From Haloferula luteola (GTDB lineage Bacteria > Verrucomicrobiota > Verrucomicrobiia > Verrucomicrobiales > Akkermansiaceae): a DNA stretch of 64,000 nucleotides. Within the stretch, counting starts at the first letter, position 1. Each line of letters begins with the position of its first letter. The translations under genes were made by a program, and so were the position numbers. The DNA lies in NCBI RefSeq assembly GCF_014201715.1, contig NZ_JACHFD010000009.1, forward strand, positions 1 through 64,000, in the 5' to 3' direction. Shown piece after piece: positions 1 to 64,000 of the stretch. The notes under the pieces were generated by a model that was not told the DNA's origin, ran no database searches, and saw only the letters and a list, made by a program, of their open reading frames with translations.

Positions 1-226
1 TCCTTCCAAGTGTCGCGAATGATGCCCACGAGGCACGAAATCGGCGCAAAAGTTCGTAATTTCATCCCACCCCCTCCGCCATGACCCCATCCCTGCGGAC
101 AGGGATGGGGTCATGGCGTTTTTAGGGGGGCGGCAGTCCCTACCGGACTGCAGCGCAGGAGGGATTGAAGACGGGGAAGCCGAGTCTAGAGCATTGAAAT
201 CCCCTAGCTCGCCACAAACCGAAGAA
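1..226. other. Left-edge stretch without a convincing gene
   Basis: An open frame beginning at 113 runs through this stretch into the first cassette gene, but its N-terminal part reads like translated non-coding DNA, so I do not call a gene here. The stretch holds a strong hairpin (80-115) and a short one around 132-149. By position it should be the tail of an upstream gene cassette, because an attC R'' box follows at 227. Confidence 0.5.
80..115 (+). terminator. Perfect 16-bp hairpin, likely intrinsic terminator
   Basis: Positions 80-95 are the exact reverse complement of 100-115, with a 4-base loop (cgga). A short T stretch (gcgttttta) follows on the + strand. It would stop + strand transcription entering the first visible cassette. 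Only the structure is seen; activity is inferred. Confidence 0.6.
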
Positions 227-358
227 GTCGAACAAGTCGCTGGTGGACGATCCCTAACAGCGGCTTTGTTGCGTTCTTGCCGGCAGCTTCGGGAGGTGAT
301 TGATTGTCCATGGCTTCACCGGTGGGTTATCGGGGTCGCCACAGCTTTTACGTTCTGC
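227..358 (+). other. attC recombination site 1 (degenerate)
   Basis: A candidate attC of 132 bp. R'' is GTCGAAC (227-233) followed by AAGTCG, and R' is GTTCTGC (352-358) preceded by TTAC. The inner arms (gctggtggacgatcc near 239-253, and the stretch before 352) are imperfectly complementary. Seen alone it is weak, but it shares the AACAAG left flank and ACGTT crossover motif with the clearer sites at 747, 2322, 2968 and 4491. It ends 9 bp before the start of the next ORF, as expected for a cassette boundary. Confidence 0.6.
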
Positions 359-367
359 AAGAAACTC

Positions 368-736
368 ATGACTACGATGCCATCCCAGAGCGTTCTCAAT
401 TACATCGAGAGCTTGGACGAGAACCCGGTTGAAGATACAGGATCTCGAGTGTGTGTCACCGTGAATGCTTCTCGATCGGATGGCTCGCAATCGTGGATCC
501 AGCTCCATAGGAGCATGATCAACTTTCAGCACGTGGACAGTCAGTCGGCAGATGAGGCGCTGGGATCAATTCTAGACGAGCTTCCGGTTCCAGATGACGC
601 CTCTCTTGAACCCGGGTCATATATGACATTCGGGGTGGCTGGCTTTTCTTTAGGCGAACTTGGCAAGCTGCTTGACGGGCTGCTGATGCAGTATTTCAAG
701 GCTGAGGAGATTTCTTGCTCGGTCGAGAAAATCTAG
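368..736 (+). CDS. Cassette gene 1, unrecognised 122-aa protein
   Basis: Start chosen at ATG 368, just after the attC R' box, and not at the upstream in-frame start at 113, because the upstream translation is low-complexity and crosses the attC. A second ATG lies at 377. The product is small, acidic and soluble, with no signal peptide or membrane segment, and I recognise no family. Its middle part (SWIQLHRSMINFQHVDSQSADEAL) looks like a compact alpha/beta protein. It is flanked by attC sites on both sides, so it is a gene cassette with no promoter of its own visible. Function unknown. Confidence 0.7.
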   Translation: MTTMPSQSVLNYIESLDENPVEDTGSRVCVTVNASRSDGSQSWIQLHRSMINFQHVDSQSADEALGSILDELPVPDDASLEPGSYMTFGVAGFSLGELGKLLDGLLMQYFKAEEISCSVEKI

Positions 737-746
737 CAAGGGGAAA

Positions 747-875
747 GGCGAACAAGTCGAATCAGGGCGACCCCTCACCGCGGCCTTGTCGAAGATCCTT
801 GGAGGTGGTTCCATGCGGCAACGAGAACAGCGCCTCCGTCATGAGGGTCGGGTTGGCTGTTCATCGACGTTCGCC
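747..875 (+). other. attC recombination site 2
   Basis: R'' is GGCGAAC (747-753) and R' is GTTCGCC (869-875), exact complements. The left arm continues AAGTCGAATCAGGGCGACCC and the right arm reads gggtcggg...atcgac before GTTCGCC, giving an imperfect stem with a long variable loop. Length is 129 bp, within the known range for attC. It starts 10 bp after the stop of cassette gene 1 and ends 10 bp before cassette gene 2. Confidence 0.85.
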
Positions 876-885
876 ATTAAATAAG

Positions 886-1251
886 ATGCCAACCAAGCGC
901 CATCGATTTGCGGAAGCAATCTCTACAGGATTGGTGGTGACAGCCGCTGGCATCGGGATTACTTGGCACTTCGTCGAGAATCGGGAGCTGAAGACCAGAC
1001 CACTAGAAGATGCCCTCTGGGTTTGCGATTGGGACGTGACCAAGATCTATGGCCCAGGGAGTCCGGAGCAGGCATCTGTGGTAAAGCAGTTCCGCAACGG
1101 CGGTCTCACGAACTTGAAGTTTGCTGCTCCGACTCTTTATCGGATGGGAGGTAGTTCCTCACATGATTCCCGAGAGGGCATCCTCATGGTTCCCTTTGAT
1201 CCACGGCACCCTGAGACCGCCCGGGCGTTGGTAGCCCAAAAGGAACCGTAG
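886..1251 (+). CDS. Cassette gene 2, unrecognised 121-aa membrane-anchored protein
   Basis: Start chosen at ATG 886 (MPTKRHRF), 10 bp after the attC R' box; in-frame starts at 841 and 715 lie inside the attC. Residues about 11-28 form one hydrophobic helix (STGLVVTAAGIGITWHF), a signal anchor. The rest is a soluble domain with a WVCDWDVTKIYGPGSPEQ stretch, ending in VPFDPRHPETARALVAQKEP. Family not recognised. The gene lies in the cassette array and its 3' side has been disturbed by the IS30-family element that starts at about 1269. Confidence 0.65.
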   Translation: MPTKRHRFAEAISTGLVVTAAGIGITWHFVENRELKTRPLEDALWVCDWDVTKIYGPGSPEQASVVKQFRNGGLTNLKFAAPTLYRMGGSSSHDSREGILMVPFDPRHPETARALVAQKEP

Positions 1252-1268
1252 CAAATCGAATAAAGCGC
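1246..1268 (+). other. Possible truncated attC left arm next to the IS30 element
   Basis: The bases agcaaatcgaataaagcg resemble the left arm of attC site 2 (aacaagtcgaatcagggcg), and then run directly into the IS30 terminal repeat. This may be the broken R'' side of the attC of cassette 2. Alternatively it is simply 3' sequence of cassette 2, with the attC at 2322 being its own. I cannot decide between the two. Confidence 0.3.
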
Positions 1269-2316
1269 GGCTTCAAGAGTGAAGTGCAACACTAGCGGTT
1301 TATAGGAACAGTTCGTTAGGTGTGCGGAAGTTATAGCGCTCGCGCGGAGGTTCGTTCAGTTCGATGGCGATCCAGTCGCATTGTTCCTGGGTGAGCTTCT
1401 CCATGCTCGTGGCCTTGGGAAGATACTGCCGGGATCAGACCGTTGGTGTTCTCGTTGGTTCCGCGCTCCCACGAGTGGTGCGGCGGGGCGAAGTAGAAGC
1501 GCATCGAGAGCTCCTCTTCGATTTCTCGATCGCCATGAAATTCGCACCCATTGTCTGCAGTGATCGTCAAGTAACGTCGGCGATGGCGGTGCGTCAGCAG
1601 CATCATTGCCTTGAAGACTTCTTCTTTGGTGCGCGCCGTCAGCTTGGCGATTTGAAGATACCCGGTCTTGCGTTCCACAAGCGTCAGGATGCAGGCCTTG
1701 CCGCTGCCCAACACTGTATCCATTTCCCAGTGCCCGAGGCGGGAGCGGTTCTCCGCGCCGATTGGCCGAGGCGCGATCGGCCGCTTACCTGCAAGCCTTC
1801 CGCGACTGTCATATTGGCCGTATCGTTTGCGCCGCTTCTTCGAAGCCTGACGCAGATTCGTGTGCAGATCGCCACCGTAACGGCGGTCGTCCCAGGCGTG
1901 CTGGTAGATCGTCTCATGGCTGATGGAGACGATCCGGAATCGTTTCAGCACCCCCGAGACCTGCATCGGACTGAGCTTCCTCCGGAGGAGGCTCCTGACG
2001 ATTTCCCACACGTATCCGCTGAAGCACGTGCCCTGGCGGGCCCGGCGCCGGCGGCCCCGGGCCATCTGGCATGCGTGAAGGGGCTTGTATCGGCCATTGG
2101 TCGGATAGGCGTTGCGCCGAATCTCCCGGGAGATCGTGCTGGGACTCCGTCCAAGCTCGCGGGCAATCGCACGAAGGCTGAATTTCACTCGTCTCATCGC
2201 CCCGATCGGGTAGCGTTCGTCGTTGCTGAGTTGCTGGTAATTCTTCATAGGTGCAGCACCCGCCCCAATGCCCTTCCCAAGACTCAGAGCGGGTGTTGCA
2301 CTTACTTTATGAATCC
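1269..2316 (-). mobile_element. IS30-family insertion sequence, about 1.05 kb
   Basis: The ends are imperfect inverted repeats of about 24 bp. The left end (1269-1292) and the reverse complement of the right end (2293-2316) both run GG.TTCA and finish in AAGTGCAACAC. The element encodes one transposase on the minus strand. No target duplication is evident. It inserted in the cassette array, and its right end lies 6 bp from the R'' box of the next attC. Length and protein fit IS30; a second, decayed copy of the same family lies at 6265-6495. Confidence 0.85.
1300..2248 (-). pseudogene. IS30-family transposase, frameshifted near its 3' end
   Basis: Starts at 2248 (MKNYQQLSNDERY). An N-terminal helix-turn-helix (FSLRAIARELGRSPSTISREIRRN) is followed by the DDE catalytic domain: WEMDTVLGSGK (first D), TITADNGCEF (second D) and the WERGTNENTNGLI motif (E). 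Immediately after NGLI one extra C (within 1429-1434) shifts the frame. Removing it restores a normal C-terminus reading RQYLPKATSMEKLTQEQCDW and ending at a stop at 1300-1302. In the shifted frame the product is 305 aa with a nonsense tail. The catalytic triad is intact, but the C-terminus is scrambled, so the copy is probably inactive unless rescued by frameshifting. Confidence 0.85.
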
Positions 2317-2321
2317 AAGGG

Positions 2322-2449
2322 AGAGAACAAGTCGCGGCTGGACAACCCGCTACCCCGCCGCGACTTGGAGATTGAACCGTGATGACAACCCCTTATCCTG
2401 AGGCGGACTGGCACTCCCGGTAGCGGATGCCAGCGCTCAAACGTTCTCT
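2322..2449 (+). other. attC recombination site 3
   Basis: R'' is AGAGAAC (2322-2328), followed by AAGTCGCGGCTGGAC, and R' is GTTCTCT (2443-2449), preceded by CAAAC. The two boxes are exact complements. Internal pairing includes cgctacc with ggtagcg and ggctgg with ccagc. Length 128 bp. The IS30 element ends 5 bp upstream, and cassette gene 3 starts 6 bp after R'. Confidence 0.88.
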
Positions 2450-2455
2450 GTAAAA

Positions 2456-2956
2456 ATGGATCCTGCTCTCGAAAGCTTGTGGCGAGTTGGTCAGAAGCCG
2501 TTCCACGACAAAACCATCTTTAGCGGAGACGGTCATACGGTCGCTGATGCTTTGATCTCTATCGAGAGTGCCATCAGACACATTGAGCTGTATTATCCGT
2601 CTGCGGAGTTGAGGCAGTTCGATGACTGGCACGAGCATGACGGGATGGTGTTCGATTCTTCTCCAGTATCACTCGAGGATCTTCGCGAGCAGACTTCATC
2701 GGCCGAGGCGTTCATCAAGAACCACTCGGATGATTATGCGGTTTATCGGGCAGTCTATCCTGCTTCTCTGGACTTTCTCCTTCGATACTGCCTCTGGGAT
2801 GCAGACGTTCCGAATCAACCAGAGCATGCTCGCTCGGCAGATTGGAGCTTTACTGGGTATGGATTTGATCTCATGGAGATAAAGAAGAGGTGGGGAAGAG
2901 CGCAGTTGATCGAAGAACCTTCGAAATCGTATTTCACTCAACGGTATGGCGGCTAA
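2456..2956 (+). CDS. Cassette gene 3, unrecognised 166-aa protein
   Basis: ATG 2456 lies 6 bp after the attC R' box, so translation has essentially no leader and no Shine-Dalgarno. The product is soluble, acidic and rich in aromatic residues (DDWHEHDGMVFDSSP, LDFLLRYCLWDADVP, DWSFTGYGFDLMEIKKRWGR). No signal peptide, membrane helix or family I recognise. The cassette is complete: its 5' half-site TTCTCT (2444-2449) is complementary to the R'' box AGAGAAC at its 3' end (2968-2974). Base composition looks less GC-rich than the housekeeping genes further right, consistent with transfer. Confidence 0.8.
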   Translation: MDPALESLWRVGQKPFHDKTIFSGDGHTVADALISIESAIRHIELYYPSAELRQFDDWHEHDGMVFDSSPVSLEDLREQTSSAEAFIKNHSDDYAVYRAVYPASLDFLLRYCLWDADVPNQPEHARSADWSFTGYGFDLMEIKKRWGRAQLIEEPSKSYFTQRYGG

Positions 2957-2967
2957 ACAAACGAAAC

Positions 2968-3094
2968 AGAGAACAAGCGGGTGGACACCAATCGCCTACA
3001 CGCATCGAGTCGGCGTGACCCTCTTTACTCGAACTCTTAACCCTGTTGCGGAGTGGCGCTGCCTGTAGGCGGCGGGTCACCCTTGACGTTATGC
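2968..3094 (+). other. attC recombination site 4
   Basis: R'' is AGAGAAC (2968-2974) followed by AAGCGGGTGGAC, and R' is GTTATGC (3088-3094) preceded by TTGAC. The arms pair as cgggtggac with gtcacccttgac-side bases and cgcctac with gtaggcg. Length 127 bp. R'' and R' are not complementary to each other because they belong to different cassettes; each matches its own cassette's other end. Confidence 0.88.
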
Positions 3095-3104
3095 CAAGAA
3101 ACTG

Positions 3105-4496
3105 ATGTTCCGACGTCTCAAAGAATTTTTGGCAGGAACACATGGCGCGACCTCTCCAGAGCCGAGCAATGAAGACATTCCCGCCACTGAAGAGTTCTCG
3201 TTCGAATCGCTGTGGGACGATTACGAGCGGAGAACGTGGCATTACGACAACGCTAAAGCGACCCTCGGGAAGTCTAACCCACGTCTCCTGAATTGGATCG
3301 GCTCAATCGACTATTCTGGCTACACGCGCGAGAAGAGCCTGAGGGCGCTAATTGCTAGTGCTGAGCCTGGTGATGAGAATCGGATTCTTCTTCGATTACA
3401 GGATTGGGTGCCGCAGGTGCAGCGTCTCGCTGGAGACTGGGTTCTTGCCCACTTTCGATCCCTCCCGTTTGATTCCATTCGCAGCAATCAGCGCCTGATC
3501 TTGTATCTATCCCGCAAGGATAGGCTCCAGAACGACCCCGGTCTGCTTGAGATCAAGAGAGATCTGCTCGCGAGAACTCGAGGGATGACTCCAGCCCAGT
3601 TCTTCGGACTCGAGGCAATGTTCCGGAGATTCCTGTTTTCGCTTTCATTCGAGGATGACGGGCACCTTCGCCCGTGGATTCTTGGCGATCCAGAACCCTT
3701 CAACCGGCTGCTTCTCCTGAGCGAGTTTCAGTTCTCAGAGATCACCCCTGACGAGAAGCTCCGTCTTCAGGCCGATAAATCGGTATTTGTTCGTCGCAGG
3801 CTATTCCAAACTCAAATTGATGCTGGGATTACTCCCGAGAGGGATGAGTTGATTTCTTTGGCACTCGATCCCAACCGCAGCTTTCGGGAGAGGGGTCAGT
3901 TTTATCTCAAGAGCATCTACGGAGAGGACTGCTATGCGATCTACCACGCCAAGGAGGGTGAGGAGTTCTACTTCATCGGAGACTATGCACGCCCAGAGGA
4001 TGCAGAGCATTTTCTAGCAGGGATTCGTTCAGGATCGCGCCCTACCCAACAGGCTTGTATGAGAGCTTTAGCCAGTGCGGCTCCAGATCGCCTGAATGAG
4101 TTGGATATCGCGTCCCTGATTTCCCAGAATCGCAGGTTCCGCTCCATTCTTGTCCCGCTGCTTCCCCAATTGCTCTCGATTGATGGTGTTTTGGCGTTGC
4201 GCTCCGCCTTTGAGAGGAGTTCGCCATTCGGAACAGTCAGCTTCCTGCGAGTGCTCGAGAAGAAGTCGTTTTGGACTTTCGTTGATGAGGGCTTGTCCCT
4301 TCTGATCTCGGAGCCTGAGACGGCTTTGCGTCAGTCGATCGTCAGACCGATTCAGAGCCGAGTGGCGATTTATGAGTCGCTGCCATCGCCCTTGCGTGAC
4401 AGCATTACCAAGAAGATCATCAGGCTACGCGATCACGGTCAGAAGCAAGATCAAGGAGTCGCTGACCTTCTAGAGTTCACAATAAGAACGGCATAA
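3105..4496 (+). CDS. Cassette gene 4, 463-aa helical-repeat (HEAT-like) protein
   Basis: ATG 3105 follows the attC R' box by 10 bp. The N-terminus is short and charged, without a signal peptide (MFRRLKEFLAG). From about residue 70 onward the protein is a run of helix pairs resembling HEAT or armadillo repeats: REKSLRALIASAEPGDENRILLRLQDWVPQVQRLAGDWVLAHF, then FVRRRLFQTQIDAGITPERDELISLALDPNRSFRERGQFYLKSIYG, then TQQACMRALASAAPDRL. I infer a binding scaffold; no enzyme motif is seen. It is unusually long for a cassette. The cassette ends match exactly: TTATGC at 3089-3094 and GCATAAC at 4491-4497, the latter overlapping the stop codon. Confidence 0.8.
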   Translation: MFRRLKEFLAGTHGATSPEPSNEDIPATEEFSFESLWDDYERRTWHYDNAKATLGKSNPRLLNWIGSIDYSGYTREKSLRALIASAEPGDENRILLRLQDWVPQVQRLAGDWVLAHFRSLPFDSIRSNQRLILYLSRKDRLQNDPGLLEIKRDLLARTRGMTPAQFFGLEAMFRRFLFSLSFEDDGHLRPWILGDPEPFNRLLLLSEFQFSEITPDEKLRLQADKSVFVRRRLFQTQIDAGITPERDELISLALDPNRSFRERGQFYLKSIYGEDCYAIYHAKEGEEFYFIGDYARPEDAEHFLAGIRSGSRPTQQACMRALASAAPDRLNELDIASLISQNRRFRSILVPLLPQLLSIDGVLALRSAFERSSPFGTVSFLRVLEKKSFWTFVDEGLSLLISEPETALRQSIVRPIQSRVAIYESLPSPLRDSITKKIIRLRDHGQKQDQGVADLLEFTIRTA

Positions 4497-4497
4497 C

Positions 4498-5518
4498 GAG
4501 ACCGTCGGAAAACCCCGGTTGAGCCCGTCGTACCGTTGCCTTCGGATGGTGCTGAGTGATGGACGTCGTTTTCGATTTCCGGGCGGGCGTTTCCCTTGCG
4601 GGGTCGTGGCGCCTCGTGATGGGCGTCCTGTGACGCCCTGCCGGGGCCACGGATGCCGCGGGGCATGCCGGCCTCACCCTGTGGCGGGCTCGCCGGTGCC
4701 GTATTCCGGCCGGTAGAGGGCGATCTTGCCGATGTTGTGCATGATGCTCCAGAGGTTCCAGATGACTCCCACCTTTTGCCGTCCGCGGTAGTGGATGCGG
4801 TTGAGACCTTTGGCGTGCCGCAGGTTGGCGAAGATCGGTTCGATGGTGTCCATGCGGTAGCTGTAGCGATGCCTTCCTCCCGGGGTGTCGACCTTGTCCC
4901 GCATGGACTTGCAATTGGGGCGTGCGGGCTCGATGCAGACGCTCAAAGTACGACGTTTTCCGTTTTTACTCAGGCAGCGTGAGCGGAACTCGCAGATGCT
5001 GCAGAAGTCACTTTCGATCTCGTACTTGTGGAAGGCTCCTTTGCCGCCGGTGGAGGTGCTGGTGCCGGGCTTGCGACGGAGGATCTGGCCCTTGGGGCAG
5101 CGGTAGGTGTCGGCTTCCTCGTCCCGGGTGAAGTCGGCGGCGGCGAAGCGGCCGCTGTCCTTGGGGCGGATTTTGCGGAGGTGCCGGTCGCGGCCTTCGT
5201 AGCGCTCGTCGCGGTCGCGGTGGTTGGGGTCGGGTATGACGGCGTCGAGCTGACGTGCGGCGCAGGCTTCGAGGTTGGGCTCGCTGTGGTAGTTGGCGTC
5301 GGCGAGGAAGGAGTCGTCGTAGCGGGCCTCGATGAGGTGGTGGAGGGCGAACGCGAACGTGCCCGGTTCGATCTGTTCCTCGAGGTTGACGGGGACGATG
5401 AGTCCCTGGGCGTAGTCGTAGGGTTTGAAGCGTGCCATGGCTCGCGTCCCGGGGAAGCAGCGGGCGGGCCAGCGGGCGGAAATCGGGCTGGAACAGGGAG
5501 GGGTTTTTCGACAGTTTC
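4498..5518 (-). mobile_element. Internally deleted IS1182-like insertion sequence
   Basis: The terminal inverted repeats are GAGACCGTCGGAAAACCCC (4498-4516) and, read on the minus strand, GAAACTGTCGAAAAACCCC (5518-5500), matching at 16 of 19 positions. The element is 1,021 bp, shorter than a full-length IS1182-family element (about 1.6 kb). It encodes a transposase that has lost its middle. It lies exactly between the AAC bases of an attC R'' box, with AAC on both flanks. Confidence 0.8.
4674..5438 (-). pseudogene. IS1182-like transposase with internal deletion (254 aa)
   Basis: The N-terminus (MARFKPYDYAQGLIVPVNLEEQIEPGTF) is typical of the family. After about 40 residues the sequence jumps to the C-terminal half (SFLADANYHSEPNLEACAARQLDAVIPD, with the second catalytic Asp region, then CSICEFRSRCL and MDTIEPIFANLRHAKGLNRIHYRG with the final Glu). 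Family members are about 450-500 aa, so roughly 200-250 residues, including the first catalytic Asp region, are missing. The frame is open across the junction, so a truncated protein could be made but should not transpose by itself. Confidence 0.8.
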
Positions 5519-5648
5519 AACAAGGCGTCGCTCTCAACACCTGCCCCGCCGCAAGTTCAATCCGCCATGACCATTCAACCCTCAACCCACAGTCGATGCC
5601 TCGCCCTCGGGCAGGGGTGAGAGGACTTGGGACGTTGTGCAAGGAATG

Positions 5649-6095
5649 ATGAGAAAGCAAATTGGCTACGTAGGACTCGTGATGGCAACTGGCTTTCTCG
5701 GATGGGCTTGGGGGAACCACCAGCGAACGGAAGAGGAGTTGAACCGCGTTTACTATCCGACGCTCTTTTCCGAAGTCATCCGGGCGATGGATCCGGTTTC
5801 GAAGCAAGCCGTGAATTTCGAGATCAGGTGGCACGAAGAAGTTGGTCCGGGGCTGAAGGGGACCGAACCTACCAGGGTGATGAGGTATCCAGACAAGTCG
5901 CAGGCGGTGACGCTTGTAAGGCGATGGGATCGAAAGGAGTATGCGTTTGATATCTGCGCACCAGGGTTCAACGATTACACGCTCACGATTAAGCCCGCAG
6001 ACTGGCACATGATTTCGGAGGTTGCGGATCAGACCCGAGAAGTGGTGCTAGTGCCTGTGGAAGCGAGACGGGGTATCGAGACGCTAGAAGAATGA
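5649..6095 (+). CDS. Cassette gene 5, unrecognised 148-aa membrane-anchored protein
   Basis: Two adjacent ATGs (5646, 5649) follow the R' box of attC 5. An AAGGA lies only a base or a few bases upstream, favouring 5649. Residues about 4-20 are one hydrophobic helix (IGYVGLVMATGFLGWAWG), then a periplasmic or exposed domain (VNFEIRWHEEVGPGLKG, EYAFDICAPGFNDYTLTIKPADWHMI). It has the same topology as cassette gene 2 but no clear sequence similarity. The expected 3' R'' box (GCACAAC) is not found downstream, so the cassette has lost its attC, probably in the event that left the IS30 fragment at 6265. Confidence 0.7.
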   Translation: MRKQIGYVGLVMATGFLGWAWGNHQRTEEELNRVYYPTLFSEVIRAMDPVSKQAVNFEIRWHEEVGPGLKGTEPTRVMRYPDKSQAVTLVRRWDRKEYAFDICAPGFNDYTLTIKPADWHMISEVADQTREVVLVPVEARRGIETLEE

Positions 6096-6264
6096 AGATG
6101 CATGATGAGACGGGCGGATGAACCCGGTCAGGTGTGGATTCTGGAGTCTCGAAGGGAGGGCGATGGAGGTTGCGGATTTGAATGGATCGGTCGGGTTTCT
6201 GGCTCCTGTGGTCATCGTTCGACGATTGGGCCGCAATGGCGCCTCGTTAAGGCGCCGTGCTGAG
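6096..6264. other. Non-coding stretch at the right end of the array
   Basis: No credible ORF and no attC boxes. It contains a small hairpin ggcgcc-tcgttaa-ggcgcc (6238-6256). It separates the last cassette gene from the decayed IS30 fragment and is probably where the array's ancestral right boundary was lost. Confidence 0.4.
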
Positions 6265-6495
6265 GGGGCTTTGCGCCACGCGGTCCGGTAGGCGTAGTTT
6301 TGGATTTTTCGGGTGACCGTGCTGGGGCTTGGTCCGAGGTCACGGGCAATCGCGAGAACGTTCCCTTAGACATGTCGCAATGCTACAATTGGGTTGCGGT
6401 CCGCGTGGTGGAATTGCTGGTTTTTCAGAGGTTCAGCACCCTCCCCGGTGCTCTTACAAGACGCAGGGAGGGTGTTGCACGTCGTTGATGCAACC
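6265..6495 (-). pseudogene. Decayed 5' fragment of an IS30-family element
   Basis: Read on the minus strand from about 6430, the sequence aligns to the N-terminus of the IS30 transposase at 1300-2248: KNQQFHHADRNPIVALRHV, then an in-frame stop, then LAIARDLGPSPSTVTRKIQ, matching KNYQQLSNDERYPIGAMRRV and RAIARELGRSPSTISREIR. The right end (about 6472-6495) preserves the terminal repeat pattern ggtgttgcac...caacc. The rest of the element is gone. An old, inactive remnant that has diverged well beyond the first copy. Confidence 0.8.
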
Positions 6496-6506
6496 AAGGA
6501 AAGAGA

Positions 6507-7637
6507 TTAAGGGAGCGGGAGGAATTCCCATAGCTGGCCACCCCAGTCTGTCCATTGCTGGATGTTGGCTCCATCTGCCGAACTGAATCCGTTGACATCG
6601 ATGGCTTTTCCGCTTTGACGGTTGCAAATGCGCCAATCGCCATTGCTCCCTCCCGTCAGCCGCCATTGTTGGCCGAAGTTGTTAAGCCAACTCCATTGCT
6701 GCACATTATCTCCGTCGTTGAGTCCCATGCTTGAGGTCTCAAGAACCTTTCCGCTGTTCGCATTGGTGAACGAGTACCAACCGCCGCCTAGGTGGGTGAC
6801 TGTCCAATGTTGATTGCTGCCGCTGTTGTCTGCCCATTGAACGATGTTGCCTCCATCGGCCGTGCTCGCACCCCATACATCGATCAGCTTGCCACTGAAA
6901 TCGGAGCGAATCTGGTAGTTGCTCCCGGAGGCGGGGCCTGCAACGTTTGGATTTGAGTCGGTTTGGTATTCCGCGAGGTTGGACACGCCATCATTGTCGG
7001 CATCACCGGTGCCCGTTTGATTGAGGTTTCCAAATTGAAAGGTCTCCCAGTCGTCGGGCATGCCATCGCTGTCGGAATCGACGACGATTCCCATGTCCCA
7101 GCGCATCGCAGCTACCAGTTTGCAGTGACGTTCGCGGGCGACCGCACTGGTATCTTCGTTGTCGTAGTTCATTCCATAGGGCCAGAAATGTCCTCCGCCG
7201 GTGCCGATGCCCGCGTTTTGACCGTCATAGATCAAAACCAGCGCATTGGCCGCAGGGCCCCACCAGCCGCCATCGGTCCATGACCAGTACTGTCCGACGC
7301 CTAAGGTGTGAGCGATCTCGTGGAGGGCGACTCGGGTTCCGATGGTGCCGCCAAAGTCGATCCAACCGCTGTAGCTTGCTTGGGCCGTGGGCACCCCAGT
7401 ATTGTAGTTGGCGGTGACATGTTTGTCGAAATAGCCATGGGCGTTGTAAGTCGCGACGGCTTCATTCATGCAGGCGATGATCGCGTTGCGCTTGTCCGTG
7501 GGCCAACTTTCGTTGCCGCTGGCGAGGCTGTAGGTAAGAGCGTGGGCTGGCATGGTGATGGCGAAAGCGACTTCCATGGCAAGAAGAGCGGGCTTTAGAT
7601 GGTGGGTAAGTGGCATAGGTATTGGTTTGGTTTTCAT
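6507..7637 (-). CDS. Secreted zinc metallopeptidase with calcium-binding and ricin-type lectin domains
   Basis: 376 aa. A Sec signal peptide spans about residues 1-33 (LLAMEVAFAITMPAHA). The peptidase domain carries HEIAHTLGVGQYW (residues 106-118), a HExxH zinc motif with GV..Y downstream, and a later YGMNYDNE stretch that may be the Met-turn. Residues about 193-235 hold two acidic repeats (DSDSDGMPDDWE, DADNDGVSNLAEYQ) of the thrombospondin type 3 kind that bind calcium. Residues about 245-376 are a ricin-B/CBM13 trefoil with repeated Q-x-W motifs (IVQWADNS, VQQWSWLNN, IQQWTDWGG). Likely exported to digest a glycosylated or polysaccharide-associated protein substrate. Its ATG overlaps the stop of the upstream gene by 4 bp (7634-7637). 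Confidence 0.85.
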   Translation of the reverse strand: MKTKPIPMPLTHHLKPALLAMEVAFAITMPAHALTYSLASGNESWPTDKRNAIIACMNEAVATYNAHGYFDKHVTANYNTGVPTAQASYSGWIDFGGTIGTRVALHEIAHTLGVGQYWSWTDGGWWGPAANALVLIYDGQNAGIGTGGGHFWPYGMNYDNEDTSAVARERHCKLVAAMRWDMGIVVDSDSDGMPDDWETFQFGNLNQTGTGDADNDGVSNLAEYQTDSNPNVAGPASGSNYQIRSDFSGKLIDVWGASTADGGNIVQWADNSGSNQHWTVTHLGGGWYSFTNANSGKVLETSSMGLNDGDNVQQWSWLNNFGQQWRLTGGSNGDWRICNRQSGKAIDVNGFSSADGANIQQWTDWGGQLWEFLPLP

Positions 7638-8524
7638 GGTGTTTGAACCGACGGAGGGGTCGCCGGGGTTGGGGAGAGGGAAGAAGCCGATGGAGTGGAG
7701 CGGTATTGGCGGATTCCTTGCAGTTCCTTTTGGGCGCGCTCCTTCAAGGGACCGTCAGCAAAGGTCTCCACCCACAGCGCAGCTTCGCTCGGATCCCCCA
7801 TTCCCCATCGGTTGACGACGGTGAGGATGGCTTCATCTTGTTGGGCACCTTGCGGGATTTGCTCGACCACCCATTGGGCGGCCAGCATTGGGTTGTCGTG
7901 GGCTCGGACGAGGGCGATCCGCTGAATGAGGTGATCTCGAATCTCGCTGTCTGGTTGGTCGATTGCCCAGGCCGCGGCGGAAGGAAGATCGGTCCGGGCC
8001 CACTTTTCGGTGAGGGCTTCCACCTCGGAAATGGCGGAGTCATCGATGGACAGGCGTTCCACGGCTTCGGCAACTTGATCGACGATCCCGAGTGACAAAT
8101 CGTGGGTGGGCTGCCGTTGTGAGATGGCCGCTTCGATCGCGAGTAGAAGCGTCGCCCTTTCCTCGGAATCGGGGCGATTTTCGACCCAAGCGATGGCCTC
8201 AAGGGGTGATTTTGAGCTCCATGCTTGGAGTCCTTGTTGAAGGAGGCGATCGCGGCGGTTCCCTGGCGGCAGGGAATCGGCGGTAAGGAGAGCTGCGGGT
8301 GGAGTGTTGGGGTGTCGATGGGCTTTGGGTTGCACTCTTGAAGGTTCGTCCGCCATGGAGAGGGGACTTTCGATTCGCCTGACTTTTGATTTCGCGAAGT
8401 CCGGTGTGGTGTTGGACCGTGGGTGGCGAGGGAAGATTCGAGGATCTTGAAGGAGACAGAGGGTGGCACCAAGAGCGGGGCATCCCGTTGCTAGAATGAA
8501 GATGATCTTTGACTTCATGATCAT
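7634..8524 (-). CDS. Exported helical-repeat protein of unknown function (296 aa)
   Basis: The N-terminus (MKSKIIFILATGCPALGATLCLL) is a signal peptide or anchor, with possible starts at 8524 or 8518. From about residue 95 there are degenerate repeats of 30-40 aa of the form A.aWv...PD.e.R..ll..Ia, for example SPLEAIAWVENRPDSEERATLLLAIEAAI, LPSAAAWAIDQPDSEIRDHLIQRIA, PMLAAQWVVEQIPQGAQQDEAILTVVNRWG and PSEAALWVETFADGPLKERA. Such W-and-P repeats occur in many exported verrucomicrobial proteins of unknown role. It is translationally coupled to the downstream secreted metallopeptidase, suggesting joint function (inference). The C-terminus is Ser/Pro/Thr-rich. Confidence 0.75.
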   Translation of the reverse strand: MIMKSKIIFILATGCPALGATLCLLQDPRIFPRHPRSNTTPDFAKSKVRRIESPLSMADEPSRVQPKAHRHPNTPPAALLTADSLPPGNRRDRLLQQGLQAWSSKSPLEAIAWVENRPDSEERATLLLAIEAAISQRQPTHDLSLGIVDQVAEAVERLSIDDSAISEVEALTEKWARTDLPSAAAWAIDQPDSEIRDHLIQRIALVRAHDNPMLAAQWVVEQIPQGAQQDEAILTVVNRWGMGDPSEAALWVETFADGPLKERAQKELQGIRQYRSTPSASSLSPTPATPPSVQTP

Positions 8525-8824
8525 GGTGCCTGGATGGAAAAGGATAGGGTCTGCGGATGTTGCTTGGAGAGATGAGGGAATCGAGGTATGCGATTGTCGA
8601 CCACCTTGCAGGAGGGTGGGTGGTCTGGCAATGGGTCGTGGCGATCATGAGATGTCTAAAAAGTAGACTCCCAATCATCATGTGTGGGCCGGAGATTGAG
8701 AAGGAACGGAGAGAAAGAGTTCCTTTTTCCCGGGGGGGAAAGCGTGAGGGAACTACCACCCGGCGGAGTGGGGCACCGGTAATGGACGGTTGCGGGAGGC
8801 CGGGATCGCTATAAGATCCACCTG
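8525..8824. other. Divergent intergenic region (300 bp)
   Basis: It separates the leftward repeat-protein/metallopeptidase pair from the rightward AraC regulator, so promoters for both should lie here. I see a small hairpin (gaccacc 8599-8605 with ggtggtc 8619-8625). No convincing sigma70 boxes or coding frame. The ORF-sized open frames here show no protein-like features. Confidence 0.4.
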
Positions 8825-9778
8825 ATGGAAGAGTGCCGGTTCACTCCCGCGGTAGAGCACCACAAGCATTTTCCCGGGAAGATGATTCACCGGGGCGAGG
8901 GGGCGGCGTGGAAGGATTTGCTCGTGGAGATTCATACGAGACCTCCCGTGGGAAGAGCGATGTTGATTCCGGCTGTGGCCGAGCCTCAGCTGATCTGGCA
9001 GATCTCCGGGCGGGTGCTGTGTGAAGATCGTGAGTTGGGAGGAAGTTGGAATGCGCACTCGGTGGAGCCCAACGATCTATTCTTGGTAACCTCCCCAGAG
9101 CCGTACGAATTGCGGTGGCGAGCGATGGCCCCCGAGCCGATGGTGGTGATGCATGCGACGCTAGGGTTGCATTGCCTTGCCAGTGCCGCTCGTGAATGGA
9201 GTGGGGAGGGGTCTCGGATTCCTCGATTGAAGGAGTTCAATGGCATTCAGGATCCGACGATTTTGGCATTTCTGGAAATGCTTCGTAAGGAATTGACATT
9301 GCAACCGAGGGCGAGCGGTGCGTTTGTGCATGGAATTGCGCAAAGCCTGGCGGCCCATTTGGTGAGGACCTACCGGGATGAAAACGATCCACGACCTCAC
9401 CGGTCGACGGCTTTGCCTGCCTATCCGTTGCACCGTGTGTTGAGCATGATGGAGGGGGCATTGCAGGAGGGGGTTTCCATCGGCGCGTTGGCAACAGCGG
9501 TCGATCTAAGCGAGTCGCATTTCTCCCGAATGTTCAAGGGAAGCACAGGCTTTTCTCCGTCCAGGTATTTCATCCGGCTCCGAATTTCGAAGGCACAGGA
9601 GTTGCTTCGAGAGACGAAGATGCCGATCATCGAGATCGGATTGGAGGTGGGCTATACCAGTCCCAGTCACTTTGCGCATGTCTTTCGCAAGGAAACGGGA
9701 TGGAGCCCTCATGAGTACCGCGAGCGGATGCACTCGGGGAGGGGGATGGAGGATTTTAGCAGAATCGCGATAGAGTAA
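8825..9778 (+). CDS. AraC-family transcriptional regulator
   Basis: 317 aa. The N-terminal about 190 residues form a cupin-like sensor region (PAVAEPQLIWQISGRVLCEDRELGGSW, VEPNDLFLVTSPEPYELRW). The C-terminal 100 residues carry two helix-turn-helix motifs: VSIGALATAVDLSESHFSRMFKGSTGFSPSRYFIRLRISKAQELL, then PIIEIGLEVGYTSPSHFAHVFRKETGWSPHEYRERM. This is the classic AraC/XylS signature with the conserved S.SHF...F.KE.G.SP.EYR. Located 35 bp before a hydrolase and a cupin gene in the same orientation, so it probably controls them. Effector unknown. Confidence 0.9.
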   Translation: MEECRFTPAVEHHKHFPGKMIHRGEGAAWKDLLVEIHTRPPVGRAMLIPAVAEPQLIWQISGRVLCEDRELGGSWNAHSVEPNDLFLVTSPEPYELRWRAMAPEPMVVMHATLGLHCLASAAREWSGEGSRIPRLKEFNGIQDPTILAFLEMLRKELTLQPRASGAFVHGIAQSLAAHLVRTYRDENDPRPHRSTALPAYPLHRVLSMMEGALQEGVSIGALATAVDLSESHFSRMFKGSTGFSPSRYFIRLRISKAQELLRETKMPIIEIGLEVGYTSPSHFAHVFRKETGWSPHEYRERMHSGRGMEDFSRIAIE

Positions 9779-9813
9779 GCGGAATCCCGCGAGCGAGGTG
9801 GAGAAATGGGGGC

Positions 9814-10953
9814 ATGCTGGCCCCCATGAGTTCAAGAACGATCGAGAAGGCGGGCAATGAGGATGGGAAATCGGCGATGGAGTCGACAGCGCTGCCGCGG
9901 ACCGGGAAGAGCCATGAGGGATGGAAGAGAACGACTCGATCACTCGTGGCTGCTGTTGGAGTGAGTTCCGCATGGGCAGCTGGTGATGTTGCGGGAGCGG
10001 AGGAAGTTTGGGACAAGACCTTTCCTCGGAGCGAGGGGGTGGTCCACCGCAAGATCTCCTTCAAGAATCGCTACGGAATTCCGTTGGTGGGTGACCTTTA
10101 CCAACCGAAGGAGGGTGGAGGGGGAAAGCGGGGGGCTATCGCGATCAGTGGACCTTTTGGCGCCGTGAAGGAGCAGGCGGCGGGTTTGTATGCTCAAACT
10201 CTAGCAGAACGAGGGTGGGTGACCTTGGCGTTCGATCCTTCGTATACGGGGGAGAGTGGAGGGGAACCTCGGCACGTAGCTTCGCCGGACATCAATACGG
10301 AGGACTTTTGCGCCGCGGTGGATGCGTTGGGGCTGTTGGAGGAGGTGGACCGGGAAAGGATCGGGATTCTCGGGATTTGTGGTTGGGGGGGGATGGCATT
10401 GAGCGCAGCTGCGGTGGACAAAAGAATCAAGGCGGTGGCGACGAGTACGATGTACGATATGTCCCGTGTGATGGCGAAGGGCTACGATGATCAAATGACG
10501 ACGGAGCAGCGAAGCGAAGTCCTTGAGAAGCTGAGCCGGCAGCGTTGGACGGATGCGGATCACGGGGAGCCTGAGTATGGTCCGGTGTCCCTTGAGCTGA
10601 AGGGAGGTGAGCCCGCGTTTGTGGTGGAGTATGCGGGCTACTATAAGGATCCCGAGCGGGGGTATCATCCGCGGGCGATCAATTCGAATGGGTCGTGGAC
10701 AATGACGAATCCGCTATCGTTCATGAATCTGCCCCTGATGACGTACCTTCGAGAAATTTCTCCACGGCCATTATTGTTGGTCCATGGGGAGAAGGCGCAC
10801 TCGCGATATTTCAGTGAAAGCGCCTTCGAGGCGGCGGCTGAGCCGAAGGAGTTGGTGATCATCGAAGGGGCGAATCATGTGGATCTCTATGATCGGTTGG
10901 ACAAGATTCCCTTTGAACGGCTGGACGCCTTTTTCTCGGAGCACCTGAAGTGA
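9814..10953 (+). CDS. Alpha/beta hydrolase of the dienelactone-hydrolase-like group, Cys nucleophile
   Basis: 379 aa from ATG 9814; ATGs at 9826 and 9877 are alternative starts, and a start near 9877 would give a signal-peptide-like N-terminus (RTTRSLVAAVGVSSAWAAG). Core: GIPLVGDLYQPKEGG, oxyanion-region GPFGAVKEQAAG, the nucleophile elbow GICGWGGMAL with Cys instead of Ser, then RPLLLVHGEKAHSRYFSE (Asp/Glu region) and the catalytic His in EGANHVDLYDR. The G-x-C elbow is typical of dienelactone hydrolases. Substrate unknown. It follows the AraC gene by 35 bp and precedes a Tat-exported cupin by 38 bp, so likely a three-gene unit. Confidence 0.8.
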   Translation: MLAPMSSRTIEKAGNEDGKSAMESTALPRTGKSHEGWKRTTRSLVAAVGVSSAWAAGDVAGAEEVWDKTFPRSEGVVHRKISFKNRYGIPLVGDLYQPKEGGGGKRGAIAISGPFGAVKEQAAGLYAQTLAERGWVTLAFDPSYTGESGGEPRHVASPDINTEDFCAAVDALGLLEEVDRERIGILGICGWGGMALSAAAVDKRIKAVATSTMYDMSRVMAKGYDDQMTTEQRSEVLEKLSRQRWTDADHGEPEYGPVSLELKGGEPAFVVEYAGYYKDPERGYHPRAINSNGSWTMTNPLSFMNLPLMTYLREISPRPLLLVHGEKAHSRYFSESAFEAAAEPKELVIIEGANHVDLYDRLDKIPFERLDAFFSEHLK

Positions 10954-10991
10954 GGTGGTAACGGATAAAAGCTCATTACGGTTGGGTCGGA

Positions 10992-11555
10992 ATGAAACCC
11001 GGTAGCTTGAAGACGATTTCGCGACGGGAATTTGTTTTGGCAGCGGCAGCCGCAACAGGATCGCTGACGGCCGATCGCGTCGCAAGAGCCGCATCTCCCG
11101 ACCTTCCCGATTTCGATTCTCAGAATTCTCTACTATCTTCAATGACGATGAAAATTACCCGCAATGGAACGCAATCTTCTGCTGTAGGACCCTCGGAATG
11201 GTTCACGGGAACGACACGAATTGATCCGCTTTTTCAGCCGGAGGAGCCGGCTCGAACGGCAGCGGCCAGTGTGACTTTCGAACCTGGGGCACGAACCGCG
11301 TGGCACACTCATCCTCTCGGACAAACTCTGATCGTGACGTCGGGGCTTGGGTGGGTGCAGTGCGAAGGTGGGGAGATCGAGGAGATTCGTCCAGGTGATG
11401 TCATCTGGTTTCCTCCGGGCGTCAAACACTGGCATGGCGCGAGCCCCGCAACGGCGATGACCCATCTTGCGATCCAAGAAGCCCTGGATGGCAAAGTGGT
11501 CGAGTGGATGGAAAAGGTGAGCGATGAGCAGTATCAGAAGGTGGATCCGGATTGA
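10992..11555 (+). CDS. Tat-exported cupin-domain protein
   Basis: 187 aa. The N-terminus has a twin-arginine motif and hydrophobic run ([26 protein letters not shown]), so the protein is exported folded, consistent with a metal cofactor. One cupin domain spans about residues 75-160: [29 protein letters not shown] holds the first motif (H-x-H), and [21 protein letters not shown] the second (PGD...H). These supply the usual His ligands. Resembles quercetinase-like or carboxymuconolactone-associated cupins. It sits 38 bp downstream of the hydrolase, probably the same transcript under the AraC regulator. Enzyme or binding protein not decided. Confidence 0.85.
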
Positions 11556-11626
11556 TCGGTTCTTTTGATTGATGGAGCAGCGAGGCGTCGACTGGACGGA
11601 TGCCCTGATGTGGGGCTTGTTGTTCC

Positions 11627-13006
11627 ATGAAAGAGCGGATTGAAAGAGACAGTCTCGGGGATGTGGCGGTGCGTGAAGACCGAATTTGGGGCGCGCAGAC
11701 GCAGCGTTCGTTGGAAAATTTTCCGATCGGAGATCAGCGAATGCCCTTGGAGGTGATCGGCGCATTGGCGGAGATCAAGCATGCAGCAGCGACGGTCAAC
11801 GAAGAGCTGTCGGGGCTAGACCCGAAGGTGGCTGAGGCGATTCGTCAGGCGGCGACCGAGGTGGTGGCGGGGCGCTGGGATGATCATTTTCCGCTGAAAG
11901 TTTTTCAAACGGGTTCTGGCACCCAGACGAACATGAATGTGAATGAGGTGCTGGCGTATCGGGCGCGTGAGCTGCATCCAGATGGAGCGATGGTGCATCC
12001 GAATGATGATGTGAATCGCTGCCAGTCATCGAATGATTCTTTCCCCACGGCGATGCATGTGGCGGCGGTGAAGGCGACGAAGCGGCATTTGTTACCGGAG
12101 TTGGAGGCCCTGGCGCAGGCGCTTTTGGAGAAGGCGCGGGCTTTCGCCGAGGTGGTGAAGATCGGTCGTACACATTGCCAGGATGCGACTCCGCTGACGG
12201 TGGGCCAGGAGTTTGGGGGCTACCAGAGGCAGGTGGAGGCCGGGGTGGGGCGGGTGATGCAGGCCATGGAGGGTTTGTATTTCTTAGCGCAGGGAGGGAC
12301 GGCTGTGGGGACTGGGTTGAATGCGCCGGTTGGTTTTGCGGAGCGGATGGCGGAAGAGTTGGCGAGGCGATCCGGTGAGCCGTTTCGTACTGCGCCGGAC
12401 AAGTTTGAGGCCTTGGCGGCCCATGATGCGGTGGTGTTTTTTTCCGGTGCGTTGAAGACGGTTGCGGGATCACTGTTCAAGATTGCCAACGATCTGAGGT
12501 TGTTGGCATCCGGGCCGAGGTCGGGATTCGGTGAGCTGCGTTTGCCCGCCAACGAACCGGGATCGTCCATCATGCCGGGGAAGGTGAATCCGACGCAATG
12601 CGAAGCGCTCACTCAGGTGTGCCTGCGGGTGATGGGAAATGATGCGACGATCACGATGGCAGGGAGCCAGGGTCAATTTGAACTGAATACGTACAAGCCA
12701 TTGATGATTGCTTGTTTGTTGGAGTCGATCCGATTGCTGGGGGACGGGGTGGCGAGTTTTCGCGTTCGATGTGTCGAGGGGATCGAGTTGAATCGGGATC
12801 GCATTGATGACTTGGTCGAGAGGAGTTTGATGTTGGTGACGGCTTTGTCGCCGGAGATTGGCTATGACCGGGCGGCGGCTATTGCCAAAGCAGCGCACGC
12901 CCATGGCACGACATTGAGGGAGGAAGCCTTGGCGGCGGGGATCTCTGAGGATGTGTTCGATCGGAGGGTTCGGCCTGAGCGAATGGTCGGACCGATGGAG
13001 CTGTGA
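11627..13006 (+). CDS. fumC: Fumarate hydratase, class II
   Basis: 459 aa, usual length for FumC. Interconverts fumarate and L-malate in the TCA cycle, iron-independent homotetramer in the cytoplasm. Motifs in order: TGSGTQTNMNVNEV near residue 95, SSNDSFPTAMH near 135, GRTHCQDATPLT near 183 (catalytic His), and the superfamily signature GSSIMPGKVNPTQCE near 312-326 containing the catalytic Ser loop. Monocistronic as far as visible. The partner enzyme for malate, a malate:quinone oxidoreductase, lies separately at 50419. Confidence 0.95.
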   Translation: MKERIERDSLGDVAVREDRIWGAQTQRSLENFPIGDQRMPLEVIGALAEIKHAAATVNEELSGLDPKVAEAIRQAATEVVAGRWDDHFPLKVFQTGSGTQTNMNVNEVLAYRARELHPDGAMVHPNDDVNRCQSSNDSFPTAMHVAAVKATKRHLLPELEALAQALLEKARAFAEVVKIGRTHCQDATPLTVGQEFGGYQRQVEAGVGRVMQAMEGLYFLAQGGTAVGTGLNAPVGFAERMAEELARRSGEPFRTAPDKFEALAAHDAVVFFSGALKTVAGSLFKIANDLRLLASGPRSGFGELRLPANEPGSSIMPGKVNPTQCEALTQVCLRVMGNDATITMAGSQGQFELNTYKPLMIACLLESIRLLGDGVASFRVRCVEGIELNRDRIDDLVERSLMLVTALSPEIGYDRAAAIAKAAHAHGTTLREEALAAGISEDVFDRRVRPERMVGPMEL

Positions 13007-13083
13007 AACCGTGCGCAATGCACCGTTCATTCGTGCAATCATCCCATAGAGATTTTTGCGATGTGGGGGGAAATTGGTGAGCA

Positions 13084-13656
13084 ATGAAAACACCAAAGAT
13101 TCATTCCATGGTCGTGTTGGCGAGTTCGCTGGCGATGTTTGTCGGTCCGGTATCGGCGAAGCCCAACAAGGAGGGCGGCAAAGGTGGCCCTCCGCCCGCC
13201 TCCGAGAAGAGCGGACCGGGTGCGAACAAGAAGAAGGGCGCGGCCAAGGGGGCAGCGAAGGTTCAGCCGAAGGGCAAGGTGAAGGGAAAAAAGGGGGGGC
13301 ATCAAGGACCGGCGGTATCCGTGGTGCGCTTCAATGATACGGAGCGCCGAGGGGTGGTGAGCTATTTTCGAGGCTACGAAGGTCGCGATGGGGGATTGCC
13401 GCCGGGGATTGCGAAGCGGATGCGTGATGGCAAGCGCTTGCCTCCGGGTTGGCAGTCGAAGTTGCAGCCCGGATATGTGCTGGACGATGTGTGGATGGCA
13501 GGCTTGGTGCCGGTCAGCGCGGATCTCTTCCCGGGGATGCCTTATTTGGGAGGGGGGAATCTCTACGTTTATGGGGATCGGTTGATCCGATTGGACGGGC
13601 ATCGCCATGAGGTGGTGGAGGTCGTGGTGCTGCCGACGGTGGTGATCGACCTCTAA
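13084..13656 (+). CDS. Exported Lys/Gly/Pro-rich protein, RcnB/CigR-like
   Basis: 190 aa. A Sec signal peptide (MVVLASSLAMFVGPVSAKP) is followed by a very basic low-complexity linker (residues about 25-75, repeated Lys-Gly-Ala-Pro). The C-terminal domain has GLPPGIAKRMRDGKRLPPGWQSKLQPGYVL, like the LPPG/LPxGW repeats of CigR and RcnB-type periplasmic proteins, and ends in a beta-rich stretch (NLYVYGDRLIRLDGHRHEVVEVVVLP). Function unknown. Stands alone between fumC and the GtaA-like gene. Confidence 0.6.
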   Translation: MKTPKIHSMVVLASSLAMFVGPVSAKPNKEGGKGGPPPASEKSGPGANKKKGAAKGAAKVQPKGKVKGKKGGHQGPAVSVVRFNDTERRGVVSYFRGYEGRDGGLPPGIAKRMRDGKRLPPGWQSKLQPGYVLDDVWMAGLVPVSADLFPGMPYLGGGNLYVYGDRLIRLDGHRHEVVEVVVLPTVVIDL

Positions 13657-13810
13657 CGTCTTGGAGTTGCGCGACTCCGGGATTTCCCGAAGGGTGGGAA
13701 TTCGATATGGAGTGGTGCATCCGTGTACGCTTGGGATCCTTGCGTGACGAGGATTCGGGCGTTGTGGTTGGGCCCGCCGGACGCGGATCCGGTGCCCCAA
13801 CCACGTCATC

Positions 13811-16405
13811 ATGAAGAATTTGATTTTTTCCGCTGCCGCTGCTGCCTCGATGGTGGCCGGTGTCGCCTCGGGACGCGAGGTGTCTGCGGATCCCGATACC
13901 CTTATTCCGCCCGCGACGCCTTTGATCGCGTGTGATCCTTATTTCAGCATTTGGTCCCCAGCCGATAAGTTGGCGGGTGCTGAGACGACCCACTGGACTG
14001 GCCGGCGTCATCAGTTGAGCAGCTTGGTGAAGGTGGATGGGAAATCCTATCGCTTGATGGGGGCCTCGCCTGCGTCGGTGCCTGCGATGGAGCAGACGGA
14101 CCTTGAGGTCTTTCCAACTCGGACCATTTATGGGTTCAGGGGTGACGGAGTGGAGATTGATCTGACGTTCATGACTCCGGCGTTGCCCGAGGACATGGCG
14201 TTGCTATCCCGGCCGGTGACGTATTTGACGTACGATGTGCGATCGACGGATGGCAAGGAGCACACGGTGTCGGTATTCTTTGGAGCATCGGCGGAGCTGA
14301 CGGTGAATGAGCCGGGCCAAGCCGTGGAGTGGCAAGGAGGGGCTGACGAGGGTCTGACGGTGCTGAAGATGGGCTCGAAGGAGCAGCGTATCCTTGGTAA
14401 AAAGGGCGACGACCTGCGGATTGACTGGGGCTATCTCTACGTTTCCGCGCCGGAATCTGCCACGGAATCGACGGCGTTTTCTCGGCCGAACGAACTGGCG
14501 TTTGCTTTTGCCGCATCGGATTTGCGTTCGACGGGCAACCAGGGTGAGTCGGAGCATGCCGATCAAGCGGGTGCGGGGATTTCGCTGAAGCCGCTGAAGG
14601 TGGGAGCGGAAACGGCCTCCACATGGCTGATGGTGGCCTACGACGATTTGTATTCGATCCAGTTCAACCACAGCAATTTGCGGCCCTATTGGCGCAAGGA
14701 TGGATGGGAAGCGAGCGATTTGCTCGTGGCTTCTGCGAAGGAATATGAGTCGCTGAAGAAGCGTTGTGAGGCGTTCGACAGCGAGTTGTTCGCTGACTTG
14801 GAGAAGATGGGTGGGGTTCGTTATGCCAAGCTCTCTTCGCTGGCCTTCCGGCAGTGTTTTGCGGCTGGCAAGTTTGTAGCCGACGCGAACGGGCAGCCGT
14901 TGCAGTTCTCAAAGGAGAACCATTCGAATGGGTGCATTGCGACGTCGGACGTGTTTTATCCGATGGCGCCGCAGTTTCTGATGTTCGGACCGACGGTGGC
15001 GAAGTCGTTCATCGTTCCGTTCATGGAATACGCGATGAGTGATCGCTGGAAGTTCCCGTTTGCGCCTCACGATCTCGGCACCTACCCGCTCGCCAATGGC
15101 CAGGTCTATGGCGGTGGTGAGGCGACGGAGGACAATCAAATGCCCGTCGAAGAGAGTGGCAATCTGCTGATTCTGTTTGGCGCCGTGGCGCAGATGGAAG
15201 GCAACGCAAGTTTTGCGGAGCCATACTGGAGCCGCCTCGAGCAGTGGGCGGAGTATCTTCGCAAGGAGGGCTTTGATCCGCCAAACCAACTGTGCACCGA
15301 CGACTTCGCTGGGCACCTCGCGCATAATGTGAACCTCAGTGCCAAGGCCATTTGTGGTCTGGCTTCGTTCTCGAAGCTTTGCGAGATGCGCGGCGACAAG
15401 GCGAAGGCGAAAACCTATCTTGAAACGGCGAAGCGCTTTGCCGAGCGATGGGTGGTGGAAGCCAGTGATGGGGATCACTACCGGCTTGCCTTTGACCGTC
15501 CGGACACGTGGAGCCAGAAGTACAACCTCGTTTGGGATCGCATTTTGGACTTCGGGTTGTTCCCGGAGGCGGTGTTTGAGACGGAGATGGCTTTTTACAA
15601 GTCGAAGCAGAATGAGTATGGTCTGCCGCTGGATAACCGCTCGGACTACACGAAGCTCGACTGGATTTTGTGGACCGCGACTCTGACCGAGAAGCGCGAA
15701 GACTTCGATGCCTTGCTGGGGCCGGTGTTCAAGTTCCTGAACCACACGCCGGATCGGTCCCCGATGACCGACTGGTATTACACCTCGACGGCCAAGAAGC
15801 AGGGCTTCACGGCGCGGCCGGTGGTCGGTGGGGTGTTCTTGCGTGGCCTCTACGATGAGGAGGTTTGGAATAAGTATGCGTCACGGGACGTGACCAAGGC
15901 GACCCAGTGGGCTCCGCTTCCTGAGTACATTCCGCCAGTGATCACTCCGGTGGTGGAAGCGGGTGATTCCAAGCCGGGAATTCAATGGAACTACACGCTG
16001 GAACGTCCGGCCGATGACTGGATGAAGCCGGGCTTCGACGACAAGGGCTGGCGTAAGGGAACAGCTGGATTCGGCAGCGACAGCACCCCGAATGTGAAGA
16101 ACCGCACGAAGTGGAATACTGGGGATATTTGGATTCGCCGCGAAGTGCAGGTGAGCACGGTGAAGCCTGAAAACCTCATGCTCTGGGTTTTCCACGACGA
16201 AGATGCCGAGATTTTCATCAATGGGGTGTCCGCGGCGACCTTGGGTGGGTTCAATACCAACTACGAGATCTTTGAGATTTCCGAGGCGGCCAAAGCGGCG
16301 CTTAAGCCGGGTCGCAACCTGATCTCGGTGCACTGCCATCAAAATCAAGGCGGCCAGTACATCGACGTTGGCCTTGTTGAGGTGACTCCGGGCAAGAAGA
16401 AGTAA
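13811..16405 (+). CDS. Secreted GtaA-type glutaminase-domain protein
   Basis: 864 aa with signal peptide (MKNLIFSAAAAASMVAGVASG). The bulk matches the fungal and bacterial GtaA architecture (DUF5127/DUF4965/DUF1793-type): PATPLIACDPYFSIWSPADKL at the N-terminus, LSSLAFRQCFAAGKF and ENHSNGCIATSDVFYPMAPQFL mid-protein, and then the toroid of paired helices with LCTDDFAGHLAHNVNLSAKAICGLASF and NLVWDRILDFGLF. From about residue 720 there is an added beta-sandwich module (YTLERPADDWMKPGFDDKGWRKGTAGFGS... DIWIRREV), similar to galactose-binding-like domains. Family members are annotated as glutaminases, but the substrate here is not established. Followed by a strong terminator, so transcribed alone. 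Confidence 0.8.
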   Translation: MKNLIFSAAAAASMVAGVASGREVSADPDTLIPPATPLIACDPYFSIWSPADKLAGAETTHWTGRRHQLSSLVKVDGKSYRLMGASPASVPAMEQTDLEVFPTRTIYGFRGDGVEIDLTFMTPALPEDMALLSRPVTYLTYDVRSTDGKEHTVSVFFGASAELTVNEPGQAVEWQGGADEGLTVLKMGSKEQRILGKKGDDLRIDWGYLYVSAPESATESTAFSRPNELAFAFAASDLRSTGNQGESEHADQAGAGISLKPLKVGAETASTWLMVAYDDLYSIQFNHSNLRPYWRKDGWEASDLLVASAKEYESLKKRCEAFDSELFADLEKMGGVRYAKLSSLAFRQCFAAGKFVADANGQPLQFSKENHSNGCIATSDVFYPMAPQFLMFGPTVAKSFIVPFMEYAMSDRWKFPFAPHDLGTYPLANGQVYGGGEATEDNQMPVEESGNLLILFGAVAQMEGNASFAEPYWSRLEQWAEYLRKEGFDPPNQLCTDDFAGHLAHNVNLSAKAICGLASFSKLCEMRGDKAKAKTYLETAKRFAERWVVEASDGDHYRLAFDRPDTWSQKYNLVWDRILDFGLFPEAVFETEMAFYKSKQNEYGLPLDNRSDYTKLDWILWTATLTEKREDFDALLGPVFKFLNHTPDRSPMTDWYYTSTAKKQGFTARPVVGGVFLRGLYDEEVWNKYASRDVTKATQWAPLPEYIPPVITPVVEAGDSKPGIQWNYTLERPADDWMKPGFDDKGWRKGTAGFGSDSTPNVKNRTKWNTGDIWIRREVQVSTVKPENLMLWVFHDEDAEIFINGVSAATLGGFNTNYEIFEISEAAKAALKPGRNLISVHCHQNQGGQYIDVGLVEVTPGKKK

Positions 16406-16448
16406 GCGAGCGCTTCGATTTCATTTACATCAACCCACGTATGCAGCA

Positions 16449-16488
16449 GCGGGTCATGGCTCTTCAGCCATGGCCCGCCTCATTTTTT
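16449..16488 (+). terminator. Strong intrinsic terminator after the GtaA-like gene
   Basis: A 13-bp stem (16449-16461 with 16466-16478, one T-G pair) with a cttc tetraloop, followed by cattttttgg. Placed 44 bp after the stop codon. Confidence 0.85.
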
Positions 16489-16704
16489 GGAGGCGGCGAA
16501 TTGGAGTCTGGAGGTCCTCTGGGTCAGGCGAGATCGAGAGCCGGGACCCGCCCCTTTCTGAGCGCATGACGCGGGGAGTTTCGCGCAACATTTCCGCGCC
16601 GCCGCGCTTGGACCCTTGGACTTGCGAGGGAAGTGGGTTGTTGCTGGCGGAGGGTCGGGAAGCTTTCGTTTGAGAGATCGAGTTCATCTGCTAGGGTCGG
16701 CACG

Positions 16705-17463
16705 ATGCACGAGAAGAAACGCGTCCGGATGCTGTGTTCGGACATCGATGGGACGCTTTTGGGGGTCCCGGAGGCGACCCGGCAGCTGCGCGCCGTCTGG
16801 GAGGAGATGAATGAGGATAGGCCGCTGTTGGTGTTCAGCACGGGAAGATTGCTGGAGGACGCGCTGAAGGTGGCGGAGGAGGAAGGCTTACCCCGGCCGG
16901 ATTTCGTGATCGGCGGGGTGGGGACGATGATCTACGATGTGCATCGTGGGGAGATGCTGGAATCCTTTTCGCGAGTGCTCGATGAGGGTTGGGATCGAAG
17001 ACGAGTGGATGAAGTGGTGGCGGCGAATTCGAAGATTCGGACCCAGCCGCCGGAGCAGCAACATGCTTGGAAGAGCAGTTGGTTTTGGGACGGAGCCAGC
17101 GCCGAGGAGTTGGCGGATTTGCGAGCAGCTTTGGGAGCCGCCGGGGTGAAGGCGCAGGTGGTGTATTCTTCGGGCCGAGATTTGGATGTGTTGCCTTTGG
17201 CGGCGAACAAGGGGAACTCGCTGCGTTGGCTATGTGGCCAGGTGGGGATGGGAACGGATGAGGTGGTGACCTCAGGGGATACGGGAAATGATGAGTTCTT
17301 GTTGTTGGAGCCGGGCGTTCGCGGGATTGCCGTGGGGAATGCCGCTCCGGAGTTGTTGGAAGCAGTCCGCGGCAAGTCGGTGTTTCTGGCGCGTGGTCAT
17401 TGCGCGGCAGGAGTGCTGGAAGGCTGGGAGCATTATGGAGTTTTCAACCAAGCAGGCGCATGA
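16705..17463 (+). CDS. Sucrose-phosphate phosphatase-like HAD hydrolase
   Basis: 252 aa from ATG 16705 (MHEKKRVRMLCSDIDGTLLG); the in-frame upstream start at 16633 adds a Cys/Trp-rich stretch with no family likeness. HAD type IIB motifs: DIDGT (nucleophile and acid Asp), FSTGR (motif II), Lys in AANKGNSLRWL (motif III) and SGDTGNDEFLL (motif IV). Expected to dephosphorylate sucrose-6-phosphate. The stop codon overlaps the ATG of the sucrose-phosphate synthase gene (ATGA at 17460-17463), so the two enzymes are translationally coupled; this pairing identifies the substrate better than the motifs alone. Confidence 0.85.
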   Translation: MHEKKRVRMLCSDIDGTLLGVPEATRQLRAVWEEMNEDRPLLVFSTGRLLEDALKVAEEEGLPRPDFVIGGVGTMIYDVHRGEMLESFSRVLDEGWDRRRVDEVVAANSKIRTQPPEQQHAWKSSWFWDGASAEELADLRAALGAAGVKAQVVYSSGRDLDVLPLAANKGNSLRWLCGQVGMGTDEVVTSGDTGNDEFLLLEPGVRGIAVGNAAPELLEAVRGKSVFLARGHCAAGVLEGWEHYGVFNQAGA

Positions 17464-19658
17464 AGCGGAAACTGGATATTCTTCATTTCTCGGTGCATGG
17501 ATTGATCCGAGGAGCGAATTTGGAGTTGGGTCGCGATCCGGATACCGGAGGGCAATGTCTTTACGTGCTGGAGTTGGTGAAAGCTCTCGCCCGGCGTGAG
17601 GAGGTGGGGCGGGTATCGCTGGTGACGCGCAAGGTTTTCGACCGGAATGTTTCAGCGGACTATGCGCAGGATCGCGAGTTGCTGGGGGGTTCCGGGGATA
17701 TTTGCCGGATTGAAGCGGGGCCGCGGAGGTATTTGAGGAAAGAGGTTTTGTGGCGGCATTTGGATGGATTTGTGGATGGGACGCTGGCGTGGCTGCGGCG
17801 GGAGAAGCGGGTTCCGGACTTGGTCCATGCGCATTATGCGGATGCGGGTTACGTCGGGCGGCAAGTGGCGGCGGTTCTAGGTTGCCCTTTTGTTTTCACA
17901 GGGCACTCGCTCGGCCGGGTCAAACGGGAGCGATTGATCGAGGGTGGATCCGTGGGCGAGGATATCGAGAAGCGCTACAATCTGGCGGCACGGATCGAGG
18001 CAGAGGAGTTGAGTTTGGACGCGGCATCGATGGTGTGCACGAGCACTCGCCAGGAGGTCGAGGAGCAGTATGCGATGTATGACCAGTATGCGGCGGATCG
18101 CATGAAAGTGATTCCCCCAGGGGTGGACTTGAGTCGCTTTGAGGGAGAGGGCCATCCCGAGGTGATGGCGGCGGTAGACGCCAAGTTGTCGCGTTTTCTC
18201 CGGGATCCATCGAAGCCCGCGGTTTTGGCGATTGCGCGGGCGGATGAGCGGAAAAATCTGGTCGGGTTGGTACGGGCATTTGGTGAAAATGCATGGCTTC
18301 GTGAGCATGCGAATTTGATCGTGGTGGGAGGGAACCGAGAAACTCTCGCTGATCTCCCCGCGGGCGGGCGAAAGGTGTGGAACGCGCTGTTGCGTTTGAT
18401 GGATGATTTGGACCTTTACGGGGTGTGTGCGGTGCCGAAGAAGCATGCTTCGCAGGAGGTGGCTGGATTTTACCGATGGGCGGCCGAGCGCAAGGGGGTG
18501 TTTGTGAATCCAGCCTACACGGAACCGTTTGGTTTGACGTTGTTGGAAGCATCCGCCGCGGGGCTTCCATTGGTGGCGACGCATGATGGCGGACCACGGG
18601 ATATTTTGGCCAACTGTGAGAATGGCGAATTGGTGGACCCGTTGGACAGCGATGCGATTGGTCGAGCGATTGAAGGAATCCTTGCGAATCCAGATCGGCA
18701 CGGAGAGTTGGCGGAACTTGGAGAGAAGCGGGTCCGCGAGCACTATTCGTGGGATGCGCATGTGGATCGGTATTTGAAGGAGCTGCAGAAGGTGCTGCCG
18801 TCTGAGCCGCGGTCGTGGCATCAGGGAACCCGCCAGGTGATGGCAAAGGCGGACCGCTGGTTGGTGATGGATCTTCCGCCGAATTTTGAGAACGAGCCTC
18901 ATGAGCTGATCGAGCGCTGGCATCATTTGTTCGATCCCATCGACGACTCGGTGCGATTGGGGCTTGGCATTGCGACTGGATTGTCATCGGAGGATGCCTG
19001 GGCAGTGATCGAGCGGTTGGGGATGCCGAAGCCCTCGTTTGTGATTGCGGGCTTGGGGGCTTCGATCCGTTACGGCAATGCCCGAGTGCGGGATGAGGTG
19101 TGGGAAAAGCAGGTGCGTCATCGCTGGAAGCGCGAAGAGGTATTGGATGCGTTGTCGGAATTCGAGGGGTTGGAGTTGCAACCGGAAGAGAATCAGCATG
19201 ATTTGAAGGTTTCTTATTTCCGGGATCAGGCGGGTGGGCCTGACATGGCGAGGATTGTTTCGCATCTGCGGGAGCGTGGTGTGTCGGGCAAGGTGATGAT
19301 GACTGCCAATGCGTATGTTGACATTGTACCGGTGCGCTCGGGGAAGGATGTGGCTTTGCGGTACCTTGAGTATAAATGGGGTATCGATCCGGCGAGTATC
19401 TATTGCTACGGGATGTATGGGAATGATGCGTCGATGGTGCGCGGACGAAATCTGGCGGCGATCGCAGCGAATGCGGATGAGGTGTTGCGGCGATTCCGTT
19501 CGCGGCCACGGTTGGTGAAGTGCCGGCAGTCGGGGTTGGCGGGGCTTTTCGAGGGTCTTGACCACTACGGGGTGTTGGCGGGCGAGCCTCCGCCATTGCC
19601 GGGGCAGGGAGCGACGAGTGACGATGAGGCGGTGCCGGAGATCGAGTTGCTGACGTGA
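17460..19658 (+). CDS. Sucrose-phosphate synthase with a C-terminal, probably inactive phosphatase-like domain
   Basis: 732 aa. Makes sucrose-6-phosphate from UDP-glucose and fructose-6-phosphate; sucrose is a compatible solute. The GT-B catalytic part (residues 1-460) has the N-terminal sugar loop LIRGANLELGRDPDTGGQCLYVLEL, FTGHSLGRVKRERL, VIPPGVDLSRFEGEG, and the family 4 motif NPAYTEPFGLTLLEASAAGLP (about 352-372). Residues about 465-720 are homologous to sucrose phosphatase, but where DxDGT should be there is WLVMDLPPNFENE, and the GDxxND motif is GMYGNDASM, so this domain looks catalytically dead. Start at 17460 chosen because it overlaps the upstream stop. Confidence 0.9.
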   Translation: MKRKLDILHFSVHGLIRGANLELGRDPDTGGQCLYVLELVKALARREEVGRVSLVTRKVFDRNVSADYAQDRELLGGSGDICRIEAGPRRYLRKEVLWRHLDGFVDGTLAWLRREKRVPDLVHAHYADAGYVGRQVAAVLGCPFVFTGHSLGRVKRERLIEGGSVGEDIEKRYNLAARIEAEELSLDAASMVCTSTRQEVEEQYAMYDQYAADRMKVIPPGVDLSRFEGEGHPEVMAAVDAKLSRFLRDPSKPAVLAIARADERKNLVGLVRAFGENAWLREHANLIVVGGNRETLADLPAGGRKVWNALLRLMDDLDLYGVCAVPKKHASQEVAGFYRWAAERKGVFVNPAYTEPFGLTLLEASAAGLPLVATHDGGPRDILANCENGELVDPLDSDAIGRAIEGILANPDRHGELAELGEKRVREHYSWDAHVDRYLKELQKVLPSEPRSWHQGTRQVMAKADRWLVMDLPPNFENEPHELIERWHHLFDPIDDSVRLGLGIATGLSSEDAWAVIERLGMPKPSFVIAGLGASIRYGNARVRDEVWEKQVRHRWKREEVLDALSEFEGLELQPEENQHDLKVSYFRDQAGGPDMARIVSHLRERGVSGKVMMTANAYVDIVPVRSGKDVALRYLEYKWGIDPASIYCYGMYGNDASMVRGRNLAAIAANADEVLRRFRSRPRLVKCRQSGLAGLFEGLDHYGVLAGEPPPLPGQGATSDDEAVPEIELLT

Positions 19659-19718
19659 AGCTGCGACAGACGATTTGATCGCTTGAGCGGATCTAGGCGG
19701 TCAGCCTAGGTTCCGCGC

Positions 19719-20282
19719 ATGGCAAAGGGTTTTAAGGAATGGCAGGTGGTCTGTGATGCGTTGGCATCGGGCCGCCAGGCGATCATTTTACGGAAGGGTG
19801 GGATCCACGAAGGCCGGGAGGGTTTCCGTTTTGCAGAGGAGTCGTTCTTTCTTTTCCCGACTCGATTTCACAATCAATCCGAGTTTGTAAGGGAGGGAGA
19901 GGTGAAGGTGGCTCCTGAGTGGGAGGTGGGAGACCGGGTGGAGATTGGTTATCACGTGACGGTGCCGTGGGCGCGGACCTTGACGAACTGGGCAGAGGTG
20001 GAGGCGTTGTCTGGGGAGCATATTTGGACGGAGGAGACGGTGCGCCAGCGCTTCGATTGGGAAGGCAAGGGGATGTCGGCCGGGAGCATCCATGTGGCTC
20101 TGGTGCGGGTCAGTCGCTTGATGGAGGCGTGGAGCTTTGACTATGAAAAGAAGTACGGCGGTTGCCGGAGTTGGGTGGAGATCCCCGAGCCGCCCGTCGG
20201 CTGGGAGGTGGGAAAGGTGCCGGTGATGGACAATGCTGCGTTTGCGGCATTGGAGAGCAAGCTAGAGCGGGCAGTGGCGTGA
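19719..20282 (+). CDS. DUF1802-family protein
   Basis: 187 aa, soluble. The opening FKEWQVVCDALASGRQAIILRKGGIHEGREGF and FFLFPTRFHNQ are characteristic of DUF1802, a family of unknown function found in several bacterial phyla. An alpha/beta region follows with a basic-aromatic centre (YHVTVPWARTLTNWAEVEALSGEHIWTEETVRQRFDW). First gene of a tightly coupled trio: its stop overlaps the GTG start of the acyltransferase gene (20279-20282). Role unknown; perhaps regulation of, or a partner in, the envelope pathway of the next two genes (inference). Confidence 0.8.
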   Translation: MAKGFKEWQVVCDALASGRQAIILRKGGIHEGREGFRFAEESFFLFPTRFHNQSEFVREGEVKVAPEWEVGDRVEIGYHVTVPWARTLTNWAEVEALSGEHIWTEETVRQRFDWEGKGMSAGSIHVALVRVSRLMEAWSFDYEKKYGGCRSWVEIPEPPVGWEVGKVPVMDNAAFAALESKLERAVA

Positions 20283-21211
20283 GGGACGGTGCGCGGTCGC
20301 GATGGCGACGGGTGGGGGTCTTTGGTGACCTGCCGACCCGGCTGTTGGCGCACGCCCTGAAATCCCTGCCGTGGTTCTTGGAGCCGGTGCTGTTAGCGGG
20401 GTGGACGGCGGTGTTTTTTGGGGTGGCGCGAAGTCAGCGACAGGCGGTGGAAGGCAATCTGGGGGCGATGTTTCCGGGGTGGTCGCGATGGCGAAGGAGT
20501 TGGGGCGCTTACCGGGTGTTTTGGAATTTCGCGGCGACGTATGTGGACGCGATGCGGGTGGAGACCGGGACGGGAGCCGTGGATTGGGCCATCGATGGTC
20601 TTGCGGATTTCGGTGAGATGGCGAATTCGCGAGAGGGCTGCATCATCCTCACGGCCCACATGGGCAACTACGACATGGCTGCGTCGTTGTTTTCCGGGCA
20701 ATTTGGTCGGACGGTCTGGGCGGTAAGGGCGCCGGAACGGGAGCCGGAGATGCAGAAAATTCGTGAGGCGGAGTTGCGGCGCAAGGAAGCCCGGCACCCG
20801 CAGTTTCGGACCCTTTATAATTTGGGAGGGGAGATGTTGGGGGTGGAGTTGGCGAGGATTTTGAGGGAGGGAGAGGTGGTTGCGATTCAGGGAGACCGGG
20901 TCGTATTTGAGGTGTCGGGGATGGATGTGGAAGTGGAGCCGGGATTGATGATGTCCCTGCCTCGAGGGCCCTTGATGTTGGCTCGGATTTCCGGAGCTGC
21001 GGTTTATCCGCTATTCATTCTGCGTGATGGCTGGCGGCGCTATCGGGTGAAGGTGTTGCCGCGGTTGGAGTTGCCTCCTCGGGTGCGGGGACGGGAATCG
21101 GCCGCGGAACCTTGGGCGCAGGCGGTTTATGAGCAGGTGCGTCGAGATTGGGCGCAATGGGCGGTTTTCGAGCCGATTTTGCGTCGAGATGGAAAGGGAG
21201 GCGAAGGGTGA
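20279..21211 (+). CDS. LpxL/HtrB-like acyltransferase
   Basis: 310 aa from GTG 20279, chosen because it overlaps the upstream TGA (GTGA). One N-terminal hydrophobic segment (FLEPVLLAGWTAVFFGVA) anchors it to the inner membrane. The lysophospholipid/lipid A acyltransferase H-x4-D motif is seen in ILTAHMGNYDMA; other blocks are ILREGEVVAIQGDRVV and SGAAVYPLFILRDGWRRYRV. Lipid A secondary acyltransferases transfer a fatty acyl chain from ACP; whether this one acts on lipid A or on another envelope glycolipid is not clear. Coupled by GTGA overlap to the polysaccharide deacetylase downstream. Confidence 0.85.
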   Translation: MRDGARSRWRRVGVFGDLPTRLLAHALKSLPWFLEPVLLAGWTAVFFGVARSQRQAVEGNLGAMFPGWSRWRRSWGAYRVFWNFAATYVDAMRVETGTGAVDWAIDGLADFGEMANSREGCIILTAHMGNYDMAASLFSGQFGRTVWAVRAPEREPEMQKIREAELRRKEARHPQFRTLYNLGGEMLGVELARILREGEVVAIQGDRVVFEVSGMDVEVEPGLMMSLPRGPLMLARISGAAVYPLFILRDGWRRYRVKVLPRLELPPRVRGRESAAEPWAQAVYEQVRRDWAQWAVFEPILRRDGKGGEG

Positions 21212-22392
21212 GAAGGCTGCAATCGGAGAGCACACGGGCGGCGACGCCGTTGTTTTGGCGGCTGAGTGGTCCGCGGGAGGATTTTCGTGGTGAGCGAAAA
21301 TTGCGGGCACAGGGTGAGGGGTTGAATCGCTTGGAGTTTGCAGTGTTGGCAGCGGTGATTCCGGCAGTGGTGGTGGTGGCCGTATTGGATGCGCTGTGGC
21401 GTCTCGGCGGGCCGTGGGTGGCATGGGGAGGGGTGTTGCCAGTTAGTGGATTGGCATTGCACGCGGTGGCGGTCCTGCCGGGTGGGGCTCGGCCGGCGGG
21501 AGGGTTTTGGAAGGTGGCGATTTTGCTCGGCCTTTGGTCGATCTGGATTCTGTCGCTGCCAGATGGGGGGTGGGTGCGGGGAGTGGCGCTTGCGACGGTG
21601 ATCTTTCTGAGCCTGCAGGTGGGAGTGGGCTTGGTGGGCGGGGTGTGGAGTCGATTGATGAGAGTGCAGGGATGGGTTGGAGTGGTCGCGCGTTTGCTGG
21701 CAGGGGTCCTGGTTCATTTGCCGGCACTGGCGTATGGATGGAAGACGGGAGGGGGGGTGGTGGAGGTGTTGCTCTTTCTCGGCACCGGTTTGCTTTGGGT
21801 GTGGGGAACGTTTTTGCCCGGGTCCCAATTATTCGGTCCGACTGCCCGTATGGTGGAGGGGGAAGGGGTGTTGGTAACGGTTGATGACGGCCCGGATCCG
21901 GTGGATACGCCGGCTTTGTTGGATCGGCTGGATCAACATGGGGTGAAGGCGGTGTTCTTCGTGATTGGGGAAAAAGTCCGGCAGCACCCGGAGCTCGCGA
22001 GGGAGATCGTGGCGAGGGGTCATGAATTGGGGAACCATACGATGACGCACCCCCAGGCGACGATGTGGTGTGCTGGGCCGTGGCGGACGCGGCGGGAAAT
22101 TGTGGATTGCCAGCGAGCCATTGAAGAGGTGACCGGGCAGCGGCCGAGGTGGTATCGTGCGCCGGTGGGACATCGGAATTATTTCACGCATCCATTTGCC
22201 TCCGAGCTGGGGCTAGAGGTCGTGGCTTGGTCGCGACGAGGATTCGATACGGTTGAGCGCGATGTGAGGAAGATCGTCTCGGCGATCACCAGGGAGGTAG
22301 GCGATGGCGATGTGCTTTTGCTGCACGAGGCGACGCCGGTGGCGGTGGAGGTGATGGAGGGTGTTTTGGAGCGGGTGGCACCGCGGGCCTAA
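21208..22392 (+). CDS. Membrane-anchored polysaccharide deacetylase (NodB domain)
   Basis: 394 aa from GTG 21208, overlapping the previous stop. The N-terminal half has about six hydrophobic segments (residues about 30-205, for example LEFAVLAAVIPAVVVVAVLDALW and GVALATVIFLSLQVGVGLVGGVW). The C-terminal half is a carbohydrate esterase 4 domain: VLVTVDDGPDPVDTPALLDRL (catalytic and metal Asp pair), ELGNHTMTHP (metal His pair), WYRAPVGHRN and GDVLLLHEAT. It should remove N-acetyl groups from a cell-surface glycan. The fusion of a multi-spanning membrane half to CE4 is notable. Last gene of the operon; hairpins follow. Confidence 0.85.
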   Translation: MRRLQSESTRAATPLFWRLSGPREDFRGERKLRAQGEGLNRLEFAVLAAVIPAVVVVAVLDALWRLGGPWVAWGGVLPVSGLALHAVAVLPGGARPAGGFWKVAILLGLWSIWILSLPDGGWVRGVALATVIFLSLQVGVGLVGGVWSRLMRVQGWVGVVARLLAGVLVHLPALAYGWKTGGGVVEVLLFLGTGLLWVWGTFLPGSQLFGPTARMVEGEGVLVTVDDGPDPVDTPALLDRLDQHGVKAVFFVIGEKVRQHPELAREIVARGHELGNHTMTHPQATMWCAGPWRTRREIVDCQRAIEEVTGQRPRWYRAPVGHRNYFTHPFASELGLEVVAWSRRGFDTVERDVRKIVSAITREVGDGDVLLLHEATPVAVEVMEGVLERVAPRA

Positions 22393-22400
22393 TCATGGAA

Positions 22401-22442
22401 CATCCGCTTCGGCGCACCTGAATGGGGTGGCCGGAGCGGATG
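22401..22442. terminator. Hairpin in the convergent gap after the deacetylase
   Basis: Positions 22401-22412 (catccgcttcgg) pair with 22431-22442 (ccggagcggatg) at 11 of 12 positions. Two smaller hairpins follow before 22480 (ctcgca/tgcgag near 22454-22470, and actcttt..aaggagagt near 22481-22500). No long T run on either strand. Probably a bidirectional end point for two convergent units. Confidence 0.5.
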
Positions 22443-22479
22443 CGAATCTTGCGCTCGCAAGGAGTGCGAGCTGTCGGGA

Positions 22480-23850
22480 TTACTCTTTCTCAAGGAGAGT
22501 GGGTTTCCCGAAAACGGTGCGCTGGTCCCCTTGATCGTTCATCCATTTCTCCATTTCAGCATGGAAGGTGGCGAGGCGCTCTTTTTGATCGGGGTCGTCG
22601 GCGAGGTTGTGCTGTTCAAGCGGATCCCTTTCGAGGTCGTAGAGTTCCTCCTTGGGTCGCTCCTGGTAGCGGCGGACCTTCGTGGCAGCGTCTTCGCGGC
22701 GGCTGGCGGCTTTGACCCAGCTGGCCCAGTAGTTCGAGCCGGCTTCTCCCTTTTTGGTGATGTGGGTGGTGAACTTGAACTCGGGGTGGAGGTTGAGAAT
22801 GTATTTCCAGCGATCCGTGCGAATGCAGCGGGTGGGGTAGACATTGAAGTTTCCATCGCCACTGTGGGTGGCGTAGATGCGATCGCGGTGGGTGGCGGTT
22901 TTCCCTTCGAGGACGCCGGTGATGCTTTTTCCATCGATTTTCTCCGGTGGGGTTCCTCCGGCGACGTCCACCAGGGTGGGGAGAACGTCGGTGAGGCAAA
23001 CCATGGCATTGGTGCGAGTGCCGGCCGTGGTGTGTCCTGGCCAAACGGCAATCATCGGGGTGCGGATGCCATCGTCGTAGAGGGTCCATTTGCCAAACGG
23101 CCATTGGGCACCCTGATCGGCAAAATGGAGGAAGAAGAGGTTGTCTCTGAATTTTTTACGAGAGAGGTCGTAGACCTGTCCAAGTTCATCATCCATGCGA
23201 GTGATGGCAGCATAGTAGCGAGCTCGGGCTTGGTGCGTGAGCGGGGTGTCGACATGGTTGGCGGGGACTTCGACTTTTTTCGGGTCGTGGCCTTCTGGGG
23301 TTTTGGGCCACGGGACGTGGGGCCAGTTGGTGCCGACGAAGAGGCAGAGGGGCTTGTCGCTGTTGCGGTTTTCCAGCCATTTGAGGGCTTCAGGGATGGC
23401 GATGTCCTCGTGATAGTTGGTGTGGGCAACGAGATCGAAGCCGTAGTCCTTGGTTTGGTTATAGTGGCCGACTTTGCCGAAGGCGACGACCTCGTAGCCA
23501 AGCTCCTGGAGGTAGGCGGGCATTTTCTTGATGTCCTTGCGTGGGGCGGCGTGATTCGGCTCGGCACCATTGTGGACGGGAGTGAGTCCGGTGAGCATGG
23601 CGGCCCGGCTGGGCGCGCAGGTGGGGGAAATGGCGAAAGCGCGATCAAAGGTCATCCCAGCGGCAGCGATGCGCGCCATGTGGGGAGTGGCGATGTTGGT
23701 GGAGCCGTAGGGTGTGGAATCGGTCGCGGTGTGGTCGTCTGATATGAAGATGACGAGGTTGGGTTTTTTCGAGGTCTCCGCATGGAGGCCGGTGATTCCT
23801 ATGAGGAAGACGGTGAGAAGAAAGGCACGGTGGATGAGCGGTGGAATCAT
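22480..23850 (-). CDS. Secreted sulfatase (iduronate-2-sulfatase/arylsulfatase type)
   Basis: 456 aa from ATG 23850 (MIPPLIHRAFLLTVFLIGITGLHA, a Sec signal peptide); an upstream in-frame start at 23910 adds a Pro/Thr-rich stretch before the signal and is unlikely. Alkaline-phosphatase-superfamily sulfatase: metal ligands in LVIFISDDHTATD, formylglycine site CAPSRAAMLTG (C-x-P-S-R, needing maturation by a formylglycine-generating enzyme), and DDELGQVYDL and HFADQGAQWPFGKWTLYDDGIRTPMI carrying later metal and sulfate ligands. Removes sulfate esters from polysaccharides. Lies downstream of the PEP-CTERM gene in the same direction, separated by a terminator-like hairpin. Confidence 0.9.
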   Translation of the reverse strand: MIPPLIHRAFLLTVFLIGITGLHAETSKKPNLVIFISDDHTATDSTPYGSTNIATPHMARIAAAGMTFDRAFAISPTCAPSRAAMLTGLTPVHNGAEPNHAAPRKDIKKMPAYLQELGYEVVAFGKVGHYNQTKDYGFDLVAHTNYHEDIAIPEALKWLENRNSDKPLCLFVGTNWPHVPWPKTPEGHDPKKVEVPANHVDTPLTHQARARYYAAITRMDDELGQVYDLSRKKFRDNLFFLHFADQGAQWPFGKWTLYDDGIRTPMIAVWPGHTTAGTRTNAMVCLTDVLPTLVDVAGGTPPEKIDGKSITGVLEGKTATHRDRIYATHSGDGNFNVYPTRCIRTDRWKYILNLHPEFKFTTHITKKGEAGSNYWASWVKAASRREDAATKVRRYQERPKEELYDLERDPLEQHNLADDPDQKERLATFHAEMEKWMNDQGDQRTVFGKPTLLEKE

Positions 23851-23896
23851 GTTTTTGGGATTCGTGGGATACGGAGTCGTCGAGGGAGGTCTTTGT

Positions 23897-23937
23897 GGGA
23901 AAAGGGCCACCGGCGGGGGATTCCAGCAGGTGGCCCT
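23897..23937 (-). terminator. Intrinsic terminator between the PEP-CTERM gene and the sulfatase gene
   Basis: Positions 23903-23911 (agggccacc) pair with 23929-23937 (ggtggccct), a perfect 9-bp stem. Read on the minus strand the stem is followed by TTTTCCC. It is placed 10 bp after the PEP-CTERM stop, so at least part of the transcription ends before the downstream sulfatase. Confidence 0.7.
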
Positions 23938-23946
23938 GAAGCGGGA

Positions 23947-24858
23947 TCAACGACGGCGGCGCAAAAGCATGGAGGCACTGAGTCCGGCGAGGCCGAGGGC
24001 GCTGGGTTCAGGCACGGTCTCGATGGCGAAATTATCGAAGGTGACACTGGTGCCGTCCCGGGCATCGAGGCCGATGTAGTTGGCATCGGTCGAGGCCCAG
24101 TTGAAGCTGCCGGTGCCGAGGGAGTTGCCGTCGTAGAAGACTTCGAAGCCGACCTCGGTCCCGGCGTTGAAGTCGGTGAAGGCGGAGAAGACTGCAGTGA
24201 GGGTCCCGGTTTTTGCCGAAACGTTGGCAAGGCCAAGGCGGCCGGTGTCCACGGGGCCATCCGATAGAGCATTTCCCGAGGTTCCCCAGATGACGGTGTT
24301 GTCGCCCCTTAGGAGCATCCAGAAGGAGGCGATGGAGACATCGGTCACAGCATTCTGGGCGCCGGGGAAGCCGTCCTGAAACTTCTGAGTGGCATTCCAA
24401 GAGTCGCCAGCATTGAGGGCATCGGAAAGGGCCATGCCGATGGCAAAGCCGCCACCGAAATCGTTGGAGGTGCCGCCATAGCTGCCGATATCGATGGTGA
24501 CGGAGAAGCCACCGCGGAGGGAGGTGTCGGTGAAATTGTGGTTGATGAAGGCATTCGACGTGCCGCTTCCGACAGCGAGCTGGAGGGTATTGGAGAGGAT
24601 GCGAGCGCCTCCTCCGTTGCCCGGGGTGGCGTCCTGAACTCCATAGGTAGGAGCAGCATTGTTGGGGTCGAGCCACGGTTGGGTGTAGACATCGTCGCCG
24701 GCGAAGGCGGAGCCAGTGACGTCGACGATTCCGGTGAGCGAGGCGTCGATGTTGCGGTCATCGGCGCGATCGAAGTTGTCAGAAAACAGCACGGCGGCAG
24801 AGGCGGAAGGAAGGCCGAGGAGAGCCGTGAGTGCGGCAATGGGGAGGGTTCGATTCAT
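23947..24858 (-). CDS. PEP-CTERM-sorted protein sharing a domain with the upstream sulfatase
   Basis: 303 aa. Signal peptide at residues 1-22 (LPIAALTALLGLPSASAA). The C-terminus VPEPSALGLAGLSASMLLRRRR is a canonical PEP-CTERM sorting tail (PEP motif, hydrophobic helix, Arg cluster), predicting processing by an exosortase and association with the envelope or exopolysaccharide. The body, from SDNFDRADDRNIDASLTG to FNWASTDANYIGLDARDG, is a beta-rich domain of about 230 aa. The same domain is recognisable in the C-terminal part of the large sulfatase just upstream (FNRPADNDIDASSDG ... FQWDFDQTNYLGLSARAS). Its ATG overlaps that gene's stop by 4 bp (24855-24858). Confidence 0.85.
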   Translation of the reverse strand: MNRTLPIAALTALLGLPSASAAVLFSDNFDRADDRNIDASLTGIVDVTGSAFAGDDVYTQPWLDPNNAAPTYGVQDATPGNGGGARILSNTLQLAVGSGTSNAFINHNFTDTSLRGGFSVTIDIGSYGGTSNDFGGGFAIGMALSDALNAGDSWNATQKFQDGFPGAQNAVTDVSIASFWMLLRGDNTVIWGTSGNALSDGPVDTGRLGLANVSAKTGTLTAVFSAFTDFNAGTEVGFEVFYDGNSLGTGSFNWASTDANYIGLDARDGTSVTFDNFAIETVPEPSALGLAGLSASMLLRRRR

Positions 24859-27800
24859 GGGTTGTAGGTATTGGGTTGGATGGAGATCAGAGCGAAGAGC
24901 TGGGACTGGCCAGAAACCGATTCGGCGGGGAGTTCGAGCTCGACGGTTTCATAACCGGGAGAGTCCGGAACGGGCTGGGGGCTGGAGACAAGAGTGGCGT
25001 CGACGGGGGTCCAGTCGACGAGATCGGTGGAAAGGAGGACCTGATAGTGAACCCCGGCGGCCTGACTGTCGTGGAGCCGGCGGCTTTCGATGCGGAAGCG
25101 CGAGGTCCCGGGATCGATAGAGACAAGTCCCAACGGGGTGATTTGCGGGTCGGGTTGAGCTGGGTCACTGCCGATGGCCCATTCGAGAAAATTGGGGCGT
25201 CCGTCGTGATCGGGATCGGCATCGGGAGCACTGTCGGTTTCCTGCCAGCCGGCGCTCACCGCATGTTGCACCGAGAGAGCTTCGGCGAGAGGGAGGCGCC
25301 GCACGGCGAGGTTATCGATGGCGGCGTAGCCAGAGGCCCTCGCACTGAGACCCAGGTAGTTGGTTTGGTCGAAGTCCCACTGGAAGGAGCGAGAGACGGA
25401 ATCGGAGTCATCCGGATTGAGGTCCACGAGGCGACCATTGAAGAAGACGGCGACGTCGACTGTGTCGGCAGTGGTGAATCCGCTGAGCGCGAAGCGAGCG
25501 GTGAGGGTCCCGGTGGAAGCGCCGAGGGCGACGGTCGAGAGAAGTTGTCCTTTCGACCAAGCCTTGAGGTTGCCGTTGAGATCGAGTTCGAGGAAGAAGT
25601 CGGCTTTTCCGATGGGATTGGTGGTGCGGCCACGGAAGCTATCGGCGGCGGAGATGTCGGAGCCGGAAAGGGCTTCTGCTTCACTAAGGCCGACTCCGAA
25701 GCCGCAGTATCGATCGGCCGGTTCGGTGTTCTCTGAGTTGAGAGCGGTGATGGTCATTTCCACGCTAAACCCGCCGGCCTCGATGATATCGGCGCCGACG
25801 AAATTGTGGAGGATGCCAGTTTCCGCCATGCCGATGCCGGAGGCAATGAGAAGTCGGTGGTCGAGGACCTGAATGGAATCGCTCGTGCCGCTACCTTCGA
25901 AGCCTTCGGCGTAGGTGGCGTCGTTGCCGAGCGGCGGAACGCGATGGCCGGCCATGCCATCTGAGGAGGCATCGATATCGTTGTCGGCAGGGCGATTGAA
26001 GGTGTCGACGAAGAGGTCTCCCGTCAGCGGGGATGGGGGACGCTGGGCGAGGTCGAGGAGCCGTTGGCTGGGTACGCCGACCCGGGTGGCCCAGGCATTC
26101 CAAGCCTCGACCATCGAGCGGACTCGCTGGGGCGAGACCGCGGCGAGGTTGTTGAGTTCGGTGGGGTCGTCGGGGAGGTGATAGAGTTCGAGGAGGTTGG
26201 CTGGAGAAGATCCGTCGGTGGACGAAAAGGTTTTGGTGACGAGTTTCCATTCGCCATCGACCCATGCGCGGGTGGATTCGTGTTCGTAGCCCACTTGGCG
26301 GGGGAATTCCGATTCGTGGCGGAAGACCGGCAGGAGGCTGCTTCCTTCCGGTTGGACGAGGGGGTGACCGCCATAGGTTTCGGGGAACGTGAGGTTGGTG
26401 GCGTCGAGGAGGGTCGCCATGACGTCGATGACGTGACCGTATTGATCCGTCCAGCGGCCGGGGTCGGTGATCCCTTGGGGCCAATGGGCGATGAGAGGGG
26501 TGCGGATTCCTCCTTCGTGGGAGTAGCGTTTGTAGTAGCGGAAAGGTGTGTTGCAGACATTTGCCCAGCCGCCGCCGAGCCAGAGGTGATCTTCGACTCC
26601 CGCTTGTCCCATCTGAGCGAGGTCGTTTCCGGTAAGTGGGGGATAATTGTTGATACCAAAGGCTTTGCCAAAGACACCCCCTTCGGCGTTGCCGCCGTTG
26701 TCGGAGATGATCATGACCAGAGTATTGTCGAGCTGACCGGCCGTGCGCAGGTGTTCGATGACGCGCCCGAGGTTTTCGTCGACCTTTTCAATCATGGCGG
26801 CATAGAGGGCCATGCGGCGGACGAGATCGGCCTGACGATCGGAATCGAGGGAAGTCCAGGCAGGAACGGGTTGGTAGGTGGGGTTGTCGTTGTAAGGAGT
26901 GTCGCTGAAAGGAGCGTTGAGATAGCTTGAGTCGATCACTCCTTGATCGAGCATGCGCTGGTAGCGCTGGGCGCGGACGGTGTCCCAACCGGCACCATAG
27001 GTCTCCATGTAGGTGTCTGCCAGAGCGGCGGGAGCCTGGAGATCGAAGTGAGGAGGATTGAAGGGGAGGTAGAGGAAGAAGTTGGCTCCGTCTTGTTGGG
27101 AGAAATGGTGATCGAGGAAGTCGATGGCGTGATCCCCGATGGCGTCGCTTTGGTAGAAAGTGCCGTCCGGATAGTCGTGCTGGGTGATTTCCTCTTCGGC
27201 GGAGATGAGGTGGTGGGCGGCTTCATCCCAGTAATCGACTCCGGCCCCGCTGGCGAAGTTACCGAAGCCGAAGACATGCTGGAATCCGCGATCGGTGGTT
27301 CGTTCGCCAGGATCGCTGCCATTGTGCCATTTTCCCCCCATGTAGGTGCGGTAGCCGTTGGCGAAGAAGAGTTCCGCCAGGGTGAGGTTGTTGTCGGTGC
27401 GAAGATCCGGCAGCGAGGCACCGGGATTTTGGACGACTTGATGGGTGTAAGCCCCGGTCAGCAGGGCGGCTCGTGTCGTGCTGCAACGGGCGGTGTTGTG
27501 GAAATTTCGGAAGCGCAGACCATGGGCAGCGAGATCGTCCATGTGGGGGGTGCGGGCTTCGCCACCGTAGCATCCGAGGTCACTCCACCCGGTGTCATCC
27601 ATGAGAAGGAGGACGACATTGGGGCGAGGGGATGGTGGCGGCGGATCTCCTTCCGGGTCGGTGTATGCCGTGGTGAGGTTGTATTTTTCGGAGAGGTAGT
27701 AGCCGACTTTTTGGGTTTCGTTTTCGTCGAGATCTCGGTCGTAGAAGAGGATTTCGGCGATGTGGGCGTCGGCAAATTCGCCCAGTATGCCACTACCTCC

Positions 27801-28487
27801 GATGAGCCCGGCGCCGATGTGGTAGCCTTCGTCGGCCAGATTGAGAGAGTTGGCGGGGTTGGTGACCGCGGAGGCGACTTTGGGGCGATGGTCGGTGCGC
27901 AGGAGGGCTTCATTGTAGGTTTGCCCGGGGCTCATGCGGAAGAGGCCGATGCGCGGTCGGCCGGGTTCAAATCCCGGGCCGAAGAGGCGGTTGCCATCAT
28001 TGAAGCGGAGACCGGCCTGGGAGATGCTGAGATCACATTTGACGGAGGCCCCCGCGGCTCCATCGGCGGTATTGTTTTTGATGTCGCCGAACGAAAAGCC
28101 GGTGGAAATGGCGGTCTTCTGGTTGGTGGCAACGATGAAGACGGTGAATCCTTGGGCGCCTTCGGCTGAAGAGAGTCCGAGGGAACTGGCCGAGCCGAGG
28201 GCGGAGGACCCGTCAAAAACCACCGAAGGGTGGCCGGAGAACAGCGGATCGGAGGTGCGGAAGGTGGGAGAACCTGTGCCGAGCCCAAGATGGGCGTCCT
28301 GGGCAGGATCTCCGGCGACGTGGCCCACTGCCAAATCGGGCCAGAGGGTGACGGTCGCGCCATCCGCGAGGTCTGGGATTTCGCCGGCGTCAAGGTGGAC
28401 GCGCAAGCCGTCGGTGACGGGCGGAGAGGCGGCATCGAGTGGCAGGGCGAGCGCGGCCAGCCAGCAAACAAGGAATCGGTCGGTCAT
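24855..28487 (-). CDS. Very large multidomain secreted sulfatase (1210 aa)
   Basis: Signal peptide at residues 1-20 (FLVCWLAALALPLDAA). Residues about 25-270 are a LamG/concanavalin-like module (GLRVHLDAGEIPDLADG ... AHIAEILFYDRDLDENETQKVGYYLSEKY). Residues about 288-800 are a sulfatase: NVVLLLMDDTGWSDLGCYGG, active-site region RCSTTRAALLTGAY (Cys near 333), IISDNGGNAEGGVFGK and HEGGIRTPLIAHWP. The formylglycine site reads C-S-T-T-R, lacking the usual Pro at position 3. Residues about 820-1070 are a beta domain shared with the downstream PEP-CTERM protein; then DADPDHDGRPNFLEWAIGSDP and a final beta domain. Acts on sulfated polysaccharides outside the cell (inferred). Confidence 0.88.
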   Translation of the reverse strand: MTDRFLVCWLAALALPLDAASPPVTDGLRVHLDAGEIPDLADGATVTLWPDLAVGHVAGDPAQDAHLGLGTGSPTFRTSDPLFSGHPSVVFDGSSALGSASSLGLSSAEGAQGFTVFIVATNQKTAISTGFSFGDIKNNTADGAAGASVKCDLSISQAGLRFNDGNRLFGPGFEPGRPRIGLFRMSPGQTYNEALLRTDHRPKVASAVTNPANSLNLADEGYHIGAGLIGGSGILGEFADAHIAEILFYDRDLDENETQKVGYYLSEKYNLTTAYTDPEGDPPPPSPRPNVVLLLMDDTGWSDLGCYGGEARTPHMDDLAAHGLRFRNFHNTARCSTTRAALLTGAYTHQVVQNPGASLPDLRTDNNLTLAELFFANGYRTYMGGKWHNGSDPGERTTDRGFQHVFGFGNFASGAGVDYWDEAAHHLISAEEEITQHDYPDGTFYQSDAIGDHAIDFLDHHFSQQDGANFFLYLPFNPPHFDLQAPAALADTYMETYGAGWDTVRAQRYQRMLDQGVIDSSYLNAPFSDTPYNDNPTYQPVPAWTSLDSDRQADLVRRMALYAAMIEKVDENLGRVIEHLRTAGQLDNTLVMIISDNGGNAEGGVFGKAFGINNYPPLTGNDLAQMGQAGVEDHLWLGGGWANVCNTPFRYYKRYSHEGGIRTPLIAHWPQGITDPGRWTDQYGHVIDVMATLLDATNLTFPETYGGHPLVQPEGSSLLPVFRHESEFPRQVGYEHESTRAWVDGEWKLVTKTFSSTDGSSPANLLELYHLPDDPTELNNLAAVSPQRVRSMVEAWNAWATRVGVPSQRLLDLAQRPPSPLTGDLFVDTFNRPADNDIDASSDGMAGHRVPPLGNDATYAEGFEGSGTSDSIQVLDHRLLIASGIGMAETGILHNFVGADIIEAGGFSVEMTITALNSENTEPADRYCGFGVGLSEAEALSGSDISAADSFRGRTTNPIGKADFFLELDLNGNLKAWSKGQLLSTVALGASTGTLTARFALSGFTTADTVDVAVFFNGRLVDLNPDDSDSVSRSFQWDFDQTNYLGLSARASGYAAIDNLAVRRLPLAEALSVQHAVSAGWQETDSAPDADPDHDGRPNFLEWAIGSDPAQPDPQITPLGLVSIDPGTSRFRIESRRLHDSQAAGVHYQVLLSTDLVDWTPVDATLVSSPQPVPDSPGYETVELELPAESVSGQSQLFALISIQPNTYNP

Positions 28488-28629
28488 GGGTTGGGTTCGA
28501 CCGCCTGGGTCGTAACTTCCAGTCCTCAGGAGGACGTGAAGTAGGGCGATCGTTCACTCATCCCGCGAGCGATGGATTCGTTCGGAAAAAATGAACCCTG
28601 TCGGCGATTCTTTGACCGCCGCGGCCGAG
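28488..28629. other. Gap upstream of the sulfatase operon
   Basis: 142 bp between two minus-strand genes. It must carry the promoter of the 1210-aa sulfatase unit and the end of the methyltransferase transcript. I see no clear boxes or strong hairpin. Confidence 0.3.
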
Positions 28630-29262
28630 TCACCGTTGAAGGACGATGAGGTGGTTGTTGAACGGAGTGCTGCCCCAAAGGGGAGAAAGGTGGACTTCGC
28701 CAAACTCGGCGAGCACGCGACGAAAATCTTCGGCGGTGGGGTAATGGGTGGGGGCCGCCTTCATCCAAAAGGTGCATTTGGCCAGCAGGTCTCCGGCGAC
28801 GGTGGCTTTGAAGCGCCAGGTTTCGTCGCGGAGACCGGAGCGGATGACGAGTTTTCCGCCGGGGGCGACGCGGGCGGCTGCGAGTCGGAGGAGGGTCTCG
28901 ATTTCCTCGGGAGTGAAGAATTGGAGGATGTCGAGGATGGTGACGTTCCCGTGATGCTGGGGCAATCCTTGGCGGGCATCGTGGAAATCGAAGCGGAGGT
29001 CCTTGAGGCCGCGTTCTTCGGTGAGTCGGCGAGCTTCGTGAATTTTCCGCTGATCGTAGTCGAGGGAGTGGATGGGCACTTCAATGCCCTTCTCGCGGAG
29101 ATAAAAGGCGAGCAAACCGAGGCCACAGCCGAGATCGAGAAGGGGCAGTGAGCTGGTGCTCAGTTCTCCAAGTACGGCTTGATAGAGAGGATCAGAGCGA
29201 AGTTTGGCCGCGATGTATTGGCCGTCCCAATTCCGGCGGATGTGGGTGTAAACGGGATTCAT
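28630..29262 (-). CDS. Class I SAM-dependent methyltransferase
   Basis: 210 aa from ATG 29262 (MNPVYTHIRRNWDGQYIAAKL); a start at 29319 adds an unsupported Ser/Pro-rich stretch. Motif I is LPLLDLGCGLGLLAFYL (SAM-binding Gly loop), motif II HSLDYDQRKIHEA, then GNVTILDILQFFTPEEIETLLRLAAARVAPGGKLVIRSGL (post-I and motif III). The C-terminal half (TFWMKAAPTHYPTAEDF) should form the acceptor site, substrate unknown. Its start overlaps the stop of the glycosyltransferase gene (29259-29262). Such pairs occur in lipid and aryl-polyene-type envelope pathways, but no other members of those clusters are here. Confidence 0.85.
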   Translation of the reverse strand: MNPVYTHIRRNWDGQYIAAKLRSDPLYQAVLGELSTSSLPLLDLGCGLGLLAFYLREKGIEVPIHSLDYDQRKIHEARRLTEERGLKDLRFDFHDARQGLPQHHGNVTILDILQFFTPEEIETLLRLAAARVAPGGKLVIRSGLRDETWRFKATVAGDLLAKCTFWMKAAPTHYPTAEDFRRVLAEFGEVHLSPLWGSTPFNNHLIVLQR

Positions 29263-30050
29263 CGATCGTGCGGCGGGCTGAGGTGAAGAAGGGGATTGGA
29301 CCCGCGGATGATCAACCAAGGGAGGCGGGCCACAAATCCAAAGAACAGGCGGGTATGCATCCAGGTGAGGAGGACATTGTCGCGACAGTAGCGGAATTGG
29401 GAAACTCCACCTTCCTCGGTGCTGAGGTAGCGGACGGGGGTGGGGAGGTTGATGATGGGGATTCCTTTCCAGGCGAGGCGAACGGCGACTTCGGGGTCGA
29501 AATCAAACCGCCGGGCGAAGGGGGTTTCGGAGAAGACCTCGAGGAGTGGGGCGATCGGATAGACTCGCATGCCGAAGAGGGAGTCATCGATTCCCCAGCC
29601 GAGGGTTTCAAGGTTGGCCCAGAAGTTGGAGACTTTGCGGCCATTGACACGCAAGGCCGGTGCCGAGGCATCAAACACCGGGCGGCCAAAGACCGCTGCT
29701 TCGGGATGGCGGAGGACGATTTCCGCGAAGGCGGGAACGGCATTCGCAGGATGTTGGCCGTCCGCATCCATGCACAGGGCGTGGGTGAATCCCTGCTTGG
29801 AGGCGTGGCGGATGCCTTGGAGGATGGCGTTGCCCTTGCCGGCATTGGGGTGGAGGCGGAGTACCTCCAGCGAAGCGGGGCTGGAATCAGAGCCAGTGAG
29901 GTCCTCTAAATCTTGGTCGGAACCATCCGTTGAGCCGTCAATGACCACCAGCACGGGCAATCCCGTGGCGAGGGCCGTGCTGACGGTCTCGCGCAGCAAG
30001 GGGCCGGTGTTGAAGGAGGGAATGAGGAGGATGAGGCGGGCGGCGGCCAT
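29259..30050 (-). CDS. Family 2 glycosyltransferase
   Basis: 263 aa from ATG 30050 (MAAARLILLIPSFNTGPLLRETV); the frame is open further upstream to 30620, but that part overlaps queD on the other strand and is a shadow. GT-A fold motifs: LIPSFNTGPLL, LVVIDGSTDGSDQDL, NAGKGNAILQGIRHA, and ALCMDADGQHPANAVPAF (DxD-like metal site). The C-terminal part has a hydrophobic patch (LFFGFVARLPWLII), possibly membrane associating. Polyprenyl-phosphate-sugar synthase-like in type. Coupled by a 4-bp overlap to the methyltransferase downstream. Confidence 0.88.
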   Translation of the reverse strand: MAAARLILLIPSFNTGPLLRETVSTALATGLPVLVVIDGSTDGSDQDLEDLTGSDSSPASLEVLRLHPNAGKGNAILQGIRHASKQGFTHALCMDADGQHPANAVPAFAEIVLRHPEAAVFGRPVFDASAPALRVNGRKVSNFWANLETLGWGIDDSLFGMRVYPIAPLLEVFSETPFARRFDFDPEVAVRLAWKGIPIINLPTPVRYLSTEEGGVSQFRYCRDNVLLTWMHTRLFFGFVARLPWLIIRGSNPLLHLSPPHDR

Positions 30051-30161
30051 GGGCGGAAGAGTTTTTAGGGTCGGGCCGAGTCGAGCGACAAGTGTCGAGG
30101 GCGGGAGTTGACGGAATCGTGGTTCGACTTGGGCCGGGGGGGCAGGGAAGATCGCGGCATC

Positions 30162-30527
30162 ATGCGTGCACGATTGACGAAGATCTTCCATTTTGAGGCA
30201 GCCCATACGCTTCCCACCCTGCCGGACGGGCATCCGTGCCAGCGCATGCACGGCCACAGCTTCAAGGTGGTGGTGCATGTTGAGGGAGAGGTGAATGAGG
30301 CGATTGGTTGGGTGTATGACCACAAGGAAATCTCCCGGGCGATGGCTCCGTTGCTGGATCTGCTGGACCATTCCTATCTGAACGATGTGGAGGGTTTGGA
30401 GAGTCCGACGATTGAGAGAATCGCCGCCTGGTTTTGGCGGAAACTGGAGCCGTCGTTGCCCGGGCTGAAGGAAATCTGCGTGCATGAAACGCCGAATTCG
30501 AGCTGCTCGTTTTACGGGGAGTTCTGA
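30162..30527 (+). CDS. queD: 6-carboxy-5,6,7,8-tetrahydropterin synthase
   Basis: 121 aa from ATG 30162. Converts dihydroneopterin triphosphate to 6-carboxytetrahydropterin, an early step of queuosine synthesis. FHFEAAH gives the first zinc His; HPCQRMHGHSFKV gives the catalytic Cys and two zinc His (C-x3-H-x-H); LLDHSYLND and the C-terminal VHETPNSSCSF with the conserved Glu complete the site. Length is typical. No other queuosine gene is in the window and no preQ1 riboswitch is visible upstream. Divergent from the glycosyltransferase gene, with about 110 bp between starts. Confidence 0.93.
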   Translation: MRARLTKIFHFEAAHTLPTLPDGHPCQRMHGHSFKVVVHVEGEVNEAIGWVYDHKEISRAMAPLLDLLDHSYLNDVEGLESPTIERIAAWFWRKLEPSLPGLKEICVHETPNSSCSFYGEF

Positions 30528-30577
30528 TTTCCAAGCCTTGAGGTGGGCTTGGCCTGCGTTTTGCGAAGGGGTTCCGC

Positions 30578-31768
30578 ATGGCATCAACCATGGCGGAACC
30601 CGAGCGGGATGCAGATCCAACCGAGGGTGAGAGTTTTGAAGAGAAGCGGTCGCGATTTTGTTCGATCCGGGATTCGGTGAGCGTGATCAGCGTCTCCCAA
30701 GTGGGGCTGTTCGTATTGGTGCTGGGCTGGGTGCTGTATCATAGCCGTCCGGTGCTGATGCCGGTGTTGATGGCGCTCTTGGTGTCGCTGGTGTTGAACC
30801 CGGTGTATCGGGTGTTCCGAAAGGCGCGGCTGCCGCGGATCCTGGCGTCGGCGCTGACGGTATCGGGCCTAGTGGGATTGTTGGGATTTGGTGCTTATCA
30901 ATTGGTGGAGCCGGGGGCCCAGTGGATGGAGTCATTGAACCAGGATGTCGTCTCCCGGCGTTTGCAGGAGGTTTTCCGGCCAGTAAAAGAGGTGCAATCT
31001 GAGATCGAGCGGATGGCTCATCGGGTGGAATCTGTCACGGCGGGCACGGTGACAGAGGATGCAGAAGGCACGGAGGGTGAGGTGGCGAAGGTGCAAGTTG
31101 CACTTCCCAAGGAGGCAGAGGAGGTGAAGGGGCCGGTGATCGTGCAGATTCAAGAAGACCCAGTGGATGCGGTGGTGGCGACGACGCAGGATCTGGGTGT
31201 GGGCACGGTGGCGTTTTTGTTTTTGGTGCTGTTCGCGCTGGCCTACGGGAATCGAATCGTTCGGCGCTTGGGGGAGGAGGAGCATGCGGCCGTGATTTTG
31301 GAGCGGATGGCGGAGGATGTTTCGCGCTATCTCTTTACGATCACCACGATCAACTTTTGCCTGGGGCTTGGAATCGGATTGGCCATGTGGGGCTTGGGGA
31401 TGCCGAATCCTGCCTTGTGGGGGGTATTGGGGATGGTCCTGAATTTCATCCCTTATCTTGGGGCGCTGATTGGAACCGGCATGGTCTTTTTGGCGGCAGC
31501 GGCGACATTTGATCAAGCCAGTCAGGTGCTGGTGGTGCCTTGCGTCTACTTCGGGTTGACGGCCCTGGAAGGCAATGTGGTGACGCCATTGGTTCTGGGA
31601 GGGAGATTTCGCCTGAATCCGCTGGTCGTGTTTTTGTGGGTCTTCTTGTGGGCGGGAGTGTGGGGAGTCGCCGGAATGCTGGTGGCGATGCCGGCGCTGG
31701 TGACCTTCAAGATCGTATGCGAGAACATGGCGACGATGGAGGGTTTCCGTCGGGTTCTCACAGCATGA
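30578..31768 (+). CDS. AI-2E family membrane transporter
   Basis: 396 aa. Start ATG 30578 has a GAAGGGG about 6 bp upstream; ATG 30590 is an alternative. Seven or eight hydrophobic segments in the AI-2E/PerM pattern: SQVGLFVLVLGWVLYHSRPVLMPVLMALLVSLVLNPVYR near the N-terminus, and GLGIGLAMWGLGMPNPALWGVLGMVLNFIPYLGALIGTGMVFLAA and VVTPLVLGGRFRLNPLVVFLWVFLWAGVWG toward the C-terminus, the conserved pore-like region. A hydrophilic, acidic stretch (residues about 120-195) lies between. Family members export varied substrates or ions; true autoinducer transport is unproven here. Stop overlaps the next ATG (31765-31768). Confidence 0.88.
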   Translation: MASTMAEPERDADPTEGESFEEKRSRFCSIRDSVSVISVSQVGLFVLVLGWVLYHSRPVLMPVLMALLVSLVLNPVYRVFRKARLPRILASALTVSGLVGLLGFGAYQLVEPGAQWMESLNQDVVSRRLQEVFRPVKEVQSEIERMAHRVESVTAGTVTEDAEGTEGEVAKVQVALPKEAEEVKGPVIVQIQEDPVDAVVATTQDLGVGTVAFLFLVLFALAYGNRIVRRLGEEEHAAVILERMAEDVSRYLFTITTINFCLGLGIGLAMWGLGMPNPALWGVLGMVLNFIPYLGALIGTGMVFLAAAATFDQASQVLVVPCVYFGLTALEGNVVTPLVLGGRFRLNPLVVFLWVFLWAGVWGVAGMLVAMPALVTFKIVCENMATMEGFRRVLTA

Positions 31769-32679
31769 CCTTGGATAAGATGATTAGAAAGCGGCTGTTG
31801 ATGGAGGCTCAGGCTTGGTGGGCGGCATGGAGCAAGTCCGAGGCGGCATTGATGGCGGCGGCGATCGCTTTTTATGCGGCGTTGTCGATTGTGCCGTTGA
31901 TGTTGTTTTTGCTGTCGGTGGTGGGGGGATTTTTCGAGTTCACCTCAGCCGGCAGCGATGCGAGGGCGGAGGTTCTGGCGGTGGTTTCGCGGCAATTGTC
32001 GCCAGAAGTGGGAAATGCGCTGGATCGGGTTCTGGCGGGGCTGCAGGCCTCGGCGACGTCGAAGGGCCCGGTGGCCTTTGGAGGATTTCTGTTGAGCGCC
32101 TCGCTTGTGTTTCACCAAATCGATATGGCCTTCTCGCGGATTTGGGATCACCACCCTGCGCCTGCACCGGGCCGGAAGAAATGGCTGCGCAAAATGAGGA
32201 TCCTGTTGTTGGCCCGGTTGCGTGCGCTCGCGTTGTTGTTTGCCTTGGTGATTTTGGTGGTGGTGGTGTTTGTGGGCGGCCTGGTGATGCGGGGGCTATC
32301 GGAAGTGATTCACCGGGTTCTTCCCCAGATGGAGTCGTTTTCGTTTGCCGGGACCTTGGTGATTGGCCTCGGGCTGAATTTTGTGGTGTTCCTTTTGCTC
32401 TATCGATTCTTGTCGAAAAAGCGGGTGACGTGGCGATCCTGTGCGATCGGAGCCATCGTTGCGGCGAGTTGTTGGGAAGCGGGCAGCCGACTGCTGGTCG
32501 AGTTGTCGGTGGGGAGGAATTACAGCGCGTATGGCATTGTAGGGGCTTTGTTAGTCGTGCAGTTGTGGATTCACTACAACGCCATGATCCTGCTGGGAGG
32601 AGCGGTGTTGGTGAAAACTTTGAACGAGCCTCAAAGCGATTCGGCGATCAAAGATGCCGAATCGAGAAAGTCGGGATAG
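31765..32679 (+). CDS. YihY/BrkB-family inner-membrane protein
   Basis: 304 aa from ATG 31765 (MTLDKMIRKRLLMEAQAWWAAWSKSEAALMAAAIAFYAALSIVPLMLFLLSVVGGFF). The family's usual A.A.AFYA..S..P opening is plain. Six hydrophobic segments, including LLFALVILVVVVFVGGLVM, FAGTLVIGLGLNFVVFLLLYRFL and YGIVGALLVVQLWIHYNAMILLGGAVLVK, where the conserved GA.GS-like region near the C-terminus ends the fold. Formerly misannotated as RNase BN; function is unknown. Coupled to the AI-2E gene by a 4-bp overlap. Its 3' end overlaps the convergent epimerase gene by 49 bp. Confidence 0.88.
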   Translation: MTLDKMIRKRLLMEAQAWWAAWSKSEAALMAAAIAFYAALSIVPLMLFLLSVVGGFFEFTSAGSDARAEVLAVVSRQLSPEVGNALDRVLAGLQASATSKGPVAFGGFLLSASLVFHQIDMAFSRIWDHHPAPAPGRKKWLRKMRILLLARLRALALLFALVILVVVVFVGGLVMRGLSEVIHRVLPQMESFSFAGTLVIGLGLNFVVFLLLYRFLSKKRVTWRSCAIGAIVAASCWEAGSRLLVELSVGRNYSAYGIVGALLVVQLWIHYNAMILLGGAVLVKTLNEPQSDSAIKDAESRKSG

Positions 32680-33467
32680 CGTAGTTTCCAGCCAGCTGCC
32701 TTCAGTTTGGCATTGGAAACTTGTTTGTGGGTCCAGCCTCTTTTGCGGTTTGGATCTCGGGGAGCCGATTCGGGGAGGGGGCGATCAAAGAGATGGGCGA
32801 GGCCTTCGAAGGTCTCCCGCTGACTGCGGGGGTGGGAATCGCTGACATTCCAGATGCCGGGTGCGAGACCTGAAGTGGCGGCAAGGAGGACGGCGGAGGC
32901 TGCGTCGTCGCGATGGATTTGATTGAGGATCCGCCGCCCATCCTCCTCGAGGGTGGCTTCGGCCGAGAGGAATTTCTTGAGAATAAAGCTACGGTGTGGG
33001 CCGTAGATGCCGGAGAGTCGGAAGACGTAACCGCGGTGGGATAGCACTTGGTCTTCAGCGGCGCGCAGGATCCGACCGGTTTCTCGATCGGGATCTGCGG
33101 GGGAGGTCTCGGTGACGAGTGAGCCGTCGGTTTGGGCGTAAACCGAGCTGGATGAGGTGAAGAGAAGGGGAGTTTCTGGAAAGTTTTCGAGGAGGTGGCG
33201 AGTTCCGTCGAGGTAGACCGAGCGATATGCATCCGATCCGCCGCGCCCGGAGGAGGCGCAGTGGACGATGAAGTCGGGCTGAGTGAGGGAGAGGGCAATT
33301 TCAGCGATGTTGCTGGCCGAACTGAGATCCGCGACCCGTTCCGACAGACCGGACGTGGTGGAAGGGCGGGGGGACTGGGAGAGGGCAGTGACCCGCCACC
33401 CCGCCTGAAGGAAATCGCGGGAAATGGCTTGGCCGAGATAGCCGTGACCGCAGAGCAAAAGATGCAT
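32631..33467 (-). CDS. NAD-dependent epimerase/dehydratase (extended SDR, YeeZ-like)
   Basis: 278 aa from ATG 33467 (MHLLLCGHGYLGQAISRDFL); a TTG start 6 bp earlier is possible. The N-terminal Rossmann motif is GHGYLGQ. TSSSSVYAQTDG carries the Ser/Thr region, and VFRLSGIYGPHRSFI the conserved GIYGP-like stretch; the classic YxxxK is not obvious, as in YeeZ-type proteins. Cofactor-dependent sugar or small-molecule reductase, substrate unknown. Starts 8 bp after the stop of the amidase gene, so probably co-transcribed with it. It overlaps the 3' end of the YihY gene on the other strand (32631-32679). Confidence 0.8.
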   Translation of the reverse strand: MHLLLCGHGYLGQAISRDFLQAGWRVTALSQSPRPSTTSGLSERVADLSSASNIAEIALSLTQPDFIVHCASSGRGGSDAYRSVYLDGTRHLLENFPETPLLFTSSSSVYAQTDGSLVTETSPADPDRETGRILRAAEDQVLSHRGYVFRLSGIYGPHRSFILKKFLSAEATLEEDGRRILNQIHRDDAASAVLLAATSGLAPGIWNVSDSHPRSQRETFEGLAHLFDRPLPESAPRDPNRKRGWTHKQVSNAKLKAAGWKLRYPDFLDSASLIAESL

Positions 33468-33475
33468 GGGCAAAG

Positions 33476-34786
33476 TCAGGGTCCGGACTCGGGAGCAGGC
33501 GGCATCTGGGGGCGGACGCGGCGATAGTGACGGGCCAGGCCATCGGCGACCGCACGGGCGTATTCGTGAAAAATCGATGGTTGGAGTTTGCCGTCGACCT
33601 CGCGCTCGCCTTCGTAGTCGCCTGCCTGGATACGGGTGTAGTCTTCGACCGAGTTCATGACGTAGGGCTCGAGGTAGACGACCGGGGCTGCGTAGATTCG
33701 ATTGGCAAGAAGGTTGCGACCCCAGAGGTAGGGATTGCCGGCGACATTGACGGCACGCGCCGAATTGGTTTCGTAGAGAAAAGGAGGGAGGTCGGTCTGT
33801 TCGGTGAAGGCCTCAATGATGCTCAGGCTGGCGGCGGTTTCCTCTGCATGGCTGCCGTCAAGCAAACGGCGGAGAAGATGGAAGCGTTGGTCATCGAGTG
33901 CCATTTCCTCGGGGCTGTAGGCCCCATTGACCAGAAGGTGGAGATGGTGTCCTTGGACGAGTGCCGGATTGGCGGGATCTCCCCAGGGCTCGGCGTTGAA
34001 GTGCAGGCAAACCACCAAATCAGGTTGCCATTGGCGGATCTTTTCTGCACGGGCCCGAATTTCAGCGGTGCGATAGAAGAGGCGCTCCGCGAGGGTGGTC
34101 GGAACTTCCAGAACCGAAGTTCGTGCTTCTTCCAGAAAGGACTCGGGCCGAGAGGAGGTGACAGGTTCGCCGTTGCTCCGAACCAATAAAATTTCCGCGC
34201 CGAGGTCTTCCAGCAGCGGCTGCAGGCGGCGGGCGACTTGGAGGGTGAGGTCGCCCTCCGCGACAGGGGTGCCCTCGCCAATGCGAAACCAGCGTTCCTC
34301 CATGGGAGCCCATTTGCCGCCGATGTGACCGGGGTCAATGGCGATCCGAACCCCTTCCAGTGGAGAACTCGGGGGGGCGGGTGGGAATTCATGGGCTGCC
34401 CGCCACGGACGGGTCGGTGTGGCGGCCCGGCGCGCGAAATGAAGTTGGTAGGGCCGATTGGAGATGCCGGTTTGAATAAGGACGTCGTGCGTCCCGAGAA
34501 TCAAGTCATCCTGCCAGTCACGGGAACTGCAGTAGACGGTCTCCATCAGCTGGATGAAGGCGTCGCGGGTCATTGTCGATTGCCAGGGATCGAGACTGGA
34601 CCAATCGGGAGCCGGGGCGAGCTCAGACAAATGAGGCGAAGATTCGCTGACCACCGGAGGAGCAGGCTCAGGAGCTGGGGCTTCCGTTGGGAGAGGCGAA
34701 GGAGTGGGTTGGCTCCATTTCCACAGCACGAGGCCAGCCGCGACGGCGCCTGCAAGCATCAGGGGAATGGAAGTTCGGTGGCCCAT
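33476..34786 (-). CDS. Membrane-anchored N-acetylmuramoyl-L-alanine amidase (Amidase_3)
   Basis: 436 aa. The N-terminal signal anchor (SIPLMLAGAVAAGLVLWKW) is followed by a Pro-rich linker (residues 25-60). The Amidase_3 domain starts near residue 145: VRIAIDPGHIGGKWAPMEERWF carries the first zinc His and nearby Glu, LTLQVARRLQPLLEDLGAEILLVRSNG follows, VVCLHFNAEPWGDP carries the second His, and VVYLEPYVMNS contains the likely catalytic Glu. Cleaves the bond between MurNAc and the stem peptide in the periplasm. An insertion (residues about 300-345, LLRRLLDGSHAEETAASLSIIEAFTEQ) is helical. Upstream gene of a two-gene unit with the epimerase. Confidence 0.85.
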   Translation of the reverse strand: MGHRTSIPLMLAGAVAAGLVLWKWSQPTPSPLPTEAPAPEPAPPVVSESSPHLSELAPAPDWSSLDPWQSTMTRDAFIQLMETVYCSSRDWQDDLILGTHDVLIQTGISNRPYQLHFARRAATPTRPWRAAHEFPPAPPSSPLEGVRIAIDPGHIGGKWAPMEERWFRIGEGTPVAEGDLTLQVARRLQPLLEDLGAEILLVRSNGEPVTSSRPESFLEEARTSVLEVPTTLAERLFYRTAEIRARAEKIRQWQPDLVVCLHFNAEPWGDPANPALVQGHHLHLLVNGAYSPEEMALDDQRFHLLRRLLDGSHAEETAASLSIIEAFTEQTDLPPFLYETNSARAVNVAGNPYLWGRNLLANRIYAAPVVYLEPYVMNSVEDYTRIQAGDYEGEREVDGKLQPSIFHEYARAVADGLARHYRRVRPQMPPAPESGP

Positions 34787-34844
34787 CCGGGGATTTTACT
34801 TGGCGTCGATAGGACGGCGGGGTCGGATGGCACGCAAGCGGAAC

Positions 34845-35645
34845 ATGAATTTCCTTCGCATTCTTTTTCTCGGCGACGTGGTGGGTGAACCCGGTCGCAA
34901 AGCTGTACTTCATCATCTCCCCGAGTTGAAAAAAGAACTCGGTGTTGGATTCGCGATCGTCAATGGCGAGAATGCCGCGGGCGGGCGAGGGATCACACCT
35001 CGATTGAGTATCGAGCTTCTGCGTGCGGGTGCCGCCGTGGTCACAACGGGTGATCACGTTTGGGATCAAAAGGAAATCGTCGATTATTTCCCAACGGAAC
35101 CGCGCTTGCTGCGCCCCATCAACTATCCGCCGGAAACTCCTGGTGCCGGATCCGTGGTTTTGGAGAGCCCCCAAGGCCCAGTGGCGGTGTTGCAGGGACA
35201 GGGCCGAAGTTTCATGCAGCCCGCCTTGGAGAATCCGTTTCTCCTGTTGGAGGCTGAGATCGATCGACTGAGGCAAGATGGGGTGAAAATGATCTTCGTG
35301 GATTTTCACGCGGAAACGACCAGTGAGAAGATCGCGATGGGCCGAGCTTTGGATGGGAAAGCCTCCGTGGTGGTGGGAACTCACACGCATGTGCAAACCG
35401 CCGATGAACGGATCTTTCCTGGCGGCACCGGCTATTTGACCGATGCAGGGATGTGTGGACCGGAGGATAGTGTTCTGGGGAGGTCGATCGAATCCGTCGT
35501 GTGGAGGTTCAAGGCGAGCATGCCCACACGATTCCCAATTGCGGATGGACCCGTGCGATTGTGCGGAGTCATCGCGGATGTGGATCCGGGAAGCGGACGT
35601 TGCGTGGCGATCGAGAGATTTCAGCGAACGGTCACTGAAGAATGA
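34845..35645 (+). CDS. TIGR00282/YmdB-family metallophosphoesterase
   Basis: 266 aa from ATG 34845 (MNFLRILFLGDVVGEPGRKAVL), matching the usual start of the family; ATG 34827 would add 6 residues. Metal ligands: D in GDVVGEPG, N in IVNGENAAGGRGI, D and H in TTGDHVWDQKE, H in VDFHAETTSEK, and the pair in VVGTHTHVQTADERI. GTGYLTDAGMCGP is a family signature. Members hydrolyse cyclic nucleotides such as 2',3'-cAMP and affect RNA metabolism. Divergent from the amidase gene. Confidence 0.92.
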   Translation: MNFLRILFLGDVVGEPGRKAVLHHLPELKKELGVGFAIVNGENAAGGRGITPRLSIELLRAGAAVVTTGDHVWDQKEIVDYFPTEPRLLRPINYPPETPGAGSVVLESPQGPVAVLQGQGRSFMQPALENPFLLLEAEIDRLRQDGVKMIFVDFHAETTSEKIAMGRALDGKASVVVGTHTHVQTADERIFPGGTGYLTDAGMCGPEDSVLGRSIESVVWRFKASMPTRFPIADGPVRLCGVIADVDPGSGRCVAIERFQRTVTEE

Positions 35646-35725
35646 CCCGCAGAACCCGTTCAATCCCTGTAAAATCAAGGATTTCGAGGTCCTGAGAAGA
35701 AACGAATTTTCGTTCCATATTTTTT

Positions 35726-35753
35726 TTGACAGGGTGATCGGCTCTGTTAACTT
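35726..35753 (+). promoter_or_regulatory. Likely sigma70 promoter of the tRNA-Thr/tuf unit
   Basis: A perfect -35 box TTGACA (35726-35731), preceded by a T run, and a TAACTT box (35748-35753) at 16 bp spacing. It lies about 110 bp before the tRNA-Thr gene and after the YmdB-like gene stop. The -10 match is moderate (TAACTT against TATAAT). No other candidate of this quality is seen in the gap. Confidence 0.6.
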
Positions 35754-35865
35754 CCGCCCCGCTCTTCCGGGGGGGTCACCACGGAAGCCGCTGATCGTCG
35801 AATCCTACTGGGTGACGATCGGGGGTGAAGGTGACGATCTCGCTGGGATGGCGAAAAGCCGAGTC

Positions 35866-35940
35866 GCTTGTGTAGCTCAGGGGTAGAGCACACCCTTGGT
35901 AAGGGTGAGGTCGCGGGTTCAATTCCCGCCACAAGCTCCA
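35866..35940 (+). tRNA. tRNA-Thr (GGT anticodon)
   Basis: Cloverleaf visible: acceptor gcttgtg (35866-35872) pairs with cacaagc before tCCA. D arm tagctcaggggtagagca, anticodon stem caccc/gggtg with loop ttGGTaa, variable loop aggtc, T arm gcgggttcaattcccgc. CCA (35938-35940) is encoded. Lies immediately upstream of tuf, as in many bacteria. Confidence 0.97.
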
Positions 35941-35983
35941 TCGGCCTCCATTTATCAGCAGTCCAACGCGAACCATCACCACC

Positions 35984-37168
35984 ATGGCCAAAGAAGCATT
36001 CACGCGCACCAAGCCCCACGTCAACGTCGGGACCATCGGTCACGTTGACCACGGGAAGACCACCCTGACCGCCGCGATCACCAATACGCTTGCCGACAAG
36101 GGTTACGCCCAAGCGAAGAAGTACGATGAAATCGACGGTGCTCCGGAAGAAAAGGAGCGCGGTATCACGATCTCGACCGCTCACGTGGAATACGAGACCG
36201 ACAACCGCCACTATGCGCACGTCGATTGCCCCGGCCACGCCGACTACGTGAAGAACATGATCACCGGTGCTGCCCAAATGGACGGCGCGATCCTGGTGGT
36301 TTCTGCCGCCGACGGTCCGATGCCCCAGACTCGTGAGCACATTCTGCTCGCTCGTCAGGTGGGTGTTCCGGCCCTCGTGGTGTTCATGAACAAGGTCGAC
36401 ATGGTGGACGACGAAGAGCTTCTTGAGCTCGTCGAGATGGAAGTGCGCGACCTCCTTTCGACCTATGACTTCCCGGGTGATGACATCCCGATCGTCAAGG
36501 GTTCCGCTCTGAAGGCCCTTGAAGGTGATGCCGCCCACAAGGAGAACATCTTCAAGCTCATGGAAGCTGTGGACTCCTACATTCCGGAGCCTGAGCGTCC
36601 GATCGATCAGCCTTTCTTGATGCCCGTTGAAGACGTGTTCTCGATCGAAGGTCGTGGCACCGTTTGCACCGGCCGTGTCGAGCGTGGCATCGTCAAGAAG
36701 ATGGAAGAAGTCGAGATCGTGGGTATTCGCGACACGCAGAAGACCACCGTTACCGACATCGAAATGTTCCGCAAGCTGCTCGACGAAGGTCGCGCCGGTG
36801 ACAACGTGGGTCTCCTCATCCGTGGTCTCAAGAAGAACGACGTTGAGCGTGGCCAAGTCATCGCCAAGCCCGGTTCGGTGAAGCCTCACAAGAAGTTCAA
36901 CGCCGAAATCTACGTTCTCTCGAAGGAAGAAGGCGGCCGTCACACCCCGTTCTTCTCGAACTATCGCCCGCAGTTCTACTTCCGGACGACCGACGTGACC
37001 GGTTCCATCAAGCTCCCCGAAGGTGTGGAGATGGTGATGCCTGGCGACAACGTGGGTCTCGAAGTTGAGCTCATCACCCCGATCGCCATGGAGAAGACCA
37101 TGCGCTTCGCGATTCGCGAAGGTGGTCGCACCGTGGGTGCCGGTCGTGTGGGTGAAATCCTTGACTAA
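35984..37168 (+). CDS. tuf: Translation elongation factor Tu
   Basis: 394 aa, full length. GTPase that delivers aminoacyl-tRNA to the ribosome. G1 GHVDHGKTT, effector region [16 protein letters not shown]3 [29 protein letters not shown]4 NKVDMVDD, and G5 GSALKAL; domains II and III follow, ending [11 protein letters not shown]. No Shine-Dalgarno: the start is preceded by an A/C-rich run (aaccatcaccaccATG). Sits between tRNA-Thr and tRNA-Trp. Codon use is strongly biased toward C-ending codons, as expected for a highly expressed gene. Confidence 0.98.
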
Positions 37169-37227
37169 TACCCCTTCAAGGTTTCAGGGTCTCTGCCCCG
37201 CGCAGGGAATCTGATTCCAGATCTTAC

Positions 37228-37260
37228 GGGGCACCTTGGATCCAACTTCCGGGGTGCCCC
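37228..37260 (+). terminator. Stem-loop after tuf
   Basis: GGGGCACC (37228-37235) pairs with GGTGCCCC (37253-37260) across a 17-base loop. No T run follows, so this is more likely an attenuating or processing hairpin before tRNA-Trp than a full terminator. Confidence 0.5.
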
Positions 37261-37292
37261 GGCATCGCCTCAGTTCAACAGCATTTTTCAAC

Positions 37293-37368
37293 ACGGCAGT
37301 AGCTCAATTGGTAGAGCATCGGTCTCCAAAACCGAGGGTTGGGGGTTCAAGTCCCTCCTGCCGTGCCA
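37293..37368 (+). tRNA. tRNA-Trp (CCA anticodon)
   Basis: Acceptor acggcag (37293-37299) pairs with ctgccgt before gCCA. D arm tagctcaattggtagagca, anticodon stem tcggt/accga with loop ctCCAaa, and T arm gggggttcaagtccctc. CCA encoded. Lies directly upstream of secE. Confidence 0.97.
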
Positions 37369-37395
37369 CTTTTCAACGTTCCCACTTCGATTTCC

Positions 37396-37623
37396 ATGTT
37401 TTCCAAGATTTCCCGATTCCTTGGTGAAGTGAAGAACGAGCTTCGCAAGGCCAGCTGGCCTTGGGAGTCCGATCCAAAGATCAAGGGCTTCAAGAAGTAT
37501 AAGGAACTTGTGGATTCCACTGTGGTCGTGCTCATCGCGACCGTTCTTCTGGCCGGATTTGTCTCTCTCTGGGACATCATCCACACCCAGGTGATTTTCT
37601 TTCTGACCTCTCTCGGCCGCTGA
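37396..37623 (+). CDS. secE: Preprotein translocase subunit SecE
   Basis: 75 aa, the short single-span form. MFSKISRFLGEVKNELRKASWPWESDPKIKGFKKYKELVDSTVVVLIATVLLAGFVSLWDIIH: an amphipathic N-terminal helix with the conserved EVKNEL-KASWP motif, then one membrane helix. Part of the SecYEG channel. Start ATG 37396 lies 28 bp after tRNA-Trp; the longer frame from 37339 would overlap the tRNA. No Shine-Dalgarno (tttccATG). Confidence 0.95.
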   Translation: MFSKISRFLGEVKNELRKASWPWESDPKIKGFKKYKELVDSTVVVLIATVLLAGFVSLWDIIHTQVIFFLTSLGR

Positions 37624-37662
37624 TTTCTTCGCGCCGGGATTTTCCATTTTTCTATTTTTCTC

Positions 37663-38232
37663 ATGCCCATCATTCCTCCAGCCGAAAAGCAATGGTATGT
37701 GGTTCACGTTCTCTCCGGTCAGGAGCAGAAAGTGCGCGACCGCATCCTGCGTCAGGCCGAGGCGGAAGAGCTCGGCGATTGCATTTTCGAGGTGCTGGTG
37801 CCGATGGAAATGGTCTCTGAGGTCCGCAAGGGCAAGAAGACCGAGACGAAGAAGAAATTCTTCCCCGGCTATATCATCGTGAACATGAACCTCCTCACGG
37901 AGGACAACCAGCTCGTCGAGAAGACCTGGTACTTCATTAAGGAGATGGAAGGGGTGATTGGCTTCGCCGGCACCAAGGACCGCCCGATTCCGATGCGCCA
38001 GCGTGAGGTGGACGCCGTGCTCTCCCAAATCAAGGAGCGTGAGGAAAGTGCCCGGCCCGCGATCTCGTTCGAAGTCGGTGACACCGTCAAAGTGGCGGAC
38101 GGTCCGTTCGAAAGCCAGAGCGGTGTGGTCGAAGAAATCGACCTCGAGAAGGGCAAGCTCCGCGTCTCTGTGACCATTTTCGGCCGTGCCACACCGGTCG
38201 AGCTTGAGTTCTGGCAGGTCGAGAAAGCCTAA
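37663..38232 (+). CDS. nusG: Transcription termination/antitermination protein NusG
   Basis: 189 aa. The NGN domain (QWYVVHVLSGQEQKVRDRIL ... EVLVPMEMVSEVRKGKKTETKKKFFPGYIIVNM ... VIGFAGTKDRPIPM) is followed by a KOW domain (SFEVGDTVKVADGPFESQSGVVEEIDLEKGKLRVSVTIFGRATPVELEFWQVEK). Binds RNA polymerase and couples it to Rho or the ribosome. Between secE and rplK, the usual place. Start is preceded by a pyrimidine-rich leader (ttttctcATG), no Shine-Dalgarno. Confidence 0.97.
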   Translation: MPIIPPAEKQWYVVHVLSGQEQKVRDRILRQAEAEELGDCIFEVLVPMEMVSEVRKGKKTETKKKFFPGYIIVNMNLLTEDNQLVEKTWYFIKEMEGVIGFAGTKDRPIPMRQREVDAVLSQIKEREESARPAISFEVGDTVKVADGPFESQSGVVEEIDLEKGKLRVSVTIFGRATPVELEFWQVEKA

Positions 38233-38281
38233 TTTTCCGCCGATTCCCATTTTCCAAGAACCAGCATAACCCCGCAGCATC

Positions 38282-38710
<429 letters not shown>

Positions 38711-38795
38711 TCCTTTTCGGCTCCGCCTCGGCGGGGCCCTCAACCGCAGGAGGACTTCGCGTCCGTGAAGCCCGTCCGCACTGCAAACCACCACC

Positions 38796-39497
38796 ATGTC
38801 CAAACACCGCAGCAAGCGCTACAAAAAGGCCGCCGCCCTCGTTGAGGCCGGTAAGTCCTATGGTCTCGCCGACGCTGTCGGCACCGTGAAGAAATTCCCG
38901 GCGCCGAAGTTCGATCCGACCGTGACCGTTTCCTTCCACCTCGGCGTGGATCCTCGTAAGTCCGACCAAATGGTCCGTGGCTCCGTTTCCTTGCCTCACG
39001 GCACGGGTAAGAATGTCCGCGTGGCCGTTTTCGCCGCGGGTGCCGCCGCTGAGGCAGCCACCGCCGCTGGCGCTGAATTCGTCGGTTTCGAAGAACTGAT
39101 CAAGAAGGTTCAAGGAGGATTCACCGACTTTGACGTCGCCATTGCCACTCCTGAGGCGATGACCGAAGTTCGTAAGATCGCCCGGGTGCTGGGTCCCCGT
39201 GGCTTGATGCCGAACCCGAAGACGGGCACCGTGACCGACGACACCGCGAAGGCGGTTGCGGAAGTCAAGGCCGGCCGGATCGATTACAAGCTTGATAAGA
39301 ACGGCAATGTCGCTGGCTCCATCGGCAAGACCTCGTTTTCCGAAAGTGCCCTTCTCGAAAACGCCCAAGCGTTCATCGACAGCGTCCTGCGTGCGAAGCC
39401 TGCTTCCGCCAAGGGCAACTACGTCCAAAGCGTGACGATCGCCGCCGCGATGTGCCCTGGCGTGCCGATCGAGTCCTCCGTTTACACCAAGAACTGA
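38796..39497 (+). CDS. rplA: 50S ribosomal protein L1
   Basis: 233 aa. [27 protein letters not shown] opens the protein; [41 protein letters not shown] and [20 protein letters not shown] are family signatures. Forms the L1 stalk and usually autoregulates the rplKA mRNA. The 85-bp rplK-rplA gap contains an aggagg that lies about 42 nt upstream of the start, too far to serve, and the start itself is preceded by ccaccaccATG. Confidence 0.98.
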
Positions 39498-39508
39498 GCC
39501 CACCCGCT

Positions 39509-40021
39509 ATGAATCCCGATAAGAAAATCATCATCGACGAACTGCTCGAGCGGGTGAACTCTTCGCCCTTCGTGCTGGTGGTGGAATACACCGGCATGAC
39601 GGTGACTCAGTTCTCCGAGCTGCGCAATCGTCTCTCCAATAGTGGTGCTGAGTGCCACGTGGCCAAGAACACCTACATGAAGAAGGCCCTTGCGGAAGCA
39701 GGGTTGCCGGACACGGGCGACGCCCTGGTCGGTCAGACGGCCTTCATCACCGGTGACTCCGACGTCGCTGCTGCCGCGAAGGTGCTCAAGACCTTTGAAA
39801 AGGAATTCCAGAAGCCAGCCATCAAGCTGGGCATCCTCGACGGAGCGATCCTCGACGAAGCTCAGGTCAAGGCGATTGCGGAACTTCCTTCCCGCGAAGT
39901 CATGCTCGCGACCTTGCTCGCCACGATCAATGCTCCGGCTTCCCAGTTGGTGCGCACGATCAACGAGCCGGCCGCTTCGCTGGCCCGCGTCATCCAAGCA
40001 AAATTCAACCCAGAGGGTTAA
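39509..40021 (+). CDS. rplJ: 50S ribosomal protein L10
   Basis: 170 aa from ATG 39509 (MNPDKKIIIDELLERVNSSPFVLVVEYTGMTVTQFSELRNRL). The globular RNA-binding domain is followed by the C-terminal helix that binds L7/L12 dimers (PASQLVRTINEPAASLARVIQAKFN). Only 11 bp separate it from rplA, so the usual L10-binding leader before rplJ is absent here; the structured spacer is instead between rplJ and rplL. An upstream in-frame start at 39452 would lie inside rplA. No Shine-Dalgarno. Confidence 0.96.
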   Translation: MNPDKKIIIDELLERVNSSPFVLVVEYTGMTVTQFSELRNRLSNSGAECHVAKNTYMKKALAEAGLPDTGDALVGQTAFITGDSDVAAAAKVLKTFEKEFQKPAIKLGILDGAILDEAQVKAIAELPSREVMLATLLATINAPASQLVRTINEPAASLARVIQAKFNPEG

Positions 40022-40042
40022 ATCGAAACAATCTGAACGGAC

Positions 40043-40106
40043 GGCGTCGCCTCTCCAGGCGGCGCCCGAATACACAATGGTTCCTCGTCGGACCCGCAGC
40101 TGCGGG
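40043..40106 (+). promoter_or_regulatory. Structured rplJ-rplL spacer with two hairpins
   Basis: ggcgtcgcc (40043-40051) pairs with ggcggcgcc (40058-40066), one mismatch; cccgca (40093-40098) pairs with tgcggg (40101-40106). The gap between rplJ and rplL is 137 bp, longer than usual. No T run, so not simple terminators. They may set the higher L7/L12 output or be processing sites; that is inference. Confidence 0.45.
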
Positions 40107-40158
40107 CTGAAAGGGTGGGAGGCTTCCTACCGCGACGATACCGCAAAGGAGAAATACA

Positions 40159-40536
<378 letters not shown>

Positions 40537-40554
40537 GACTTTCGGTTTTCAACG

Positions 40555-40643
40555 AAATCCGGAGTCGCCCTGCGCGGCTCCGGATTTCCCGGCTCCGGAA
40601 CCGACGGGAAAAGTCCAAGTCCCCACCCCCGCGACTTTTCCCG
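40555..40643 (+). terminator. Two consecutive hairpins between rplL and rpoB (attenuator-like)
   Basis: Hairpin A: aaatccggag (40555-40564) pairs perfectly with ctccggattt (40578-40587). Hairpin B: cgggaaaagtc (40605-40615) pairs perfectly with gacttttcccg (40633-40643). Both lie in the 205-bp rplL-rpoB gap and neither has a long T run downstream. By analogy with the partial terminator and RNase III site in this position in enterobacteria, they probably lower rpoBC transcription relative to ribosomal proteins. Confidence 0.65.
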
Positions 40644-40741
40644 CCGATCCCGGATTCCCGCTCCAAATCCTGATCTCCATTTCCGCCCGGCCGTGCCCTC
40701 GGCCCGGGCTTTAACCGCACCCCGCAAACACTACAGACATC

Positions 40742-44692
<3,951 letters not shown>

Positions 44693-44726
44693 TCCTGCCA
44701 CCACCTAACCACGACCCATTATCATC

Positions 44727-48881
<4,155 letters not shown>

Positions 48882-48920
48882 TGGATCGTTGAGGCGCTTC
48901 TCGTCCTCACCCTAATTTCA

Positions 48921-48953
48921 GCCGGCCTCCTTCCACGGGGGCCGGCTTTTTTT
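48921..48953 (+). terminator. Intrinsic terminator after rpoC
   Basis: GCCGGCC (48921-48927) pairs with GGCCGGC (48940-48946), followed directly by a T run (48947-48953). A textbook Rho-independent terminator closing the rpoBC unit. Confidence 0.92.
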
Positions 48954-48968
48954 ATCCAAGCATGGCCT

Positions 48969-49517
48969 TCAGGGGTCCTTGAAGTGGCGCCATTGCAGCG
49001 CCAGCAAGATCCCCACAAATCCGAGTAGCTGACAGCAGAGGGCGACGAGGGTGGCGACGGCGAGGGCACCGGCACCGGGGCGAATCAGTAGGAGAGCACC
49101 GAAGATCAGCGAAAAACCTCCGGGGAGAATCAACCAGCATCCATCGTCCAGCTCTTTGCGAAGGAGGAGTGCCATCCCCAGCTCCCATATCCCACGAAAG
49201 ATGCACCAACAGGCGATCACGATCAGCAGTGTCAGGGCGCTTTGGGGGAGATCGGTGAGGCTATAGACAGCAAGACCGATTTCAAAGAGCCCGTGCAGAG
49301 CAAGCCCCAGCCTGGGGGCCGGACCTTCCCCACGAACCGAGGCACTGAGTGCCAGTAAACCATCGGCGCCCATATAGGCACCCCAGCTGATCCACAGGAT
49401 TTCCAAGGGGAGTTCGGGCCACAGAAGCACGAGAATGCCAAACAGGAGGGAGAGAATCCCCCGCACGAGCAGCAGGGGCCAATTTTTCGCGAGGAGCCAT
49501 AAGATGCTGGGGGTCAT
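48969..49517 (-). CDS. HdeD-family (DUF308) membrane protein
   Basis: 182 aa, almost wholly hydrophobic, six predicted membrane helices arranged as two-helix repeats: WPLLLVRGILSLLFGILVLLWPELPLEILWISWGAYMGADGLLAL, LTLLIVIACWCIFRGIWELGMALLL and CWLILPGGFSLIFGALLLIRPGAGALAVATLVALCCQLLGFVGILLAL. The repeated G...LLFG..L..P pattern identifies DUF308. In enterobacteria HdeD helps acid resistance at high cell density; the role here is unknown. Convergent with rpoC. Confidence 0.88.
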   Translation of the reverse strand: MTPSILWLLAKNWPLLLVRGILSLLFGILVLLWPELPLEILWISWGAYMGADGLLALSASVRGEGPAPRLGLALHGLFEIGLAVYSLTDLPQSALTLLIVIACWCIFRGIWELGMALLLRKELDDGCWLILPGGFSLIFGALLLIRPGAGALAVATLVALCCQLLGFVGILLALQWRHFKDP

Positions 49518-49682
49518 CGAATCATGGGGAGAGTGGCCAAGTTGAATCAGCTTCTCGATGCCGACCAGTTGAATCTTTGCAAAACTCAGAAATTCAAGGA
49601 GCCATGAAGGTTTTGTGAGCGAGGGAGCGGCTGCCTTAGATCCTCATTGACCCGAAGGATCGGTATCTTCAGAAGGTGGAGT

Positions 49683-50261
49683 ATGAGATTTCTCGTACTC
49701 CCTGCCCTTTTGCTGGCGTCATTGGTCGGTTGCAAAGGCAAGCGTGCCGACGACCCGGTCCTGCCACCTCAGGGTGGGGATGGGGTGATCACCGAGTCCC
49801 GTGAGAAGAGTCCTGCCGACGAGTCGCTCCCGATGGATGGAGAGGCGGCTTCACCCAAAACCAAGATTCGTCCGCCGAAGTCGACCGGGATCCCTGTGGC
49901 GAAGCCCGTTGAGGGTGCGTATGGGAAGGTGATCAATCCCAAGACGGGGAATGAGGTCTTTGCCGGAGGCCTTCCCGCGGGAACGATCCTAAGGGATCCT
50001 GAGTTTCCGGATGATGAGGGCTGTTATTTCACGGTTCCCGAGATGGCAGAGGACGAAGCCGGGACCCCGATCGCGCTTTCGGTCGCGGGTAAGGATGGCT
50101 TCGTTTTCAGTCCGTACAATAACAAGATCGTTGATGTGGGATCGATCCCTGCCGGCACGTTGGTGATGGATCCGACTTTTCCTGCCGCGGAAAAAAAGGC
50201 GTTCCGTGTTCCCGTCTCCGCTGCCTTGGTGGTGGAGATGCCCGATCTTCCCGAGGAGTAA
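49683..50261 (+). CDS. Predicted lipoprotein of unknown function
   Basis: 192 aa from ATG 49683 (MRFLVLPALLLASLVGCKGKRADD). The lipobox LVGC gives a lipidated Cys at about residue 17; the upstream start at 49647 would put charged residues before the signal. A charged Pro/Lys linker follows (residues 25-75). The C-terminal about 115 residues contain two similar blocks: GKVINPKTGNEVFAGGLPAGTILRDPEFPDDEGCYFTVPEMA and GFVFSPYNNKIVDVGSIPAGTLVMDPTFPAAEKKAFRVP. This is an internal duplication of a beta-rich unit with the P.GT....P.FP core. Family not recognised by name, though such two-repeat lipoproteins occur in this phylum. Confidence 0.75.
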   Translation: MRFLVLPALLLASLVGCKGKRADDPVLPPQGGDGVITESREKSPADESLPMDGEAASPKTKIRPPKSTGIPVAKPVEGAYGKVINPKTGNEVFAGGLPAGTILRDPEFPDDEGCYFTVPEMAEDEAGTPIALSVAGKDGFVFSPYNNKIVDVGSIPAGTLVMDPTFPAAEKKAFRVPVSAALVVEMPDLPEE

Positions 50262-50306
50262 GATCGAAGAGCCGAGTTTGGAGGATGCGGTGCCTTGAGC
50301 CGTGGG

Positions 50307-50341
50307 CCTCCGTCTGATGAAGGAATTTCATCCTGCGGAGG
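50307..50341 (+). terminator. Two-part hairpin between the lipoprotein gene and mqo
   Basis: CCTCCG (50307-50312) pairs with CGGAGG (50336-50341) and GATGAA (50316-50321) with TTCATC (50327-50332), separated by a 3x3 internal loop. No T run. It may terminate the lipoprotein transcript or act in the mqo leader; the sequence does not decide. Confidence 0.5.
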
Positions 50342-50418
50342 AAGGCTGAAAGAAATCCCGCGTAAGCGTATTCAGATGGTTGACATTTTTGTGTCATGCT
50401 CCTCCCTGTCGCGCCGCC

Positions 50419-51942
50419 ATGGATTCTCCTCGCGTCGCTACGTTTGAAGAACCGGATGTCGTCCTGATTGGAGGCGGCATCATGAGTGCCACCTTGGGAT
50501 TGCTCCTTCACCAGCTCGATCCCAGCCTGAAGATTCAAATCGTGGAGGCCCTGGCGGAAGTCGCCCGTGAGAGTTCCAACCCCTGGAACAATGCAGGCAC
50601 CGGTCACGCCGCGCTCTGTGAGCTGAACTACACCAAGGAAAAGCCCGATGGATCGGTGGACATCCAAAAAGCGCTCGAGATCAATGAAGCGTTTGAGCTA
50701 TCGAAGCAGTTTTGGGCCTATCTGGTGAAATCGGGCGTATTGCCGGAGGCAGCGGATTTTGTCCGTGCGGTGCCGCACATGAGTTTCGTTCGGGGCAAGG
50801 CCGATTGCGATTTCCTCAAACGGCGATACGACACGATGGCGAGCCACCATTTCTTCTCGGAGATGGAGTTCAGCACGGATCCGGAAACGATCCGCACCTG
50901 GGCGCCGCTGCTTCTCAAAGGTCGGGCCGAGGAAGAGCCGATTGCTGCGACCTATGCGGCAGGGGGAACGGATGTCAATTTTGGTGCGCTGACCGAGGCG
51001 ATGGTCGATTTCCTGGAGTCCCGCGAGACGATCAAGCTCGCGACCCACCACCAGGTTCGCGATATCAAGCGCCTCAAGGATGGGCGTTGGGAACTGAGCG
51101 TGCGCAATCTCGACAAAGGCCTCAACCGGACAGTCAAAGCTCCCTTTGTATTTGTCGGTGCAGGTGGAGCCTCGCTTCCCCTGCTTCAAAAATCCGGCAT
51201 TCCTGAAGGGAAGGGATTTGGAGGGTTTCCGGTCAGCGGTCAGTTTTTGGTCTGTGACAACCCTGAGCTTGCGGGGCTGCACGAAGCGAAAGTGTATGGC
51301 AAAGCTGCGGTGGGGGCTCCGCCGATGTCGGTCCCGCATCTGGATACCCGGATCATCGATGGCAAACGTTCCTTGTTGTTCGGGCCGTTTGCTGGATTTT
51401 CTCCGAAGTTCCTCAAAACCGGTTCGATTTTTGACCTCCCAGGCTCGGTGCGGCTCGACAATTTGGTTCCGCTGCTGGCGGTGGGGAAAGACAACCTCGA
51501 TCTCACCCGCTACTTGATCGAGCAAGTCTTGCAGACGCCCGACGATCGTCTGGATGCATTGCGCGAGTTCTTTCCCGAGGCGCGGTTGGAAGACTGGCAC
51601 CTTTCGACTGCCGGACAGCGGGTTCAAATCATCAAGCAGGATCCCAAGAAGGGGGGTGTGCTCCAGTTTGGAACCGAGATTGTCGCGGCAGCGGATGGCT
51701 CGATCGCCGCGTTGCTGGGGGCTTCCCCGGGGGCCTCAACGGCCGTCGATGTGATGGTTCACATCATCGAAAAGTGCTTTGCTTCTCGTCTGGATGCCTG
51801 GGCTCCGCGGTTGCGTGAAATGCTGCCTGCGTATGGCCAGCCACTGGAGAAGGACGCAGGTCTCTATCAACGTATCCGTCGTGAATCGGACGAGGTTTTG
51901 GGCCTGCAGCCCAAAGCCGAGAAGGCCTCGTGTGCGGCTTGA
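50419..51942 (+). CDS. mqo: Malate:quinone oxidoreductase
   Basis: 507 aa from ATG 50419 (MDSPRVATFEEPDVVLIGGGIMSATLGLLLHQLDP); a longer frame from 50380 is less likely because it adds a Cys/Pro-rich stretch. FAD-binding GGGIMSATLG, substrate-region ESSNPWNNAGTGHAALCELNYT and ATYAAGGTDVNFGALTEAMVDFL, then the conserved C-terminal ILKQDPKKGGVLQFGTEIV-like and LGASPGAST motifs. A peripheral membrane flavoprotein that oxidises malate to oxaloacetate and feeds electrons to quinone, bypassing NAD-malate dehydrogenase in the TCA cycle. Monocistronic; convergent with rsmH, 7 bp apart. Confidence 0.95.
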   Translation: MDSPRVATFEEPDVVLIGGGIMSATLGLLLHQLDPSLKIQIVEALAEVARESSNPWNNAGTGHAALCELNYTKEKPDGSVDIQKALEINEAFELSKQFWAYLVKSGVLPEAADFVRAVPHMSFVRGKADCDFLKRRYDTMASHHFFSEMEFSTDPETIRTWAPLLLKGRAEEEPIAATYAAGGTDVNFGALTEAMVDFLESRETIKLATHHQVRDIKRLKDGRWELSVRNLDKGLNRTVKAPFVFVGAGGASLPLLQKSGIPEGKGFGGFPVSGQFLVCDNPELAGLHEAKVYGKAAVGAPPMSVPHLDTRIIDGKRSLLFGPFAGFSPKFLKTGSIFDLPGSVRLDNLVPLLAVGKDNLDLTRYLIEQVLQTPDDRLDALREFFPEARLEDWHLSTAGQRVQIIKQDPKKGGVLQFGTEIVAAADGSIAALLGASPGASTAVDVMVHIIEKCFASRLDAWAPRLREMLPAYGQPLEKDAGLYQRIRRESDEVLGLQPKAEKASCAA

Positions 51943-51949
51943 TTGGTTC

Positions 51950-52981
51950 TCAGGCGCGTTCAGCCCATCGCAATTTGGCAGGGACGCTGCGCGGATTCGC
52001 GCGGCGTTCTTCCGGGCTGGCGAGTGTCACTCCGTCGCTGATCGCGGCGTAGTTCCCGTCGCGGTGACCTGCCTGGAAGGCTTTTTTGACCCTCCTGTCC
52101 TCTCCTGAGTGAAAGGTGAGAATGGCCACTCGTCCTCCGGGTTTGAGGCATGCAGGAAGATTTCGCAGAAAGGTGTCGAGGGCGGTAAACTCTTCGTTCA
52201 CCGCGATGCGAATCGCCTGGAAGACCCGCCGCACTGTGAGATCCATGCGTTCCGGTTCGAGACGGGTGACGCAAGGCACGCCGCGGAGTTTTTCGACCAA
52301 TGCCTGGGTGGTTGAAAAATCTCCTCCTGCCAAGGCTTCGGAGATGTCTTCGGCTTGAGGCTCATCGGCGTTCTCGTGGAGTACTTCGGCCAGTTTGGCG
52401 GGTTTGACTTTGGCCAACCACTCGGCAGCGGAAACTCCACGCGAAGGATTCATGCGCATGTCGAGAGGACCATCGCACTTGAAGGTGAAGCCACGAGCGG
52501 GATTGTCGAATTGCATCGAGGAGCAACCCAGATCGGCGTAGACGAAATCGACGGCTTCCCAGTCCTGTTGGGCGATCACCTTGAGGATGCCTGCATAGTT
52601 GGAACGCACGGCGGTAAAGACATCAGGGCCGTATCCGAGATCACGGAGCCGGGCCTCGGTTTTGGGTTGTTCGATCGGATCCACATCCAATCCGAGCAGT
52701 CGACCATGAGGAGCGATACGCGAGAGAATCTCCCTGGAGTGGCCACCGTATCCGAGGGTGGCATCGATGCCGTGCATGCCGGGCTGGAGGCAGAGTGCGG
52801 CCAGGGATTCCTCGACGAGGATGGGGACATGCATGCCCGCCGGAGTTTTTCCGGATTGCAGAACCTTCGAGAGGGTTTCGGCAAAACGCTCTGGTTGGTG
52901 TTCTTTGTATTTCTCCTCGAAACGACGCGGATGCTTTCCTGCATAGCGTTTCCGGCGAGGAGGCCGCGGTGTCTCGTCCAT
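51950..52981 (-). CDS. rsmH: 16S rRNA (cytosine-1402-N4)-methyltransferase
   Basis: 343 aa. The first about 45 residues are a basic extension (MDETPRPPRRKRYAGKHPRRFEEKYKEHQPERFAETL) not found in short family members; the usual start region is GMHVPILVEESLAAL. SAM-binding GIDATLGYGGHSREIL, LLGLDVDP, DFVYADLGCSSMQFDNPARGFTFKCDGPLDMRMNP, NEEFTALDTFL, and the C-terminal LTFHSGEDRRVKKAF and PSxRAN-like NPRSVPAKLRWAER motifs. Usually sits in the mra/dcw cell-division cluster; here it stands alone between mqo and ilvD. Confidence 0.95.
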   Translation of the reverse strand: MDETPRPPRRKRYAGKHPRRFEEKYKEHQPERFAETLSKVLQSGKTPAGMHVPILVEESLAALCLQPGMHGIDATLGYGGHSREILSRIAPHGRLLGLDVDPIEQPKTEARLRDLGYGPDVFTAVRSNYAGILKVIAQQDWEAVDFVYADLGCSSMQFDNPARGFTFKCDGPLDMRMNPSRGVSAAEWLAKVKPAKLAEVLHENADEPQAEDISEALAGGDFSTTQALVEKLRGVPCVTRLEPERMDLTVRRVFQAIRIAVNEEFTALDTFLRNLPACLKPGGRVAILTFHSGEDRRVKKAFQAGHRDGNYAAISDGVTLASPEERRANPRSVPAKLRWAERA

Positions 52982-53126
52982 GGATGGACCCTAGGGGTCG
53001 ACCTCGGTGGCGGCAAGAATCGGGCAGATGAGAATCGAGACGGGCACCCTAAGAGAGGCCAAGCGGGGCGATCAGTGCTCCGGACCCCGTCTTGACAGGA
53101 GAGGCGCGGAAAAACACCGTTGCAGC

Positions 53127-54827
53127 ATGTCCGATCCGCGTCGTCCTTTCTCGTCGCCCATGCTTGATGGTCCCGATCGTGCGCCGTCCCGTGGGATGCT
53201 GTATGCCGTCGGTTTTGAGAAGGAAGACTTCTCCAAACCCCAGATTGGGATCGCCTCCACCTGGTCGCAGGTGACTCCCTGCAACATCCACATCGATCGC
53301 TTGGCCAAGGAATCCGCGAAGGGCGCCGATGCAGCAGGAGGGAAATCGGTGATCTTCAATACCATCACGATCTCCGACGGAATCTCGATGGGCACCGAGG
53401 GAATGAAGTATTCGCTGGTGTCTCGGGAAGTCATCGCCGACTCGATCGAGACTGTGGTCGGTTGCGAAGGCATGGACGGCTTTGTCGCCATTGGTGGTTG
53501 CGACAAGAACATGCCCGCTTGCCTGATCGCCATGGCGCGGATGAATCGGCCAGCGGTCTTCGTCTATGGGGGCACGATTTTGCCCGGCTGTGCCACCATC
53601 AAGGGCGAGAAGAAGGACCTCGATATCGTCTCGATCTTCGAGGCGGTTGGGAAGCATGCCTCCGGTGAATATTCCGATGAGGAATTGGAGACCGTTGAAT
53701 CTTGTGCGATCCCCGGCGAGGGCTCGTGTGGTGGGATGTACACTGCGAATACGATGGCCTCTGCCATTGAAGCCCTTGGCATGTCGTTGCCGAATAGCTC
53801 GGCACAGGCCGCCGTTTCGGACGACAAGATGAGGGATTGTTTCGATGCCGGGGCCGCCGTGCTTCACCTGATGGATCGGGGAATCAAGCCACGAGATATC
53901 ATGACTCGTAGGGCATTTGAGAATGCGATCACGGTGGTGATTGCCTTGGGTGGTTCGACCAATGCCGTGCTTCACTTGCTCGCCATGGCCCATGCCGCCG
54001 AGGTCGAACTCACGATTGATGACTTCACCGAAATCGGCAAGCGGGTGCCGGTGGTAGCCGACCTGAAACCGTCTGGTCGGTATTCGGTTGCCGATCTTGT
54101 GAAGATCGGTGGCACGGTGCCCTTGTTGCGGATTCTCCTCGAAGCGGGATGGTTGCACGGTGATTGCCTTACCGTTACGGGGAAGACCTTGGCGGAGAAT
54201 CTTGCGAACTCGCCGCTTTCCTATCCTGAAGGTCAGGACATCATCCGACCGCTTGATCAACCGATCAAAAAAGACAGTCACCTGCGCATTCTCTACGGCA
54301 ATTTGGCCCCCGGGGGGGCGGTGGCAAAGATCACCGGCAAGGAAGGAGAATCCTTCACGGGTGCGGCCCGTGTATTCGATTCCGAAGGGGATGCGATGCA
54401 GGAAATTCTCAATGGGGGGATCAAGGACGGCGATGTGATCGTGATTCGCCGCGAGGGGCCAAAAGGAGGACCTGGAATGCGGGAGATGTTGGGGCCCACG
54501 AGTGCCATCATGGGCCGTGGGCTGGGGAAAACGGTCGCTCTCATCACGGATGGTCGCTTCTCCGGAGGCAGCCACGGTTTTGTGGTGGGACACATCACCC
54601 CCGAAGCGTTTGATGGCGGCCCGATTGGGCTGTTGGTTGATGGCGATACCATCACCATCGACGCGGTGAACAACACCATCTCGGTAGATCTCGACGATGC
54701 GACCTTGCAGGCACGCCGCGACAACTGGCAGCAACCGGCGCCCCACTACACCCGCGGAGTTCTCGCGAAATTTGCGAAGTTGACCACCAGTGCAAGCGAG
54801 GGGGCAGTGACAGACAAATACCTCTGA
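53127..54827 (+). CDS. ilvD: Dihydroxy-acid dehydratase
   Basis: 566 aa from ATG 53127 ([30 protein letters not shown]); the frame is open further upstream but without likeness. Fe-S cluster Cys residues in [19 protein letters not shown] and [14 protein letters not shown]; a conserved C-terminal domain with [19 protein letters not shown]. Converts dihydroxy-isovalerate and dihydroxy-methylvalerate to the keto acids of valine and isoleucine synthesis. Divergent from rsmH. No leader peptide or T-box seen upstream. Confidence 0.97.
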
Positions 54828-54966
54828 GCTCCCGCGGTCTGGTGCCTGCGCAAATCCATTGAGATGGGGCCCAACGGGAAGGTTTCTTCACCGAGTGCAG
54901 CTTGACCGGACTTGGGGAACTCTTTTTCAAAGAGACGAGCGATCATCTCAAATTGGCCACTCAATC

Positions 54967-55929
54967 ATGAATCAAGACGTCGAACTACGGCTGGAGTATG
55001 AGACCGCTCCATTTTTGCATTCCTTGTTCGGAAACGAAGCCGGGAACCTGCGCTACTTGGAGCACGCACTTGGCGTTCGCACTGTGACACGGGATGGATG
55101 GATTCTGTTCGCTGGTCCGAAGGATAGTGTCGAGGCGGCCCAGCGAGCGTTCATCGACTTGGAAGAGGCGCGGCGGGGAGGTGCGGAGATTCATACCCGC
55201 GAGTTTCAACTCGCTGTCGATCTCGCAGCACGAGGGGGCGACGGGGGAGTCAGCGAGTTGTCTGGGGTGCGCTTGTTGGGGTTCCGGGGCCGCAAGCCCG
55301 TGGTGCCAAAAACGCCGACTCAGTTGGCTTATCTGAAATCCATCGAAGCCCACGATGTGAGCTTCGGTTTGGGCCCCGCTGGCACCGGGAAAACCTACCT
55401 CGCCATGGCGATGGCCCTGGCCATGCTCAAGTCGAAGCAGGTTCAAAGGATCGTACTGACTCGGCCCGCTGTGGAAGCTGGCGAGGCCCTCGGATTTTTG
55501 CCTGGAGACATGCGGGAGAAAGTCGCTCCGTATCTGCGGCCCCTCTATGACGCCATTCATGACATGATCGGCTTTGAGCAGGGGGAACGCTATTTTGAAG
55601 ATGGCACTATCGAGATTGCTCCCCTGGCATTCATGCGCGGTCGCACGCTGGCGCGCTCGTTTGTGATCCTCGACGAAGCGCAAAACACCACCCGGGAGCA
55701 AATGTTCATGGCGCTCACCCGGCTTGGAGAAGACTCGCGCATGGTGGTCACGGGCGACGCATCACAGGTCGACTTGAAACCGAACGTGGCTTCAGGTCTG
55801 GCGGAGGCGGAGCGGGCACTGGAAGGAGTGCAAGGGATCGGATTCACCCGCTTCAGTGGAGAGGATGTGGTGCGGCATCCGGTGGTCGGCCGAATCATTT
55901 CGGCCTATCGAAAAGCTCGAGGAAACTAG
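54967..55929 (+). CDS. PhoH-family P-loop ATPase
   Basis: 320 aa from ATG 54967 (MNQDVELRLEYETAPFLHSLFGNEAGNLRYLEHAL); the N-terminal about 100 residues form the KH-like or PhoH N domain. Walker A is GLGPAGTGKTYLAMAMALAML, Walker B FVILDEAQNTT; then TRPAVEAGEALGFLPGDMREKVAPYLRPLYDA and LTRLGEDSRMVVTGDASQVDL, all diagnostic of PhoH. Role probably in RNA handling or ribosome maturation; in many genomes it stands beside ybeY, which is not seen here. 139 bp after ilvD. Confidence 0.92.
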   Translation: MNQDVELRLEYETAPFLHSLFGNEAGNLRYLEHALGVRTVTRDGWILFAGPKDSVEAAQRAFIDLEEARRGGAEIHTREFQLAVDLAARGGDGGVSELSGVRLLGFRGRKPVVPKTPTQLAYLKSIEAHDVSFGLGPAGTGKTYLAMAMALAMLKSKQVQRIVLTRPAVEAGEALGFLPGDMREKVAPYLRPLYDAIHDMIGFEQGERYFEDGTIEIAPLAFMRGRTLARSFVILDEAQNTTREQMFMALTRLGEDSRMVVTGDASQVDLKPNVASGLAEAERALEGVQGIGFTRFSGEDVVRHPVVGRIISAYRKARGN

Positions 55930-55933
55930 ATCT

Positions 55934-56950
55934 TTAGTTGTTCGAGCTGAGCGCAGGGGCGTCGTGAGTGATGTGGATGCGGGCATCAATGCCGTTCACT
56001 CCTGGCAGCGCGTGGGCGTTCGCCAAGCATGCATTGCGGGCCGAAAGGCTGGGGACCTCGGCGTCGATCGAAAGTCGACTGCCGACGAAACCAGCGACGA
56101 TGGTGGCATCCTCAAGTCGCGGATCAGCAGCATTTACGAGTTCAAACACCTTGAGGATATCGGAGGTTTGATATTCCCGTTCCGAGATGCCGGCGCGGGC
56201 GAGTGCGGGACGCACTTCCACCTGTTCCATGCGGCATTCCATCACGCCGGTCACGAGCGAACCGAGCATCAGAAAGTCCTTCTCGTCGTGTGAGGCGACG
56301 GATCCTTCGAGCGTGAGAATGCCATCGTGAAGCTGCGGGACGATGCCGTAGCGGGAGAAAATCGGATCGTCTCCATAATCAAGCAGCAGCTGGGCAACGA
56401 TGGCCGATTCGGAGCGCAGGAGCAGCGGATCCACTTCCAGTTGAGTTTCGATGCTTCGAATGCCTTCGACTCGAGACACCAATTCACGAGCGATATCGGC
56501 CTCATCGAGGCAGGAGATCGTCCCCTTTAGAATGGCGTGACCCTCGGGATTGACGTCCACCTCCAGATGCTTGGCATCGAGTGCCGGGGACTCGCGCAGG
56601 GCGGTCTCGGCCCGTGCGGCGGCGTCTGCCAAGGACCCGCGGATCTCCAAGGCTTGAACGACGCCGAAGATTTCATCGATACGGATGGCGGATTCGGCAA
56701 TGAACTCGGCTTCATCAAGGGTAGGGACCCAACCCTGAAGATGGGCGATGTGGTCTTCGACTTGGATTTGGATCTCAGCATTTTCCAGGCGGCCACTGGT
56801 TTCGAGGAGAGATTGGAGCCGTTCGACAGGGCTGGTGGGAAGTTCTGGCTTCTCCACTTCTGAGGCGTCGGACGAGGAGAGATCGACGGCGATGAAAATC
56901 AGCGTGAGGGCGATGGGACGAAGGAAGGAAGTCCAGGAGTCCGTTTTCAT
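55934..56950 (-). CDS. Exported protein with several BON domains
   Basis: 338 aa from ATG 56950 (MKTDSWTSFLRPIALTLIFIAVDLSSSDASEVEKPELP), with a signal peptide. The rest is a series of about four BON-type beta-alpha-beta units: ENAEIQIQVEDHIAHLQGWVPTLDEAEFIAESAIRIDEIFGVVQALEIRGSL; HLEVDVNPEGHAILKGTISCLDEADIARELVSRVEGIRSIETQLEV; QLHDGILTLEGSVASHDEKDFLMLGSLVTGVMECRMEQVEV; and ATIVAGFVGSRLSIDAEVPSLSARNACLANAHALPGVNGIDARIHI. BON domains bind phospholipid or organise secretin-like assemblies. Convergent with the PhoH gene, only 4 bp apart. Confidence 0.8.
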   Translation of the reverse strand: MKTDSWTSFLRPIALTLIFIAVDLSSSDASEVEKPELPTSPVERLQSLLETSGRLENAEIQIQVEDHIAHLQGWVPTLDEAEFIAESAIRIDEIFGVVQALEIRGSLADAAARAETALRESPALDAKHLEVDVNPEGHAILKGTISCLDEADIARELVSRVEGIRSIETQLEVDPLLLRSESAIVAQLLLDYGDDPIFSRYGIVPQLHDGILTLEGSVASHDEKDFLMLGSLVTGVMECRMEQVEVRPALARAGISEREYQTSDILKVFELVNAADPRLEDATIVAGFVGSRLSIDAEVPSLSARNACLANAHALPGVNGIDARIHITHDAPALSSNN

Positions 56951-57126
56951 GCTGGCCTTTTTCGCAGCTCCCATGCCGGAATGGGTTGGCGGCTTCTAAG
57001 GTGTTGATGGTGAATGAAAAGGCATCGAGTTCGGAGCGGCGATGACGAAGCGGGCTGCGAAAAGCATGAGGATTGCACCGTGCGACGTTGCTTTGTGCAG
57101 CTGCGATTTTTCGTCGTGAGATCGCT

Positions 57127-57166
57127 GAAAAAAAACAAGCGCGGCCTGTGGGGGAAGGCCGCGCTT
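57127..57166 (-). terminator. Intrinsic terminator of the fasciclin gene
   Basis: aagcgcggcc (57137-57146) pairs perfectly with ggccgcgctt (57157-57166). Read on the minus strand the stem is followed by g and a run of eight or more T (the a run at 57127-57135). It lies 36 bp beyond the stop of the leftward fasciclin gene. Confidence 0.88.
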
Positions 57167-57201
57167 GGAGTGGGGAGTTGGGGGGATTCTCCGAGGGGAA
57201 A

Positions 57202-57768
57202 TTATTCTTCGTCGAGCTTGGCGAAGCCGTCGAGAGCTTTGGGAACCGCCACCTTGTCAATGACATGGATCACCCCGTTGCTCGCCTGAATGTCAGCATT
57301 CACGACTTTCGATTCTTCCAGTTCGACGGTGGTGCCATCGACATCGATCTCCATCAGATCACCGCTCATTGCTTTGATTTCGGTGTCTTTCATCGAGGCC
57401 GCCATGATCTTACCAGGGAAGACATGGCTCAGGAGCAGTTGGCGAAGCTTGAGCTTGTTTTCCGGTGCTAGAAGCTCGGTCAAGGTGCCTTCAGGCAGCT
57501 TGCGGAAGGCTTCATCGGTGGGAGCGAAGACGGTAATGGCTCCAGCTTTCGCGAGATCTTCTTCCAGACCCGCGGCCTTGATGGCGGTCGTGAGGACTTG
57601 GAAAGTGGTACCATCTTCGATGGCCTTGAGCACGGTATCCGACTCTTTGGTAACCGCGGCTTCGGTCATCGGGGTGCTGGCCTTAGGATTTTCGGGTCCA
57701 TCGGCAGCAAGAGCGGCAGGACCTGCAACCGGAATGGCGAGCATCAGAGCGAGTTCAGTCAGTTTCAT
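57202..57768 (-). CDS. Exported fasciclin (FAS1) domain protein
   Basis: 188 aa from ATG 57768 (MKLTELALMLAIPVAGPAALAADG, signal peptide); a longer frame to 57849 is unlikely. One FAS1 domain: SDTVLKAIEDGTTFQVLTTAIKAAGLEEDLAKAGAITVFAPTDEAFRKLPEGTLTELL (H1 box: TVFAPTDEAF), then LRQLLLSHVFPGKIMAAS and VVNADIQASNGVIHVIDKVAVP (H2 box: NGVIHVID). Adhesion-type extracellular module, single copy. Followed by its own terminator. Confidence 0.93.
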   Translation of the reverse strand: MKLTELALMLAIPVAGPAALAADGPENPKASTPMTEAAVTKESDTVLKAIEDGTTFQVLTTAIKAAGLEEDLAKAGAITVFAPTDEAFRKLPEGTLTELLAPENKLKLRQLLLSHVFPGKIMAASMKDTEIKAMSGDLMEIDVDGTTVELEESKVVNADIQASNGVIHVIDKVAVPKALDGFAKLDEE

Positions 57769-58037
57769 AAGTTTGTCGATGGGAGTTGGGGACCTTGGCG
57801 TTCGGGCCGCGGTCCGTGTTGATCCCCTCTCTTGCATCTCTGGTTCCAACTGCGAGTGGAGCGGCGAAGCGATCTAAGCATCAAGGAGGTGGCATTTTTC
57901 CAAGAGCTTCAGGTCGGGTCCGGCGACCCTATCGAGGACGCGCAACGCACGGCTCAGGATGCAAGGCGCAACGGCTTCCTGGCATGCCCTCGGGGTGGGT
58001 TGACACATGGGCCTGGGAATTTATTTTTCGCGCCGCG

Positions 58038-59885
58038 ATGAGCACGACGACTTCCGAAAAACACGGCTTTCAGGCGGAGATTCAGCAGCTCCTCGATTTG
58101 GTGGTGCATTCTCTGTACACGGACCGCGAGATCTTCCTGCGTGAGTTGGTTTCGAATGCATCCGATGCGATGGAGAAGCTCCGGCACCTCGAATCGACGG
58201 AGAAAGACATCCAAGATTCCGGACTTCCGCTGGAGGTGACGATCTCTGCCGATCAAGAAGCAGGCACCTTGACGATTCAGGACCGCGGCATTGGCATGAC
58301 TCGCGAGGAATTAGTGGAGAATTTGGGAACGATCGCCCACTCGGGAACCAAGGCGTTTCTCCAGTCCATGAAGGAGAGCGGATCAACGCCAGCGGGCATG
58401 ATCGGACAATTCGGGGTTGGCTTCTATTCCGCCTTCATGGTGGCGGATGAAGTGCAGGTTTTCACCCGCAGCTGGCGGAAGGATGGTGAAGGTTGGGTGT
58501 GGATCAGTGATGGCAAGACCGGCTACGAAATGGAGTCGGCCGAGGGCCTGGAGCGTGGCACGAAGATCGTGCTGAAGCTCAAAGAGGATCAGAAAGAGTA
58601 CGCCGAGGAGTACCGCATCAAGCATCTCGTCGAAACCTACAGCAATTTCGTCGGATTCCCGGTGATGGTGGATGGCAAGCGCGTGAACGAAATCGAAGCG
58701 CTGTGGTTGAAGAACAAGAGCGAGATTTCTGAAGAAGAATACAAGGCCTTCTATCAGTTTCAGGCGAAGGCTTTCGACGAGCCGCAGTATCGGTTGCATT
58801 TCGCTGCCGATGCTCCCATATCGATCAACGCGCTGCTCTTTGTACCCTCGGAGAACCCTGAGCGAATGGGCTTTGGAAAGGTGGACGGCGGGGTGGCCCT
58901 TTACTGCAAGAAGGTTCTCATCGACGCCGACCCGAAGGGGCTACTACCGGAGTGGCTGCGCTTCATGAAGGGGGTGATTGATAGCGCCGACTTGCCATTG
59001 AACATCTCGCGGGAGTCGATGCAGGACAGCGCGCTGGTGCGGAAGATCGGTCAGGTGATTGTGAAGCGGGTGCTGAAGATGTTTGAGAAGGAAGCCTCGG
59101 GTGACCCGGAAAAATGGCAGGCCTTTTACAAGAAGTTCGATCGGTTCTTTAAGGAGGGGATCGCGACCGATTTTGCCCATCGCGAGGCGCTGGCGAAGTT
59201 GCTGCGTTTTGAGAGTTCGATGACGGAGGCTGGCAAGTTGACGGGATTGGTCGATTATCTCACCCGTGCGAAGGAGGGCCAGGAGGTCATCTACTACTTA
59301 GTTGGTAGCAACCGCGATCAGATCGAGGCGAGCCCCTATTTGGAAGGGTTCCGCAAGCGCGGTTTGGAGGTGGTGTATTTCACCGACGCCGTGGACGAAT
59401 ATGTGGTCGATTCGCTGGGCGATTTCGATGGCAAGAAGTTGGTCTCGATTGCCAAGTCTGGCGTTGACCTCGAAGATGCCGAGCTGGACGGAGAGGCTCT
59501 TTCTGAGGAGGAGACGCAGTCGCTGTGTGAGTTTTTGAAGGCTGAGTTTGGCGATCGGGTGACTCAAGTGGCGGCAGGCAAGCGACTGGTCGATAGCCCG
59601 GTCGTGGCGCTGACTCCAGAGGACGCGATGACGCCTCAGATGCGGGCGATGATGAAGGCCATGGACGAGAACTTCAGTGATGAGGTGAAAGTCGAGTTGG
59701 AGATCAATCCTCGCCACGAGATCGTCCGCAAGCTTGCCGCAGCGAAAGACGCCGAGCCGGAAGTCGCGAAATTGGTCGCGGGTCAATTGCTCGACAATGC
59801 TTTGATGGCAGCGGGTCTTCTCGAAGATGCTCGCGAAACCGTGAAGCGCATGAACGCGCTGATGGCGAAGGCACTGGGGTCGTAA
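58038..59885 (+). CDS. htpG: Molecular chaperone HtpG (Hsp90)
   Basis: 615 aa from ATG 58038 (MSTTTSEKHGFQAEIQQLLDLVVHSLYTDREIFLRELVSNASDAMEKLRHLE). GHKL ATPase motifs: NASDA (the conserved Glu and Asn lie in LRELVSNASDA), DRGIGMT, GTIAHSGTKAF and GQFGVGFYSAFMVAD. The middle domain is seen in PLNISRESMQ, and the C-terminal dimerisation domain ends in MNALMAKALGS. An upstream frame from 57786 lacks likeness and overlaps the fasciclin promoter region. Assists folding of cytosolic client proteins under stress. No Shine-Dalgarno evident. Confidence 0.97.
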   Translation: MSTTTSEKHGFQAEIQQLLDLVVHSLYTDREIFLRELVSNASDAMEKLRHLESTEKDIQDSGLPLEVTISADQEAGTLTIQDRGIGMTREELVENLGTIAHSGTKAFLQSMKESGSTPAGMIGQFGVGFYSAFMVADEVQVFTRSWRKDGEGWVWISDGKTGYEMESAEGLERGTKIVLKLKEDQKEYAEEYRIKHLVETYSNFVGFPVMVDGKRVNEIEALWLKNKSEISEEEYKAFYQFQAKAFDEPQYRLHFAADAPISINALLFVPSENPERMGFGKVDGGVALYCKKVLIDADPKGLLPEWLRFMKGVIDSADLPLNISRESMQDSALVRKIGQVIVKRVLKMFEKEASGDPEKWQAFYKKFDRFFKEGIATDFAHREALAKLLRFESSMTEAGKLTGLVDYLTRAKEGQEVIYYLVGSNRDQIEASPYLEGFRKRGLEVVYFTDAVDEYVVDSLGDFDGKKLVSIAKSGVDLEDAELDGEALSEEETQSLCEFLKAEFGDRVTQVAAGKRLVDSPVVALTPEDAMTPQMRAMMKAMDENFSDEVKVELEINPRHEIVRKLAAAKDAEPEVAKLVAGQLLDNALMAAGLLEDARETVKRMNALMAKALGS

Positions 59886-59903
59886 ATGAGGCCCTTGGTT
59901 GCG

Positions 59904-59944
59904 ACGCCTGCGATTCGAGCTGTTCGCTCTGAAATCGCAGGCGT
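59904..59944 (+). terminator. Hairpin after htpG
   Basis: acgcctgcgatt (59904-59915) pairs perfectly with aatcgcaggcgt (59933-59944), 12 bp, 17-base loop. Only two T follow, so a weak or Rho-assisted end of the htpG transcript. Confidence 0.55.
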
Positions 59945-60033
59945 TTCGGCGGGCACTTGGTCGGTCATTCTCGATGCGAAGAAAAGCGGTGCATGGTGGA
60001 TGAAATCCGCCGGCGCTGTGGTAGAACCCGGCC

Positions 60034-62616
60034 GTGCGTTTGCCGGTATTTGAGATTGAGGACGAACTGAAGGCTGCGGTTGCGACGGGTGACCGGGCGA
60101 GGGTGCTATTGAAAGCTCCCACGGGATCGGGGAAATCGACGGCGGTTCCTGGGATGATCCGGGACGCTGGATTGGAGGGCAGAGTTTTGGTCATTGAGCC
60201 GCGGCGAATGGCGGCACGGCTATTGGCGGGATGGGTGGCAAAGCAGCGGGGTGCTTCGGTTGGCGGGGAGGTGGGATATGCGGTGCGTTTCGACACGAAA
60301 TATGGTCGGGAGACGCAGATCCTTTTTCTGACGGATGGCGTTTTCCAAAGGTGGATCCAAGACGACCCTGAGCTGAAAGGGGTGTCTGCCGTGGTCTTTG
60401 ATGAGTTCCACGAGCGGAGACTGTCGGTGGATGTGGCATTGGGGAGGTGCTTGGATTTGCAGGAGAAGTCGCGGAACGACTTAGCGGTGGTGGTGATGTC
60501 GGCGACCTTGGAGACGGCGGGATTGGCCGAGTTTCTTGCGGGGCCACGGCAGGCCGATCCGGTCACGATCTTGGAGGCGGGTGGGCGGACGTTTCCGGTG
60601 GAGATTTCCTATCGGCCTTCGAGGCCGGTCAGGGATCGCAATGGGCGGATGGTGGAGCCACCGGTCTGGGAACAAATCGCGAGTGCGTGCAAAGAGGCGC
60701 TGGTGGATCCGGATTGTGGCGACGTGTTGTGTTTCCTGCCCGGAATGCACGAGATCCGGAAAACGGAGGAGCTGTTGCGCCATGCGGGTTGGACCCGAGG
60801 GCGGACCATCTATCCGTTGCATAGTGGGCTGCCGCCAGCAGCGCAGGAGGCGGCCGTGTCGAATGGGGGAGGGCCGAAGATCATCGTTTCGACGAACGTG
60901 GCGGAGACATCACTCACGATCGAAGGGGTGCGGACGGTGATTGATTCCGGACAGGCGCGGGTGTCCGGATTTGATGCTCGGCGTGGAATCGGGACGCTTT
61001 TGGTGAAGAAGATTTCGCGGGCAGCGGCGGATCAGCGAGCCGGGCGGGCGGGGCGGACCGCGGCGGGCCGGTGTTTTCGGTTGTGGAGCGATGGCGACCA
61101 GGCGCGGCGCGAGGGCTTTGAGACTCCTGAGGTGCATCGAGTGGATCTTTCGGAAGTGTGTCTGTTGCTGAAGGCGAGCGGTGTGAGCGCGGTAGCGGAT
61201 TTTCGTTGGCTCGATGCGCCGAAGCCGGAGGCGTTGGCGCGGGCAGAAAGTTTGCTGCATGGATTGGGTGCCACAGATTTGCACGGAAGGATCACGGAAG
61301 AAGGAAAGGCGATGGCGTCGTTGCCTTTGGAGCCAAGGTTCGCGCGATTGATGATGGCCGGTGTCGAGCACGGCTGTGTGGCCGAGATGGCTTTCGTGTG
61401 CGCTGCTGTCCAGGGGGAAGGGATCTGGTCAGGGAAGGGAGGGGGCGGCATGAAAGATTTCGTCGATGTACGAGACTTCTCGGACTTTCAAGCGGAGTGG
61501 CGAGGATTTGGCTCCGCGGAGGCGATGCAGTTTGACCCGCGGAGAGTTTCCCCATTGGGCATCCATGGTCGCGGTGCGCGGGAAGTGGCCCAGAGCTTTG
61601 ATCGATTGAAGAAGCTAGCGTGGCAACGAGGTTGGCCGGTGGATGAAGTGGACTTTGACGGGAGGAGAGATGCGGTGGGCAAGGCGATGCTTGCAGGTTT
61701 CAGTGATCGACTCGGCGTGCGATTTGGGGAGGCCACCTTGGCGTGCCGGATGGTGGGAAACCGTCGCGGGAAACTGGATGAGCACAGCGCGGCGAAGCGG
61801 GCGGGAGCCTTCGTGGCGGCCGAGATGACCGAGGTGGAGGGTCGTGAGGTGATCACGCATTTGAAGCGGGCGACGGCGGTGGAGCTCAGTTGGCTGCGTG
61901 ACTGGTTTGCAGAGGATTTTTCTGAAACCGATGGAGCGGCTTGGGATGAAAGCAGGCGTCGAGTGGTGGGTCGCAAGGAGTTGCGGTTTCGCGATCTCGT
62001 TCTGGAGAGCAAGGATGTCGACCAGGGGGTGAATCTCGACGCGGCGGCGGAGCTTTTGGCGGAGCGAGTGCTGTCGGGGGAGTTGGTTTTGAAGAAGTGG
62101 GATGCTGCGGTGGAGCAGTGGTGTGCGAGGTTGGGGTGTCTATCGGAATGGATGCCGGAGTTGGAGTTACCGACATGGACGCACGAGGATCAGGCAGCGG
62201 CCGTGGCGCAGATTTGCCATGGTGCGGTGAGCTACAAAGAGATCAAGGAGGCGGAGGTGTGGCCGGTATTGCGCGATTGGTTGAGTCCGCCCCAGCAGGC
62301 GGCCTTGGATGCGTACGCGCCGGAGCGATTGAAATTGGTGAACGGTCAGAATCCTAAGGTGATGTATGAGGTGGGGAAGGATCCACAGATTGGACTTCGA
62401 GTGCGGGATCTCTTTGGAGTTTGGGAGACGCCGAAGATCGCAGGGGGGAAGGTGTCAGTGTTGGTGCATGTGCAGGCACCGAATCAGCGGCCGTGGCAAA
62501 TGACGAAGGACTTGGAAAGTTTCTGGAAAGGCGGCTATGCGCTAATGAGGAAGGAATTGGCGGGGAGGTATCCGAAGCACCCGTGGCCGGAGAATCCGAA
62601 AGAAAACGGGGGGTAG
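60034..62616 (+). CDS. hrpB: ATP-dependent helicase HrpB (DEAH-box)
   Basis: 860 aa with a GTG start at 60034. Helicase motifs: I APTGSGKST, Ia IEPRRMAAR, II VVFDEFHERR, III SATLE, IV-V IIVSTNVAETSLTIEGV and VIDSGQARV, VI QRAGRAGRTAAGRCFRLW. The winged-helix and HA2 region follow, and the family-specific C-terminal HrpB domain is clear from about residue 700 (RLKLVNGQNPKVMYEVGKDPQIGLRVRDLFGVWETPKIAGGKVSVLVHVQAPNQRPWQMTKDLESFWKGGYALMRKELAGRYPKHPWPENP). DEAH/RHA-type helicase of unknown substrate. The stop lies next to the first unit of a tandem repeat array. Confidence 0.95.
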   Translation: MRLPVFEIEDELKAAVATGDRARVLLKAPTGSGKSTAVPGMIRDAGLEGRVLVIEPRRMAARLLAGWVAKQRGASVGGEVGYAVRFDTKYGRETQILFLTDGVFQRWIQDDPELKGVSAVVFDEFHERRLSVDVALGRCLDLQEKSRNDLAVVVMSATLETAGLAEFLAGPRQADPVTILEAGGRTFPVEISYRPSRPVRDRNGRMVEPPVWEQIASACKEALVDPDCGDVLCFLPGMHEIRKTEELLRHAGWTRGRTIYPLHSGLPPAAQEAAVSNGGGPKIIVSTNVAETSLTIEGVRTVIDSGQARVSGFDARRGIGTLLVKKISRAAADQRAGRAGRTAAGRCFRLWSDGDQARREGFETPEVHRVDLSEVCLLLKASGVSAVADFRWLDAPKPEALARAESLLHGLGATDLHGRITEEGKAMASLPLEPRFARLMMAGVEHGCVAEMAFVCAAVQGEGIWSGKGGGGMKDFVDVRDFSDFQAEWRGFGSAEAMQFDPRRVSPLGIHGRGAREVAQSFDRLKKLAWQRGWPVDEVDFDGRRDAVGKAMLAGFSDRLGVRFGEATLACRMVGNRRGKLDEHSAAKRAGAFVAAEMTEVEGREVITHLKRATAVELSWLRDWFAEDFSETDGAAWDESRRRVVGRKELRFRDLVLESKDVDQGVNLDAAAELLAERVLSGELVLKKWDAAVEQWCARLGCLSEWMPELELPTWTHEDQAAAVAQICHGAVSYKEIKEAEVWPVLRDWLSPPQQAALDAYAPERLKLVNGQNPKVMYEVGKDPQIGLRVRDLFGVWETPKIAGGKVSVLVHVQAPNQRPWQMTKDLESFWKGGYALMRKELAGRYPKHPWPENPKENGG

Positions 62617-62622
62617 AGGAGT

Positions 62623-62645
62623 GCGGGGGCATGACCCCGCTTTTT
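62623..62645 (+). terminator. Terminator in repeat unit 1 (after hrpB)
   Basis: gcgggg (62623-62628) pairs with ccccgc (62635-62640), then ttttt (62641-62645). It lies 7 bp after the hrpB stop and is the natural terminator of that gene. Copies in units 2 and 3 are at 62775-62798 and 62933-62956. Confidence 0.8.
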
Positions 62646-62679
62646 GGGGGAGGTGGGGTTGTGGGGTGAGCTGGGATGG

Positions 62680-62695
62680 AGCCGACATGTCGGCT
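62680..62695. repeat. 16-bp perfect palindrome (unit 1); copy at 62833-62848
   Basis: agccgacatgtcggct is its own reverse complement. It occurs once in unit 1 and once in unit 2 and is missing in unit 3. Confidence 0.9.
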
Positions 62696-62735
62696 CTGAT
62701 GGGGGTGCTGGGGTGGGAGCGGCTCGGAGAGAAAA

Positions 62736-62753
62736 GCGCCGACGTGTCGGCGC
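62736..62753. repeat. 18-bp palindrome (unit 1); copies at 62889-62906 and 62992-63009
   Basis: gcgccgac-gt-gtcggcgc, an 8-bp inverted repeat around a 2-bp centre, followed by agtccg in all three units. The three copies are identical, while the spacers differ. Confidence 0.9.
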
Positions 62754-63054
62754 AGTCCGGAGGGAGAGAGGAGTGCGGGGGCATGACCCCGCTTTTTTGG
62801 GGGAGGTGGGGTTGGGGGGTGAGCTGGGATGGAGCCGACATGTCGGCTCTGGAGAGGGTGCTGGGGTGGGAGCGAGGCGGAGGGGAAAGCGCCGACGTGT
62901 CGGCGCAGTCCGGAGGGAAGAGAGAGAGGAGTGCGGGGGCATGACCCCGCTTTTTTGGGTGAGCTGGGATGGGAGCGAGGCGGAGAGAAAAGCGCCGACG
63001 TGTCGGCGCAGTCCGAGAGGTCACCGAAACAACTTGGAAGGGAGGGGGAGGTTG

Positions 63055-63615
63055 GTGGAAGTTCAGGACGTGGCCCGATTGCTGATGCTGGTATCTCTGA
63101 TGACGCTGATCGCGGCAGCGGTAGCGCGATGGTGGTTTTGGGGGAGAATTCGAGATCAGGGACGACGGATCCCGTGCGAAATGTCTGTCGCCGAGTTGGG
63201 GAATGCGTTGGGCGTGCCCGCCGGGCGCTCGGGAGAATTGAGGGATGCGGCCGCATTAGGGAGCGCGTTGCGCGAGGCAGGATTGAAATTGATGGAAATG
63301 GAGGGAATTGCAGAGGCGAAGCGTCGGCGAATCGGCTGGTGGAATCTGAGGATTCTTCCGGCGCTGGTGGCAGTGGTGTTGGTGTTTTCCGCGGTAAGCC
63401 GATGGGCGCCCTTTGCTTGGGTTTTGGCAGTGGGGATGTTGGTGATGGCAGGGCACGTGGCCGTCCGCATGAGTGGTGTGGGGGTGGAGTTGGAAGCGGT
63501 GAAGCGGGGTCACATGGAGTTGAGGAAGAAAGTTCGCTTGCGTCGCGTCGACGAGGAAGAGGCGATCTTGCGTTGCGCCCGGGCGAGTGTGTGGGAGACG
63601 ATTTTTCCGTGGTGA
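63055..63615 (+). CDS. Unrecognised membrane protein, about 186 aa
   Basis: GTG 63055 chosen because a ggaggggga lies 5 bp upstream; TTG 63052 is equally in frame. The frame is open further upstream, but that part is the tandem repeat. One N-terminal membrane helix (VARLLMLVSLMTLIAAAVARWWFWG), a soluble helical stretch (residues 35-90), then two more hydrophobic segments (WNLRILPALVAVVLVFSAV and FAWVLAVGMLVMAGHVAVRM). The C-terminal tail is basic and charged (ELRKKVRLRRVDEEEAILRCARASVWETIFPW). No family recognised. Confidence 0.6.
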   Translation: MEVQDVARLLMLVSLMTLIAAAVARWWFWGRIRDQGRRIPCEMSVAELGNALGVPAGRSGELRDAAALGSALREAGLKLMEMEGIAEAKRRRIGWWNLRILPALVAVVLVFSAVSRWAPFAWVLAVGMLVMAGHVAVRMSGVGVELEAVKRGHMELRKKVRLRRVDEEEAILRCARASVWETIFPW

Positions 63616-63643
63616 GTGGATGGGGTCTGCTTTAGATCGTTCC

Positions 63644-64000
63644 ATGGTTTACTCGCTGTTTTTCGGAATGGGATTCAACTTGGTGCCGCTGATTTTATGG
63701 TGGATCGGCACCTGGATTTGGAGGCGGACGGCGCGGGATTTGGCGTATTGGGCTTTGTGGGTGGGGGTGTTGATCGTGACGTTCGCGGATGGGTTGAACT
63801 TGGTCGTTGGAGGGATGTTGATTGATGGTTTTGGGGGGAATGACTGGATGGGTTGGAATCCGCTGGCAGGCCTTGGCTGGTTGGGGCAGCTGATTTTTTC
63901 TGTGGGCTTCGTGATGCGAGCCTTGCGTTCGGCCCGGGAAATGGAGCGCGTGAAGGAGTTGGAGATGGTGATTCAGGCGCAAAGTGAGCAACTTTCGCGG
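63644..64000 (+). CDS. Unrecognised membrane protein, partial (runs off the right edge)
   Basis: ATG 63644 opens an uninterrupted frame to the end of the window, 119 codons. Three hydrophobic segments are visible (FFGMGFNLVPLILWWIGTWIW, LAYWALWVGVLIVTFADG, LGWLGQLIFSVGFVMRAL). They are followed by a charged helical stretch with heptad-like spacing (REMERVKELEMVIQAQSEQLSR) that looks like the start of a coiled coil or a signal-transduction linker. It may belong to a sensor protein, but the end is missing. Confidence 0.6.
   Translation, partial: MVYSLFFGMGFNLVPLILWWIGTWIWRRTARDLAYWALWVGVLIVTFADGLNLVVGGMLIDGFGGNDWMGWNPLAGLGWLGQLIFSVGFVMRALRSAREMERVKELEMVIQAQSEQLSR

Follow-up and report, generated by a model that had tools for sequence, protein, structure and literature searches.

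In the polysaccharide utilisation loci of Bacteroidota, surface glycan-binding lipoproteins are encoded with SusC/D beside the enzymes, and cohesin-dockerin attachment needs two different complementary domains. PEP-CTERM proteins, according to the accessible part of the description (Haft 2006; PMC1569441), are numerous, diverse and fast-evolving, and are mostly without recognised homology. Families whose members differ in sorting tail, with GlyGly-CTERM, LPXTG and PEP-CTERM ends among them, are recorded in the accessible part of another study (PMC3237569). We have analysed a stretch of 64,000 nucleotides, referred to as the window, from Haloferula luteola (contig NZ_JACHFD010000009.1, positions 1 to 64,000), in which a secreted sulfatase-family protein (P0001) and a PEP-CTERM protein (P0002) carry relatives of one domain, designated domain A (Table 1). 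The original prediction for this pair offered two routes: either the shared domain self-associates, with P0002 anchoring the sulfatase, or it binds the same glycan in both proteins.

The two reading frames were found as predicted, adjacent on the reverse strand and overlapping by their stop and start codons. The terminator-like hairpin that directly follows P0002 was spotted by eye and then folded; it was not among the results of a promoter/terminator consensus scan, which returned no terminator and 2 promoter-like sites, against 1.2 in shuffled sequences. The second sulfatase, located downstream, has a signal-peptide-like start at position 23850.

Table 1. Features of the P0001/P0002 locus in window coordinates
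Feature	Position	Strand	Basis or remark
Second sulfatase, 476 aa, downstream of P0002	22480..23910	-	PF00884, E 2.5e-35
Terminator-like hairpin followed by TTTT, directly after P0002	23903..23937	-	-24.6 kcal/mol, z -3.8
P0002, PEP-CTERM protein, 303 aa	23947..24858	-	reading frame
P0002 PEP-CTERM segment, Pfam match aa 281-303	23950..24018	-	just under both cut-offs
P0002 domain A, N-type copy	24022..24789	-	profile, tree, predicted lectin fold
ATGA stop/start overlap of P0001 and P0002	24855..24858	-	4 nt
P0001, secreted sulfatase-family protein, 1210 aa	24855..28487	-	PF00884, E 1.3e-54; signal-peptide-like start
P0001 C-terminal tail module (acidic D-x-D-x-D linker and second part)	24879..25220	-	
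P0001 domain A, C-type copy, aa 823-1062	25302..26021	-	BLASTP, profile, tree
P0001 sulfatase catalytic domain	26394..27623	-	PF00884
P0001 active-site motif CSTTR, aa 335-339	27471..27485	-	not canonical CxPxR
P0001 N-terminal module, aa 21-285	27633..28427	-	conserved in ortholog L140 (56%)

The match of P0001 to PF00884 (186.1 bits, model positions 1-300 of 301) covers the whole domain. Active formylglycine sulfatases carry the motif C-x-P/A-x-R, in place of which P0001 has CSTTR; relatives have CSTTR (the C13 sulfatase), CSNTR (L134 and L137) and CSPTR (G100, a second species) at the same site. P0001 is classed as a sulfatase-family protein, and its sulfatase activity is putative. A full-length ortholog (L140) matches it with 63% over 1189 aa, and the N-terminal module of P0001 gave no Pfam match at E<=1. 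The sulfatase had been described as lacking a sorting tail, which is correct as far as a PEP-CTERM segment is concerned; however, it ends in a recurrent module of approx. 110 aa, which may or may not have a role in sorting. The profile of this tail matched at least 57 places in the H. luteola genome (E<=1e-5), a lower bound with 150 of 247 candidates scored and with 8 model rows and some linker-only matches included. Among 19 hand-picked matches, with the PEP-CTERM place C7:52174 left out, 14 end at most 15 residues from the stop codon, one (C13) two codons past it, three shorter ones 22-38 residues before it and one 218 residues before it.

By eye, P0002 possesses a signal-peptide-like start (MNRTLPIAALTALLGLPSASA) and a Pro-Glu-Pro/hydrophobic/basic end (VPEPSALGLAGLSASMLLRRRR). 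The anatomy of this end is complete, with PEP, a hydrophobic stretch and RRRR, though its scores lie just below the curated cut-offs (18.9 against 20.7 bits for Pfam, 15.2 against 16 for TIGR02595); P0002 was absent from the matches of our genome-wide PEP-CTERM scan. Exosortase matches (PF09721) above the cut-off were detected at three places in the genome (best E 4.4e-49). To judge from these sequence features, P0002 would be processed by an exosortase and placed at the cell surface or in the exopolysaccharide. No lipobox cysteine, as in the surface glycan-binding lipoproteins of Bacteroidota, was seen by eye at its start.

The C-terminal region of P0001 (residues 818-1073) and the body of P0002 (residues 17-290) are related, as originally proposed, with 29% identity, 66 bits and E 5e-16 in BLASTP, a value which rejects chance similarity. 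A domain-A profile of five copies matched the two with E 6e-100 and 3.5e-88; since both are rows of this profile, the values confirm placement and are not independent evidence of homology. At least 5 copies were found in 4 proteins of the H. luteola genome, and matches occur in at least 16 of 239 genomes of the order, H. luteola included (lower bounds, as scoring was confined to the top candidates of each genome); these counts, far from hundreds of proteins, reject the reading of a ubiquitous domain. A tree of 42 copies, with copies below 190 aa and loci L155-L159 left out, places the two window copies far apart in two old subfamilies, N-type (P0002) and C-type (P0001). The domain of P0002 was thus not copied from that of P0001, and its origin as a duplicate is rejected; it shares 45% identity with the N-terminal domain of another H. 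luteola sulfatase and 31% with the P0001 copy. N-type and C-type domains may bind different things.

The N-type copy was modelled with pLDDT 81 and pTM 0.85, and the best Foldseek matches among solved structures (E from 4e-6) included L-type lectin CRDs, legume lectins, GH16 glucanases and alginate lyases; VIA gave a Z of about 15 over about 180 residues against L-type lectins. The model of P0001 residues 818-1210 was poor (pLDDT 61, pTM 0.56), and as a whole it again matched lectins. The resemblance is at the level of fold only, with no Pfam match (Laminin_G_3 included) at E<=1 in the domain-A region of either protein and no credible sequence relative among solved structures (best E 0.093). 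Domain A is predicted to have a concanavalin-A/L-type-lectin fold, and it probably binds sugar; the same fold also serves protein contacts. Of the two routes first offered, the modelled fold favours the shared glycan.

Domain A accompanies the sulfatase subfamily of P0001 in two phyla, and a functional link between the two is well supported. Of the 11 domain-A sulfatases, 7 carry an N-terminal copy as a fusion, and a small N-type PEP-CTERM protein shares a gene run with a sulfatase of the subfamily at five loci, namely in the window, in G100 and, in Planctomycetota, in a Planctomycetales MAG (L134), Botrimarina (L136) and Aeoliella (L137). These loci also bear on the self-association route, in which domain A of P0001 would bind that of P0002 and hold the enzyme at the surface. 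At the three planctomycetal loci the domain-A companions are present, yet no domain A was found in the sulfatases (in two pieces in L136), whose ends look PEP-CTERM-like by eye. In G100, on the other hand, the PEP-CTERM copy and the N-terminal copy of the sulfatase are sisters (100/99), which would suit an anchor, as would the related domains and overlapping genes of the window, the absence of PEP-CTERM from P0001 and the ability of lectin-fold domains to dimerise. Against this stand the different subfamilies of the window copies, the tail module that P0001 has of its own and the ortholog L140, for which the text pattern detected no PEP-CTERM gene within the 14 kb examined. Furthermore, 9 of the 11 domain-A sulfatases lack a PEP-CTERM neighbour with domain A in the stretches examined and, as L140, the nearest ortholog, also does without a partner, the pair is not obligatory. 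We consider such an anchor improbable.

Pairs of this type were found repeatedly. In H. luteola, a non-PEP homologue is encoded within 5 kb of 8 of the 56 PEP-CTERM proteins, compared with 2 homologous cases among 3080 mismatched pairs (Fisher p 2.7e-13); the figures for G100 are 7 of 56 and 5 of 3080 (p 2.9e-10), one of these five being a sulfatase met again from an overlapping stretch; no such neighbour exists for the other 48 and 49, respectively. A hand-picked sample of 11 more species gave 8 of 24, which is not an unbiased genome rate because the 24 were chosen from a list of high scorers (before their neighbours were seen); one match in this sample fell outside its own locus. In total, covering 13 species of one genus, a module shared with a non-PEP neighbour was found in 23 of 136 PEP-CTERM proteins. 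The H. luteola set consists of 58 scan matches and P0002, less three judged false (C20:61078, C1:111179 and C8:130115), and that of G100 of 59 matches less three short frames. PEP and non-PEP proteins were distinguished through a text pattern for the end of the frame, with errors in both directions: the L249 matches of the sample, marked as non-PEP, have RRRR or RRRRC at their ends and were assigned to PEP-CTERM, and a 516-aa protein of G100 (L244) was marked as PEP though no PEP-CTERM is seen at its end. G100_1332232 was counted through partners on both sides, one 1.7 kb away and one just downstream. Intergene gaps are approximate, because start codons were set by a simple rule, which in G100 placed one of them clearly too late.

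The shared module differs at most loci. The partners are often polysaccharide-active (sulfatases, GH115, PL11, GH27-like, GH78 and SASA-esterase proteins), while by Pfam some are not polysaccharide enzymes (LamG/TSP3, PATR, PhoD or no match). The tail profile missed the ends of 2 of 9 partners in H. luteola and 5 of 13 in the sample; in G100, where several partners are model rows, it missed none of 9. Homology was seen in 5/19 and 8/23 near pairs of a PEP-CTERM and a tail gene, compared with 9/1382 and 21/1240 near pairs of other genes; this background was taken from roughly predicted genes (longest frames), in stretches selected mainly for the PEP-CTERM genes they contain. Duplication in place could by itself produce homologous neighbours as well: the rates are 3/17 and 3/13 for PEP-PEP, 2/3 and 1/3 for tail-tail and 4/123 and 2/94 for tail-other near pairs.

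A neutral history would see in these pairs tandem duplicates of parts of secreted genes that were captured by a PEP-CTERM end and are functionally uncoupled, young and lost again. The narrow distribution of several modules fits it: at E<=1e-5, B and C were detected in none of the other genomes among the 239 of the order, and D, E and F, apart from one weak match, only at their own loci in the H. luteola genome; the lack of a partner at L140 points the same way. PEP-CTERM proteins also rank among the most rapidly evolving sets in the accessible part of PMC1569441. However, pair rates lie far above the local background for other genes, G117 retains the GH27-like / PEP / Ig triple (partners 66% and 60%), in two phyla domain-A PEP-CTERM genes accompany one and the same subfamily of sulfatases, and the tree shows that P0002 is no duplicate of the P0001 domain. 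We regard a purely neutral origin as rather unlikely.

Our preferred reading, which we hold to be somewhat probable, is that P0002 is a surface glycan-binding partner, displaying a module related to P0001's own. The two genes would form a unit that puts related domains of lectin fold, which probably bind sugar, in two locations, one on the secreted sulfatase and the other, through an exosortase, on the surface of the cell or its exopolysaccharide. P0002 would then likely keep (sulfated) polysaccharide of the same kind at the cell during its desulfation by P0001, acting as a partner in glycan binding and not as a protein-protein anchor. The pair is one case of a wider pattern in the genus, in which a secreted protein, often an enzyme with a tail module of its own, is found beside a PEP-CTERM protein carrying a relative of one of its accessory modules. 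It is possible, although we would not expect it, that in these Verrucomicrobiota one recognition module is given either a PEP-CTERM end, on a small surface protein, or the approx. 110-aa tail, on an enzyme, and serves as an address uniting enzyme, substrate and cell; gene conversion within the locus would keep the copies similar (cf. module D, the copies of which cluster by species, 97/96), and PEP-CTERM proteins that have been orphans so far would, as a class, gain a role. A related module in trans, encoded by adjacent same-strand genes, would also suit a sensor of substrate or product, or a decoy competing for glycan and tuning the release of the enzyme module; nothing observed points to it specifically, and we find it very improbable.

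With 23 of 136 PEP-CTERM proteins sharing a module with a neighbour, their likely target can be read from that neighbour, which raises two direct questions: whether the PEP-CTERM protein recognises what its neighbouring enzyme acts on, and whether growth on this substrate depends on the pair. By title and abstract start, no description of enzymes with module-matched PEP-CTERM partners was found among the matches listed, which mostly lack the subscription literature. P0002 resembles described exosortase substrates in its signal-peptide-like start, PEP motif, hydrophobic stretch, basic end and the presence of exosortase-family genes, whereas adjacent module-matched partners are not mentioned in the accessible part of PMC1569441. 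The tail-varying families likewise have different C-terminal tails within one family, but neighbouring genes of one genome with one module and two ends are not mentioned in the accessible part of PMC3237569. In its predicted fold domain A is like the concanavalin-A-like L-type lectins (Emp46p/47p, ERGIC-53, VIP36), while its identity to them in the alignments is about 7-11%. A cohesin-dockerin system would also put a secreted enzyme at the surface; in contrast, P0001 and P0002 carry the same domain family, and neither has a cohesin or dockerin Pfam match at E<=1. The likeness to the surface glycan-binding proteins of Bacteroidota, non-catalytic binders encoded by the enzymes for one glycan, is one of role and not of membership: those are lipoproteins with SusC/D, whereas P0002 combines a putative exosortase-type sorting with a module homologous to the enzyme's own.

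The 1210-aa sulfatase-family protein P0001 and its 303-aa PEP-CTERM neighbour P0002 overlap by ATGA at stop and start, and look like a single unit because a hairpin with TTTT directly follows P0002. The original prediction's claim that the C-terminal region of the sulfatase is related to the body of P0002 was confirmed by BLASTP, in which P0001 818–1073 aligns with P0002 17–290 (29% identity, E 5e-16); this common module is termed domain A. The active-site motif of P0001 is CSTTR instead of CxPxR (window 27471–27485). CSTTR is also found in the sulfatase paralog on contig C13, and CSNTR in Planctomycetota relatives.

Features of the gene pair and of the recurring gene triple
Feature	Position	Strand	Basis
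P0001, sulfatase-family protein, 1210 aa	28487..24855	-	reading frame and Pfam
Tail module of P0001	window 24879-25220	-	profile match
P0002, PEP-CTERM protein, 303 aa	24858..23947	-	reading frame; directly after P0001
Hairpin, then TTTT	23937..23903	-	folding; directly past P0002 end
Second sulfatase, 476 aa	downstream of P0002	-	frame and Pfam
GH27-like / PEP-CTERM / Ig triple, own genome	L177 5600-11278 (C4:130600-136278)		
GH27-like / PEP-CTERM / Ig triple, genome G117	L258 6336-12024		

Neither copy of domain A in the window matches Pfam or NCBIfam in that region at E<=1. The best solved matches to a model of the P0002 domain (14-row alignment, pLDDT 81, pTM 0.85) include the L-type lectin CRDs of Emp46p, Emp47p, ERGIC-53 and VIP36; legume lectins, GH16 enzymes and alginate lyases are also matched (Foldseek E from 4e-6), and VIA-align gives Z of about 15, its top rows being a phage central fibre (Z 15.7). 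As modelled, domain A has a concanavalin-A-like lectin fold, from which we infer sugar binding. The genome search proposed with the original prediction (BLASTP and profile) returned at least five copies in four proteins of the 4.9-Mb H. luteola genome, namely P0001, P0002, a 1326-aa sulfatase on C13 (two copies) and a sulfatase of ~1600 aa on contig C3 (one copy). A match at E<=1e-5 occurs in at least 16 of the 239 genomes of the order, H. luteola being one of them.

Based on a tree of 42 copies, domain A falls into two subfamilies. All 11 sulfatase C-terminal copies (C-type) fall to one side of a branch (88/88); a separate group (100/100), the N-type, comprises 19 copies, of which 10 come from PEP-CTERM frames, six from sulfatase N-termini and three from elsewhere. 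The P0001 copy is C-type and that of P0002 is N-type, and its nearest neighbours in the tree come from PEP-CTERM frames in a Planctomycetota MAG; P0002 was therefore not derived by copying the domain of P0001, and this origin is ruled out. Of the 11 domain-A sulfatases, 7 carry an N-terminal copy as part of the enzyme; in one of them (L138) that copy is a long branch that falls outside the N-type. P0001 begins with a module other than domain A, the N-type copy being present in trans, in P0002.

Small N-type PEP-CTERM genes were found at five loci: the window, a second species of the genus (G100) and three Planctomycetota, L134 (a Planctomycetales MAG), L136 (Botrimarina) and L137 (Aeoliella). 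At the latter four, the same gene run has a sulfatase 37–51% identical to the P0001 sulfatase domain. The G100 gene lies immediately upstream of a ~1290-aa sulfatase with two domain-A copies; at L134 and L137 a gene with a PEP-CTERM-like end intervenes, and the Botrimarina sulfatase (3005–6766) is split in two around a gene that is transposase-like by eye. A sixth small domain-A PEP-CTERM protein (L151, genome G216) belongs to a divergent group of the tree, and no sulfatase of this kind was found in the 14 kb around it, nor in the stretches examined at L135 (a 4.8-kb contig) and L144, where N-type copies occur in proteins without a sulfatase domain. By eye, single frames at L134 (6338–9529), L137 (5369–8446) and L136 (8875–10956) each have a PEP-CTERM-like segment in their interior, beyond which come a signal-peptide-like stretch and a further domain A; such frames resemble PEP-CTERM proteins joined together, perhaps as a polyprotein that the exosortase cleaves. 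A Verrucomicrobia subdivision 3 MAG (L139, 3110–11097) has three consecutive frames with similarity to sulfatases, with domain A in the first only.

The shared domain had suggested that domain A of the sulfatase pairs with that of P0002 and so holds the enzyme at the surface. The loci now disfavour such self-association, which we consider improbable. At L134, L136 and L137 the domain-A PEP-CTERM companions are present, yet the sulfatase yielded no match to domain A, so that they can hardly catch the enzyme through a like domain; moreover, these sulfatases themselves end in a PEP-CTERM-like manner by eye (Pfam scores only L136, at 18.5 bits, under the cut-off). In the 14 kb examined at a full-length P0001 ortholog in genome G146 (63% over 1189 aa), no gene fits the PEP-CTERM pattern, and of the 11 domain-A sulfatases only 2 lie next to a PEP-CTERM protein with domain A in the stretches examined. 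A third, on C3, is matched to its neighbour through a different module.

Two more giant sulfatases of H. luteola adjoin a PEP-CTERM protein sharing another module. On C3, module B is present twice in the enzyme (42% and 35%), and on contig C16 module C is common to both proteins (46%); among the 239 genomes of the order, both modules were found in H. luteola only (E<=1e-5). When 56 PEP-CTERM proteins per genome were compared with frames of >=100 aa within 5 kb, 8/56 had a homologous non-PEP neighbour in H. luteola, every one on the same strand, versus 2/3080 mismatched combinations (Fisher p 2.7e-13), and 7/56 versus 5/3080 in G100 (p 2.9e-10). Most PEP-CTERM proteins (48/56 and 49/56) are therefore without such a neighbour. 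Intergenic gaps in the H. luteola pairs are -4 to 112 nt, with starts set by a simple rule. The partners are three sulfatases, a two-LamG TSP3 protein, a PL11-type lyase, a GH115 enzyme, a ~1180-aa protein and, on either side of one PEP-CTERM gene, a GH27-like enzyme and an Ig-domain protein; at the PL11, GH115 and GH27-like loci the module was found nowhere else in this genome, bar one weak match. Eleven other species of the genus provided a further sample, 24 PEP-CTERM proteins hand-picked as high scorers with neighbours then unseen; 8 of these, in 7 of the 11 species, had a homologous non-PEP neighbour, partners including a sulfatase, GDSL and SASA esterases, a GH78 rhamnosidase, and PhoD and BNR_4 proteins. 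Combined, the count is 23/136.

The non-PEP partners, P0001 among them, often terminate in a two-part module of ~110 aa. Its linker is acidic, of D-x-D-x-D type and TSP3-like, and its second part carries, near the stop, a conserved F that often belongs to F-x-R. A 12-row profile, several rows of which are H. luteola and G100 partners, detects 7/9 partners in H. luteola, 9/9 in G100 and 8/13 in the further sample, with at least 57 matches, on large proteins, in H. luteola at E<=1e-5 (eight being profile rows, some linker only). The stop lies no more than 15 residues from the end of 14 of 19 hand-picked matches, and one further match overruns it by two codons. In the partners scanned, no best-scoring Pfam or NCBIfam stretch covers the ends, except TSP3_bac on the linker. 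Judging from position and recurrence, this tail might serve, besides PEP-CTERM, as a second module for C-terminal sorting or anchoring, which makes the earlier statement that the sulfatase lacks a sorting tail uncertain.

Another explanation is that matched pairs arise by duplication of parts of secreted genes, without functional coupling. Where crude gene calls on the same stretches placed a PEP-CTERM protein near a tail-bearing one, the two were homologous in 5/19 cases in H. luteola and 8/23 in G100; near pairs of two PEP-CTERM proteins were so in 3/17 and 3/13, and those of two tail-bearing proteins in 2/3 and 1/3; the values were 3/375 and 2/348 for PEP-CTERM with other genes, 4/123 and 2/94 for tail with other genes, and 9/1382 and 21/1240 for other genes among themselves. 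Duplication is thus part of the story, concentrated on these two classes. The GH27-like/PEP-CTERM/Ig triple recurs in G117 with its order kept (partners 66% and 60%), and its shared modules cluster by species instead of by gene, the three G117 copies grouping apart from the three H. luteola copies (97/96, with a long branch for the H. luteola PEP copy). This means either that the copies evolve in concert or that duplication has happened anew. In genome G157 (L249, 5050–10687), six related frames whose ends are PEP-CTERM-like lie in tandem. As a full account, uncoupled duplication seems to us rather unlikely.

Because of the fold, the enzyme types, the locus-specific modules and the link across phyla, we lean, if slightly, towards display: the PEP-CTERM partner would present, at the surface or in the exopolysaccharide, a module of the kind by which the neighbouring enzyme would grip its substrate. 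No description of such module-matched pairs was found among titles and abstract openings, and module-matched neighbours of PEP-CTERM proteins are not mentioned in the available passages of PMC3237569, PMC4960237 and PMC12078418 (reference-list passages). The same passages record 23 predicted PEP-CTERM proteins in Akkermansia muciniphila, with nine detected by mass spectrometry (PMC4960237), and some protein families whose members carry different sorting tails (PMC3237569).
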